From Bolinopsis microptera (Eukaryota > Ctenophora > Tentaculata > Lobata > Bolinopsidae): 64,000 nucleotides of DNA. The first letter of the stretch is position 1, and every line of letters begins with the position of its first letter. This document shows positions 1-64,000 of this stretch, in pieces. The notes under the pieces are model-generated. The model saw only the letters and a program-made list of their open reading frames with translations. It had not been told where the DNA came from and did no database searches. A program made the translations under genes and the position numbers. The stretch is taken from the NCBI RefSeq assembly GCF_026151205.1, contig NC_087076.1, positions 558,001-622,000 on the forward strand, given 5' to 3'.

Positions 1-1340
1 ACCCCTCAAAAGTGGTAAAATTTTTCCCCCCCCAAAAAAGCGGGATATTTCCCCCATTAAAAAACGGTTTTTTAAACCCCTTCCTAAAAACGGTAAAAAT
101 TTCCCCCTTTTAGTGGGATAAATTTCCCCTCAAATAGCGGATATTACCCCTCATAAAAGCGGATATTTTCCCCCCCAAAAAGCGGAATTTTCCCCCCATA
201 TAACGGTATTTTACCCCCCCATATAACGTATATTAAACCCCCCAAAATTAAAAGTATATTACCCGTCATAAAAAAGGGGTTTTTTTTCCCCCCCAAAATA
301 ACGGGATATTACCCGTAAAAAAACGGTATATTTCCCCTCATATAAAGGTAATTACCCCCATTTAGCGGATAAACCCCATATAACGGGTTTATTACCCCCC
401 TATAGTTGTATTTTTTACCCCTCCAAAAGCGGTATTTACCCCCCATATAACGGGATATTTTCCCCCATTTTTAAATGTATTTACCCCTTAAAATTACAGT
501 GTTTACCCCTCTAAAACGGTATATTACCCCTCATATAACCCTTAAAAATTTCCCCCCAAAAATTTAAAGGTTTATTACCCTTTATTTTAAAAAGGAATAT
601 TTCCCCTGTATACCCCTCGTATATTACCCTCATATAACGGTATATTTTCCCCCCAATAAAAGGTTAATACCCCTCATATAACGGTATATTACCCCTCATA
701 TAACGGTATAATACCCCCATTTTAAAAAGGTATTTACCCCTAAAAAAGCGGTATAATACCCCTCATATAACGGTATAATACCCCTCATATAACGGTATAT
801 TTCCCCCCATAAAAAAGGGATAAAACCCCCAAATAAAGGTATAATACCCCCCCATATAAGGGGTAATTTTCCCCTCAATTTGCGGTTTTTAAAATACCCT
901 CAAATAGCGGGAAATTTCCCCTCATATACGGAAAATACCCCTATAAACGGGTATATTACCCCCCATTTTAGCGGGATATTACCCCCCCCAATACGGAAAA
1001 TTTTCCCCCAAAAACGGTATTTTCCCGCATATAACGGTATTTTTTACCCCTCAATAACGGGATAAAACCCTCAAATAGCGGTTTTTTCCCCTCATATTCG
1101 GTATATTCCCCTCAATAACGGTTTTATTTCCCTCCCTAAAAACGGGATAATTTCCCCTCTTATAGCGGTATATTTTCCCCCCCCTATACGGTATATTTTC
1201 CCCCCAAATAGCGGGATAAATTTCCCCTAAATAACGGTATAAAAACCCCTATTTTAACGGTTTTATTAACCCCACTTAGCGGTACATTACCCCTCATATA
1301 GCGGTAAAAATTTTCCCCTTTATTTTACGGGATATTAACC
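1..1340. repeat. Degenerate array of about 20-bp units, noisy
   Basis: Loose copies of a unit like ATAACGGTATATTACCCCTC run throughout, with many insertions, deletions and stretched homopolymers. The pattern looks like poor consensus of a long-read assembly over a tandem array. No gene. Confidence 0.75.
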
Positions 1341-2404
1341 CCCGTATACCCCCGTATAATTTCCCCAATAAAAGGTATAATTCCCATCTTGTCGGGGCAG
1401 CTGTAAAATTTTAAAAATACCTGTTTTCCAAATTTAAAAGGCAATTTATATCGGAAAAAAGAAAAAAGGGGAAAAAAAATAAACCCGTAGCACAAAATTT
1501 TTTTTTGGGGCTGGCATCCCCCCAAAAAGGTTTTCAAAAGAACCTGTTTCCGGGGTTTTCTGCCCCCCGCTATAAAAGGGTCGTCGCAGTTTCAACACGA
1601 ACCCCATTCGTTCACAGTTCATGCACAATTCCCCCAAGGCTGGGGGGTTTTCTATTCTAGTTTCACAGTCCTCTCTATCCCTCCCCCCTATCCGGTCCAG
1701 GCCACAAATTTGGACCTAAAATGTAATTCGAAAACCGGTTTTAGGGGCTATTTCATTTAAACGGGGTTTCCCCTCCCCTGTGCACAGACGCCACGTTTCT
1801 TTTCCCCCCCCCCCACCCCCTGTTTGTTCAAAAACGTGTTTTCAACCAAAGGGCACGTGATCAATTTTAAAAATTTATTAAAACTTTTAAAATTTTACAA
1901 TTTATTTAGTATTGGGGATGAAGATAAGAGCTTGTTTTACCAGTTTGGCAGGAAATCTTTACTTTCCCTCTCTAGGGTTTATCAACCTTTCAAGTTTGGA
2001 AACAACCCTTTCCCCATTCAGGGACCCCAGGGCCCGTGACCCCTTTTCTCGGGGCAGGAACCAGGGTCACACGATCCCCACTCGTCCCACTCTACAGAAT
2101 CTGAGGAGACTTTGCTAAACAAGACGAAGTTACAGAATCTGAGGAGACTTTGCTAAACAAGACGAAGTTAGCTCAATTATGCAAACTAGCAGGAACCCGT
2201 CTAACAATGCGAATAAGTTATGTAAATCTCAACAAGCTAGCTTAAGATAGCTATACTCAAAGCTCTATAATACTGTAAGCTATGCTGCATTAGTAACTAA
2301 CAGCAAGGTACATCCTCATCCTCAGAAGCGCAGCCGTTCTCACAGTTCCTCCACCTTAACTGTCTGCAGTCCTCCCCACACTGATCCACATACTCCCACG
2401 GACT
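1341..2404. other. No gene recognised; short duplication
   Basis: Short frames here have no recognisable content. A 40-bp direct duplication (CTACAGAATCTGAGGAGACT...) occurs at about 2092-2168. Homopolymer stretching continues to about 1830. Confidence 0.5.
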
Positions 2405-3790
2405 GCACTTGCAATCTGAAGAGATTATATAAGGTAGCTAGTATCGAGTAGAGTATTCTAGGTGCAGTTAAGGTTGCAATCTGAAGACATTAAATAAGGT
2501 AGCTAGTATCGAGTAGAGTATTCTAGGTGCAGTTAAGGTTGCAATCTGAGGAGATTATTATATAAGGTAGCTAGTATCGAGTAGAGTATTCTAGGTGCAG
2601 TTAAGGTTGCAATCTGAGGAGATTATTATATAAGGTAGCTAGTATCGAGTAGAGTATTCTAGGTGCAGTTAAGGTTGCAATCTGAGGAGATTATTATATA
2701 AGGTAGCTAGTATCGAGTAGAGGATTCTAGGTGCAGTTAAGATTGCAATCTGAGGAGATTATATAAGGTAGCTAGTATCGAGTAGAGGATTCTAGGTGCA
2801 GTTAAGGTTGCAATCTGAGGAGATAATATAAGGTGGAGTATTCTAGGTGCAGTTTAGATTGCAATCTGAGGAGATAATATAAGGTAGAGTATTGAGTATT
2901 CTAGGTGCAGTTAAGGTTGCAATCTGAGGAGATAATATAAGGTGGAGTATTCTAGGTGCAGTTTAGATTGCAATCTGAGGAGATAATATAAGGTAGAGTA
3001 TTGAGTATTCTAGGTGCAGTTAAGGTTGCAATCTGAGGAGATAATATAAGGTGGAGTATTCTAGGTGCAGTTTAGATTGCAATCTGAGGAGATAATATAA
3101 GGTAGAGTATTGAGTATTCTAGGTGCAGTTAAGGTTGCAATCTGAGGAGATAATATAAGGTAGAGTATTCTAGGTGCAGTTAAGGTTGCAATCTGAAGAG
3201 ATAATATAAGGTAGAGTATTCTAGGTGCAGTTAAGGTTGCAACCTGAGGAGATAATATAAGGTAGAGTATTCTAGGTGCAGTTAAGATTGCAATCTGAAG
3301 ACATTAAATAAGGTAGCTAGTATCGAGTAGAGTATTCTAGGTGCAGTTAAGGTTGCAATCTGAGGAGATTATTATATAAGGTAGCTAGTATCGAGTAGAG
3401 GATTCTAGGTGCAGTTAAGATTGCAATCTGAGGAGATTATTATATAAGGTAGCTAGTATCGAGTAGAGGATTCTAGGTGCAGTTAAGATTGCAATCTGAC
3501 GACATAAATAAGGTAGCTAGTATCGAGTAGAAGTAATCTAGTGCAGTTAAGATTGCAATCTGAGGAGATAAAAAGGTAGAGGATGAGTAGTATTCTAGGT
3601 GCAGTTAAGGTTGCAATCTGAGGAGATAATATAAGGTGGAGTATTCTAGGTGCAGGTTTAGATTGCAATCTGTGAGATAAAATAAGGTAGAGTATTGAGT
3701 AATCTAGGTGCAGTTTAAGGTTGCACTCTGAAGGAGATAATATAAGGTGTATGAGTAGAGTATCTAGGTGCAGAAATTTAATGGTCTGCA
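2405..3790. repeat. Minisatellite, 51- to 68-bp units
   Basis: Roughly 22 units share GCAATCTGAGGAGAT, ATAAGGTAG and TATTCTAGGTGCAG. Long units include GCTAGTATCGAGTAG, short ones lack it, and long and short types alternate in blocks. Copies decay after 3480. Confidence 0.9.
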
Positions 3791-4440
3791 TTTCGGGTGT
3801 AATTTGAAATGAATGCTGTGGTTTGAGTATTCTAGGTGTCATTAGTTGAATTTTTTAGATATCTTTAATAAGGTATGGTATTTAGGTTATGTTAATGTTG
3901 CACATCAAAGAAACAAAATATGAATTAAAGGGGGTTCTAGTGCATGGGGTTGAATGGGGTTTTGGGGGAGGGGGGGTGGGGGGTTCGGGGGTTTGAGGGG
4001 GGGGGGGTTTTCTGGGGGGAAAAAAGGTTTGCTTGGGGTTTTTAAAAAGGTGAAAAGGGGGGGGGGAGGGTTGGGGAAAAAAGGTGTGCGGGGGACGGTC
4101 TTTTAATTAAAAAAATTTATATAATTTTTTTTTAAATTTATTTTTTTTTTTTAAAATTTTTTTTTTTTTTTTTTTTTCTTTTTTTTGCTTTTTTTTTTTT
4201 TTTTTTTTTTTTTATTTTTTTTAATCTAAATAAAATAAAAAAAAATTTTAAAAATTTTTTTTTTAAAAAATTAAATAATAATTTTAAAATTTTATTTTTT
4301 AATTGAATTTAAAAAAATTAATTTTTTACATTAATTCAAAAAAAAAATAAATTAATAAAAAAAAAAAATTTTTATTTGAAAAAAAAAAAAATTTCCTTTT
4401 CCCTTTTTAGGGAAAAAATTTTTAAAAAAAAAAAAAGGGG

Positions 4441-4478
<38 letters not shown>

Positions 4479-4560
4479 AAAAAAAAATTTAAAAAAAAAA
4501 CCCTTTTTTTTTGAAATTAAAAAAAAGATAAAAATTATGGAAATTAAAGCGGGCTTCACC
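3791..4560. other. Low-complexity G-, A- and T-run sequence
   Basis: G-rich then almost pure A/T runs (4120-4520), with no gene-like content. Probably an assembly or read artefact, or degraded low-complexity DNA. Confidence 0.6.
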
Positions 4561-5268
4561 CTGAATAACATATATGAGAACATAATAAAAGTTAAAGAAT
4601 TACAAATTTCTTACTCGGATCTGGAGCAACTCCTCTTTTTTCAATGGGTATTCGAGAATTATATTTCAAACCCTGAAAATATTGACTCAATCTAGGACAG
4701 CTATCTAGAATAAAGCACATCGCCAGGTTTATCAAATTTAGAGGAAGGACTAAATTGGTTAATTATATAATTATAGAAATAAGATATTGTCAATGAATTT
4801 TAGCGGAGACTGAAGTTATCAGTATTAGCCGGTAGATCGCTCTATTACCTTCACTGAAGTAAGAATATGGAAAAATACCGCAACCGCTAGTAAAAATAAA
4901 ATACTGTAATCGGACATCCTTGGTCACTTGAAAAAGATGCGTTGCAAAAGAGAAGGATTAGAAAATGAAATGTTAGGGGGTTTTAGGCGATTTGTTGTGA
5001 CTATCTGGATCAATATTGTTGAATTTACAGTCCTTGTTAAAACGCAGTCAAGGGTCGTCTTACAATACAGGCACTACCGTCCTGTTCTCGTTCAAACAAT
5101 CCCAACATGATGCCATATTATAAAGGGCAACAAAGCCACAATAGAATATTTTAAGTCAAGGTGATTAAATATTAATTAATACTAATGCTGACAATTTACT
5201 GTGTTGATACTTAGACATTATTTTTAAAGAAGATAATAAGGACATTTACCGATAGTCGAAATTCGACA
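4561..5268. other. Unique AT-rich sequence, nothing recognised
   Basis: No repeat, RNA gene or convincing frame; one 60-codon frame at 4928-5110 has no recognisable features. Confidence 0.4.
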
Positions 5269-5390
5269 TCTAGCGCTAGATGACGCTAGATGACGCTAGA
5301 TGACGCTAGATGACGCTAGATGACGCTAGATGACGCTAGATGACGCTAGATGACGCTTGATGACGCTATCTAGCGCTAGAGATACCGTCA
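5269..5390. repeat. 10-bp tandem repeat bounded by palindrome
   Basis: About nine copies of GCTAGATGAC, flanked on both sides by TCTAGCGCTAGA-like palindromes (5270 and 5381 areas). Confidence 0.85.
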
Positions 5391-5620
5391 GTTAGCGACA
5401 GTTTAATTTTAAGCACACTTGGACATTTAGACCCTAGCATTTTGTTATTATTATCTTGAGGCACGGTTATTGATTAGTCACATGTTTATAATTCTTAGCT
5501 TTGTATTGTTCTCATTGTTTTATATCTGCTATTGGAACCCTGGATTAAGATCTGGTTAGTAGGATTGGCAAGGCATCCTGACACCAGACACAGACAAGGA
5601 TCAGAATATACAGAGAATAT

Positions 5621-5791
5621 GTACTAACAGTATTGCCGTACGGAAGCGAGACTTGGCCAAACATCAAAAGCCATGTGCACCGAGTGGAGGTGTTACATCA
5701 GAGATGTCTGAGGAGGATTCTAAGGATTAAGTGGTTCATGAAGACAAGCAAGGAAACAGTTCTACAGCGGACTCTTAGACTACCTAGTTGA
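5621..5791 (+). pseudogene. LINE reverse-transcriptase C-terminal fragment
   Basis: A 56-codon open stretch ending at a stop encodes VLPYGSETWPNIKSHVHRVE and VLHQRCLRRILRIKWFMKTS. This matches the C-terminal region of many non-LTR retrotransposon reverse transcriptases (LLYG.E.W ... L..(F)(H)..CLR.IL.I.W). There is no catalytic domain upstream and no start codon, so it is a 5'-truncated, dead copy. The upstream sequence (about 5561-5620) may be more of the same element, out of frame. Confidence 0.75.
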
Positions 5792-5899
5792 GTGTGTTCC
5801 ACAACCTAGCACCCTGCCTAAACGTTCGGAACTCCCGGACCTATGTGGCAAGCCTGCTCCCTGAACAAAACAAAAAAAGAAGAAAAAAAGAAGAAGACA

Positions 5900-6485
5900 T
5901 GGCAAAAATTTGTGATTTGCAGGAGAATTTAGCTTTGAACTTGAAGAATGGTGATGAGATTGGAACTGTGAAAAGTGCAGCTCAGAAAGAGATCAAAACC
6001 TTTTCGTCTCTTTTGAAAAACACGTGCAAAAAGAAGAAAAGATTAAGAAAATCCAAGCTGCGGTGAAAAGGGTTGCCCTCGAAGAAGATCGAAGTAAAAG
6101 TCTGATAATCTTTGGGCTTCCGGCGACTGAGGAGAACTTGCATGCTAAGGTATCGGGTATTCTGTTGGACCATCTCAATGAAAAACCGAAAATCTTGAAC
6201 TGTAAACGAGTTGGAAAGGACACAAGTACAAGTGAGCGAGTCAAGCCAGTGAAATTCACTTTGTATAGTTCAGATCAAGCTCGTACCATCTTGAGCAAGA
6301 CTAAACTATTAAGACATGTTGAGGGGTTTAGCTCAGTTTATATCACTCCTGATAGATCAGCTGCATACAGGATGGCCTACAAGAAAGTTGTCGACAAGCT
6401 ACTCAATAAAAGGACAGCAGAGCCGGACAAAGTTCACGTAATCAGGAACTCTAGAGTCGTAATTAGCTCAGAGAAGGAACCTTGA
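5900..6485 (+). pseudogene. L1-ORF1-like (transposase_22/RRM-like) ORF with a frameshift
   Basis: The open frame 6024-6485 (153 codons) encodes DRSKSLIIFGLPATEENLH, KPKILNCKRVGKD, VKPVKFTLYS, SVYITPDRSAAYRMAYKK and an EPDKVHVIRNSRVVIS end. This is the layout of L1 ORF1-type RNA-binding domains found in many invertebrate retroelements. An upstream frame (5900 to about 6020: KICDLQENLALNLKNGDEIG, then EIKTFSSLLKNT) seems to be its coiled-coil start, joined by a one-base shift near 6020. AATAAA follows the stop at about 6510. Probably a decayed retroelement ORF; a domesticated gene with a sequencing error is less likely. Confidence 0.55.
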
Positions 6486-6837
6486 GAGTTATAATATATA
6501 TTTTCTATAAATAAAATATTATATGTTTTGATTCATTGATTAATTTGTTTTTTTGCTAGGGCCCAATGTTATTGCGGGTGTGGTATTTCTTACTGCACAC
6601 TACCGTGTTTTGGTTACCCCTCTTTCAAATTCAATACATAGTTTGGGTTTCGATATACTGGGATACTATTACCTGAAACTGTGAAAGTAATAGGCCAACT
6701 AAAAATTTGCACGAAAAAAGCACGCGCGGCGAACAAGCGCCGTGCAGCATTTTTAGCGAAAATTGCTACACGGTAGAATTATTTTATTCACATTTTTAGA
6801 CAACTTCTGGTACCAAATTTATCGAAATCGGAAGAAA
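6486..6837. other. Unique sequence, nothing recognised
   Basis: AT-rich flank of the retroelement ORF. It contains a GCGCGGCGAACAAGCGCCG stretch at about 6724 but no gene. Confidence 0.4.
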
Positions 6838-7278
6838 ACAAGAATTTCGCCGTGGTTAAACCACGCACGATCAATTTTCCCTACGACGCGATGTACTTGT
6901 ATTTTGTACCATTAATTCTTTCGAGTGCAGAGTAAAAAGTGTCACTGGAAAAAATAATAAATGAGTGGGATTCGCGCATGGTAAAAATTGACGATTTATT
7001 TGACCAATGTAGCGCCGCGCGCATCAACAATAAATGAATCCAGAAAATTGCGGAAAATAACTTTGCGAAGGAGGAACTTCACTGTAATTAATTAACACAT
7101 GGCTAGCGTCGCGCGCAGCATAACAGACGCTTCCAATACACATAATTATAGGAGAGTGGTCTATATTGCAAAGGAGCAGACTTTTGTCGACACCGTAGGA
7201 CCGTCGGGCCACCTCATATATCCAAACCCGATTACTTATTCCCTACGATCTTTTTGCCTTCGGCAAGAGTAGGGAAAA
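6838..7278. repeat. Dispersed repeat, copy 1
   Basis: About 440 bp are shared with 12247-12842, in the same orientation, from AACAAGAATTTCGCCG to a TTGCCTTCGGCAA-like end. No terminal inverted repeats or target duplications were found. Both copies contain a short ATG frame (MASVARSITDAS) whose differences change amino acids and, in this copy, shift its end, so coding is unlikely. Confidence 0.7.
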
Positions 7279-7421
7279 AAATTCCGTGTCAACTCATCGC
7301 GCTTATATTTACATTTTCAATTCCGCGAATATCGCGAACCAAGATATGGGCAATTTTGTTCAATTTTTTAGTCATGAAGAGGAGTTAACTAGGATTAGAG
7401 GGTGAAGTGTACTATCACAAG

Positions 7422-7562
7422 AGTTACCGTGGTAACAGTTACCATGGCTGCCGTGGTAACAGTTACCATGGCTGCCGTGGTAACAGTTACCATGGATGCC
7501 GTGGTAACAGTTGCCATGGCTGCCGTGGTAACAGTTACCATGGCTGCCGTGGTAACAGTTGC
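7422..7562. repeat. 24-bp repeat with GTTACC/GGTAAC palindromes
   Basis: About six units built from GGTAACAGTTACCATGGCTG and CC. Every unit holds inverted GGTAAC/GTTACC pairs. The frame is open on both strands but only because of the repeat. Confidence 0.9.
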
Positions 7563-8983
7563 TGCTGCTGCTAAGAGAGCAGTAGCAACAGCTAACAAAA
7601 TTTTAAAATAATACTGAAATAAATTTCTGGAAGTTGTAGTTACTTTTCACATACTGATTATTATAATTAGAATATTCTTATATACTATTAGATAAAGTCC
7701 TACCTGCCTAAATAAAGTAAACAAAATAAAAAGCTTGTATTACATCTGGTATCTCTAATGAATAAAAACTTTGGCACAACATAATCATCATCACAGTACA
7801 TAATAACAAATGGAGGTACTAAATACGCATCAGGGAGATTAAGCAACTAGAACTATATGACGTGTCGTAGTGCATATTATTTTGAATACCCTTTAATAAG
7901 AAATGTCACTGGTAATAAATGTAAACTGAATGAGGGGTACTATCTGCCCCACCAAATTGAAAGTACACGTTACGAATAGCAATACGCAAAGTTGCGCCTA
8001 ATGCAGCATTATGACGTCACACCACGTGTCATGACGTCACTTCCTGCTTGGGCTGCTTCCAGTGACAATGAAACAAACCATCCTTTAATTATTACCGCAA
8101 CGACCAACAATTTGAGAAAAGATCTGCAATATTTGGGCCGATAAAGTAAACATAAAGAACATTTCCATTATAACCATGCGACTAAGTACTCAAGAAAAAT
8201 TAGAAAAGTTTGGTAACCACGGTAACCACTTCAGTAAACTAGTGGTACTAGTGTAAACTAGTGGTAACTACTACAGTAAACCAGTGGTAACGACTAATAT
8301 ACAGTAAATAGGTAAATGTACATCAGGAAGACTAAAACGAAACTCATTTCATTATTGTAAAATATTTTCAGTTCCGGTCACGCAATATTCCCTGGTTTTC
8401 ATTTCGACACGTTTCTGAAGAGGGTTTGTGTAGTAGGGTCAACACAGCATATCCAATATAACCCCTCACTTCAAATAGTGTGGTGTATTGGTGTAGTGGT
8501 GTAGTGGTGTAGTCGTACTAATATTATACTACGTAATACTGTGATCCCTGCAAACACCCTGAATGTTCTGTGTTGCAAACACAATGTAGTGTGGTGTAGT
8601 AATCACACTGATGATTGCAGTCCAGTAAGACACTAAAGTAGTAAGCCACTAAAGTAGTAAGACAATAAGAACTGAGATGAAATAGACAAAATCCAATTCT
8701 GCATTATTCAAAATGTTATATGTTACATACACTACTTGTACTTCATTGTAACTAGTAGTGACTTGAGTTTAAGCTCTGAAGTAATATTTGAGCCGACCTA
8801 TCCTCACAGATATTGCCGCTAGAGACACTGACAAGTGGAGGAAATATTCACCTCATGTATACCTCTTTTAAGGATAGGTTATATTATAGTTATAGTAGTA
8901 GTAACTCATGTATAGTGGTGTACTGAAGCTACAATGTCATGTGATGTCCACATGTGGTATGATACTGAAGTCATTTGTTGAGA
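7563..8983. other. Unique AT-rich sequence, minor simple repeats
   Basis: No gene is seen. Contains GGTAACCACGGTAACCAC at 8209, a short GTGTAGTG run at about 8483-8515, and AGTAAGACACTAA-type repeats near 8625. Confidence 0.45.
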
Positions 8984-9871
8984 TGAAGCAGGTGTCATAG
9001 TAACCGGGAGGTGAAGCAGGTGTCATAGTAACCGGGAGGTGAAGCAGGTGTCATAGTAACCGGGAGGTGAAGCAGGTGTCATAGTAACCGGGAGGTGAAG
9101 CAGGTGTCATACTAACCGGGAGGTGAAGCAGGTGTCATAGTAACCGGGAGGTGAAGCAGGTGTCATAGTAACCGGGAGGTGAAGCAGGTGTCATAGTAAC
9201 CGGGAGGTGAAGCAGGTGTCATAGTAACCGGGAGGTGAAGCAGGTGTCATAGTAACCGGGAGGTGAAGCAGGTGTCATAGTAACCGGGAGGTGAAGCAGG
9301 TGTCATACTAACCGGGAGGTGAAGCAGGTGTCATAGTAACCGGGAGGTGAAGCAGGTGTCATAGTAACCGGGAGGTGAAGCAGGTGTCATACTAACCGGG
9401 AGGTGAAGCAGGTGTCATAGTAACCGGGATGTGAAGCAGGTGTCATAGTAACCGGGAGGTGAAGCAGGTGTCATAGTAACCGGGAGGTGAAGCAGGTGTC
9501 ATAGTAACTGGGAGGTGAAGCAGGTGTCATAGTAACCAGGAGGTGAAGCAGGTGTCATAGTAACCGGGAGGTGAAGCAGGTGTCATAGTAACCGGGAGGT
9601 GAAGCAGGTGTCATAGTAACCGGGAGGTGAAGCATGTGTCATAGTAACCGGGAGGTGAAGCGGGTGTCATAGTAACCGGGAGGTGAAGCAGGTGTCATAG
9701 TAACCGGGAGGTGAAGCAGGTGTCATAGTAACCGGGAGGTGAAGCAGGTGTCATAGTAACCGGGAGGTGAAGCAGGTGTCATAGTAACCGGGAGGTGAAG
9801 CAGGTGTCAAAGTAACCGGGAGGTGAAGCAGGTGTCATAGTAACCGGGAGGTGAAGCAGGTGTCAAAGTAA
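8984..9871. repeat. 28-bp minisatellite, about 32 copies
   Basis: Unit GAAGCAGGTGTCATAGTAAC then CGGGAGGT, very uniform with single-base variants. Outside the PDE gene. Confidence 0.95.
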
Positions 9872-10196
9872 TAAAGGAACAAACTGCGCAGTATGACCTA
9901 GAACACGTCACAGACATCAGTAGAGTGGGATCGCACGCTGGAATAATCCTGTAACCATAGTTACCGGCGCCTCATCCTTCTACCCCTGATTCTTCTTCTG
10001 GCTGATTTGAGAGAGTACCAACCTGAGGTAAGAATGTTAGTATTGGAAGTGATGTGGCTCCCTCGTTTAAACAGTTATGTAACCGCTACTGTTAATCTCC
10101 AAGGAGATAATATGCTAAACAATGACACGGTACACTTGGCAATATAATGAGGAAAAGTGCTTGACATTTATAATTAACTTATCCTGTGACGACGGT
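9872..10196. other. Unique sequence, nothing recognised
   Basis: No gene; contains GTAACCATAGTTACCGGCG at about 9951. Confidence 0.4.
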
Positions 10197-11221
10197 ATAG
10201 TGTAGTGTAGTGTAGTGTAGTGTAGTGTAGTGTAGTGTAGTGTAGTGTAGTGTAGTGTAGTGTTGTGTAGTGTAGTGTAGTGTAGTGTAGTGTAGTGGAG
10301 TGGAGTGTAGTGTAGTGTAGTTTAGTGTAGTGTAGTGTAGTGTAGTGTAGTGCAGTGCAGTGCAGTGCAGTGTAGTGTCGTTTAGTGTAGTGTAGTGTAG
10401 TTTAGTGTAGTGTTGTGTAGTGTAGTGTAGTGTAGTGTAGTGTAGTGTAGTGTAGTGTAGTGTAGTGCAGTGCAGTGGAGTGTAGTGTAGTGCAGTGCAG
10501 TGCAGTGCAGTGCAGTGTAGTTTAGTGTAGTGTAGTGTAGTTTAGTGTAGTGTAGTGTAGTGTAGTGTAGTGTAGTGTAGTGTAGTGTAGTGTAGTGTAG
10601 TGTAGTGTAGTGTAGTGTAGTGTAGTGTAGTGTAGTGTAGTGTAGTGTAGTGTAGTGTAGTGTAGTGTAGTGTAGTGTAGTGTAGTGTAGTGTAGTGTAG
10701 TGTAGTTTAGTGTAGTGTAGTGTAGTTTAGTGTAGTGTAGTGTAGTGTAGTGTAGTGTAGTGTAGTGTAGTGTAGTGTAGTGTAGTGTAGTGTAGTGTAG
10801 TGTAGTGTAGTGTAGTGTAGTGTAGTGTAGTGTAGTGTAGTGTAGTGTAGTGTAGTGTAGTGTAGTGTAGTGTAGTGTAGTGTAGTGTAGTGTAGTGTAG
10901 TGTAGTGTAGTGTAGTGTAGTGTAGTGTAGTGTAGTGTAGTGTAGTGTAGTGTAGTGTAGTGTAGTGTAGTGTAGTGTAGTGTAGTGTAGTGTAGTGTAG
11001 TGTAGTGTAGTGTAGTGTAGTGTAGTGTAGTGTAGTGTAGTGTAGTGTAGTGTAGTGTAGTGTAGTGTAGTGTAGTGTAGTGTAGTGTAGTGTAGTGTAG
11101 TGTAGTGTAGTGTAGTGTAGTGTAGTGTAGTGTAGTGTAGTGTAGTGTAGTGTAGTGTAGTGTAGTGTAGTGTAGTGTAGTGTAGTGTAGTGTAGTGTAG
11201 TGTAGTGTAGTGTAGTGTAGT
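10197..11221. repeat. (TAGTG)n pentanucleotide array, about 1 kb
   Basis: About 200 copies of TAGTG with TTTAG, GCAGT and GGAGT variants confined mainly to the left half; the right half (10740-11220) is almost pure, suggesting recent expansion there. The long minus-strand frames (LHYTT repeats) only reflect the unit. Confidence 0.97.
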
Positions 11222-11324
11222 GACGATTGGGAGAAGTTCAAAGTTAACTAGGTAGATTGGGTTTATAATGATTTTCCTAAGTCTAGGAAAAGTTTGGTGA
11301 AGTTGTCCAGTAGCACCCTCACGT

Positions 11325-11410
11325 GATGCCTGTATATGGGGTGCAGTGACACGTGATGCCCATATATGGGGTGCAGTGACACGTGATGCCCATATATGGG
11401 GTGAAGTGAC
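11325..11410. repeat. Three 30-bp direct repeats
   Basis: Copies of CACGTGATGCCCATATATGG then GGTGCAGTGA; the first copy differs by GTATATGG. Confidence 0.9.
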
Positions 11411-11587
11411 AAATTCGTCGTGCAATGCTAGTTGTCAACTTAGTAAAGGAGATAAATAGAAACAATAGAGTATACAACAGCATACTCAGCTACACTTGGC
11501 TTCTAGAGTGAGCATTATAAGCTATGAAGCTACGGTGTAAGGCTATTAAGAGTGCTGTAAAGAACATCATGAGTGATTTAATGATTC

Positions 11588-11900
11588 CACCACCACTACA
11601 CCACTACACCACACTACTACACTACACCACTACACCACTACACCACTACACCACTTCACCACACTACACCACTACACCACTTCACCACACTACACCACTA
11701 CACCACTTCACCACTACACTACACTACACTACACCAAAACACTACACTACACTACACTACACTTCACTACACTACACCACTACACCACTTCACCACTACA
11801 CTACACTACACTACACCAAAACACTACACTACACTACACTACACTTCACTACACTACACTACACTACACTACACCACAACATTACACTATACCACCACTA
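11588..11900. repeat. (CACTA/CACCA)n array, inverse of the TAGTG array
   Basis: CACTACACCACTACAC-type units, the reverse complement of the array 370 bp to the left, with a larger 100-bp period. Immediately followed by a run of about 30 G (11907-11934). Confidence 0.9.
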
Positions 11901-11906
11901 AACCGG

Positions 11907-12246
11907 GAGGGGGGGGGGGGGGGGGGGGGGGGGGATCAGGTACTAAGTTCTGTACGTGACGTCGACTTAGTGTAATTTTGGAATTTTGTCAAAAGACCCA
12001 CCCACCCCCTTTGCGGTACTAACTGTTTTTTTGGATAATAATTAAGACACCCACCCCCTTTTGCCGGCTTTTGTGGTTGAGAAAAAAATTGCTTTAAACA
12101 GCTCATTAAACATTGGGAAATGGGCAAATTATACCCACTATTAGTAGGGGTTTTGTTTTCAATGTAGTCGAATAAGATAAAAAGTTACAAAAACAGGAAA
12201 AAATTCAAAAAAACCCAAAAAAACCTCTAAAGTCTAAACCCATTCC
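11907..12246. other. Poly-G run and non-coding sequence
   Basis: A G run at 11907-11934, then CCCACCCCC-containing sequence with GCGGTACTAACTG, a motif related to 12880-13040. No gene. Confidence 0.45.
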
Positions 12247-12842
12247 AACAAGAATTTCGCCGCGGTTAAACCACGCACGATCAATTTTCCCTACGATGTC
12301 CTTGTTTCATTAATTCTTTTGAGTGAAAAGTGTGACTGGAAAAAAGTGCAACATATTTACATACTATTAGTGCTTTTCATTCAAACAAGTAAAAACAAAT
12401 CTTTTATGTCATGTTTCCAGGGTTTGGACTGGAATTGCCCGCTTAAAGAACTTCCATCGCGTTACATTACATAATTTTCTCAATAAATGTAATAGATTTG
12501 TAGTGTTGTAATTAGTTTAATTTGTGCATGGTAAAAATTTACGATTTATTTGACCAATGTACAATGTAGCGCCGCGTACCAACGACAACAATAAATGAAT
12601 CCAGAAAATTGCGGAAAATAACTTTGCGAAGGAGGAATTTCACTGTAATTAATTAACACATGGCTAGCGTCGCGCGCAGCATAACAGACGCTTCCTACAC
12701 ACTTAATCATAGGGGAGTGGTCTATATTGCGAAGGAGCAGACTTTTGTCATCAACGCAGGTCCGTCGGGCCACCTCATATCTCCCAACCTGATTACTTAC
12801 AACGATCTTTATGCCTTCGGCAACAGTAGGGGAAAAATTGAA
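12247..12842. repeat. Dispersed repeat, copy 2, with an internal insertion
   Basis: The same element as at 6838-7278, but carrying roughly 150-190 extra bases between about 12330 and 12525 (or copy 1 has lost them). The two ends remain collinear. Family unknown; possibly a SINE or MITE. Confidence 0.68.
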
Positions 12843-13398
12843 ATTTGAGGTAAAATGGGTCTTTTTGGGGTTGGACACCCCCCTAAGTACCATGTACTAA
12901 CTGTTTTTCTGGGAAATGTACCATGCACTAACTGTGTTTTGGAAGAAAATAATGACCCCCCCCCCCCCCCGACTACACGTACGGTACTGACTGTATGATC
13001 CCCCCCCCCAACGTCACGTACGGTACTGACTGTATGATCCCCCGACTACACACCGATAATGAAGATATATATCGTTCTTTTTCTTCTTATCGCGTGCTCT
13101 TACATTTAAGAAATCAGAAAGAAAGTGAGGTGGTTGGAGGTGCTTCAAGAGCTGCCGATAGGCTGCAGGTAGAATGATAGGCTGCAGGTAGAATGACAGC
13201 AGGTAGGGGCAGTTATTAATTAACAATTGGTGCTCATTGTATTAACTACACCACTACTGTAATTGTATTAATTCACACTCGCCAGCGCACTGTCACGTGA
13301 CACGTTAGCGCGCTCATATACCTTAAAATGTTTATTTTCGGAAAAATGGCTGAAAAACAGATTTTTGCCGAGCGAGCAATGAAAATACTCACAAATGG
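12843..13398. other. Short repeats around C runs, no gene
   Basis: Two or three diverged copies of GTACGGTACTGACTGTATGA next to C runs (12958-13045). The rest is unique. Confidence 0.45.
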
Positions 13399-13406
13399 GC
13401 TATTGG

Positions 13407-13677
13407 CAGTGGCGTAACGAAAGGCCCTGCTGACCCCGCTGTGCAGGGGGGCGCCAAATCGTCGTTTGAATGTGGGACAATTTCGAAAACTTAACTAAAG
13501 TACTAGCAAAACTGCGCGTTTTGCTCTAGATACACACTTTTTTAGAGATTTTACCGGCGTATTCTTTAAAATCACCTAATTTGTTCAATTTTAGGGAGGG
13601 GCACCAAAAGGGGAGGGGGCGCCAACAGGGGGGCGCTTTTTTCGTCAGGGGCGCCAACAGGCAACGTTACGCCACTG
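13407..13677. mobile_element. hAT-type MITE with 8-bp target duplication
   Basis: A 271-bp element has perfect 13-bp inverted ends (CAGTGGCGTAACG at 13407-13419, its complement at 13665-13677). It is flanked on both sides by GCTATTGG (13399-13406 and 13678-13685). An 8-bp duplication and CAGTGGCG ends are typical of hAT. The interior is G/C-rich (GGGGGCGCCAA motifs) with no ORF. Confidence 0.88.
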
Positions 13678-13685
13678 GCTATTGG

Positions 13686-14432
13686 ACTCAGGACTGGTAA
13701 CTAGAAAGGTCCTAAAGACTCGTGAGCAACATAAAATTTGTCCCAAGATGCAAGATAATTTACTTGGTGTTCAGAAACATCTAAAAAGTTGGAGAATGAT
13801 CTACTTAATTGGGCATTTCTCTTAATAAGCCAGGTATATTTGTGTCTTACAAAACGGCAAGATTTCAAAAATTCGGTTTAGGCCAAAAGGTCTTCTGCTG
13901 TTTGCTAACACCAAATAGTTCGCAATTGCCGACTCATGCACATTATATAATATTCAAAAACGTTCAGTTTAAGGTAATTAGTAAATAACTACTGCATGAT
14001 CTGTGAAAACATTTCATGCCAATTGCCAACAAAGAACCGAACCAAATTGTTGGGCAAGGATCTTGATCGATCTTGATCGATCAAAGTTTTCCTTGGCATC
14101 AATTTAACCAAAATGTGATGACCAAAATTCAACTTCAAACTTTTAATTCATTCATACGATGAAACCACGGTAACCACGGTAACCACGGTAACCATGTTAC
14201 CAAGAATACCTGACCTACAATAATTCGGCACATTGCAGATTTTCCCATCGTATGATAATATGTGTCATCCCCTCATTGTAATCAAGTGGTTACTGGCTAG
14301 CATTTTAACGGTTTAACCTTGATTGACCATGACTGTGGCACAATACTGGAGTATTCAAGATGGAGGTCTTCTATATGATTAATTACGATATCAACCAAAT
14401 TTAGGGTGGGTTTTGCCATAGTTTGAATTCAG
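13686..14432. other. 3' flank of the PDE gene
   Basis: Unique AT-rich sequence with three to four GGTAACCAC repeats at 14168-14200 and a TTGATCGATCTTGATCGATC pair at 14062. No gene recognised. Confidence 0.45.
14142..14147 (-). promoter_or_regulatory. Candidate polyadenylation signal (ATTAAA)
   Basis: The common variant hexamer ATTAAA lies on the minus strand about 290 bp beyond the stop at 14433. AT-rich DNA makes chance matches likely. Confidence 0.2.
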
Positions 14433-15923
14433 TCACTTGTCCATTATCGAATCAGCCTTTGAGAGATAGTCAACATCATCCATACCTAATATAAAAAACA
14501 TACCTAATATAAAAACTACTCTATAAAAAACTAATAACTGCCCCGTATAATATGTATTAAATAATAATTTGACAGTGCTCGCTAATTTCACAGTGCTCGC
14601 TAATTTCACAGTGCTCGCTAATTTGACAGTGCTCGCTAATTTCACAGTGCTCGCTAATTTCACAGTGCTCGCTAGTTTCACAGTGCTCGCTAATTTCACA
14701 GTGCTCGCTAATTTCACAGTGCTCGCTAATTTCACAGTGCTCGCTAATTTCACAGTGCTCGCTAATTTCACAGTGCTCGCTAATTTCACAGTGCTCGCTA
14801 GTTTCACAGTGCTCGCTAGTTTGACAGTGCTCGCTAATTTCACAGTGCTCGCTAATTTCACAGTGCTCGCTAATTTCACAGTGCTCGCTAATTTCACAGT
14901 GCTCGCTAGTTTCACAGTGCTCGCTAGTTTCACAGTGCTCGCTAGTTTCACAGTGCTCGCTAATTTCACAGTGCTCGCTAGTTTCACAGTGCTCGCTAAT
15001 TTCACAGTGCTCGCTAATTTCACAGTGCTCGCTAGTTTCACAGTGCTCGCTAATTTCACAGTGCTCGCTAATTTCACAGTGCTCGCTAGTTTCACAGTGC
15101 TCGCTAATTTGACAGTGCTCGCTAATTTCACAGTGCTCGCTAATTTCACAGTGCTCGCTAGTTTCACAGTGCTCGCTAGTTTCACAGTGCTCGCTAATTT
15201 CACAGTGCTCGCTAATTTCACAGTGCTCGCTAATTTCACAGTGCTCGCTAGTTTCACAGTGCTTGCTAGTTTCACAGTGCTCGCTAATTTGACAGTGCTC
15301 GCTAATTTCACAGTGCTCGCTAATTTCACAGTGCTCGCTAATTTCACAGTGCTCGCTAGTTTCACAGTGCTCGCTAGTTTCACAGTGCTCGCTAGTTTCA
15401 CAGTGCTCGCTAGTTTCACAGTGCTCGCTAGTTTCACAGTGCTCGCTAATTTCACAGTGCTCGCTAATTTCACAGTGCTCGCTAGTTTCACAGTGCTCGC
15501 TAGTTTCACAGTGCTCGCTAGTTTCACAGTGCTCGCTAGTTTCACAGTGCTCGCTAGTTTCACAGTGCTCGCTAGTTTCACAGTGCTCGCTAATTTCACA
15601 GTGCTCGCTAGTTTCACAGTGCTCGCTAATTTCACAGTGCTCGCTAGTTTCACAGTGCTCGCTAATTTCACAGTGCTCGCTAATTTCACAGTGCTCGCTA
15701 ATTTCACAGTGCTCGCTAATTTCACAGTGCTCGCTAGTTTCACAGTGCTCGCTAATTTCACAGTGCTCGCTAATTTCACAGTGCTCGCTAATTTCACAGT
15801 GCTCGCTAATTTCACAGTGCTCGCTAATTTCACAGTGCTCGCTAATTTCACAGTGCTCGCTAATTTCACAGTGCTCGCTAATTTCACAGTGCTCGCTAAT
15901 TTCACAGTGCTCGATATGCTCAC
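14433..15923 (-). CDS. Possible read-through extension of exon 21: about 74 copies of STVKLA plus C-terminal tail
   Basis: Continuing the exon 21 frame past the putative donor gives VSIS, then about 74 perfect tandem copies of the hexapeptide STVKLA (15915 to 14569). A hydrophobic stretch ([18 protein letters not shown]) and a hydrophilic end ([16 protein letters not shown]) follow before the stop. Three positions vary among the 18-bp units (TTA/CTA, GTG/GTC, GCG/GCA in this frame) and all are synonymous, while two of the three change amino acids in the open opposite-strand frame. This suggests coding; the alternative is a final intron containing the array. Confidence 0.45.
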   Translation of the reverse strand: MSISSTVKLASTVKLASTVKLASTVKLASTVKLASTVKLASTVKLASTVKLASTVKLASTVKLASTVKLASTVKLASTVKLASTVKLASTVKLASTVKLASTVKLASTVKLASTVKLASTVKLASTVKLASTVKLASTVKLASTVKLASTVKLASTVKLASTVKLASTVKLASTVKLASTVKLASTVKLASTVKLASTVKLASTVKLASTVKLASTVKLASTVKLASTVKLASTVKLASTVKLASTVKLASTVKLASTVKLASTVKLASTVKLASTVKLASTVKLASTVKLASTVKLASTVKLASTVKLASTVKLASTVKLASTVKLASTVKLASTVKLASTVKLASTVKLASTVKLASTVKLASTVKLASTVKLASTVKLASTVKLASTVKLASTVKLASTVKLASTVKLASTVKLASTVKLASTVKLASTVKLASTVKLASTVKLASTVKLLFNTYYTGQLLVFYRVVFILGMFFILGMDDVDYLSKADSIMDK

Positions 15924-18900
15924 TAGTAGGACGTGGCCTGGCTCGGCCAAGTCAGGAGTGGGAGTCTTGCCATCGTCCTCCTGGCTATGCACTATATTGT
16001 CCTCCTGGTCTTCATCTGACATTTCATCAGAAAACCTTGCTTCTCTGGGCTAGGGGGAGGGCGTGACAATGAGGGCGCAGTAAAAAGTAAACGTGGTAAA
16101 GTAAACGTGGCAAAGTGAATGTATATAGTATATAGTACAAGAGATTAGTAATGAGGTGAGGTGATTATTGAAATCACAATGCTTGAGGCATGACACTAGA
16201 GAAACTAGCAATACTAGACTAGTATACTAACCCTGGAGGCATGACACTAAAGAAACTAGCAATACTAGACTAGACTAGACTATAATAGACTAGACTAGAC
16301 TAGTCTAGTCTAGACTAGACTAGACTAGACTAGACTAGACTAGACTAGACTAGACTAGACTAGACTAGACTAGTATACTTACCCGGTTAGTGTTTATAGA
16401 GGTAAGGGTGATGTTGGCGCTGGAGATGTCCGCAAACGAGGTCCGTCTTTCACACAGATTGGACCAGTTGCGTCGGTTACTTAAACAGCCGTCTAGAAGC
16501 GGCCGGAAAAGGGGGTTCGCTTTCTCTAATGACTGAAGAAACGAGCATGTTGGATCAGGTTTTTGAAACATTCTCACTATCAAAATAAACAAGTAAAGAA
16601 AAGCAGAGGCACATATTAGGTGCGGTAAAAAAATCGAAATTATGCGGTACCGCACCCGACTATAAAGGTAAAATGTGCGGTAAGGTGCGGTAAATTTTTA
16701 CCAATTATGCGGCAATTATGCGATTTTTTCGAAATTTGTGCGGGAATTGTGCGGTTTTCTTTTGCATTTTCTGAAGGACTTTGGAAATTCTAAACGTATA
16801 ACCGCCGCTCTTATCAAAAATAGGTCTGTTTATGTGTTACTGAGGGTGTAGTTCTTTACTAAGACCATGATTGAACGTATATTGAGATTCAGTTATCTGA
16901 GAACAGCGACTTGATCTGGTAGAGATCAGGAGACAGTTATTTGAAGACGCCTCTTGATAGAGTCGATCAGATCCCATGCGTGATCGCAAATATGTGACAC
17001 GCTTGTTGGCATTGATCGTCAGTACTTGTAAACCATTTGATCAAAGATCCATTAAGCCCACTATAAAGCCAACGCTACAACGAACAGAGCTCATTACCCG
17101 ATAAAAAGGGCTGCAGTTATGATCGAAGTACGGTAACGACGAGGGTTCCATAACGGCCTGGGTCACGGTCCCGAAAGGGCCTGGGTCACGGTCCCGAAAG
17201 GGCCTGGGTAACGGTCCCGAAAGGGCCTGGGTCATGGTCCCGAAAGGGCCTGGGTCACGTGGTAACCGGGTCACGTGGCCTAGGCAGGAGTTCCAAAAGG
17301 GCCTGGGTCACGGTCCCGAAAGGGCCTGGGTCAGGGTCCCGAAAGGGCCTGGGTCACGTGGTAACTGGGTCACGTGGCCTAGGTATGAGTTCCAAAAGGG
17401 CCTGGGTCACGGTCCCGAAAGGGCCTGAGTCACGGTCCTAAAAGGGCCTGAGTCACGGTCCCGAAAGGGCCCGACTTTTAACATATTTTGGTTTTTACAC
17501 TCGAAAATCTTAACGTGAAAATTTCAAAATTATGCGAAATTACGCGGAAAATGCTAGATTATGCGGAAATATGCAGAAAATTACAAAATGTGCGGAAAAC
17601 AATAAATTATGCGGAAATGTGCGTAAAACGGTAAATTGTGCGATCCCGCACCCATCGCACCTAATATGTGCCTCTGAAGAAAAGTGAAAAATCTTATAGT
17701 TTCTTTATCTACAAACACAGATTAAACGAATCTTGTGCATTGTTATCCACTATACTGTCTCGACTCGTGTAATGGTTTAAAAGAAATGTAATGTTTGGTT
17801 TAATTTGAATATCATGTCATTAGTAAACATGTATATTGCAGAAGTTGACTACGCTTGTATCTTCAATTTTGATAGTGTTTCAAAATCTGTGAATCTTTAC
17901 CTCATAGAGCTCCAAGCAAATATTGTCAATGAATCCGACTTGCATTTTGGGAAGTTCATCTCGTTTACTTCTGTCCATCATGTACGCTGGCGTGTGTCCA
18001 AACTTATCCCGCTAATGGTACAACAATTCAATAAAGAAACCAAGTAAGAAATTACTATTCTAAAGTTTAACCAATATTGAGACTATTACATGGTATAACC
18101 AGTATATGTACCTCAATGTCCCCCTGATTGAAGAACTCGCTGGTTACCTGGTTACCTGGTTACCTGGTTACCTGGTTACCTGGTTACCTGGTTACCTGGT
18201 TACCTGGTTACCTGGTTACCTGGTTACCTGGTTACCTGGTTACCTGGTTACCTGGTTACCTGGTTACCTGGTATAACCAGTATATGTACCTCAATGTCCC
18301 CCTGATTGAAGAACTCGCTGGTTACCTGGTTACCTGGTTACCTGGTTACCTGGTTACCTGGTTACCTGGTTATTTGGTTACCTGGTTACCTGGTTACCTG
18401 GTTACCTGGTTACCTGGTTACCTGGTTATTTGGTTACCTAGTTACCTGGTATAACCAGTATATGTACCTCAATGTCCCCCTGATTGAAGAACTCGCTGGC
18501 GATCTTCTCAGCTACCATTCTCTGAACCTCCCAAGGTTTAGTGATAGCAGAGAGATCACATCCAGTTATCATCATAGAGCGGAGCAGTACTCTGTTGTCT
18601 CCATCGTCCCAATTAGTGTCCGGGTTTTCCACCAGCTGCTTGAACAGGGATTTATGCCTGGTAAAAGAGAAAGTGTTGATATCAATACTGCAACTTCAGC
18701 TTGATATGAAAGGTTATCAGGATTAAGCTCATTAATGAGAACTCACTTGAAGTACAGAGCCAGGTCAGTAGCCAGGATTGTGGTCTTGGTGAGATCTAAG
18801 AACTGGGAATGTTCCTGCTCGTTGAGCCCTTTAAAGATGTTGTTCCCCTCCACTTGGGAGATGGTGAGGAAGTGGTTGAAGTGATGGTACTCCATAAAGG

Positions 18901-21900
18901 AGGTGCTGTACAGGTTAGCTAGTGGACTGTCAGATCTGCGGTAAACAAGTTAGCTAGTGGTTAACAAGTTAGCTAGTGGTTAACATGTTAGCTAGTGGTT
19001 AACATGTTAGCTAGTGGTTAACAAGTTAGCTAGTGGTTAACAAGTTAGCTAGTGGTTAACAAGTTAGCTAGTGGTTAACAAGTTAGCTAGTGGTTAACAA
19101 GTTAGCTAGTGGTTAACAAGTTAGCTAGTGGTTAACAAGTTAGCTAGTGGTTAACAAGTTAGCTAGTGGTTAACAAGTTAGCTAGTGGTTAACAAGTTAG
19201 CTAGTGGTTAACAAGTTAGCTAGTGGTTAACAAGTTAGCTAGTGGTTAACAAGTTAGCTAGTGGTTAACAAGTTAGCTAGTGGTTAACAAGTTAGCTAGT
19301 GGTTAACAAGTTAGCTAGTGGTTAACAAGTTAGCTAGTGGTTAACAAGTTAGCTAGTGGTTAACAAGTTAGCTAGTGGTTAACAAGTTAGCTAGTGGTTA
19401 ACAAGTTAGCTAGTGGTTAACAAGTTAGCTAGTGGTTAACAAGTTAGCTAGTGGTTAACAAGTTAGCTAGTGGTTAACAAGTTAGCTAGTGGTTAACAAG
19501 TCAGCTAGTGGTTAACAAGTTAGCTAGTGGTTAACAAGTTAGCTAGTGGTTAACAAGTCAGCTAGTGGTTAACAAGTCAGCTAGTGGTTAACAAGTTAGC
19601 TAGTGGTTAACAAGTTAGCTAGTGGTTAACAAGTTAGCTAGTGGTTAACAAGTTAGCTAGTGGTTAACAAGTTAGCTAGTGGTTAACAAGTTAGCTAGTG
19701 GTTAACAAGTTAGCTAGTGGTTAACAAGTTAGCTAGTGGTTAACAAGTTAGCTAGTGGTTAACAAGTTAGCTAGTGGTTAACAAGTTAGCTAGTGGTTAA
19801 CAAGTTAGCTAGTGGTTAACAAGTTAGCTAGTGGTTAACAAGTTAGCTAGTGGTTAACAAGTTAGCTAGTGGTTAACAAGTTAGCTAGTGGTTAACAAGT
19901 CAGCTAGTGGTTAACAAGTCAGCTAGTGGTTAACAAGTTAGCTAGTGGTTAACAAGTTAGCTAGTGGTTAACAAGTTAGCTAGTGGTTAACAAGTTAGCT
20001 AGTGGTTAACAAGTTAGCTAGTGGTTAACAAGTTAGCTAGTGGTTAACAAGTTAGCTAGTGGTTAACAAGTTAGCTAGTGGTTAACAAGTTAGCTAGTGG
20101 TTAACAAGTTAGCTAGTGGTTAACAAGTTAGCTAGTGGTTAACAAGTTAGCTAGTGGTTAACAAGTTAGCTAGTGGTTAACAAGTTAGCTAGTGGTTAAC
20201 AAGTTAGCTAGTGGTTAACAAGTTAGCTAGTGGTTAACAAGTTAGCTAGTGGTTAACAAGTTAGCTAGTGGTTAACAAGTCAGCTAGTGGTTAACAAGTT
20301 AGCTAGTGGTTAACAAGTCAGCTAGTGGTTAACAAGTTAGCTAGTGGTTAACAAGTCAGCTAGTGGTTAACAAGTTAGCTAGTGGTTAACAAGTTAGCTA
20401 GTGGTTAACAAGTTAGCTAGTGGTTAACAAGTTAGCTAGTGGTTAACAAGTTAGCTAGTGGTTAACAAGTTAGCTAGTGGACTGTCAGATCTGCGATTAA
20501 CAAACTCTAATTCAAATAATTTCATAAATCTTTTAGCGATGCTATATGAAAGGAAACCTAGCATTCTTGTTGAACTGGTATCGTAACTGGTAACATAACG
20601 ATAATTTAGTTGTACAACATTACATAATAGCAGTGTTACTAAGTACTATGGGGGGGGGGGGGGGGGGGGCGTACTATGCAGTTGAAACAACACATTAGTG
20701 TACATAATACGATTTGGTAGTTGTTGTAGTTTATTGGGGGACATGCAACGACCATTAATGACCATTAATGACCATTAATGACCATTAATGACAATGTCAG
20801 TATTGGCAAAAATAAAAATACTGACATGGTTTTTTCAGCACTTTATGGAACGAAAGTTAGGGCAACCATAGCTATATTTATAGGTCTTTCATGCAGAGAT
20901 TTGATTGAGAAAATTAAAAGGCTAAGCTTCTTTGGTTAGGTAGATCTTTCAGAGCAGAATTACCCTAGAGACTTGAAAAATGAGAGAAAATCGAAATGTC
21001 TTAAAATACAATATTATACATACAATTCATACTGTTAGAAGACTTATCTACTATGGCCTATACTATGGATACTGACTTTTGTCTCCCCCCCCCTGTATAA
21101 TCAAGATACTAGAAAATGCGAGTCTCCATTTGCGGCCAAAAATTGTCCAGAAAAATCGGTGTCACCAATTACATTCGGCTTTATAATACAGATTGGCATA
21201 AACGATGATTATTGGTTGTTAATGATTTTGTCAAAATTTAAAATATTCAGCTGTTAACTGAGGGACTTAAAACTGCAGAAACAATGCGATTTATTGCGCA
21301 TTCCTCTATCAAAATGGAATCACATTTCTAAACCCAACGCTTTTATTTTGTAGAGTTGTCAAAATCAGGAACTACAAAAAAACAATTTCACAAAAGGGCT
21401 AGGCAAGTCACACAAAGGTGTTACAAAAGGGCGATAACTATACTAGCGTTCGAAATATATGATATAGCCGAGACTACAAAGTAGAAGTTTTAAGTTGTAA
21501 CTTCGAATTTTGATCATTTTCTTAAAATTAATTTCCCCCAGTTTGTAAGTTAACTGGTACTCACAATTTCTGGAACTGATTAGTAGTGCCCCGGTGGTCA
21601 ATGTCGTGACAAAGAGAGCCCACCAGAAGAGCAAACACCTCAATATCAGTAAACTGCTGAGACATTTGGCCGGACGTTAACATAGCGAACATCATTTGAG
21701 CCACGTTGAATCCGTGTCGCCAGTTATGGTACATAACGTCTCTGTAATTCTTACGCACTGTTATTGACCATCTGATCAAACTCTGGAAATCAATCCTGGG
21801 GGACAGTTTGTTAGGCGACTCCAAATTCGGATCACATTTATATTAAACAAGTTCACTTCAAGTATATTAAAATATCAAAACAGTGAAAAGAAGAAAACAA

Positions 21901-24900
21901 GAGAACACCTGAATTTGTTGATAAGGTCGAGGTCTATGAACATTCTGATAGTGGCTAGAACCGTCTGGTCTGTTTCCAGGGAATGATCCGCAAACTCAAA
22001 CGACAGTATATTGAGCGATTGGGCGCTGGGTATCTCTTCTCGCTGCAAATGAACACGTTTAATATCAGAAGATAAAATTGTACTTGATTACTAAGAGAAA
22101 TGGTTAATTTGAAATATACATTTATACTACTACTTCTAGAACTAGTAGTAGTAGTACTAACTATCTCCCACAGTGTGGGGCCCACACCATACCTCAATTA
22201 GCGAGACTTCGTCCTTGCTGGCGCTGGCGTGGTACGACAGTATCTGAAACCGTAACATTATAAATACTAATGATGATTTAAGTTATGAACAATGTTATAT
22301 CCCCGCTCAAAGCGTGGGCGACATCTTTCAATGTACATATTATTGGCCTGGCTGCAGCTTACTTATGAGTTACTGCCTAGCTTCTTAGTTCTTACAGCTG
22401 TTATGGCTTACTCATTATTTTGTTACAAGTGATAATGATTCTATTTTCTAGTTGAACAGCAAAGTCAGCCTGCTGTTAATTTTTACACCCTGACTGACTG
22501 GCTCTCTTCGCATTTACAGGTGCTCTCTTCGCCCTTGCTTTTCTCATGCCATATCTTCCGTGCCACTGCTTACATTTCATCAGAGACAAGAGAAATTTGC
22601 TAAATTCATAAAATAATTAATGGTTCAACAACTGAAACTAAACGTGAATTTCGATAGATGATTCCCGAATCGGTCATTAATAATAATTGTTGCAGGGTAA
22701 CACGCTGGCTTCAAGTTCGCTGTACTGAGCAGAAACGCGCGTGTTGCGCTACTATCAATGTACCAAATAAGATCGCGCGTTCCGTAGAAAATATAGATTG
22801 CCGTCTCGAAAGGGAGTAAACGAAAATAATTAGCAAAATTGTTAGTGAACAGCGACATTTATCTGTAATCAAAGGTAATATTATCAAAAAGACAGAAAAT
22901 TCACCTCAAGCACCACTTTCTGAGCATTATTAGCTTTAATAAGTCGCTCGAAGTTGATAACATTATAGATTCCCAAGCCACAGAAAAGCGTAAATGCCTG
23001 TAAATGTAAGTAAATTAGTTAGAGAGCAAATTTAAATCTATTTCGAAGGAAAATAAAATCAGATTTGTAAATTCTGATTTCTACTAAATGACAGAGTTGC
23101 ATTTGCAGGGACTCATTTTAAAGTTACCTCAAATAGGGACTCATTTTAAAGTTACCTCAAATAGGGACTCATTTTAAAGTTACCTCAAATAGGGACTCAT
23201 TTTAAAGTTACCTCAAATAGGGACTCATTTTAAAGTTACCTCAAATAGGGACTCATTTAAAAGTTACCTCAAATAGGGACTCATTTTAAAGTTACCTCAA
23301 ATAGGGACTCATTTTAAAGTTACCTCAAATAGGGACCCATTTTAAAGTTACCTCAAATAGGGACTCATTTTAAAGTTACCTCAAATAGGGACTCATTTTA
23401 AAGTTACCGCAAATAGGGACTCATTTTAAAGCTACCTCAAATAGGGACTCATTTTAAAGTTACCTCAAATAGGGACTCATTTTAAAGCTACCTCAAATAG
23501 GGACTCATTTTAAAGTTACCTCAAATAGGGACTCATTTTAAAGCTACCTCAAATAGGGACTAATTTTAAAGTTACCTCAAATAGGGACTCATTTTAAAGT
23601 TACCTCAAATAGGGACTCATTTTAAAGTTACCTCAAATAGGGACTCATTTTAAAGTTACCTCAAATAGGGACTCATTTTAAAGTTACCTCAAATAAGGAC
23701 TCATTTTAAAGTTACCTCAAATAGGGACTCATCGTTCCTGTCGAAGCGCTCCTCTCCTTTCTTGTTCAAGATCTCTACAACACCTGAATAAAAAGAGGCT
23801 GATTCGCTTGCACATTCCAATATGAGACATTTTGCAGCTTCAGAATAATGAACAATGGGTAGTAGCTTACCAGAGTGTAAGTATACAATGGGTGGTAGCT
23901 TACCAGAGTGTAAGTAGTAGCTTACCAGAGTGTAAAGCTGCGTATCACACAGGAGTGTGCACAGGTTAATTAAAATAAACACCTTTAAAGAATCTTCTTA
24001 TTGAAGATAATTAAATTTATGCACCTAGTTGGATTATATGGCGCTATCTAAAACCATTAGAAATTTAATCAAACTATTAAGAGGGAGCTTCTATGGTCCG
24101 CTCAGATGAGAGAGTTGAAACGCCGCAGCAACACGGACACGTGCCCATAAAACGCCGCAGTAACACGGACACGTGCCCATAAAACGCCGCAGTAACACGG
24201 ACACGTGCCCATAAAACGCCGCAGTAACACAGACACGTGCCCATAAAACGCCGCAGTAACACGGACACGTGCCCATAAAACGCTACAGTAACACGGACGT
24301 CGGACACGTGCCCATAAAACGCTGCAGTAACACGGACACGTGCCCGTAAAACGCACCCTAATTGTATTGCTAGAAGGAAAGTGTTTTGTGTGAAGAGAAG
24401 TTAGTAAAGTGGACCACGTGATGTCTTACCAAGCACGTTTCTGGACTCGTTGAGTATAGGCATGGCGAGGATACTGCGTATTTCCCTGTCTGCTCCGATT
24501 GTCTCCGCACACACCATACCCTCAAACCCGTCTATCTGCTCGCCTGGAACTGCATTAACCGTCTTGAGATTGGAAGCTACATATCTAGCTAGCGTGTCTT
24601 GCGGAGTAAGAATGTTCTGGAACTCGTACTCATCTCCGGTCTCCTTGTTCTTAATGTCATCCCCTGTGTAGATCTCAAAACAGCTCACAAACGCATCTGC
24701 AGTCTTCACTACCTGGCCCTGCGTGGTTTATACACTTAGCACTCAGTTCATAATAACATCACTCAGTTCATAATCACATCACTCAGTTCATAATCACATC
24801 ACTCAGTTCATAATCACATTACTCAGTTCATAATCACATCACTCAGTTCATAATAACATCACTCAGTTTATAACCACATCACTCAGTTCATAATAACATC

Positions 24901-27900
24901 ACTCAGTTCATAATCACATCACTCAGTTCATAATCACATCACTCAGTTCATAATCACATCACTCAGTTCATAATCACATCACTCAGTTCATAATCACATC
25001 ACTCAGTTCATAATCACATTACTCAGTTCATAATCACATCACTCAGTTCCTAATCACATCACTCAGTTCATAATAACATCACTCAGTTCATAATAACATC
25101 ACTCAGTTCATAATCACATCACTCAGTTCATAATCACATCACTCAGTTCATAATCACATCACTCAGTTCATAATCACATCACTCAGTTCATAATAACATC
25201 ACTCAGTTCATAATCACATCACTCAGTTCATAATCACATTACTCAGTTCATAATCACGTCACTCAGTTCATAATAACATCACTCAGTTCATAATCACATT
25301 ACTCAGTTCATAATAACATCGCTCAGTTCATAATATTGGCAGGACATTTCAGATTATAACTTAAAAAGTACCAGTGAAAACTGAAAATGTTATGAAAAAG
25401 ATAACATAATTCATTTCGTTACCATGGTAACATATCACTATGTTAACAGATCATTATATTAACATGATAAAACTCACATTATCTGGTTTATCAAGATTAA
25501 GACCATCACTTTCAGGGCACTCCATAAGCAATATCCTGCACCCAGTGGAACTAAACATCTCGCACCCTTTCTTCAGTACCCGCCGCAACAGATTGTCCAT
25601 ATCCCGCTGCTCCTCGAATATGTAGTGAGCTAACAGCACCAGCGACTGCAAGGAGTTATCCGTCAATAATAATAACAATCACGTGACTTACTGCTTAGCA
25701 ATCACGTGACCAGGTGTCACACGGACCCATACTAACAGCTTACTGCTTAGCAATCACGTGACCAGGTGACACACGGACCTTCTCCAGGTGTTTTTTAACA
25801 CGTGCTATTTTACACCTCCGCTAAATTAACAATAGGATAGTATCAGGATTATGGTATTAGCTCCTGTATGGTGATATAGTAATACTTTATGTAAAATGTC
25901 CACATAATGAAGTGGAAATACTAATAAAGTAATAATCCTATTGTTTCACTTCATAATACAGAGTACAAAGTTATAAACGTTAGTGCAGGGTAAAGATATT
26001 ATACTGGTTATCGTATAGTTATATCTTTATATAATAATATGTAGTAACAATTATAAGTACTTTGTGCATGCAGTCACAATAAGGTGGTAAACGTGTGATT
26101 TCATGCACTATATTGAGGTGCACTATGTTGAGGTGCACTATGTTGAGGTGCACTATGTTGAGGTGCACCATGTTGAGGTGCACTATGTTGAGTTGCACTA
26201 TGTTGAGTTGCACTATGTTGAGGTGCACTATGTTGAGGTGCACTATGTTGAGGTGCACCATGTTGAGGTGCACAATGTTGAGGTGCACTATGTTGAGGTG
26301 CACCATGTTGAGGTGCACAATGTTGAGGTGCACTATGCTGGGGTGCACTATGTTGGGGTGCACTATGTTGAGTCATGCATCAAAGGACGGTTTTAAAGAC
26401 GTGACACTCTGGAATTTTCAAAGTTATAGCGATTTTCCGTGTCTGCAGTTAGCTGATCTAGTGGTTTTAAAAGAAACTGAGGTATGATGTGACTAACTAA
26501 ACTTGAAGCTCAAAACTGAGGCAAATGCTTTTCATTCAGGTGCTCAAAATGAACTCCAAATTATTGAGCTGAGTTAGGGCTAGCTGAATTTATAGAGCTC
26601 CTCCCTACTACTAGTTCCAGCTGTAAGGTGACTAGGGACTGTGTAGTATGAACACTCTCTCTCTCTGTAAAACAAACCTGCTGCATTCGAGGCTGGATGT
26701 AAATTAGGTCTGCCTGAGTACATGAATTGTCACCAAGATACCCAACATAGTGCACAACATAGTGCACAACATAGCGCAAAATATAGTGCAAAACATTAGT
26801 GCACAACATAGTGTACAACATAGTGCACAACATAGTGAAAAACATAGTGCACAAAATAGCGCACAACATATCGCACAATATAGTGCACAACATAGTGCAC
26901 AACATTAGTGCACAACATTAGTGCACAACATAGCGCACAACATAGTGCACATGATACATACAAATCGTCTCTATAATATAATATAATATAACGTATTATT
27001 TACACTTCACTCTGCATTACAAGGAGTAAGATAATATCATGTTATAAACATTAGTGCAGTGTAAAGGTAGCTCAAGTAGAATGTGTAGCTGTTAGATTTG
27101 ACTCTCAGTATATACAGATACAGTCACTAGTCAGGTATAACGGAAACACATTCTCAGGAACAAGAGTAAAGCATTAGCGCTTATATACACTCACTACAAC
27201 GGCAATGTACAAGTGTTGTTGGAACTAGGAATCTACTAGACTACTGGAGAGGTGATGCCTGGTGTGGGGTGCAGAGCGGGGTGGTGACTGGTGTGGGGTG
27301 CAGAGCGGGGTGGTGACTGGTGTGGGGTGCAGAGCGGGGTGGGGACTGGTGTGGGGTTCAGAGCGGGGTGGTGACTGGTGTGGGGTTGAGCCGGGTGGTG
27401 ACTGGTGTGGGGTGCAGAGCGGGGTGGTGACTGATGTGGGGTGCAGAGCGGGGTGGTGACTGGTGTGGGGTGCAGAGCGGGGTGGTGACTGGTGTGGGGT
27501 GCAGAGCGGGGTGGTGACTGATGTGGGGTGCAGAGCGGGGTGGTGACTGATGTGGGGTGCAGAGCGGGGTGGTGACTGGTGTGGGGTGCAGAGCGGGGTG
27601 GGGTGCAGAGCGGGGTGGTGACTGGTGTGGGGTGCAGAGCGGGGTGGTGACTGGTGTGGGGTGCAGAGCGGGGTGGTGACTGGTGTGGGGTGCAGAGCGG
27701 GGTGGTGACTGGTGTGGGGTGCAGAGCGGGGTGGTGACTGATGTGGGGTGCAGAGCGGGGTGGTGACTGGTGTGGGGTGCAGAGCGGGGTGGTGACTGGT
27801 GTGGGGTTCAGAGCGGGGTGGTGACTGGTGTGGGGTGCAGAGCGGGGTGGTGACTGGTGTGGGGTACAGAGCGGGGTGGTGACTGATGTGGGGTGCAGAG

Positions 27901-30900
27901 CGGGGTGGTGACTGGTGTGGGGTGCAGAGCGGGGTGGTGACTGGTGTGGGGTTCAGAGCGGGGTGGTGACTGGTGTGGGGTGCAGAGCGGGGTGGTGACT
28001 GGTGTGGGGTGCAGAGCGGGGTGGTGGCTAGTTCCTACCTAATTCACTAGTTTCTACCTCTGTCCTTCAATGAAACTCCTTGAGCATCACTTATCGTAAC
28101 TTCATATTATATTGTATTGTACAGCGAAATATTCAAAAAATTTTATTTTATTCATGTTTTACTGGAACGCAGTTCTCTTTATATGAACAAAAAGCATTAC
28201 AGCGGATCAAAACAAATCAATAGGACGTGTCAATGATTAACTACAACCCCCACACACACAGTAATGATTATCTACATGCTGCAAACTTACATCGCTACGT
28301 TTGTACATGATGACAGACGACTGGAAAAGGAGGGCGTTTGTGATTCCGATACCGCAGAAAGTCAGGTATCTCTCGAATATCTTCTCATCATTAGCTGTGA
28401 AGGGTCCTTCTTCGTCCTTCTTGTTAATCACTTGAGCCACGCCTACAATCTGCAAGATTGTTTGATTGAGCTACTGTGGGGGATGCTAGTGGGAGTGGCG
28501 GTACACCCTTACTGTGTGAGTTGCACATATTATTGTGTTCATAAGCGTAAAAATCGTTTGATCTTCATCATTCTAGTAATATAATCTTACAATGTTTAGT
28601 TCTACCATCTCACACACAATCATGCTAAATTTGCGCAGCATTGACGGCATTACAACAATATGTCGTATTGTATATTATATATTATATATATTGAAATATG
28701 CTTGTATAATTCACATTTTCGAGCGTATGTTATTTTAAATATTCAGCTACTGGATTGTGTCACAGTAGCTGAAATACACAACAAGGCGGTAATAGTGATT
28801 AGACGGGTAGTTATAATACCCCAACAGTAAGGGCGTACCCCACTACCACTAGCAACCCCCACAGTAAGGGCGTACCCCACTACCACTAGCAACCCCCACA
28901 GTAAGGGCGTACCCCACTACCACTAGCAACCCCCACAGTAAGGGCGTACCCCACTACCACTAGCAACCCCCACAGTAAGGGCGTACCCCACTACCACTAG
29001 CAACCCCCACAGTAAGGGCGTACCCCACTACCACTAGCAACCCCCACAGTAAGGGCGTACCCCACTACCACTAGCAACCCCCACAGTAAGGGCGTACCCC
29101 ACTACCACTAGCAACCCCCACAGTAAGGGCGTACCCCACTACCACTAGCAACCCCCACAGTAAGGGCGTACCCCACTACCACTAGCAACCCCCACAGTAA
29201 GGGCGTACCCCACTACCACTAGCAACCCCCACAGTAAGGGCGTACCCCCACTACCACTAGCAACCCCCACAGTAAGGGCGTACCCCACTACCACTAGCAA
29301 CCCCCACAGTAAGGGCGTACCCCCACTACCACTAGCAACCCCCACAGTAAGGGCGTACCCCACTACCACTAGCAACCCCCACAGTAAGGGCGTACCCCAC
29401 TACCACTAGCAACCCCCACAGTAAGGGCGTACCCCACTACCACTAGCAACCCCCACAGTAAGGGCGTACCCCACTACCACTAGCAACCCCCACAGTAAGG
29501 GCGTACCCCACTACCACTATCAACCCCCACAATAAGGGCGTACCCCACTACCACTAGCAACCCCCACAGTAAGGGCGTACCCCAACTACAGTTGCATTTG
29601 ATAAGTTGATAATGACTATGATGTGCAGTTTATACCTGGTTACTCTTGAATACTCACCTCTGATTGGTTGTTCTTGACTGGCATACAGAGAATACTCTTC
29701 GTTCTGAAACCCGTTTGCATATCGATAGCTTTGTTAAACCGCTCGTCCTGAAGTGTTTCTACAATGAAGTGGATTAAAATTAGAGAAGTATTCTAGTGAG
29801 CCGTATAAGTGGAGTAAAAAATAACATTGGATGACTAGGCGTAATTAGAATAACAATCAAATTTAATTGTAATGATTATTGTAACGGAAGTGTGGGTAAA
29901 CTACTAGATTATGATACCTTACGAGACATATTTATGTTCGACATAATTCCAGTGACCTTAATGATTTGGGAACGAAAATATGGGAATTTTTACCGAAAAC
30001 CGTCACATTTCGTACCCCAAATTAAATCATGGTATTTGGGGATTTTTTCATCTCCTTATTTTACAAAAATGAAACCCAATATTTGAGAAAATTAAATACA
30101 AAAATCTTCTCTGATTAGCTGTTCATCTTGTAAACAATTTCTCCGGAGCCTTTGAAAGTTAGCCTCAACTTAATTTATAATCCTCCAGAGGGTATAGGTA
30201 GGAGACCGACAGTGTTTGTTATCTTCCACTAATCCCAGAATTTCACCGCCGTGGCCAATAAAGTAGTGACAGAGCCTGCTTATTTTTAATGGAACGTGTC
30301 CAAAATCCCTTTTAAAGCAATAATTCATGATCGAATACTAGTGTTCATTAATTGTTTGATGAATCATGTTTATAACTTACTATATTGATAAGTTGATAGT
30401 AAATCGAGAAAGTCATAATTAAGGAAAATATATGAAACATAATTTGAGGAAAATAATGATGGTGACCTAAATTTTGGTGGTCCGAAAATATGGTGTTTTT
30501 TTGTTGTTGAATAACCACCGACTTTCGTACCATTTAAATATGTCTCGTAAGGTATACAATACTATTATACTTCTCTACAGCACTATAACATCTGGGCACT
30601 AGTTTGGCAATGTGCCAGGCTGACAAGTGGGCACTAGTTTGGCAATGTGCCAGGCTGACAAGTGGGCACTAGTTTGGCAATGTGCCAGGCTGACAAGTGG
30701 GCACTAGTTTGGCAATGTTCCAGGCTGACAAGTGGGCACTAGTTTGGCAATGTGCCAGGCTGACAAGTGGGCACTAGTTTGGCAATGTGCCAGGCTGGCA
30801 AGTGGGCACTAGTTTGGCAATGTTCCAGGCTGACAAGTGGATACTAGTTTGGCAATGGGCCAGGCTGACAAGTGGGCACTAGTTTGGCAATGTTCCAGGC

Positions 30901-31223
30901 TGACAAGTGGGCACTAGTTTGGCAATGTGCCAAGCTGACAAGTGGGCACTAGTTTGGCAACGTGCCAGGCTGACAAGTGGGCACTAGTTTGGCAATGTTC
31001 CAGGCTGACAAGTGGGCACTAGTTTGGCAATGTGCCAGGCTGACAAGTGGGCACTAGTTTGGCAATGTGCCAAGCTCACAAGTGGGTACTAGTTTGGCAA
31101 CGTGCCAGGCTAATGATCCTACTCTCTTATCATCGTTAAATTTAGAGGCGCATGTAAGTAGTGGTAAGTAGTATGTAGCATGATGACTCTGATTGCTAGT
31201 TGGGGATGTGGTGTACTTGCTAA

Positions 31224-31254
<31 letters not shown>

Positions 31255-34200
31255 TAGTTTCTAGCGAGGGTGGGAGTGAACTTGCTAAAGGGGGGAGTGG
31301 GGCATAGTTTCTAGTGAGAGTGGGGGTGTACTTGCTAAGGGGGGGGGGGGGGGGGGGGGGCATAGTTTCTAGCGAGGGTGGGAGTGAACTTGCTAAAGGG
31401 GGGAGTGGGGCATAGTTTCTAATGAGAGTGGGGGTGTACTTGCTAAGGGGGGGGGGGGGGGGGGGGGGGATAGTTTCTAGCGATGGTTGGAGTGAACTTG
31501 CTAAAGGGGGGAGTGGGGCATAGTTTCTAGTGAGAGTGGGGGTGTACTTGCTAAGGGGGGGGGGGGGATAGTTTCTAGCGAGGGTGGGAGTGAACTTGCT
31601 AAAGGGGGGAGTGGGGCATAGTTTCTAATGAGAGTGGGGGTGTACTTGCTAAGGGGGGGGGGGGGGATAGTTTCTAGTGAGAGTGGGGGTGTACTTGCTA
31701 AGGGGGGGGGGGGGGGGGGGGGATAGTTTCTAGTGAGAGTGGGGGTGTACTTGCTAAGGGGGGGGGGGGGGGGGGGCATAGTTTCTAATGAGAGTGGGGG
31801 TGTACTTGCTAAGGGGGGGGGGGGGGGGGATAGTTTCTAGCGATGGTTGGAGTGAACTTGCTAAAGGGGGGAGTGGGGCATAGTTTCTAGTGAGAGTGGG
31901 GGTGTACTTGCTAAGGGGGGGGGGGGGGGGATAGTTTCTAGCGATGGTTGGAGTGAACTTGCTAAAGGGGGGAGTGGGGCATAGTTTCTAGTGAGAGTGG
32001 GGGTGTACTTGCTAAGGGGGGGGGGATAGTTTCTAGCGAGGGTGGGAGTGAACTTGCTAAAGGGGGGAGTGGGGCATAGTTTCTAATGAGAGTGGGGGTT
32101 GTACTTGCTAAGGGGGGGGGGGGGGGATAGTTTCTAGCGATGGTTGGAGTGAACTTGCTAAAGGGGGGAGTGGGGCATAGTTTCTAGTGAGAGTGGGGGT
32201 GTACTTGCTAAGGGGGGGGGGGGGGATAGTTTCTAGCGAGGGTGGGAGTGAACTTGCTAAAGGGGGGAGTGGGGCATAGTTTCTAATGAGAGTGGGGGTT
32301 GTACTTGCTAAGGGGGGGGGGGGGGGGATAGTTTCTAGCGATGGTTGGAGTGAACTTGCTAAAGGGGGGAGTGGGGCATAGTTTCTAGTGAGAGTGGGGG
32401 TGTACTTGCTAAGGGGGGGGGGGGGGGATAGTTTCTAGCGAGGGTGGGAGTGAACTTGCTAAAGGGGGGAGTGGGGCATAGTTTCTAGTGAGAGTGGGAG
32501 TGAACTTGCTAAGGGGGGGGGGGGGGGGGGGGCATAGTTTCTAGTGAGAGTGGGGGTGTACTTGCTAAGGGGGGGGGGGGGGGTGAGGTTGTAGTTACTA
32601 GTGGGGTGTAGTTGTTAGGAAGGGGGGGGGGGGGGGAGGGACGTAGTCGCTAGAGGTTGACGTAGTTGCTAGTGGGGCGGGGTGGGAGTGTAGTTTCTAG
32701 TGAGGGAGGGGTGGTGTAGTTGCTATTTCTCTATTTGTCGTAAATATTTTGTGACAATTTGCCTCAGGACCCAACTAATCTTTATAAAGTACATGGCAGC
32801 AGTTTTATATAGCAAATGGTATAATAGATTTCATCTTTAAAACCAACATTTTAAATCACATAATAGGACTAATTAAGGAAGAGGTATGAAGGAGGGTTTA
32901 AATAGCGCTGTAAGTACTAGTATTGCGGAGGTATCTGCTCCTTTGTCTTATAATGACATGTGGTGTAATGTTATGCACGTGGTGTACCAGTGGGGTGTAG
33001 TACTTGGGTGATGGTGTAGTAGCAACACCAGTGGGGTGTAGTACTTGGGTGATGGTGTAGTAGCAACACCAGTGGGGTGTAGTACTTGGGTGATGGTGTA
33101 GTAGCAACACCACCAAGTGTAGCAGTGGGGTGTAGTACTTGGGTGATTGTGTAGTAGCAACACCAGTGGGGTGTAGTACTTGGGTGATGGTGTAGTAGCA
33201 ACACCACCAAGTGTAGCAGTGGGGTGTAGTACTTGGGTGATTGTGTAGTAGCAACACCAGTGGGGTGTAGTACTTGGGTGATGGTGTAGTAGCAACACCA
33301 CCAAATGTAGCAGTGGGGTGTAGTACTTGGGTGATGGTGTAGTAGCAACACCAGTGGGGTGTAGTACTTGGGTGATGGTGTAGTAGCAACACCACCAAGT
33401 GTAGCAGTGGGGTGTAGTACTTGGGTGATGGTGTAGTAGCAACACCACCAAGTGTAGCAGTGGGGTGTAGTACTTGGGTGATGGTGTAGTAGCAACACCA
33501 GTGGGGTGTAGTACTTGGGTGATGGTGTAGTAGCAACACCACCAAGTGTAGCACTGGGGTGTAGTACTTGGGTGATGGTGTAGTAGCAACACCACCAAGT
33601 GTAGCAGTGGGGTGTAGTACTTGGGTGATGGTGTAGTAGCAACACCACCAAGTGTAGCAGTGGGGTGTAGTACCTGATAAGCGTCCGGAATGTTGACGAT
33701 CTCCCCGCTCTCAGCCACGTACCCCACAATGCCCTTACCGTACGGTATCCTGATCGGCTTGTGCTCGTACATGTCTGTAAGCTGACTGTTCTCTGTCACG
33801 TCAAACAGCTTACTCACCAGAAACCTGTCGCATTTCACCAGGGTAACATGAAGAATGGAGTATAGTATATAGGAGGGCCGGAGGGGGAGGTTTGATTGTT
33901 CGCATACTACATTAAGAAAGTTTAAAAGATATGAGACACTGCGGTGTAGTTACTGATTACTGCAGTACTGCATTATTCCTGCATTATCTGTAGATTTACA
34001 ATTGGTCACTGTGTCCTCCATTGAATGCCAATGTACATGAAACTCACATAGAGAGGTACTAATGCTACAGCCCTCCCCCCCTAGTATCAGGGAGAGGTAC
34101 TAATGCTACAGCCCCCCCACTAATGATACACCCCCCACTAATGCTACACCCCCCACTAATGCTACACCCCCCACTAATGCTACACCCCCCCCCCCTAGTA

Positions 34201-37200
34201 TCAGGGAGAGGTACTAATGCTACAGCCCCCCCCACTAATGATACACCCCCCACTAATGCTACACCCCCCACTAATGCTACACCCCCCCCCCTAGTATCAG
34301 GGAGAGGTACTAATGCTACACACCCCCCCCACTAATGCTACACCCCCCCTAGTAGGGAGAGGTACTAATGCTACACCCCCCCCTAGTATCAGGGAGAGGT
34401 ACTAATGCTACAGCCCTCCCCCCCTAGTATCAGGGAGAGGTACTAATGCTACAGCCCCCCCACTAATGATACACCCCCCACTAATGCTACACCCCCCACT
34501 AATGCTACACCCCCCCCTAGTATCAGGGAGAGGTACTAATGCTACACACCCCCCCCACTAATGCTACACCCCCCCTAGTAGGGAGAGGTACTAATGCTAC
34601 ACCCCCCCCCCCCTAGTATCAGGGAGAGGTACTAATGCTACAACCCCCCCCCCCCCCCCCCCCTAGTAGGGAGTTGTACTAATGCTACACCCCCCTAGTA
34701 GGGAGAGGTACTAATGCTACACCCCTCTAGTATCAGGGAGAGGTACTAATGCTACAACCCCCCCCCCCTAGTAGGGAGTTGTACTAATGCTACACCCCCC
34801 CCCCCACTAATGCTACACCCCCCCCTAGTAGGGAGAGGTACTAATGCTACACCCCCCCCCTAGTATCAGGGAGAGGTACTAATGCTACAACCCCCCCCCC
34901 TAGTAGGGAGTTGTACTAATGCTACACCCCCCCCCTAGTATCAGGGAGAGGTACTAATGCTACAACCCCCCCACTAATGCTACACCCCCCCTAGTAGGGA
35001 GAGGTACTAATGCTACACCCCCCCCCCCCCCCCCCCCCCCTAGTATCAGGGAGAGGTACTAATGCTACAACCCCCCCCCCCCCTAGTAGGGAGTTGTACT
35101 AATGCTACACCCCCCCCCCACTAATGCTACACCCCCCCCCCCCCTAGTAGGGAGTTGTACTAATACTACACCCCCCCCCCCCCACTAATGCTACACCCCC
35201 CCCCCACTAATGCTACACCCCCCACTAATGCTACACCCCCCCTAGTAGGGAGTTGTACTAATGCTACACCCCCCTAGTATCAGGGAGAGGTACTAATGCT
35301 ACAACCCCCCCCCCCCCCCCCCTAGTAGGGAGTTGTCATATGTCCAGCAATTGTTGTAACCTAATAATGTAGCAGTCCTGGCAGGGAGTTAGGGGCCGGT
35401 CTACGCTAATACCCGCTTATTGGGTAATATCCCCATGGGACATTAGTGGGGGAGTGTAGTGGGACCTTGTTTACTGTTCCAATAATACAAGCTGGTGGCA
35501 CCGTGTATAAACGGCGTTCTCAAAATACACATAAAATTATCAATCGAAATTCAAAAGGTCGAGATTTGCACGCCGGCTTGAGACCTCGTGAAATCTATCG
35601 GTGAAGCGGCGTCTGGCGGCGGCGTACATACCTTGGTAACTGTCCTAATAATTAAATACCCTGCTACTCCTTCCATTACATACCTTGGTAACTGTCCTAT
35701 TAATTAAATACCCTGCTACTCCTTCCATTACATACCTTGGTAACTGTCCTAATAATTAAATACCCTGCTACTCCTTCCATTACATACCTTGGTAACTGTC
35801 CTAATAATTAAATACCCTGCTACTCCTTCCATTACATACCTTGGTAACTGTCCTAATAATTAAATACCCTGCTACTCCTTCCATTACATACCTTGGTAAC
35901 TGTCCTATTAATTAAATACCCTGCTACTCCTTCCATTACATACCTTAGTAACTGTCCTAATAATTAAATACCCTGCTACTCCTTCCATTACATACCTTGG
36001 TAACTGTCCTAATAATTAAATACCCTGCTACTCCTTCCATTACATACCTTAATTCCCAAAAATTTGGGCGACCAAAAATTTGAGCGGGCCTCTCGCCCAA
36101 ATTTTTTGCAGACCAAATTAATTGCATAAATCTTTTCCGTCTGCTAAATTTTTTGCTAACCAAACTTTTGGCATTTGGCCTGTGGCCCTGAAATCTATAG
36201 AAAGATGGCTTTTTCTTCATATCCAAGTGAAATAATATTTGAAATTTTAGTTTTCTAATCTGTCATTCATAGCTTGACCAAGTAAACGGGCTTATATTTT
36301 AAATGAATAGAAATAACTGGAATTAGACTTCAAGACCTTTGGTCCGGGTTTACAGTAGTTCGCTACACACAATTATGTTTCCCCCAAAGCTAAGCGTATG
36401 TGCCGCTTAGTTTGATAAATCATGGTGTAAACCTTATAATTTTCTTCCAAACCTTTCGACCATCTGGTGAGGCGTCATAATGATAATTGTATGTGAAAGG
36501 GGTATGATAAGATATGCTGAGTGTAAGTAGACTAAACTATCTGATTGAGAGACTAAATATCACTATTGTATATCTATCATATTGTACTGTGCCATCATCA
36601 CTGTATTTTTTAGTAGTTACTGGGCAGATCGTAAATTTCATAATGTGAAACAACTCAGACTACCACCTACATGCTTAAAATTGAAAGCAAAATGACTGGA
36701 ATAATAATGAACTAAGGAAAATATCTAACTGAAATTTTAGTGGAAAATCGTTCATTTTTCGAAGAATTTGTGCCCAAATTTTCGGTCGCCCAAATGAGTT
36801 CAAATTTTCTGCCCAAATTTTTCGGGCTCAAATAAATTGTGCTCAATATAATGGCACACAAATTTTTGGGAACTAAGGTACCTTGGTTACTGTCCTAATA
36901 ATTAAATACCCTGCTACTCCTTCCATTACATACCTTGGTAACTGTCCTAATAATTAAATACCCTGCTACTCCTTCCATTACATACCTTGGTAACTGTCCT
37001 GATAATTAAATACCCTGCTACTCCTTCCATTACATACCTTGGTAACTGTCCTAATAATTAAATACCCTGCTACTCCTTCCATTACATACCTTGGTTACTG
37101 TCCTATTAATTAAATACCCTGCTACTCCTTCCATTACATACCTTGGTAACTGTCCTAATAATTAAATACCCTGCTACTCCTTCCATTACATACCTTGGTA

Positions 37201-40200
37201 ACTGTCCTATTAATTAAATACCCTGCTACTCCTTCCATTACATACCTTGGTAACTGTCCTAATAATTAAATACCCTGCTGCTCCTTCCATTACATACCTT
37301 GGTAACTGTCCTAATAATTAAATACCCTGCTACTCCTTCCATTACATACCTTGGTAACTGTCCTAATAATTAAATACCCTGCTACTCCTTCCATTACATA
37401 CCTTGGTAACTGTCCTATAATTAAATACCCTGCTACTCCTTCCATTACATACCTTGGTAACTGTCCTAATAATTAAATACCCTGCTACTCCTTCCATTAC
37501 ATACCTTGGTAACTGTCCTAATAATTAAATACCCTGCTACTCCTTCCATTACATACCTTGGTAAACTGTTCTGATAATTAAATACCCTGCTACTCCTTCC
37601 ATTACATACCTTGGTAACTGTCCTGATAATTAAATACCCTGCTACTCCTTCCATTACATACCTTGGTAACTGTCCTATTAATTAAATACCCTGCTACTCC
37701 TTCCATTACATACCTTGGTAACTGTCCTAATAATTAAATACCCTGCTACTCCTTCCATTACATACCTTGGTAACTGTCCTAATAATTAAATACCCTGCTA
37801 CTCCTTCCATTACATACCTTGGTAACTGTCCTAATAATTAAATACCCTGCTACTCCTTCCATTACATACCTTGGTAACTGTTCTATTAATTAAATACCCT
37901 GCTACTCCTTCCATTACATACCTTGGTAACTGTCCTGATAATTAAATACTCTGCTACTCCTTCCATTACATACCTTGGTAACTGTCCTAATAATTAAATA
38001 CCCTGCTACTCCTTCCATTACATACCTTGGTAACTGTCCTAATAATTAAATACCCTGCTACTCCTTCCATTACATACCTTGGTTACTGTCCTAATAATTA
38101 AATACACTGCTACTCCTTCCATTACATACCTTGGTAACTGTCCTAATAATTAAATACCCTGCTACTCCTTCCATTACATACCTTGGTAACTGTCCTGATA
38201 ATTAAATACCCTGCTACTCCTTCCATTACATACCTTGGTAACTGTCCTAATAATTAAATACCCTGCTGCTCCTTCCATTACGTTCTTTTTCCGGGATTGT
38301 TGAGTGGCATTTGCGGTTCAGTTTAACGAATTCATGCAATAAACTCAGCTCATCCAGCCGCCCCCCCTCCCCCTCCCCCTCCCCCTCCCCCTCCCCCTCC
38401 CCCTCCCCCTCCCTCCCTCCCTCCCCTCCCTCCCTCCCCCTCCCCCTCCCTCCCCTCCCCCCCTCCCCCCCCCCCCCTCTCTCCCCCCTCAGCTACCCGG
38501 GGAGATGGATATAATATATTTGTGGTCTCATTACACAGTGTATATATAATATGACACAGTGCTTCCTGATATTTATAGAATTATACCCGGTTATTCCCCG
38601 ACCAGATGTCGGAACGTGACAATTTAAAATATGGATGAAAATTGAAAATCCGTAAGACCAACCTCTGATCTCCACTGCCGAATATAAGAAATAGCGAACA
38701 TCTGTCCCCGTTCGTCAATATCCCAACATTGAGCAGAATCTTAAAGCAGAGGGACACTAGATCGAGATCCTGAGCGATGTCTCTGACAAGCTCCATCATA
38801 AGGTCAGGCTCGTTCAGCTGCCTCCATTCCTCACGGGACCTCCGCCGTGCTGAGGGCTCTTCTGAAGGGTTCTTGCTTTTAGTGGGCAAACAAGCGGGGG
38901 GTTCAGAGACCAGGGAGATTTTCCGGGTCTTATTAGAAAAACAACCAGAGAGAAAGCTGAACAAGCTGGCGAGGTTTCGCATACGAATTCTCTGAGAAGA
39001 AACTGGACAAAAGTGTGTGTACATTGTAATAATAGCTACTACACAGTACCTATACTGCTCCTACTGTTGTCATTCTAGTATAAATTAGTTCGTGAATTAC
39101 TTACCACCAAACAAAGATAGAATACCTATCACATGCTACACATTAAAATGTTTCTCAATTCTCGCTGCTCGAAATTATGCCTAAATAATTCTGATTGTAC
39201 TGACATGCCTTTAATATGATTAACAAGGAATTTAGGAATTTTCAAAGAAGAGACGGAATTTCCATAAGTACAAGTACAAGTACAAAGACGGAAAAGCCGA
39301 AGGTTTCTGATGAAATAAGTTTTATTTGACATCATGTTTGGCTGGCAGTGGAGTGGTCATCATAACTAATAGTGAATAGTAATAACTATCATTGTTCACC
39401 GGTGCCAGCCATATTTGGTCCAATTTCGGCTAAATTTTGCCAAATCATCTTAACATGTCCAATTCTTCAGAAAGGAGTGACGGAACAGAGCCTGTATTTT
39501 AACAGCAGCGCGAAAAAACAGGCAATATGATTACCCCCCCCCCTCCCTTAATACTTACCTCCAGGTTCGCCTGGGAGCTGTAGATTAGTCGGGAGCAGGG
39601 AGCGGATGTTGATGAGATCGTCCGAGAAGGACCTGGGGAGAAAGTTCATGTCAGTTTGTAGAATTAGTCTCATCTGGTATCATAGAGTGTAAGCAGTGTG
39701 GAAACTGAGGAAATAGTGAAATAGAGAAATAGAGAAATAGTGAAATAGTGAAGTAGTGAAGTAGTGAAGTAGTGAAATAGTGACATAGAAAAATAGTGAA
39801 ATAGTGAAATAGAAAAATAGTGAAGTAGTGAAGTAGAAAAATAGTGAAGTAGTGAAGTAGAGAAGTAATGAAATGGTGAAATAGTGAAATAGTGAAATAG
39901 AAAAATAGTGAAATAGTGAAATAGAAAAATAGTGAAGTAGTGAAGTAGAAAAATAGTGAAGTAGAGAAGTAGTGAAATGGTGAAATAGTGAAATAGAAAA
40001 ATAGTGAAATAGTGAAATAGAAAAATAGTGAAGTAGTGAAGTAGAAAAATAGTGAAGTAGTGAAGTAGAGAAGTAGTGAAGTGGTGAAATAGTGAAATAG
40101 TGAAATAGAAAAATAGTGAAATAGAAAAATAGTGAAGTAGTGAAGTAGAAAAATAGTGAAGTAGTGAAGTAGAGAAGTAGTGAAGTGGTGAAATAGTGAA

Positions 40201-43200
40201 ATAGTGAAATAGAAAAATAGTGAAATAGTGAAATAGAAAAATAGTGAAGTAGTGAAGTAGAAAAATAGTGAAGTAGTGAAGTAGAGAAGTAGTGAAATGG
40301 TGAAATAGTGACGTTTGGGCACGTTAAAACAACACAAGGGTTACGTAATACTACTGGTTACGCTGTCTAAACAGAGGAAGTTACTTTGTTACATGCTATT
40401 TACAGTTCATATCAATGTTATAATATGTATTATTGTGGGTGTCTGCTGACAGAGCTATAGCTAGGAAGCTTAATAACGAGTCCAGGCTTATATTATTAGT
40501 TATTCATTGCAGTTACCATAACCCACCTCACAAATCACAATACACAGTACCTTCAGGTACCTATACTACAGGTACCTATACAGTACCTATACTACAGGTA
40601 GCTATATACAGGTACCTATATACAGTACCTATACTACAGGTAGCTATATACAGGTACCTATATACAGTACCTATACTACAGGTAGCTATATACAGGTACC
40701 TATATACAGTACCTATACTACAGGTAGCTATATACAGGTACCTATATACAATACCTATACTACAGGTAGCTATATACAGGTACCTATATACAGTACCTAT
40801 ACTGCAGGTACCTACACACAGTACCTATACTACAGGTACCTACACACAGTACCTACACAGTACCTATACTGCAGGTACCTACACAGTACCTACACAGTAC
40901 CTATACTTCAGGTACCTATATACAGTACCTATACTACAGGTACCTATATACAGTACCTATACTACAGGTACCTATATACAATACCTATACTACAGGTAGC
41001 TATATACAGTACCTATATACAGTACCTACACAGTACCTACACACAGTACCTATACTACAGGTACCTATACTTCAGGTACCTATACTACAGGTACCTATAC
41101 TACAGGTACCTACACACAGTACCTACACAGTACCTATACTGCAGGTACCTACACAGTACCTACACAGTACCTATACTTCAGGTACCTATATACAGTACCT
41201 ATACTACAGGTACCTATATACAATACCTATACTACAGGTAGCTATATACAGGTACCTATATACAATACCTATACTACAGGTACCTATATACAATACCTAT
41301 ACTACAGGTACCTATATACAGTACCTATACTACAGGTAGCTATATACAGTACCTATATACAGTACCTACACAGTACCTACACACAGTACCTATACTACAG
41401 GTACCTATACTTCAGGTACCTATACTACAGGTACCTATACTACAGGTACCTACACACAGTACCTACACAGTACCTATACTGCAGGTACCTACACAGTACC
41501 TACACAGTACCTATACTTCAGGTACCTATATACAGTACCTATACTACAGGTACCTATATACAATACCTATACTACAGGTAGCTATATACAGGTACCTATA
41601 TACAATACCTATACTACAGGTACCTATATACAATACCTATACTACAGGTACCTATATACAGTACCTATACTACAGGTACCTATATACAATACCTATACTA
41701 CAGGTACCTATATACAGTACCTATACTACAGGTACCTATATACAATACCTATACTACAGGTAGCTATATACAGGTACCTATATACAATACCTATACTACA
41801 GGTACCTATATACAGTACCTATACTACAGGTAGCTATATACAGTACCTATATACAGTACCTACACAGTACCTACACACAGTACCTATACTTCAGGTACCT
41901 ATACTTCAGGTACCTATACTTCAGGTACCTTTATACATTACAGGGTTGTATCTCCACAATGTACACGCTAAAATGAGGGATCTGCAAGAATTATCGGAAT
42001 GTGATTGTGACGGAGAAGTGTTGAGAGCTCTCTCAGTACAGCTCACAGAGCTGTGTGTGTAATTACAGGCGTGTAGGGTGCTGTGTGTGTAATTACAGGC
42101 GTGTAGGGTGCTGTGTGTGTAATTACAGGCGTGTAGGGTGCTGTGTGTGTGTAATTACAGGCGTGTAGGGTGCTGTGTGTGTGTAATTACAGGCGTGTAG
42201 GGTGCTGTGTGTGTGTAATTACAGGCGTGTAGGGTGCTGTGTGTGTAATTACAGGCGTGTAGGGTGCTGTGTGTGTGTGTGTAATTACAGGCGTGTAGGG
42301 TGCTGTGTGTGTGTAATTACAGGCGTGTAGGGTGCTGTGTGTGTGTAATTACAGGCGTGTAGGGTGCTGTGTGTGTGTAATTAGAGGCGTGTAGGGTGCT
42401 GTGTGTGTGTAATTAGAGGCGTGTAGGGTGCTGTGTGTGTGTGTGTAATTACAGGCGTGTAGGGTGCTGTGTGTGTGTAATTACAGGCGTGTAGGGTGCT
42501 GTGTGTGTGTAATTAGAGGCGTGTAGGGTGCTGTGTGTGTGTGTGTAATTACAGGCGTGTAGGGTGCTGTGTGTGTGTAATTACAGGCGTGTAGGGTGCT
42601 GTGTGTGTGTAATTACAGGCGTGTAGGGTGCTGTGTGTGTGTAATTACAGGCGTGTAGGGTGCTGTGTGTGTGTAATTACAGGCGTGTAGGGTGCTGTGT
42701 TTGTGTAATTACAGGCGTGTAGGGTGCTGTGTGTGTGTAATTACAGGCGTGTAGGGTGCTGTGTGTGTGTAATTACAGGCGTGTAGGGTGCTGTGTGTGT
42801 AATTACAGGCGTGTAGGGTGCTGTGTGTGTGTAATTACAGGCGTGTAGGGTGCTGTGTGTGTTTAATTACAGGCGTGTAGGGTGCTGTGTGTGTGTAATT
42901 ACAGGCGTGTAGGGTGCTGTGTGTGTGTAATTACAGGCGTGTAGGGTGCTGTGTGTGATAAAGCATTACTACTCATTAGTCTGAACTAATATACACTACT
43001 ACTGCTACTAACTATAATAGTCCGTGTAACAACGTAATATATTCACAGACTGTAACTATGACAACGAATATATACATTATACATATAGCGTAATTATGAC
43101 AAAGTATGTACACAGAGTGTAACTATGACAACATTTGTACACAGAGTGTAACTATGTCAACGTTTGTACACAGAATGTAACTATGACAACGTTTGTACAC

Positions 43201-46200
43201 AGAGTGTAACTATGACAACGTTTGTACACAGAATGTAACTATGACAACGTTTGTACACAGAGTGTAACTATGACAACGAATATATACATTATACATATAG
43301 CGTAATTATGACAAAGTATGTACACAGAGTGTAACTATGACAACATTTGTACACAGAGTGTAACTATGACAACGTTTGTACACAGAATGTAACTATGACA
43401 ACGTTTGTACACAGAGTGTAACTATGACAACGTTTGTACACAGAGTGTAACTATGACAACGTTTGTACACAGAATGTAACTATGACAAAGTATGTACACA
43501 GAGTTTAACTTTGACAACGTTTGTACACAGAGTGTAACTATGACAACGTTTGTACACAGAATGTAACTATGACAACGTTTGTACACAGAGTGTAACTATG
43601 ACAACTTTTGTACACAGAGTGTAACTATGACAACTTTTGTACACAGAGTGTAACTATGACAACGTTTTTACACAGAGTGTAACTATGACAACGAATATAT
43701 ACATTATACATATAGCGTAATTATGACAAAGTATGTACACAGAGTGTAACTATGACAACATTTGTACACAGAGTGTAACTATGACAACGTTTGTACACAG
43801 AATGTAACTATGACAACGTTTGTACACAGAGTGTAACTATGACAACGTTTGTACACAGAGTGTAACTATGACAACGTTTGTACACAGAATGTAACTATGA
43901 CAACGTTTGTACACAGAATGTAACTATGACAAAGTATGTACACAGAGTTTAACTTTGACAAAGTTTGTACACAGAGTGTAACTATGACAACGTTTGTACA
44001 CAGAATGTAACTATGACAACGTTTGTACACAGAGTGTAACTATGACAACTTTTGTACACAGAGTGTAACTATGACAACTTTTGTACACAGAGTGTAACTA
44101 TGACAACGTTTTTACACAGAGTGTAACTATGACAACGTATGCATTAGGGACGATAGGGTCGTTTTTATGATCCACCTTTTCTAGAGGACAAACCAAATTA
44201 CTAAACGCTATAACAAATCTATAGCATATTATATGCTTAAAATTTATTGGGCTACATTATATGAAGCCCAATAAATTTTGAGCATATATGCTATAGATTC
44301 GTTATAGCGTTTATTAATTTGGTTTGTCCTCTAGAAAAGGTGGGTATATGAACGACCCTATCGTCCCTAATGGGTTAAGGGGAGCTGAAGTTAAAAAACA
44401 AAATATTTGTAAAAGAACAATCGGCCGGTACTTGCAAATTAATCGTACAATTGAGAAAACATATTCTGAGATTCTGTGATTAAATTTATTTTGTTGATTA
44501 TGATGTTGTGACTAGGTGATTGCATAATTTATTGTTAATATAATATTATATTTCAGTATTATGTAACACGATGGAAATATTTTAAGCGGGCAATATCCTG
44601 TCCAAACCCTGGATATATAACATGAAGACTTTGTTGTAACTTTGTATGAAAAGCATTAATATTCTGTTTAAATGAAGGAGCATATGGCCTTGTACAATAG
44701 AGCTACAATAATTAATTACGCCATTACCCCCAAGTACCTTAATATTACCCCTGCGTACCTTAACATGACCCCTGCGTACCTTAACATTACCCCTGTGTAC
44801 CTTAATATTACCCCTGTGTACCTTAACATTACCCCTGCGTACCTTAACATTACCTCTGCGTACCTTAACATTACCCCTGCGTACCTTAACATTACCCCTG
44901 CGTACCTTAACGTTACCCCTGCGTACCTTAACGTTACCCCTGCGTACCTTAACATTACCCATGCGTACCTTAACATTACCCCTGCGTACCTTAACATTAC
45001 CCCTGCGTACCTTAACATTACCCCTGCGCACCTAAACATTACCCCTGCGTACCTTAACATTACCCCTGCGTACCTTAACATTACCCCTGCATACCTTAAC
45101 ATTACCCCTGCGTACCTTAACATTACCCCTGCGTACCTTAACATTACCCCTTCGTACCTTCACATTACCCATGCGTACCTTAACATTACCCCTGCGTACC
45201 TTAACATTACCCCTGCGTACCTTAACATTACCCCTGCGTACCTTAACATTACCCCTGCGTACCTTAACATTACCCCTGCGTACCTTAACATTACCCCTGC
45301 GTACCTTAACATTACCCCTGCGTACCTTAACATTACCCCTGCGTACCTTAACATTACCCCTGCGTACCTTAACATTACCCCTGCGTACCTTAACATTACC
45401 CCTGCGTACCTTAACATTACCCCTGCGTACCTTAACATTACCCCTGCGTACCTTAACATTACCCCTGCGTACCTTAACATTACCCCTGCGTACCTTAACA
45501 TTACCCCTGCGTACCTTAACATTACCCATGCGTACCTTAACATTACCCCTGCGTACCTTAACATTACCCCTGCGTACCTTAACATTACCCCTGCGTACCT
45601 TAACATTACCCCTGCGTACCTTAACATTACCCCTGCGTACCTTAACATTACCCCTGCGTACCTTAACATTACCCCTGCGTACATTAACATTACCCCTGCG
45701 TACCTTAACATTACCCCTGCGTACCTTAACATTACCCATCGACTTACGACTCGACTTAGGGCGACTTCAACGTCCGAACAGAGATAGTTTTATTCCAAAT
45801 CTGTCTATCCAGCATGAGTTTGTTAATCTCCTTGCTGTTGTCAAGCCCCGTGTCCTTCCTATCCGAAGGATGTCAATATAATATGTGAGGTTTGGTCTTC
45901 CCCGCGTACCTTAACATTACCCCTGTGTACCTTTATATTACCCCTGCGTACCTTAACATTACCCATGTGTTATTGCTGCGTACCTTAATATTACCCATGC
46001 GTACCTTAACATTACCCATGCGTACCTTAACATTACCCATGCGTACCTTAACATTACCCATGCGTACCTTAACATTACCCCTGCGCACTTTAACATTACC
46101 CCTGCGTACCTTAACATTACCCCTGCACTGCGTACCTTAACATTACCCATGCGTACCTTAACATTACCCCTGCGCACCTTAACATTACCCCTGCGTACCA

Positions 46201-49200
46201 TAACATTACCCCTGCGTACCTTAACATTACCCCTGCGTACCTTAACATTACCTCTGTGTTATTGCTGTGTACCTTAATCACCTTGTTAACGACGCAAAAT
46301 ATTCTTTCACAAATTGTGGCTGATAGTACAAATGTTTCAGACAGAAAGTGAGTATTATTGATGCATACAAAAACCTACTAAAGTGTTGCAATCTGTAATA
46401 CGTTATAACCAAGAACTACGTGCTCACATGACTAGCCCACGTGCTCACATGACTAGCCCACGTGCTCACATGACTAGCCCACGTGTTGAGCTGCTCACTA
46501 ATTGAAGTCCTTGGATCGAGCACGCGAAATGGTCTAACAGCTCTGTCGCTATTGTCAGGGTCGTGCTAATGGACATTACTCCAGTGTTATTGTTTTTATC
46601 TTTTTTGTAGACTGATAAATTGTAACCCGTTCTAGCACACAGTGTTATGAATATTGCGGCAACTATGACGTACGCTCGCTGTCCCCACCCCTCTATCTCT
46701 CCCTGCCCCTCTATCTCTCTTTGTCCCTCTTTCTCTCTTTGTCCCTCTATCTCTCTTTGTCCCTCTATCTCTCCCTGCCCCTTTATCTCTCCCTGCCCCT
46801 CTATCTCTCTTTGTCCCTCTTTCTCTCTTTGTCCCTCTATCTCTCCCTGCCCCTCTATCTCTCCATGTCCCCTCTATCTTTCCCTGCCCCTCTATCTCTC
46901 CCTGCCCCTTTATCTCTCCCTGCCCCTCTATCTCTCCATGTCCCTTTATCTCTCCCTGCCCCTTTATCTCTCCCTGCCCCTCTATCTCTCTTTGTCCCTC
47001 TTTCTCTCTTTGTCCCTCTATCTCTCCCTGCCCCTCTATCTCTCCATGTCCCCTTCATCTCTCCCCACCCCTCTATCTCTCCCTGCCCCTCTATCTCTCC
47101 CCACCCCTCTATCTCTCCATGTCCCCTTTATCTCTCCCCACCCCTCTATCTCCCCCTGCCCCTCTATCTCTCCATGTCCCTCTATCTCTCCATGTCCCCT
47201 TTCTCTCCCTGCCCCTCTATCTCTCCCTGCCCCTTTATCTCGTCTTGTCCCTCTATCTCTCCATGTCCCCTTATCTCTCGCTGCCCCTCTATCTTTCTTT
47301 GTCCCTTTATCTCTCCAATCTTCATGTCCCCTTATCTCTGAATCTCTCCCTACTCCTCTATCTCTCCCTCTATCTCTCTCTGCCCCCCTATCCCTCCCTG
47401 CCCCTCTATCTCTCTCTGCCCCTCTATCTCTCCCTCTATCTCTCTCTCCCTCTATCTCTCTCTCTCCCTCTATCTCTCTGCCCCTCTATTTTGTGAAACG
47501 CTTTGGGGGTGTGATGAATGAAAGGTACGATATTGCTCATATGACATCTTTTTAAAATTAACATCATGCAAACTTAGAAACTGTTTCTAAATGACTGGAC
47601 TATAGAAACTGTAGTCTCAGAGGCTATTTTTCTTAATGGCAACATGCACGCATTTCCCACAAACATGCCTGATTATACAAAATATACCGCCATTTAAATT
47701 GATACCTTTTAGACCCTTTTAGACCCTTTTAGAGGACAAGAGAACACTTATTTGCTAAGGTGTCTAACCACTAACAATGTGTTTAGTAGTTTAGTGGTTA
47801 GTAACCACATTAATTGTGCACTGTTTAATATTGTGCACTGTTTACTATTGTGTACTGTTTAATATTGTGCACTGTTTACAATTGTGTACTGTTTACTATT
47901 GTGCACTGTTTAATATTGTGCACTGTTTACAATTGTGCACTGTTCACAATTGTGCACTGTTTACTATTTAATCATTGATATATGAAACATTGTCACTCTT
48001 AAATATTAAAAGAGCAATATCCAAGAAAAGTAATTTATTAATAGAAATTAATAAAGGAGATGTTGTCATTAGAACTTATCAGTAGTCACAGTATAGCCAG
48101 CTAGTTAGAGCACATTTCACACTATCAGTAAAGATAAAGTCGCATCTTAATACAGACACATTGGCAAATCTTAATAATGTTACCCAGGTTACTAGGAAGT
48201 GAGACCGTAGAAGATACAAATCAACAAGTATTGTACACCAAGCCGCGAGAAGAGTTGACTCGGTTTGAGATAGACACAGAAATCACACTAGCACTAATCA
48301 TCTGACCCCTTTACCTTGCTTCATGGAAGTCAAACGTTCCCATTATCTCACTTTTATTTGTGCGAATTTATATAAAAACGACAAAACGACAAAAGCTTGC
48401 CGATCAAAACACTATACTAAGAAGCTTCCATATTCTAAAATAAATATTTTATTGGTGGGGGGGGGGGGGGCACTTCCCCCCTTTACTAGATGGGGGGGGG
48501 GCCGGGGGGACATGTCCCCCCTTTACTAGATGGGGGGGGGGGGAGGCGGGGGCACTTCCCTCCTTGACTAGATGGGGGGGGGGGGGCGGGGGGACATGTC
48601 CCCCCTTTACTAGATGCAATAGTCTTATCTATTAGTCAACGAAGAAAATTGTTTCGGCTACATCTCAATATTTTGAGTGCCATGTGGAGCGCAACTTCCA
48701 TGTAGCAGGGTAAATATAAGATCACTCAATAGCTCACTCATTCACCGTGCGTTACGATCGTTACTATGGTTACTTGCCATGAGTCCCGCCAAGTTGGTTG
48801 GTAGCTTCGTCTCGGGAAGTTAGTTCCCGTTTCCCGCGAACCATTTCCCGAGGCGAGTTGGGTGAGGGTCCGAGAAACCAAAGAGTGCCCAGACGCAAAA
48901 CCAGGAGGACAGCTGTTCCGGTTTTCGCTGCGCAGAAAGTTTGATATATATGAGAGTTACTAATGCGTTACTAATGCGTTACTAATGCGTTACTAATGAG
49001 TTATCAAAGCAATACTATTCAATTATTGATGGGTTACTAATGCTACAATGCGTCACCAACTTGTTTCACCATTTCACACGCGTTCTTGGCATAACCATCG
49101 TGCAAATTAATTAAGGGTTTATGTTTCAACTGTAGCTTTTAGGGACCTGTTATAATTTCTGGCACTATCTAGATCAATACTACATTCCCGCTCATCTGAT

Positions 49201-52200
49201 TTAACTGTACTGTTCTAAATCAATCAAGTGTACGGTCACTGTACACTCTACAGGTGACACTAAATATTGAAGTAGTTCTATAATCTAGCACACAGTTGAC
49301 AAGTAGTTCTATAATCTAGCACACAGTTGACAAGTAGTTCTATAATCTAGCACACAGTTGACAAGTAGTTCTATAATCTAGCACACAGTTGACAAGTAGT
49401 TCTATAATCTAGCACACAGTTGACAAGTAGTTCTATAATCTAGCACACAGTTGGCAAGTAGTTCTATAATCTAGCACACAGTTGACAAGTAGTTCTATAA
49501 TCTAGCACACATTTGACAGGTAGTTCTATAATCTAGCACACAGTTGGCAAGTAGTTCTATAATCTAGCACACAGTTGACAAGTAGTTCTATAATCTAGCA
49601 CACAGTTGACAGGTAGTTCTATAATCTAGCACACAGTTGACAAGTAGTTCTATAATCTAGCACACAGTTGGCAAGTAGTTCTATAATCTAGCACACAGTT
49701 GACAAGTAGTTCTATAATCTAGCACACAGTTGGCAAGTAGTTCTATAATCTAGCACACAGTTGACAAGTAGTTCTATAATCTAGCACACAGTTGACAGGT
49801 AGTTCTATAATCTAGCACACAGTTGACAGGTAGTTCTATAATCTAGCACACAGTTGACAAGTAGTTCTATAATCTAGCACACAGTTGACAAGTAGTTCTA
49901 TAATCTAGCACACAGTTGGCAAGTAGTTCTATAATCTAGCACACAGTTGACAAGTAGTTCTATAATCTAGCACACAGTTGACAAGTAGTTCTATAATCTA
50001 GCACACAGTTGACAAGTAGTTCTATAATCTAGCACACAGTTGACAAGTAGTTCTATAATCTAGCACACAGTTGACAAGTAGTTCTATAATCTAGCACACA
50101 GTTGACAAGTAGTTCTATAATCTAGCACACAGTTGACAAGTAGTTCTAAAATCTAGCACACAGTTGACAAGTAGTTCTATAATCTAGCACACAGTTGACA
50201 AGTAGTTCTATAATCTAGCACACAGTTGACAAGTAGTTCTATAATCTAGCACACAGTTGGCAAGTAGTTCTATAATCTAGCACACAGTTGACAAGTAGTT
50301 CTATAATCTAGCACACAGTTGACAAGTAGTTCTATAATCTAGCACACAGTTGACAAGTAGTTCTATAATCTAGCACACAGTTGACAAGTAGTTCTATAAT
50401 CTAGCACACAGTTGACAAGTAGTTCTATAATCTAGCACACAGTTGACAAGTAGTTCTATAATCTAGCACACAGTTGACAAGTAGTTCTATAATCTAGCAC
50501 ACAGTTGACAAGTAGTTCTATAATCTAGCACACAGTTGACAAGTAGTTCTATAATCTAGCACACAGTTGACAAGTAGTTCTATAATCTAGCACACAGTTG
50601 ACAAGTAGTTCTATAATCTAGCACACAGTTGACAAGTAGTTCTATAATCTAGCACACAGTTGACAAGTAGTTCTATAATCTAGCACACAGTTGACAAGTA
50701 GTTCTATAATCTAGCACACAGTTGACAAGTAGTTCTATAATCTAGCACACAGTTGACAAGTAGTTCTATAATCTAGCACACAGTTGACAAGTAGTTCTAT
50801 AATCTAGCACACAGTTGACAAGTAGTTCTATAATCTAGCACACAGTTGACAAGTAGTTCTATAATCTAGCACACAGTTGACAAGTAGTTCTATAATCTAG
50901 CACACAGTTGACAGGTAGTTCTATAATCTAGCACACAGTTGACAAGTAGTTCTATAATCTAGCACACAGTTGACAAGTAGTTCTATAATCTAGCACACAG
51001 TTGACAAGTAGTTCTATAATCTAGCACACAGTTGACAAGTAGTTCTATAATCTAGCACACAGTTGACAGGTAGTTCTATAATCTAGCACACAGTTGACAA
51101 GTAGTTCTATAATCTAGCACACAGTTGACAAGTAGTTCTATAATCTAGCACACAGTTGACAAGTAGTTCTATAATCTAGCACAAGTTGACAGGTAGTTCT
51201 ATAATCTAGCACACAGTTGACAAGTAGTTCTATAATCTAGCACACAGTTGACAAGTAGTTCTATAATCTAGCACACAGTTGACAAGTAGTTCTATAATCT
51301 AGCACACAGTTGACAAGTAGTTCTATAATCTAGCACACAGTTGACAAGTAGTTCTATAATCTAGCACACAGTTGACAAGTAGTTCTAAAATCTAGCAAAC
51401 AGTTGACAAGTAGTTCTATAATCTAGCACACAGTTGACAAGTAGTTCTATAATCTAGCACACAGTTGACAAGTAGTTCTATAATCTAGCACACAGTTGAC
51501 AAGTAGTTCTATAATCTAGCACACAGTTGACAAGTAGTTCTATAATCTAGCACACAGTTGACAAGTAGTTCTATAATCTAGCACACAGTTGGCAAGTAGT
51601 TCTATAATCTAGCACACAGTTGACAAGTAGTTCTATAATCTAGCACACAGTTGACAAGTAGTTCTATAATCTAGCACACAGTTGGCAAGTAGTTCTATAA
51701 TCTAGCACACAGTTGACAGGTAGTTCTATAATCTAGCACACAATTGGCAAGTAGTTCTATAATCTAGCAAACAGTTGACGAGTAGTTCTATAATCTAGCA
51801 CACAGTTTACAAGTAGTTCTAAAATCTAGCACACAGTTGACAAGTAGTTCTATAATCTAGCACACAGTTGGCAAGTAGTTCTATAATCTAGCACACAGTT
51901 GACAAGTAGTTCTATAATCTAGCACACAGTTGACAAGTAGTTCTATAATCTAGCACACAGTTGACAGGTAGTTCTATAATCTAGCACACAGTTGACAAGT
52001 AGTTCTATAATCTAGCACACAGTTGACAAGTAGTTCTATAATCTAGCACACAGTTGACAAGTAGTTCTATAATCTAGCACACAGTTGACAAGTAGTTCTA
52101 TAATCTAGCACACAGTTGACAAGTAGTTCTATAATCTAGCACACAGTTGACAAGTAGTTCTATAATCTAGCACACAGTTGACAAGTAGTTCTATAATCTA

Positions 52201-55200
52201 GCACACAGTTGACAAGTAGTTCTATAATCTAGCAAACAGTTGGCAAGTAGTTCTATAATCTAGCAAACAGTTGACAAATAGTTCTATAATCTAGCACACA
52301 GTTGACAAGTAGTTCTATAATCTAGCACACAGTTGGCAAGTAGTTCTATAATCTAGCACACAGTTGACAAGTAGTTCTATAATCTAGCACACAGTTGACA
52401 AGTAGTTCTATAATCTAGCACACAGTTGACAAGTAGTTCTATAATCTAGCACACAGTTGACAAGTAGTTCTATAATCTAGCACACAGTTGACAAGTAGTT
52501 CTATAATCTAGCACACAGTTGACAAGTAGTTCTATAATCTAGCACACAGTTGACAAGTAGTTCTATAATCTAGCACACAGTTGACAAGTAGTTCTATAAT
52601 CTAGCACACAGTTGGCAAGTAGTTCTATAATCTAGCACACAGTTGACAAGTAGTTCTATAATCTAGCACACAGTTGACAAGTAGTTCTATAATCTAGCAC
52701 ACAGTTGACAAGTAGTTCTATAATCTAGCACACAGTTGACAAGTAGTTCTATAATCTAGCACACAGTTGACAAGTAGTTCTATAATCTAGCACACAGTTG
52801 GCAAGTAGTTCTATAATCTAGCACACAGTTGACAAGTAGTTCTATAATCTAGCACACAGTTGACAAGTAGTTCTATAATCTAGCACACAGTTGACAAGTA
52901 GTTCTATAATCTAGCACACAGTTGACAAGTAGTTCTATAATCTAGCACACAGTTGACAAGTAGTTCTATAATCTAGCACACAGTTGACAAGTAGTTCTAT
53001 AATCTAGCACACAGTTGACAAGTAGTTCTATAATCTAGCACACAGTTGACAAGTAGTTCTATAATCTAGCACACAGTTGACAAGTAGTTCTATAATCTAG
53101 CACACAGTTGACAAGTAGTTCTATAATCTAGCACACAGTTGACAAGTAGTTCTATAATCTAGCACACAGTTGACAAGTAGTTCTATAATCTAGCACACAG
53201 TTGACAAGTAGTTCTATAATCTAGCACACAGTTGACAAGTAGTTCTATAATCTAGCACACAGTTGACAAGTAGTTCTATAATCTAGCACACAGTTGACAA
53301 GTAGTTCTATAATCTAGCACACAGTTGACAAGTAGTTCTATAATCTAGCACACAGTTGACAAGTGGTTCTATAATCTAGCACACAGTTAACAAGTAGTTC
53401 TATAATCTAGCACACAGTTGACAAGTAGTTCTATAATCTAGCACACAGTTGACAAGTAGTTCTATAATCTAGCACACAGTTGACAAGTAGTTCTATAATC
53501 TAGCACACAGTTGACAAGTAGTTCTATAATCTAGCACACAGTTGGCAAGTAGTTCTATAATCTAGCACACAGTTGACAAGTAGTTCTATAATCTAGCACA
53601 CAGTTGACAAGTAGTTCTATAATCTAGCACACAGTTGACAAGTAGTTCTATAATCTAGCACACAGTTGACAAGTAGTTCTATAATCTAGCACACAGTTGA
53701 CAGGTAGTTCTATAATCTAGCACACAGTTGGCAAGTAGTTCTATAATCTAGCACACAGTTGACAAGTAGTTCTATAATCTAGCACACAGTTGACAAGTAG
53801 TTCTATAATCTAGCACACAGTTGACAAGTAGTTCTATAATCTAGCACAAGTTGACAGGTAGTTCTATAATCTAGCACACAGTTGACAGGTAGTTCTATAA
53901 TCTAGCACACAGTTGACAAGTAGTTCTATAATCTAGCAAACAGTTGACAAGTAGTTCTATAATCTAGCACAAGTTGACAGGTAGTTCTATAATCTAGCAC
54001 ACAGTTGACAGGTAGTTCTATAACCTAGCACACAGTTGACAAGTAGTTCTATAATCTAGCAAACAGTTGACAAGTAGTTCTATAATCTAGCACAAGTTGA
54101 CAGGTAGTTCTATAATCTAGCACACAGTTGACAGGTAGTTCTATAACCTAGCACACAGTTGACAAGTAGTTCTATAATCTAGCACACAGTTGACAAATAG
54201 TTCTATAATCTAGCACACAGTTGACAAGTAGTTCTATAATCTAGCACACAGTTGACAAGTAGTTCTATAATCTAGCACACAGTTGACAAGTAGTTCTAAA
54301 ATCTAGCAAACAGTTGACAAGTAGTTCTATAATCTAGCACACAGTTGACAAGTAGTTCTATAATCTAGCACACAGTTGACAAGTAGTTCTAAAATCTAGC
54401 ACACAGTTGACAAGTAGTTCTATAATCTAGCACACAGTTGACAAGTAGTTCTATAATCTAGCACACAGTTGACAAGTAGTTCTATAATCTAGCACACAGT
54501 TGGCAAGTAGTTCTATAATCTAGCACACAGTTGACAAGTAGTTCTATAATCTAGCAAACAGTTGACAAGTAGTTCTATAATCTAGCACACAGTTGGCAAG
54601 TAGTTCTATAATCTAGCACACAGTTGACAGGTAGTTCTATAATCTAGCACACAATTGGCAAGTAGTTCTATAATCTAGCAAACAGTTGACGAGTAGTTCT
54701 ATAATCTAGCACACAGTTGACAAGTAGTTCTAAAATCTAGCACACAGTTGACAAGTAGTTCTATAATCTAGCACACAGTTGGCAAGTAGTTCTATAATTT
54801 AGCACACAGTTGGCAAGTAGTTCTATAATCTAGCACACAGTTGACAGGTAGTTCTATAATCTAGCACACAATTGGCAAGTAGTTCTATAATCTAGCAAAC
54901 AGTTGACAAGTAGTTCTATAATCTAGCACACAGTTGGCAAGTAGTTCTATAATCTAGCAAACAGTTGACAAGTAGTTCTATAATCTACCACACAGTTGAC
55001 AATCACTCGTTGCTGCACGGAAGAAAAAGAAAGGCGTAATTAAATCTGAAGTTGTTTTCAGTGGATCACAGTGAAACTTACTATTTCACCTATAAAAGTA
55101 TGAAGGTAAAATTTTCAACCATGCTCGCATTTTTTTTTCAAGTCAAACCAAAAAACAAGATTCTTTCTTTAATGATTATGTGCATTTTATTGAACACGAA

Positions 55201-58200
55201 AAATCCTCAGAGAAAAGCATGATCACGTGATATGTAGGCAAGAATGAACAATTTCTATCTGTCTCCTACCGATCCTACAGATCCTAGTGGTATGATACAA
55301 TGCATCCCAGACCCTAGTGGTATGTTACAATGCATCCCAGACCCTAGTGGTATGTTACAATGCATCCCAGACCCTAGTGGTATGTTACAATGCATCCCAG
55401 ACCCTAGTGGTATGTTACAATGCATCCCAGACCCTAGTGGTATGTTACAATGCATCCCAGACCCTAGTGGTATGTTACAATGCATCCCAGACCCTGGTGG
55501 TATGTTACAATGCATCCCAGACCCTAGTGGTATGTTACAATGCATCCCAGACCCTGGTGGTATGTTACAATGCATCCCAGACCCTGGTGGTATGTTACAA
55601 TGCATCCCAGACCCTAGTGGTATGTTACAATGCATCCCAGACCCTAGTGGTATGTTACAATGCATCCCAGACCCTAGTGGTATGTTACAATGCATCCCAG
55701 ACCCTAGTGGTATGTTACAATGCATCCCAGACCCTAGTGGTATGTTACAATGCATCCCAGACCCTAGTGGTATGTTACAATGCATCCCAGACCCTAGTGG
55801 TATGTAACAATGCATCCCAGACCCTAGTGGTATGTTACAATGCATCCCAGACCCTAGTGGTATGTTACAATGCATCCCAGACCCTAGTGGTATGTTACAA
55901 TGCATCCCAGACCCTAGTGGTATGTTACAATGCATCCCAGACCCTAGTGGTATGTAACAATGCATCCCAGACCCTAGTGGTATGTTACAATGCATTCCAG
56001 ACCCTAGTGGTATGTTAGAATGCATCCCAGACCCTAGTGGTATGTTACAATGCATCCCAGACCCTAGTGGTATGTTACAATGCATCCCAGACCCTAGTGG
56101 TATGTAACAATGCATCCCAGACCTTAGTGGTATGTTACAATGCATCCCAGACCTTAGTGGTATGTTACAATGCATCCCAGACCCTAGTGGTATGTTACAA
56201 TGCATCCCAGACCCTAGTGGTATGTTAGAATGCATCCCAGACCCTAGTGGTATGTTACAATGCATCCCAGACCCTAGTGGTATGTTAGAATGCATCCCAG
56301 ACCCTAGTGGTATGTTAGAATGCATCCCAGACCCTAGTGGTATGTTACAATGCATCCCAGACCCTAGTGGTATGTTACAATGCATCCCAGACCCTAGTGG
56401 TATGTTACAATGCATCCCAGACCCTAATGGTATGTTACAATGCATCCCAGACCCTAGTGGTATGTTACAATGTATCCCAGACCCTAGTGGTATGTTACAA
56501 TGCATCCCAGACCCTAGTGGTATGTTACAATGCATGCCAGACCCTAGTGGTATGTTACAATGTATCCCAGACCCTAGTGGTATGTTACAATGCATGCCAG
56601 ACCCTAGTGGTATGTTAGAATGCATCCCAGACCCTAGTAGTATGTTACAATGCATCCCAGACCCTAGTGGTATGTTACAATGCTATACGAGCTGTTATGG
56701 AGACAGTTTGAACTTGCTTAATCTTGCCGTGTCGTCATGGTAACAGGTACTACAGTGGGTACACAAAGGAGACAGTTGCCATGTTGTCATGGAAACTAGT
56801 CAGGAACTACACAAAGGTGTCACAAGTAATCTCACTTAAGCTTATTCTGAATGTAGGCAATGTTTTTAGGAAGTGAGGCTGAGAAGCTAAAGCTGGATTC
56901 GCCCGTGAGACTGAACTCCCTGAGGTTGTGGTAGCTGTAATTACCATGGTTACAGGTAATTACCATGGTTACAGGTAATTACCATGGTTACAGGTAATTA
57001 CCATGGTTACAGGTAATTACCATGGTTACAGGTAATTACCATGGTTACAGGTAATTACCATGGTTACAGGTAATTACCATGGTTACAGGTAATTACCATG
57101 GTTACAGGTAATTACCATGGTTACAGGTAATTACCATGGTTACAGGTAATTACCATGGTTACAGGTAATTACCATGGTTACAGGTAATTACCATGGTTAC
57201 AGGTAATTACCATGGTTACAGGTAATTACCATGGTTACAGGTAATTACCATGGTTACAGGTAATTACCATGGTTACAGGTAATTACCATGGTTACAGGTA
57301 ATTACCATGGTTACAGGTAATTACCATGGTTACAGGTAATTACCATGGTTACAGGTAATTACCATGGTTACAGGTAATTACCATGGTTATTGGTTACAGG
57401 TAATTACCATGGTTACAGGTAATTACCATGGTTACAGGTAATTACCATGGTTACAGGTAATTACCATGGTTACAGGTAATTACCATGGTTACAGGTAATT
57501 ACCATGGTTACAGGTAATTACCATGGTTACAGGTAATTACCATGGTTACAGGTAATTACCATGGTTACAGGTACTACTGGGAGCTGTAGGGGGGGTCTGC
57601 TACAGCTGTTATTCAGAGCTGACAGGTGTATGTTTTCAGACCATATCTTAAGTGTTATTATTGTAATTGCTACAAATTAACTGACAACTTAGCTCGCTAA
57701 AATGAGAGGCTCTGAGTAAGCGACAATAGTAAGTATTCTACAGTAGTGTGGGTATTGAGTGCAGTACAGCAGGTGATTCTTGACGTCACATGACTACATT
57801 TTTAGCCTTGATGGAGACTTTCCATCTAAACAAGGCCGGGATTTTGAGCTTCATAAGATACATATCTCCATAGTAACGAGAAAGTAAAAACAAGCATAAC
57901 AAGGTCATACAGCCTCTCCATGACAACCATGAGCCGTCCCCATGACAACCAGCTAACTTACCTCCTGTATGGTTTGAGGATGGGCGCACCCTCCCTTGAC
58001 AAGGTCTTCCTGAACTGTCTGTTGGGGAAGTGATGTAACTGCTTGCCAGGTGGCACTGCTGGTACTGCTGGTACCACGTCCATTGCTTCCTCCCTTACAG
58101 GCGGGTCTGGGAACAAGAGTAAGTTAGCGAAACTATGCTCGGTCAGAATACCTGTCAGCAGCGTGACAAATATCCAGCTCTGTCTCACAGTTCTTCCAAC

Positions 58201-60403
58201 AAGTTATTAATAATAGTTAATAAATGCCTTTATAAATGCCTTAATATGGTAACTACAGTCCCAACTATGGTAACCATGGTAACCTACCTAAAGTAGCTTT
58301 GGTAACAGGAGGTACCACTAGCTGGTTGTCCACAATGGATGTCTTATGTTCTACTGTGTGGCACGACTTCCCCTCTTCTTCCGTTCTGCTGCGTTTCCGC
58401 TCTTTTTCCGTTGACGATTTTCTCCCATGGGCCTGATAGTGGTTGAGCTAGGTGTAAAATAAACTTAATCTAAGTAGAAAATTTAAAGTGTATCTGATTA
58501 CTTTTCAAATGTATTATTAATACTCGTTATTTGGTATTAACATCACATAATTACAATAACTTACACAAGGAATACGCGTGACACACAGGAGGCTTCCCAA
58601 TTCACAGTAGAGTTACTCTACTGTTCAGTTCAATGGTTTATCTTAAAACAGAAGCCACACAATTCCTAGCTCATCATTTGCCGGGCTTCGGTAACAAACA
58701 TGTTTTGAAACCAAATTTTGCAAATAAATCTTAATTTAAACGATTTAATTAATTAGCGTAAGCCGGTTTCCTTAGTTCTTGGCAGACTCTACAGTTTGAA
58801 ATGTAAGCGAGTGTAATGTGTAACTGAGGACAAGGTATCAATATGAAGAGAAACCCTAGATTAAATTAGATTACTGCAGTCTTCCAACTTAATAGTGACC
58901 CTGCCTTTAGCTGAACTATAGCAACTTAATAGTGACCCTGCTTATAGCTGAACTATACCAACTTAATAGTGACCCTGCTTATAGCTGAACTATAGCAACT
59001 TAATAGTGACCCTGCTTATAGCTGAACTATAGCAACTTAATAGTGACCCTGCTTATAGCTGAACTATAGCAACTTAATAGTGACCCTGCTTATAGCTGAA
59101 CTATAGCAACTTAATAGTGACCCTGCTTATAGCTGAACTATAGAAACTTAATAGTGACCCTGCTTATAGCTGAACTATAGCAACTTAATAGTGACCCTGC
59201 TTATAGCTGAACTATAGCAACTTAATAGTGACCCTGCTTATAGCTGAACTATAGCAACTTAATAGTGACCCTGCTTATAGCTGAACTATAGCAACTTAAT
59301 AGTGACCCTGCTTATAGCTGAATTATAGCAACTTAATAGTGACCCTGCTTATAGCTGAACTATAGCAACTTAATAGTGACCCTGCTTATAGCTGAACTAT
59401 AGAAACTTAATAGTGACCCTGCTTATAGCTGAACTATAGCAACTTAATAGTGACCCTGCTTATAGCTGAACTATAGCAACTTAATAGTGACCCTGCTTAT
59501 AGCTGAACTATAGCAACTTAATAGTGACCCTGCTTATAGCTGAACTATAGCAACTTAATAGTGACCCTGCTTATAGCTGAACTATAGAAACTTAATAGTG
59601 ACCCTGCTTATAGCTGAACTATAGCAACTTAATAGTGACCCTGCTTATAGCTGAACTATAGCAACTTAATAGTGACCCTGCTTATAGCTGAACTATAGCA
59701 ACTTAATAGTGACCCTGCCTTTAGCTGAACTACAGCAACTTAATAGTGACCCTGCTTATAGCTGAACTACAGCAACTTAATAGTGACCCTGCTTATAGCT
59801 GAACTATAGCAACTTAATAGTGACCCTGCTTATAGCTGAACTATAGCAACTTAATAGTGACCCTGCTTATAGCTGAACTATAGCAACTTAATAGTGACCC
59901 TGCTTATAGCTGAACTATAGCAACTTAATAGTGACCCTGCCTTTAGCTGAACTACAGCAACTTAATAGTGACCCTGCTTATAGCTGAACTACAGCAACTT
60001 AATAGTGACCCTGCTTATAGCTGAACTATAGCAACTTAATAGTGACCCTGCTTATAGCTGAACTATAGCAACTTAATAGTGACCCTGCTTATAGCTGAAC
60101 TATAGCAACTTAATAGTGACCCTGCTTATAGCTGAACTATAGCAACTTAATAGTGACCCTGCTTATAGCTGAACTATAGCAACTTAATAGTGACCCTGCT
60201 TATAGCTGAACTATAGCAACTCAATAGTGACCCTGCTTATAGCTGAACTATAGCAGGGTTGCTATAGTGACCCTGCTTACCTTGTACCAGTGCTCGTATA
60301 GCTCCTTAAGGTCTGTCTCGGAGAGATGGGTAACCACGTACTTGTGCAGATAACCGGGATGCTCCTCAAGGTACCTCTCTACATTGGGCTCCGACAACGG
60401 CAT
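14433..60403 (-). CDS. PDE5: PDE5/6/11-type cyclic-nucleotide phosphodiesterase, whole gene (21 exons assembled by eye)
   Basis: Predicted to hydrolyse cGMP (possibly cAMP) in the cytosol, with tandem GAF domains for cyclic-nucleotide regulation. The exons listed separately join with consistent phases into 3141 coding bases (1047 codons). Order: N-terminal segment with [12 protein letters not shown] (about residues 8-19), Ser/Arg-rich linker, GAF-A (about 272-445) with an NK..F..DE motif at 403-416, GAF-B (about 450-660) with its own at 606-618, then the HD-type catalytic domain (about 690-1000). HNWRHGFN supplies His738 and His742, [10 protein letters not shown] covers 778-787, Asp889 lies in [12 protein letters not shown] and the nucleotide-binding Gln942 in [34 protein letters not shown] and LLDGC resemble PDE5 more than PDE11. 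This is recall of families, not a search. The frame from the last exon stays open to a stop at 14433, which would give 1543 residues. Confidence 0.93.
14569..15915. repeat. 18-bp minisatellite, about 74 copies, frame-preserving
   Basis: Plus-strand unit CGCTAATTTCACAGTGCT. Variants are only A/G at one position, C/G at another and one C/T; there are no indels. In the minus-strand PDE frame every variant is silent and each unit encodes STVKLA. Confidence 0.97.
15924..16049 (-). CDS. PDE5: PDE exon 21 (residues 1006-1047), acidic tail
   Basis: Acceptor CCCCCTAG gives [20 protein letters not shown], then [20 protein letters not shown] and LL, phase 0 from exon 20. The tail is strongly acidic. 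A possible donor CTA|gtgagc at 15923 would end it, but the frame is also open past that point into the STVKLA array down to a stop at 14433. An A-T-rich acceptor TATTAG at about 14484 precedes [16 protein letters not shown] and stop, but its phase does not fit this donor. Confidence 0.8.
16073..16378. repeat. Intron 20 simple repeats, (TAGAC)n with strand switch
   Basis: A CTAGACTAGAC array (16262-16376) with an orientation flip near 16302 (GACTAGTCTAGTCTAGAC) begins right after the exon 20 donor. A 48-bp duplication with GGCATGACACTA(G/A)AGAAAC lies at 16186-16265. Confidence 0.88.
16383..16532 (-). CDS. PDE5: PDE exon 20 (residues 956-1005), end of catalytic domain
   Basis: Acceptor TTCTTCAG, donor CCGG|gtaagt, phase 0 at both ends (50 codons). 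[20 protein letters not shown] then [10 protein letters not shown] matches the last catalytic helix of PDE5 (PLLDGC..NR..W..L). The tail [20 protein letters not shown] is Ser/Thr-rich and not conserved. A hAT-type element lies 71 bp upstream of the acceptor. Confidence 0.95.
16604..17676. mobile_element. Non-autonomous hAT-type element in intron 19
   Basis: The 1073-bp element has 21-bp perfect inverted ends starting CAGAGGCACATATTAGGTGC. It is flanked by the 8-bp duplication AAGAAAAG (16596-16603 and 17677-17684). Subterminal regions are full of TGCGG and TATGCG words on one side and their relatives on the other, plausible transposase-binding repeats. The centre holds the 23-bp minisatellite at 17150-17470. 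No transposase is visible. Its left end is 71 bp from the exon 20 acceptor. Confidence 0.9.
17150..17470. repeat. 23-bp minisatellite inside the hAT element
   Basis: Unit GGGCCTGGGTCACGGTCCCG then AAA, about 11 copies. A larger unit with CACGTGGTAAC(C/T)GGGTCACG is repeated twice. Confidence 0.92.
17901..18011 (-). CDS. PDE5: PDE exon 19 (residues 919-955), purine-clamp glutamine
   Basis: Acceptor CCATTAG, donor GAG|gtaaag, phase 0 at both ends. The product is [20 protein letters not shown] then [17 protein letters not shown]. Gln942 in MQVGFID is the invariant glutamine that holds the purine ring in this superfamily; MQVGFID.IC is shared with PDE5. Confidence 0.96.
18091..18465. repeat. 8-bp (GTTACCTG)n array with two extra copies of the exon 18 end
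   Basis: Three blocks are separated by an insert holding exon 18's last 28 bases plus donor. Extra copies end at about 18113-18140 and 18291-18318, the real one at 18468-18495. Read on the minus strand each is (acceptor-like CCAG), then CGAGTTCTTCAATCAGGG... ACATTGAG, then gtacatata. Confidence 0.93.
18468..18657 (-). CDS. PDE5: PDE exon 18 (residues 855-918), catalytic domain with second-metal Asp
   Basis: Acceptor TTACCAG, donor GAG|gtacat, entering two bases into a codon and leaving in phase 0. It encodes [20 protein letters not shown], then [20 protein letters not shown] and [12 protein letters not shown]. Asp889 in [12 protein letters not shown] is the conserved metal ligand. The donor is a non-consensus gtacat, and the last 28 exon bases plus donor recur twice downstream. 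Confidence 0.97.
18747..18935 (-). CDS. PDE5: PDE exon 17 (residues 792-854), catalytic domain
   Basis: Acceptor TACCGCAG, donor TTCAA|gtgagt. The product includes [37 protein letters not shown] and [10 protein letters not shown], matching PDE5 ([21 protein letters not shown]). Its first bases match the 19-bp array just upstream, and a second copy of this acceptor plus exon start lies at the far end of that array (20490). Confidence 0.97.
18941..20478. repeat. 19-bp minisatellite, about 81 copies, intron 16
   Basis: Unit GTTAGCTAGTGGTTAACAA, nearly invariant (T/C in GTTAGC/GTCAGC). It begins at the exon 17 acceptor and shares CCACTAGCTAAC with the exon start. Confidence 0.97.
20479..20495 (-). 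other. Duplicate exon 17 acceptor and exon start
   Basis: The minus strand reads AATCGCAG then ATCTGACAGTCCACTAGC, matching the true junction (ACCGCAG then the same bases at 18935). Used as an acceptor it would lead into the array and an early stop. Confidence 0.85.
20496..21564. other. Rest of intron 16
   Basis: Unique sequence with a G run (20650-20669) and four direct ACCATTAATG repeats (20751-20790). No other gene seen. Confidence 0.5.
21565..21795 (-). CDS. PDE5: PDE exon 16 (residues 715-791), catalytic metal-binding motifs
   Basis: Acceptor TCCCCCAG, donor AAATT|gtgagt. The exon holds the catalytic core: [18 protein letters not shown] with His738 (general acid by family knowledge) and His742 (metal ligand), then [14 protein letters not shown] with His778, Asp779 and His782. 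The class I phosphodiesterase signature HD..H....N is complete. Confidence 0.97.
21909..22042 (-). CDS. PDE5: PDE exon 15 (residues 671-714), start of catalytic domain
   Basis: Acceptor TTTGCAG, donor TTCAG|gtgttc, leaving two bases into a codon. The product [40 protein letters not shown] then INKF begins the catalytic domain. PSAQ.L.I..F.F.D..L and TIRMF.DL are particularly PDE5-like. Confidence 0.95.
22193..22243 (-). CDS. PDE5: PDE exon 14 (residues 654-670), inter-domain helix
   Basis: This 51-base exon (17 codons, phase 0 at both ends) reads [17 protein letters not shown]. The LSYHA(S/T) motif is the hallmark of PDE2/5/6/11 between GAF-B and the catalytic domain. Acceptor GTTTCAG, donor GAG|gtatgg. 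Confidence 0.94.
22905..22997 (-). CDS. PDE5: PDE exon 13 (residues 623-653), end of GAF-B
   Basis: Acceptor TTTACAG, donor GAG|gtgaat, phase 0 at both ends. [20 protein letters not shown] and then [11 protein letters not shown] match EAFVIFCGLGI.N...(Y/F)E of PDE5/11, the last GAF-B helix. Confidence 0.95.
23107..23730. repeat. 28-bp minisatellite, about 22 copies of the exon 12 donor junction
   Basis: On the minus strand the unit is ATGAGTCCCTATTTGAG (exon 12 end) followed by gtaactttaaa (intron start). Nearly all copies keep GAG|gtaact; a few vary (gtagct, gcggta). Confidence 0.96.
23716..23783 (-). CDS. PDE5: PDE exon 12 (residues 600-622), GAF-B
   Basis: Acceptor TATTCAG, donor TTTGAG|gtaact. 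It encodes [20 protein letters not shown] then FE, carrying the GAF-B NK..F..DE motif (606, 607, 613, 617, 618). The last 17 exon bases and the donor form the repeat unit of the array that follows immediately, so this donor exists in about 22 further copies. Confidence 0.95.
24115..24352. repeat. 32-bp minisatellite, about 7 copies, intron 11
   Basis: Unit AAAACGCCGCAGTAACACGG then ACACGTGCCCAT; each copy has an ACACGTG E-box-like core. Confidence 0.93.
24430..24718 (-). CDS. PDE5: PDE exon 11 (residues 504-599), GAF-B
   Basis: Acceptor ACGCAG, donor CTTG|gtaaga, entering phase 0 and leaving one base into a codon. The product runs [37 protein letters not shown], then [17 protein letters not shown]. 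It covers the divergent middle of GAF-B; the IRS(I/L)L..PI segment is typical. Confidence 0.9.
24732..25335. repeat. 20-bp minisatellite, about 30 copies, intron 10
   Basis: Unit ACTCAGTTCATAATCACATC with ATAACATC and CACATT variants; ends about 15 bp from the exon 11 acceptor. Confidence 0.95.
25336..25477. promoter_or_regulatory. X-box-like palindrome GTTACCATGGTAAC in intron 10
   Basis: The perfect 14-bp palindrome at about 25419-25432 matches the RFX-family X-box pattern (GTTRCCATGGYAAC). Function is inferred from the motif only. Confidence 0.35.
25478..25645 (-). CDS. PDE5: PDE exon 10 (residues 448-503), GAF linker and start of GAF-B
   Basis: Acceptor CTTGCAG, donor AAT|gtgagt, phase 0 at both ends. 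It encodes [20 protein letters not shown] followed by [13 protein letters not shown] and [20 protein letters not shown]...L...(V/I)..KK matches the inter-GAF helix and first GAF-B strands of PDE5/11. Confidence 0.93.
25646..26104. other. Intron 9 unique part with a 60-bp duplication
   Basis: AGCAATCACGTGACCAGGTG occurs twice (about 25697 and 25748). No gene. Confidence 0.5.
26105..26372. repeat. 15-bp minisatellite, about 17 copies, intron 9
   Basis: Unit TGCACTATGTTGAGG with T/C, A and G variants that change amino acids in every open frame, so not coding. Confidence 0.94.
26745..26955. repeat. 12-bp (TAGTGCACAACA)n array, intron 9
   Basis: About 17 copies, with A insertions. Its complement (TGTTGTGCACTA) is related to the 26105 array, so the two are inversely oriented. 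Confidence 0.9.
27248..28026. repeat. 29-bp G-rich minisatellite, about 27 copies, intron 9
   Basis: Unit TGGTGTGGGGTGCAGAGCGG then GGTGGTGAC; multiple G runs per unit. Confidence 0.95.
28291..28449 (-). CDS. PDE5: PDE exon 9 (residues 395-447), end of GAF-A
   Basis: Acceptor CTTGCAG, donor GAT|gtaagt, phase 0 at both ends. The product starts [17 protein letters not shown] and continues [19 protein letters not shown] then TNALLFQSS. The N-K-(x)-F-(x)-D-E residues of the GAF signature (403, 404, 411, 415, 416) are intact, which in this family supports cyclic-nucleotide binding or fold stability. Confidence 0.96.
28815..29585. repeat. 37-bp minisatellite, about 21 copies, intron 8
   Basis: Unit ACAGTAAGGGCGTACCCCAC then TACCACTAGCAACCCCC, almost invariant. 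A diverged inverted copy sits at about 28473-28520. Confidence 0.96.
29658..29747 (-). CDS. PDE5: PDE exon 8 (residues 365-394), GAF-A
   Basis: The exon is 90 bases, phase 0 at both ends, with acceptor ACTTCAG and donor GAG|gtgagt. It encodes [20 protein letters not shown] then [10 protein letters not shown], matching the GAF motif (D.RFN...D..TG(Y/F).T.SILCMP(I/V)KN). Confidence 0.95.
29917..30552. mobile_element. TA-flanked MITE in intron 7 (Tc1/mariner-like)
   Basis: A 636-bp element has 18-bp perfect inverted ends (CCTTACGAGACATATTTA and complement). It is flanked by TA at 29915-29916 and 30553-30554, as for Tc1/mariner-type insertion. The interior is A-T rich with two related subterminal blocks (around GTGACCT...CGAAAATATGG, about 29950 and 30460). 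No ORF of note. Confidence 0.8.
30595..31112. repeat. 35-bp minisatellite with NF-I-like palindrome, about 15 copies, intron 7
   Basis: Unit contains TTGGCAATGTGCCAGG; some copies have TTGGCAATGTGCCAA, the perfect TTGGCN5GCCAA palindrome bound by NF-I proteins. Two variants (TGTTCC) break the site. Confidence 0.94.
31200..32730. repeat. G-run composite minisatellite, intron 7
   Basis: Two alternating unit types (GTGTACTTGCTAA plus a G run, and GTGAACTTGCTAAAGGGGGG) joined by ATAGTTTCTAG(C/T)GA. G runs vary from about 9 to 33, consistent with slippage. The transcribed RNA would be C-rich here. Confidence 0.93.
32975..33673. repeat. 41-/53-bp minisatellite abutting the exon 7 donor
   Basis: Units carry GTGGGGTGTAGTACTTGGGT and GATGGTGTAGTAGCAACACC, with or without CAAGTGTAGCA. 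On the minus strand each has CCAAgtactacacc, resembling the true donor TCAG|gtactacacc. Confidence 0.93.
33674..33824 (-). CDS. PDE5: PDE exon 7 (residues 314-364), GAF-A
   Basis: The acceptor is GCGACAG. The donor CAG|gtacta falls directly on the first unit of the array at 32975-33673. The product includes [26 protein letters not shown] and VNIPDAYQ, the GAF-A core (PDE5: KGIVGHVA..GE, NI.DAY). The FLVSKLFDV join with exon 6 parallels FLISRLFDV of PDE5. Confidence 0.95.
34060..35330. repeat. C-run composite minisatellite, intron 6
   Basis: Units of ACTAATGCTACA plus a C run, with CTAGTATCAGGGAGAGGT or CTAGTAGGGAG(A/T)(G/T)GT blocks. On the transcribed strand the runs are G, so intron RNA could form quadruplexes. 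Confidence 0.93.
35345..35636. other. Unique part of intron 6
   Basis: Nothing recognised; moderately G/C-rich near 35560-35630 (CGGCGTCTGGCGGCGGCG). Confidence 0.4.
35637..38282. repeat. 52-bp minisatellite, about 35 copies, split by a MITE
   Basis: Unit TTGGTAACTGTCCTAATAAT, TAAATACCCTGCTACTCCTT, CCATTACATACC. Present at 35637-36046 and 36881-38282 around the TA-flanked element. Differences are mostly AATAATT/ATTAATT/GATAATT. Confidence 0.96.
36047..36878. mobile_element. TA-flanked MITE inserted inside the 52-bp minisatellite
   Basis: An 832-bp element interrupts the array. Ends are CCTTAATTCCCAAAAATTTG on the left and CCTTAGTTCCCAAAAATTTG on the right (read inward, one mismatch), flanked by TA. 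Removing it with one TA restores an intact array unit (ACATACCTTGG), which proves insertion into a pre-existing array. Subterminal copies of CCAAATTTTT-like words occur at both ends. No coding sequence. Confidence 0.88.
38357..38489. repeat. (CCCCCT)n polypyrimidine tract
   Basis: C/T-only sequence on the plus strand, hence a G/A tract in intron 6 RNA shortly before the GAF-A exon on the genomic map. A triplex-forming type of sequence. Confidence 0.9.
38663..39002 (-). CDS. PDE5: PDE exon 6 (residues 201-313), start of GAF-A
   Basis: At 340 bases this is the longest internal exon. Acceptor TTGTCCAG and donor CAGAG|gttggt. After a basic Ser-rich stretch ([16 protein letters not shown]) it enters GAF-A with [21 protein letters not shown] and [11 protein letters not shown], matching the PDE5/11 pattern ELV(K/R)DIS..LD...LC.KI and DR.SLFLV. 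A nearer AG (before AGAATTCG) would break the phase, so the TTGTCCAG acceptor was chosen. Confidence 0.93.
39559..39632 (-). CDS. PDE5: PDE exon 5 (residues 176-200)
   Basis: This 74-base exon has acceptor TCCCCAG and donor GGAG|gtaagt. The product is [20 protein letters not shown] then GEPG, in phase with exons 4 and 6. It is short and has no domain of its own, so it rests on splice sites, phase and an open frame. Confidence 0.75.
39705..40312. repeat. (GAAATAGT)-type array, intron 4
   Basis: Purine-rich units of 7-9 bp (GTGAAATA, GTGAAGTA, GAAAAATA) with a higher-order period near 120 bp. Confidence 0.92.
40540..41940. repeat. GGTACC/TATA-rich composite array, intron 4
   Basis: Units such as CAGTACCTATACTACAGGTA with CTATATACAGG variants, arranged in a larger repeat (about 41030-41340 recurs at 41380-41560). 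Dense in KpnI-type GGTACC palindromes. Confidence 0.92.
42045..42957. repeat. 30- to 36-bp minisatellite with a (GT)n core, intron 4
   Basis: Unit AATTACAGGCGTGTAGGGTG then CTGTGTGTGTGT; the GT core changes length between copies. Confidence 0.95.
43030..44140. repeat. 29-bp minisatellite with higher-order structure, intron 4
   Basis: Unit GTGTAACTATGACAACGTTT then GTACACAGA. A marker segment (ATATACATTATACATATAGC) recurs at about 43066, 43281 and 43695, showing larger duplications. Confidence 0.94.
44142..44372. mobile_element. 231-bp near-perfect palindrome (fold-back element)
   Basis: Arms at 44142-44253 and 44265-44372 are near-perfect inverted copies (outer end CATTAGGGACGATAGGGTCG) around an 11-base loop ACATTATATGA. 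It starts directly at the end of the 29-bp array. No clear target duplication is seen. It could be a fold-back MITE or a source of hairpin RNA, since it lies in transcribed intron 4. Confidence 0.8.
44373..44714. other. Unique AT-rich part of intron 4
   Basis: No gene or repeat recognised. Confidence 0.45.
44722..46275. repeat. 21-bp minisatellite, about 65 copies, intron 4
   Basis: Unit CCTTAACATTACCCCTGCGT plus A, interrupted by unique sequence at 45745-45900. All three frames on one or both strands are open because 21 is a multiple of 3, but variants change residues. Confidence 0.96.
46276..46674. other. Unique part of intron 4 with a small triplication
   Basis: Three copies of CACGTGCTCACATGACTAGC-type units at about 46417-46483. 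No gene. Confidence 0.5.
46675..47490. repeat. 18-bp polypyrimidine minisatellite, about 45 copies
   Basis: Unit CCCTCTATCTCTCCCTGC with many variants (TTTGTC, CATGTC, CCCAC). Frames are open but amino-acid changing. Confidence 0.94.
47491..48445. other. Unique intron 4 sequence with a small array
   Basis: Contains about nine copies of TGTGCACTGTTTACTAT-like units (47815-47965) and three CTTTTAGACC repeats (47704). No gene recognised. Confidence 0.5.
48446..48617. repeat. About 50-bp G/C-run repeats, intron 4
   Basis: Four units of a G run, then (ACATGTC or ACTTC)CCCCC, then TTTACTAGATGG; the adjacent G and C runs make each unit self-complementary. Confidence 0.85.
48618..49261. other. Unique intron 4 sequence, G/C-richer block
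   Basis: A G/C-richer block at 48780-48940 (GAGTCCCGCCAAGTTGG...) stands out from its AT-rich surroundings and might be a SINE fragment, but no clear A/B boxes are seen. Four GCGTTACTAAT repeats at about 48964-48995. Confidence 0.4.
49262..55003. repeat. 31-bp minisatellite, 5.7 kb, about 185 copies, intron 4
   Basis: Unit GACAAGTAGTTCTATAATCT then AGCACACAGTT. Variants (GGCAAG, GACAGG, AGCAAACAG, TCTAAAATC, and a 29-bp AGCACAAGTTG form) are clustered, and blocks are repeated near 53840-54120, showing segmental duplications within the array. Confidence 0.98.
55277..56683. repeat. 30-bp minisatellite, 47 copies, intron 4
   Basis: Unit GTATGTTACAATGCATCCCA then GACCCTAGTG. The long open frames on both strands (up to 466 codons) come from the 30-bp period; variants alter residues, so it is not considered coding. 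Confidence 0.97.
56836..56934 (-). CDS. PDE5: PDE exon 4 (residues 143-175), linker
   Basis: The acceptor ATTACAG is formed by the last unit of the 19-bp array at 56936-57573. The donor is TTAA|gtgaga. The product reads [20 protein letters not shown] then [12 protein letters not shown], Ser-rich and resembling linker sequence before GAF-A. The next exon lies 17.2 kb away, past the largest arrays of the window. Confidence 0.8.
56936..57573. repeat. 19-bp CCATGG minisatellite abutting the exon 4 acceptor, about 33 copies
   Basis: Unit CAGGTAATTACCATGGTTA, nearly invariant, one unit extended by TTGGTTAC. The last unit supplies the exon 4 acceptor (TAATTACAG). Confidence 0.97.
57962..58106 (-). 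CDS. PDE5: PDE exon 3 (residues 95-142), linker
   Basis: The acceptor is TTCCCAG and the donor AGGAG|gtaagt. The exon enters one base into a codon and leaves two bases into one, fitting both neighbours. The product runs from [15 protein letters not shown] to [10 protein letters not shown], with a Pro/Val-rich stretch and then a basic segment ([14 protein letters not shown]). No domain is recognised; this part lies between the N-terminal segment and GAF-A. Confidence 0.82.
58288..58447 (-). CDS. PDE5: PDE exon 2 (residues 42-94), basic/acidic linker
   Basis: The acceptor is CCTAG before CTCAACCAC and the donor is TTAG|gtaggt, ending one base into a codon. The product is hydrophilic ([20 protein letters not shown]), a low-conservation linker rich in Ser, Lys, Arg and Glu. 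It contains RKSS, a candidate basophilic kinase site. Assignment rests on the open frame, canonical sites and matching phases rather than homology. Confidence 0.78.
58448..58884. other. Unique part of intron 1
   Basis: AT-rich sequence with no gene or repeat recognised. Confidence 0.45.
58885..60280. repeat. 37-bp minisatellite abutting the exon 1 donor, about 37 copies
   Basis: Unit AACTTAATAGTGACCCTGCT then TATAGCTGAACTATAGC. The exon 1 donor region (minus strand gTAAGCAGGGTCACTAT) shares 16 bases with each unit, but units have A where the donor has its essential G. Confidence 0.97.
60281..60403 (-). CDS. PDE5: PDE exon 1 (residues 1-41), N-terminal segment
   Basis: The exon begins [19 protein letters not shown] and ends EHWYK in phase 0 at donor AAG|gtaagc. 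The VE.YL..HP pattern matches the N-terminal segment of PDE5 and PDE11 (VE.(W/F)L..H). The ATG at 60403 is the first in frame. The frame continues upstream without a stop to an acceptor at 60426, so the true start may lie in an earlier exon. The donor directly abuts a 37-bp minisatellite. Confidence 0.82.
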
Positions 60404-60428
60404 CCTCACCACGCAACTGCAATTGCTA

Positions 60429-60954
60429 CAGTCAATTAGTTAAGCTAGGAACGTTTGCGGAGTACAGCATCCTCGCCACATTAACGCCTAATTAATGGCA
60501 ATCTTCTAATTAATTAGTCATTATTGATTATCAAATCAGGTATGATCGTATAGAATGAAGATTTAATAGACATGAAATGGAGTGTGGATGAATGAAACAG
60601 GAGCTTACAATGAAGACACATCGTATGCTGGGTACAGTATAATCGTTGGTCGCTAAATTTTACAAATACCAAATTTTAGAATAAATGCTCAGTAATGAGC
60701 AAGAGAAGTTCTTTGATGAAAACCGCTTCACATCACATTACACAAGTAACAAGGATTTCAGATATTTTAATCATTTTAAAACAGAAATTTGTTGCAGGAT
60801 GCCCTATACTAAGATTATAACATTTAACCACACAATATTAACTATACACTCCTACACTCCTACACTCCTACAGAGTGCACAATGTATACACTGTTAAAAT
60901 GGGCACATTGCACCGTGTCAACATGACAACAAGACACGTGTTAACACACGCATG
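60429..60954. other. Sequence upstream of exon 1
   Basis: AT-rich; a 70-codon plus-strand frame (60685-60897) has no recognisable features. Could hold the promoter or an intron if the exon at 63.54 kb is real. Confidence 0.4.
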
Positions 60955-61745
60955 TCAGTAAGTCAGTTACTAGGGAGTACGTTACTAGGGAGTACGTTAC
61001 TAGGGAGTACGTTACTAGGGAGTACGTTACTAGGGAGTACGTTACTAGGGAGTACGTTACTAGGGAGTACGTTACTAGGGAGTACGTTACTAGGGAGTAC
61101 GTTACTAGGGAGTACGTTACTAGGAAGTACGTTACTAGGGAGTACGTTACTAGGGAGTACGTTACTAGGGAGTACGTTACTAGGGAGTACGTTACTAGGG
61201 AGTACGTTACTAGGGAGTACGTTACTAGGGAGTACGTTACTAGGGAGTACGTTTATAGGGATACGTTACTAGGAAGTTACGTTTACTAGGGAGTTACAGT
61301 TATAGGGATAGTTACTAATGCTTACTAGGGAAGTACGTTACTAGGGAGTACGTTACTAGGGAGTACGTTACTAGGGAGTACGTTTACTAGGGAGTACGTA
61401 CTAGGAGTTACACGGTTACTAGCGATTGATTACACGTTTGTACTAGAGTTTACACAAAGTCAAAATGTACGTTAATCTTTACTAGTGAGTACGTTACTAG
61501 GGTAGTTAACTAAGTACGTTACTAGGGAGTACGTTACTAGGGAGTACGTTACTAGGGAGTACGTTACTAGGAGTACGTTACTAGGGAGTACGTTACTAGG
61601 GAGTACGTTACGAGGGAGTACGTTACTAGGGAGACGTTCTAGGGAGTACGTTACTAGGGAGTACGTTACTGGGGAGTACGTTACTAGGGAGTACGTTACT
61701 AGGGAGTACGTTACTAGGGAGTACGTTACTAGGGAGTCGTTAGTT
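60955..61745. repeat. 15-bp minisatellite, about 50 copies
   Basis: Unit GTTACTAGGGAGTAC. Clean at 60965-61240, disrupted by many indels at 61240-61520, and cleaner again after; the noisy part looks like poor consensus. Confidence 0.93.
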
Positions 61746-62104
61746 AGGGTTTAGTTACCTGGTTTACTGTAGCCTTTTCGCAATTTTCACATTGTCTCTA
61801 AAGTGCTACATCAAGTTACCATTATAATACATCAAATTATCAATTATAATATTATAATGCATATAATATAATATATAATATATGATATATATATAATATA
61901 ATATTATATAGCTAGTAGTATTCTTTGAAAATAAATCACATACAGAAAGATTCATCCCAACCGAAGATACAGCCGATTTGAATGTAAAACAATTTGTACA
62001 CAACGTAATTACCACAAAACTGATCAAAATGTCGCTCTCCAATCTTTACACGTGCACGACGCACGTGCGTGTAACAACCCTCGTTACCATGGTAACTTTG
62101 CAAC
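61746..62104. other. AT-rich spacer with X-box-like palindrome
   Basis: A (TA)-rich run at 61850-61910. A perfect GTTACCATGGTAAC palindrome lies at about 62082-62095, next to ACGTGCACGACGCACGTGCGTGT. Confidence 0.45.
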
Positions 62105-62640
62105 TTAAAAATGAATGAACTGAAAGAGAAACGAACTGACAGAGAAATGAACTGACAGAGAAACGAACTGACAAATAAATGAACTGACAGAGAAATGAAC
62201 TGACAGAGAAATGAACTGACAGAGAAATGAACTGACAGAGAAATGAACTGACAGAGAAATGAACTGACAGAGAAATGAACTGACAGAGAAATGCACTGAC
62301 AGAGAAATGAACTGACAGAGAAACGAACTGACAGAGAAATGAACTGACAGAGAAATGAACTGACAGAGAAATGAACTGACAGAGAAATGAACTGAAAGAG
62401 AAATGAACTGACAAAGAAATGAACTGGCAGAGAAATGTACTGACAGAGAAATGAACTGACAGAGAAATGAACTGAAAGAGAAATGAACTGACAAAGAAAT
62501 GAACTGGCAGAGAAATGAACTGACAGAGAAATGAACTGACAGAGAAATGAACTGGCAGCGAAATGAACTGACAGAGAAATGAACTGACAGAGAAATGAAC
62601 TGAAAGAGAAATGAACTGACAGAGAAATGAACTGAGAAAT
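62105..62640. repeat. 16-bp minisatellite, about 33 copies
   Basis: Unit AGAGAAATGAACTGAC. All minus-strand frames are open because the unit lacks stops (SVHFS, FLCQFIS and similar), not a gene. Confidence 0.95.
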
Positions 62641-62774
62641 AAGACACATTTATTGTCTAAAGAGTATGGCCCGATACACAAGACAGAGCGAAACCCTCAC
62701 AACTGCGCACATAATAAGAAGCCATGTGTATCTACTCAATGACCAGATCTATTGACTCTCATGACATGAAGACA

Positions 62775-63497
62775 CAGTAACAACTAGTAACCCTCACAGT
62801 TACAACTAGTAACCCTCACAGTAACAACTAGTAACCCTCACAGTTACAACTAGTAACCCTCACAGTTACAACTAGTAACCCTCACAGTTACAACTAGTAA
62901 CCCTCACAGTTACAACTAGTAACCCTCACAGTAACAACTAGTAACCCTCGCAGTTACAACTAGTAACCCTCACAGTTACAACTAGTAACCCTCACAGTTA
63001 CAACTAGTAACCCTCACAGTTACAACTAGTAACCCTCACAGTAACAACTAGTAACCCTCGCAGTTACAACTAGTAACCCTCACAGTAACAACTAGTAACC
63101 CTCACAGTAACAACTAGTAACCCTCACAGTTACAACTAGTAACCCTCACAGTTACAACTAGTAACCCTCACAGTAACAACTAGTAACCCTCGCAGTTACA
63201 ACTAGTAACCCTCACAGTAACAACTAGTAACCCTCACAGTTACAACTAGTAACCCTCGCAGTTACAACTAGTAACCCTCACAGTAACAACTAGTAACCCT
63301 CACAGTTACAACTAGTAACCCTCACAGTTACAACTAGTAACCCTCACAGTTACAACTAGTAACCCTCACAGTTACAACTAGTAACCCTCACAGTAACAAC
63401 TAGTAACCCTCACAGTTACAACTAGTACCCCTCACAGTTACAACTAGTAACCCTCACAGTAACAACTAGTAACCCTCACAGTAACAACTAGTAACCC
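62775..63497. repeat. 22-bp minisatellite, about 33 copies
   Basis: Unit ACAGTTACAACTAGTAACCC then TC; GTTAC and GTAAC in each unit are inverted. A/T (AGTAAC/AGTTAC) variants alternate. Confidence 0.96.
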
Positions 63498-63539
63498 TTG
63501 CGTAGCCGGCCTCTCACTCTACCATGTTAAGAGTCTTAC

Positions 63540-63589
63540 TTGATGATTATCATTGAATACGGAGGCCAGGAACCATGGGAATTATTCAT
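63540..63589 (-). CDS. Possible upstream coding exon of the PDE gene
   Basis: An open stretch reading MNNSHGSWPPYSMIII ends at a good donor (CATCAA then gtaag at 63539-63535). It leaves two bases of a codon. The acceptor TGTAG just upstream of exon 1 (exon starting 60425) needs exactly one base to reach the exon 1 frame, so the phases agree. The open frame reaches back to about 63630. Against it: no family match is recognised, phase agreement happens by chance one time in three, and exon 1 has its own ATG. It could instead be 5' UTR or non-genic. Confidence 0.3.
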
Positions 63590-63644
63590 CAGTATGATGG
63601 AGAATAATCCGTCACATTTACTGAGCACGTCAGCTCTGTCTCAG

Positions 63645-64000
63645 CCTCTATTTGAGGGGTTTGTAATGTTATAATATCCTCTATATGAGGGGTTTGTAAT
63701 GTTATATCATATATGTGAGGGGTTTGTAATGTTATAAACTCTATATGAGGGGTTTGTAATGTTATATCCTCTATGTGAGGGGTTTGTAATGTTATATACT
63801 CTATTTGAGGGGTTTGTAATGTTATATACTCTATTTGAGGGGTTTGTAATGTTATATCCTCTATCATGTGAGGGGTTTGTAATGTTATATGCACTATTTG
63901 AGGGGTTTGTAATGTTATATACTTTATGTGAGGGGTTTGTAATGTTATATGCTCTATTTGAGGGGTTTGTAATGTTATATGCTCTATTTGAGGGGTTTGT
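63645..64000. repeat. 30-bp minisatellite, at least 12 copies, continues past the window
   Basis: Unit TGAGGGGTTTGTAATGTTAT then ATACTCTATT, cut by the window end. Confidence 0.94.

What the first reader, a model, noticed from the sequence alone, without database searches (positions are those of the whole stretch)
14433..16049. PDE C-terminus may include about 74 copies of a hexapeptide, with only synonymous variation
Seen: the frame of the last PDE exon (phase-matched to exon 20) stays open through an 18-bp array to a stop at 14433. Three positions vary among roughly 74 units and all three are third-codon, silent changes in this frame, so every unit reads STVKLA. In the open opposite-strand frame two of the three change residues. 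Other open arrays here (44.7, 46.7, 55.3 kb) carry amino-acid-changing variants. Inference: the repeat may be translated as a Ser/Thr/Lys tail of about 450 residues, unlike any PDE known to me. Caution: only three independent sites, which duplication could have spread, and a plausible donor (CTA|gtgagc) precedes the array.
Basis: partly seen in the sequence, partly recalled or inferred. Interest (0 to 1): 0.85.

Follow-up and report, generated by a model that had tools for sequence, protein, structure and literature searches.

The report
In-frame repeat at phosphodiesterase gene end
The last coding-looking exon of an animal-type cyclic-nucleotide phosphodiesterase gene runs in frame through 75 copies of an 18-base repeat; the sequence alone cannot tell whether cells translate the repeat or splice it out, because another exon of the same gene runs open through a repeat that must be removed for the protein to be whole.

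Summary
On the minus strand 75 units of 18 bp (15911-14562) read STVKLA 74 times and STVKLL once, in frame with an upstream phosphodiesterase tail exon and open to a stop at 14433. Correction: the commonest variant (TTA/CTA, 27 of 75) is at a first codon position, though silent.

As proof of translation it is weak. Three silent of three has a chance of about 0.02. Other arrays here share the open frames, lack of indels and homogeneity. The GAF exon of this gene reads 241 codons into its adjacent array, which must be spliced out.

New: codon statistics show a coding-like tail exon, a non-coding-like array and T-rich stretch, then 16 coding-like codons in the same frame before the stop (4 of 1551 non-coding stops as good). 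A weak donor (15923) and an acceptor (14456) would remove 1467 nt, 489 codons, without shifting frame: the layout of an exitron.

Best reading: an exitron-like, array-filled insert between two coding pieces of a PDE5/6-type tail, probably often spliced out and translated if retained. Constitutive translation remains possible (0.3). RNA is decisive.

The parts
16383..16532 (-). exon C6: end of PDE catalytic domain ([15 protein letters not shown]...LTSINTNR), donor CGG|GTAAGT
   Evidence: alignments to PDE5 and PDE5/6 chains end at CER or CERRT in this exon; borders
15924..16049 (-). tail exon [43 protein letters not shown] (42 codons); acceptor TAG|CCC at 16049 (alternative CAG|AGA at 16044 gives RSKVF then stop)
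   Evidence: codon log-odds +0.306 per codon over 16046-15924; 0 of 360 open (overlapping) non-coding 41-codon windows as high
15918..15926 (-). candidate 5' splice site CTA|GTGAGC (first intron base 15923)
   Evidence: score 4.49 against leave-one-out 3.39-11.05 for 15 own donors; 12% of all GTs in the window score as high
14562..15911 (-). 18-bp array, 75 units, STVKLA x74 then STVKLL
   Evidence: exact two-unit pattern found only here in the genome
14484..14567 (-). T-rich stretch at and after the array end, read [28 protein letters not shown] (its first two codons belong to the edge unit); strongly non-coding codon composition
   Evidence: -0.85 log-odds per codon
14484..14498 (-). acceptor-like TTTTTTATATTAG|GT (first exon base 14485), the best of four acceptors scored between array and stop; wrong phase from exon T for the coding-like frame
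   Evidence: score 4.88, 10.5% of AGs as high
14456..14472 (-). candidate 3' splice site TGACTATCTCTCAAAG|G in phase with exon T; with donor 15923 it removes 1467 nt (489 codons)
   Evidence: score 2.74, own acceptors 1.07-5.35 leave-one-out, 28% of AGs as high; length
14433..14483 (-). coding-like last block [16 protein letters not shown] and stop TGA, same frame as exon T
   Evidence: +0.50 per codon; 1 of 829 open non-coding windows of 16 codons before a stop; floating-length test 4 of 1551
32951..33832 (-). internal control: GAF exon A (core 33832-33674) whose frame reads on 241 codons through the adjacent array although the GAF domain continues in exon A2 (29747-29658)

Best explanation
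The gene is a GAF-GAF-PDEase phosphodiesterase of the PDE5/6-like group. Its C-terminal tail beyond the catalytic domain has two coding-looking pieces: an acidic piece (exon T, 42 codons) and a last piece ending in ...ADSIMDK. Between them lies an insert with a weak 5' splice site, an 18-bp tandem array, a T-rich stretch and an acceptor in the same phase. The insert is a multiple of three and has no stop, so it is laid out like an exitron. Removal would join ...AEPGHVLL to ADSIMDK. Retention would insert 489 codons, including 75 hexapeptides, and still reach the same stop. I think the array grew next to the donor, as arrays at other donors of this gene appear to have done, and that it is spliced out of many or most transcripts. 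Shown: sequence, frame, codon statistics, splice-site scores. Inferred: splicing, relative amounts, origin, any function of a retained form.
For: Exon T is coding-like (+0.306 per codon; 0 of 360 open non-coding windows) and the array unit in this frame is not (-0.31; the other two sense frames -0.09 and +0.29). The T-rich stretch is -0.85 per codon and the last 16 codons +0.50; 4 of 1551 non-coding stops have so good a preceding stretch. Coding-like composition ends with the codon at 15933, 9 nt before the donor. Donor and acceptor scores lie within the range of the gene's own sites. Array edges lie within 35 bp of 5 of the 15 other donors located, against 10.7% of random positions (A2 donor relocated, count unchanged); for acceptors it is 2 of 14, about the random rate. 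Donor 15923 to acceptor 14456 is 1467 nt, a multiple of 3. Exitrons are described as 3n-rich, stop-free, with weaker splice sites and an excess of synonymous changes (PMC4484396, passages).
Against: No RNA evidence. Stop-free 3n introns are said to be counter-selected (passage in PMC4484396), so such an intron is a coincidence if it is never retained; and an intron needs no silent-only variation. The acceptor at 14456 is mediocre; the better one at 14485, exactly at the composition switch, is out of phase with exon T, and a still better one lies beyond the stop at 14345 (score 5.89, 3.6% of AGs as high), from which exon T would end YCATVMVNQG (frame). The codon scores of exon T and of the last block rest largely on Asp and Glu codons, few in number. 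The insert lacks the exon-like composition that published exitrons have. Exon T has no second match in the genome at E 0.001, so the tail cannot be checked by homology.
Confidence: 0.42

Rival explanations
1. One reading: the donor at 15923 is not used, the terminal exon runs from 16049 to 14433, and the protein always carries about 450 residues of STVKLA repeats, kept by purifying selection.
For: If exon T is in the mRNA through 16049 and 15923 is not used, read-through is unavoidable. All three variant sites are silent (chance about 0.02). The frame stays open through the T-rich stretch (chance 0.034 for 42 open codons of such sequence) and reaches a coding-like end in frame. The donor is in the lower part of the gene's own range: 3 of 15 own donors score lower.
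Against: Array and T-rich stretch have non-coding codon composition. In-phase open read-through also occurs at GAF exon A, where it cannot be used. Equal homogeneity occurs in the 19-bp array at 18940-20480, whose unit contains stops and is not 3n (1.9 variant types per kb against 2.3 here). No Pfam match up to E 10.
Confidence: 0.3
2. The array is plainly non-coding: exon T is spliced at 15923 to another exon (for example at 14345 or one not recognised here), or transcripts end through the alternative acceptor 16044 (RSKVF, stop) or unspliced after exon C6 (VSILV, stop), leaving the array in an intron or 3' UTR. The in-frame end at 14433 and the silent variants are chance.
For: Tandem arrays fill 57.5% of the window, and arrays at the donors of exon 1, GAF exon A, B3, C4 and C6 are intronic in the gene model. 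Open frames through 18-bp arrays are common in the arrays examined. Acceptor 16044 scores above 16049 when 16049 is left out of the model (1.72 against 1.07); acceptor 14345 scores 5.89.
Against: Exon T is coding-like, which argues against 16044 and against ending after C6. The coding-like last block in the same frame has a chance of 4 in 1551. Among 337 acceptor-led phase-0 frames downstream outside arrays, the one at 14456 ranks fifth by total score and has the highest per-codon score of the 25 printed; the four above it overlap one another about 12 kb away; 14345 is not among the 25.
Confidence: 0.25

Closest known systems
Exitrons (Marquez et al. 2015, PMC4484396; passages seen)
   Same: Stop-free stretch, length a multiple of three, flanked by coding-like sequence in the same frame, modest splice sites, variants silent.
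   Different: The insert is mostly a tandem array with non-coding codon composition, and there is no transcript evidence; published exitrons are defined by observed alternative splicing.
Coding minisatellites such as the Prdm9 zinc-finger array (PMC3890296, search listing only)
   Same: Tandem array of a 3n unit in frame with a gene.
   Different: No known domain, no homologue found, translation unproven; variants here are silent whereas that abstract speaks of positive selection on residues.
PDE5/PDE6-type cyclic nucleotide phosphodiesterases
   Same: Two GAF domains and PDEase_I; best solved-structure matches are PDE5/6 chains.
   Different: The tail after the catalytic domain (exon T onwards) matched nothing in the searches made.
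Intron gain by tandem duplication across an exon-intron border (PMC4974935, abstract seen)
   Same: Duplications in this gene include exon edges with their splice sites (exons B3, C4, C3).
   Different: Here the duplications are mostly long arrays next to existing splice sites; no new intron was shown.

Membership tests
[quoted passage not shown]
   no RNA data held
Exitron | no in-frame stop in the retained form | tested here: met
   538-codon open frame
Exitron | length a multiple of three (frequent, not required) | tested here: met
   15923-14457 is 1467 nt
Exitron | usable, typically weaker, splice sites | tested here: inconclusive
   donor 4.49 and acceptor 2.74, both inside the gene's leave-one-out ranges, but 12% of GTs and 28% of AGs score as high
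Exitron | exon-like coding composition of the insert | tested here: not met
   array unit -0.31 and T-rich part -0.85 log-odds per codon; so it is not filed as an exitron, only as laid out like one
Coding minisatellite (translated tandem repeat) | array in frame inside a coding exon | tested here: inconclusive
   in frame with exon T but a candidate donor precedes it and the same pattern at exon A is intronic
Coding minisatellite (translated tandem repeat) | variation under coding constraint | tested here: inconclusive
   3 of 3 silent, chance about 0.02
PDE5/6-type phosphodiesterase | tandem GAF domains plus PDEase_I catalytic domain | tested here: met
   Pfam GAF E 1.2e-24 (2 stretches), PDEase_I E 2.7e-78 on joined exon cores; best PDB chain 3jab_C, E 1.4e-99; PDE11 not separately tested
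Hexapeptide (left-handed beta-helix) repeat protein | match to Pfam Hexapep | tested here: not met
   STVKLA frame: no Pfam family up to E 10; the antisense frame matches Hexapep at 3.5e-18, which suggests that such matches can arise from array composition

The most novel reading that the evidence does not exclude
A phosphodiesterase whose C-terminus is switched between a short tail and one with 489 extra residues, most of them 75 hexapeptide units held silent by selection, by splicing or retaining a stop-free, frame-neutral intron filled by a tandem array.
Probability: 0.2. Interest if true: 0.65.

Novelty: new member of a known kind. Interest (0 to 1): 0.36.

Why it matters
If the array is translated or optionally retained, it would be a case of a tandem array being taken into a signalling enzyme without breaking it, and would show how array growth at a splice donor can create an exitron. 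If it is spliced out, it is a clean warning that an in-phase open array, even with silent-only variants, is not evidence of translation; the GAF exon of the same gene already shows this for openness.

Tried and rejected
Considered and rejected. (1) The array as a dispersed family: the exact two-unit pattern has 73 genome matches, all here; a protein search with ten units finds other loci only at 28-64% identity, and the seven of these that I fetched are other 18-bp arrays. (2) A conserved tail in paralogues: exon T with three units has one genome match at E 0.001, itself; tblastn of the tail against 28 fetched PDE loci gave nothing below E 1.5, though most of these loci reach only about 1.5 kb beyond each match. 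(3) Structured RNA: four sense units fold worse than their shuffles (z +1.78), antisense z +0.94; no Rfam family in the window at gathering scores. (4) A hexapeptide beta-helix: no Pfam match in the STVKLA frame. AlphaFold modelling was not available and I did not return to it: PMC11795689 (title and start of abstract in a search listing) reports confident but unrealistic beta-solenoids for perfect repeats. An NCBIfam hit of a shortened tail (SoxY, E 0.015, 15.7 bits against a cut-off of 125) was taken as chance. (5) Homogeneity and lack of indels as signs of selection: the 19-bp array at 18940-20480 is as homogeneous, and seven other arrays of 25 or more copies listed (at 8980, 10198, 18940, 24740, 36879, 39710, 44722) also show 0% indels, while others show 3-22%. 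(6) A subtelomeric explanation for array density: array cover in ten 5-kb samples, eight on C5 and two on C1, ranges from 0 to 0.99 without a trend towards the end of C5. (7) Species identification: a size search gave an assembly with 876 contigs that does not fit (one passage seen), no COX1 was found; left open, so no comparison with related species was made. (8) A search for papers holding 5 of the 6 terms phosphodiesterase, PDE5, PDE11, tandem repeat, C-terminal, hexapeptide repeat found 0. (9) The first codon-statistics script read reverse-strand loci on the wrong strand; replaced. One search placed the A2 donor wrongly at 31187; one search gives 29658, 69 bp from the nearest array, and the count within 35 bp stays 5 of 15. 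In one search the C4 row measured a duplicated copy, not the real exon end.
Full report
WHAT WAS CHECKED. The window is G000:C5:558001-622000 of a 264.65-Mb genome in 232 contigs; I did not identify the species. The 538-codon minus-strand frame at 16049-14433 exists. The array is 75 units of 18 bp from 15911 to 14562: 44 AGCACTGTGAAATTAGCG, 25 with C at position 13, 3 with C at position 9, 1 with both, 1 with C13 and A18, and the edge unit (C at position 9, ending TTATTA). All internal variants are silent in the STVKLA frame, but the commonest (TTA/CTA) is a first-position change, not a third-position one as reported. The exact two-unit pattern occurs nowhere else in the genome.

THE GENE. Exon cores on the minus strand from 60403 down to 16383 carry two GAF stretches and PDEase_I (on joined cores), closest among solved structures to PDE5/6 chains. 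The alignment to those chains ends at CER or CERRT inside exon C6 (16532-16383). The next coding-like piece, exon T, starts at acceptor 16049 in phase 0. Eleven other loci in the genome match PDEase_I. Exon T has no second match in the genome at E 0.001, and the tail none in 28 fetched PDE loci, most of which reach only about 1.5 kb beyond each match. My gene model is not complete: 15 donors and 14 acceptors were located besides the candidate sites at 15923 and below.

HOW STRONG IS THE SILENT PATTERN. For the named frame the chance of 3 of 3 silent is 0.025 with the observed mix of two transitions and one transversion, 0.014 if all changes are equal. In 44 open consensus frames of 10 other 3n arrays (7 fetched because they resemble the repeat, 3 from the window) 122 of 423 variant types are silent, three random types are all silent with mean chance 0.020, and no frame is wholly silent. 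Three frames are open through this array, a fourth in its consensus only, and the window has 50 merged arrays, so after selection this is suggestive only. The low number of variant types (3 in 74 units, 2.3 per kb) is matched by the 19-bp array at 18940-20480 (1.9 per kb), whose unit contains stops and is not 3n.

CONTROLS AGAINST TRANSLATION. Of 16 exon cores examined, the frame runs on 241 codons past GAF exon A, through its adjacent array, although the GAF domain continues in the next exon (one Pfam GAF stretch spans the join), so that array must be spliced out; exon T runs on 496; the other 14 run 0 to 31 codons past the core (the C4 row measured a duplicated copy). Arrays of 18 bp elsewhere in the genome are open in several frames at once, up to 2515 codons. 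Tandem arrays cover 57.5% of the window. Array edges lie within 35 bp of 5 of 15 other donors, against 10.7% of random positions, and of 2 of 14 acceptors, about the random rate (A2 donor corrected). An array 11 bp after a potential donor therefore fits the local pattern, though 5 of 15 is a small number.

CODON STATISTICS (new). Log-odds were trained on 17 exon cores of this gene (766 codons) and on 21 of the 41 PDEase_I matches, those in other genes with a fetched locus and no stop inside (1392 codons), against non-array, non-exon window sequence. Exon T (41 codons) scores +0.306 per codon; own exon cores score 0.05 to 0.49 leave-one-out; 0 of 360 open non-coding windows reach it (the windows overlap). 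The array unit scores -0.31 in the STVKLA frame, -0.09 and +0.29 in the other sense frames. The 28 T-rich codons at the array's end score -0.85 each, then the last 16 codons, [16 protein letters not shown], +0.50 each. The switch falls at 14483, right after the acceptor-like TTTTTTATATTAG|GT. Of 829 open non-coding 16-codon windows before a stop, 1 scores as high; letting the block length float, 4 of 1551. Cautions: the block was noticed in the profile before it was tested, which the floating test only partly corrects; and Asp and Glu codons carry much of the score of both exon T and the block (weights).

SPLICE SITES. With a model from this gene's own sites, donor 15923 (CTA|GTGAGC) scores 4.49; three of 15 own donors score lower leave-one-out; 12% of all GTs score as high. 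Acceptor 14456 scores 2.74 (own 1.07 to 5.35; 28% of AGs as high). Acceptor 14485 scores 4.88 but from exon T gives [13 protein letters not shown], codon score -2.75. Acceptor 14345, beyond the stop, scores 5.89 (3.6% of AGs as high) and would give a short end, YCATVMVNQG (frame). The alternative first acceptor 16044 scores 1.72 against 1.07 for 16049 when 16049 is left out of the model. Donor 15923 with acceptor 14456 removes 1467 nt, 489 codons, joining GHVLL to ADSIMDK.

INTERPRETATION. If exon T is included through 16049, translation must enter the array unless 15923 is used. Two coding-like pieces in the same frame, separated by a stop-free 3n stretch with modest splice sites, is the layout of an exitron as described in PMC4484396 (passages), except that the insert is not exon-like in composition. 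I put 0.42 on an exitron-like insert that is often spliced out, 0.30 on constitutive translation and 0.25 on a wholly non-coding array with chance frame; the remaining 0.03 is for assembly error or something not thought of. These odds are judgement, not computed.

RELATION TO KNOWN THINGS. It works most like an exitron or a coding minisatellite; membership in either cannot be claimed without RNA. The phosphodiesterase assignment is secure at the level of GAF-GAF-PDEase of the PDE5/6-like group; PDE11 was not separately tested.

Noticed in passing
23107-23732: The 28-bp array consists of the 3' end of GAF exon B3 with its 5' splice site (TTTGAG|GTAACT); 15 exact copies of a 27-nt exon-end-plus-donor string, so one intron starts with many candidate donors.
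   Followed up: partly
18086-18499: The 3' end of catalytic exon C4 with its donor is present three times (copies starting at 18497, 18319, 18141), separated by 8-bp arrays.
   Followed up: partly
18934-20489: The start of catalytic exon C3 (TCTGACAGTCCACTAGCTAA) is found at both ends of the 19-bp array (20489 and 18934), and the array unit resembles it.
   Followed up: partly
L052 5635-6223: In another PDE gene (contig C10) a 98-bp unit holding the end of a catalytic exon (LIWESISIKHNLEENHNCVK) and an apparent donor is repeated six times. Arrays built from exon edges may be general in this genome.
   Followed up: no
32951-33832: GAF exon A reads open for 241 codons into its adjacent array, which begins right after the exon's last base.
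   Followed up: yes
14554-16053 (+): The antisense open frame of the same array (NFTVLA) matches Pfam Hexapep at E 3.5e-18, probably a composition artefact that could mislead annotation.
   Followed up: partly
L070 1636-8986: An 18-bp array of about 408 copies with open frames of 2515 and 1433 codons.
   Followed up: no
5958-6485 (+): A 175-codon open frame that looks to me like a retroelement ORF1 (recalled impression); no Pfam match at E 0.01.
   Followed up: partly
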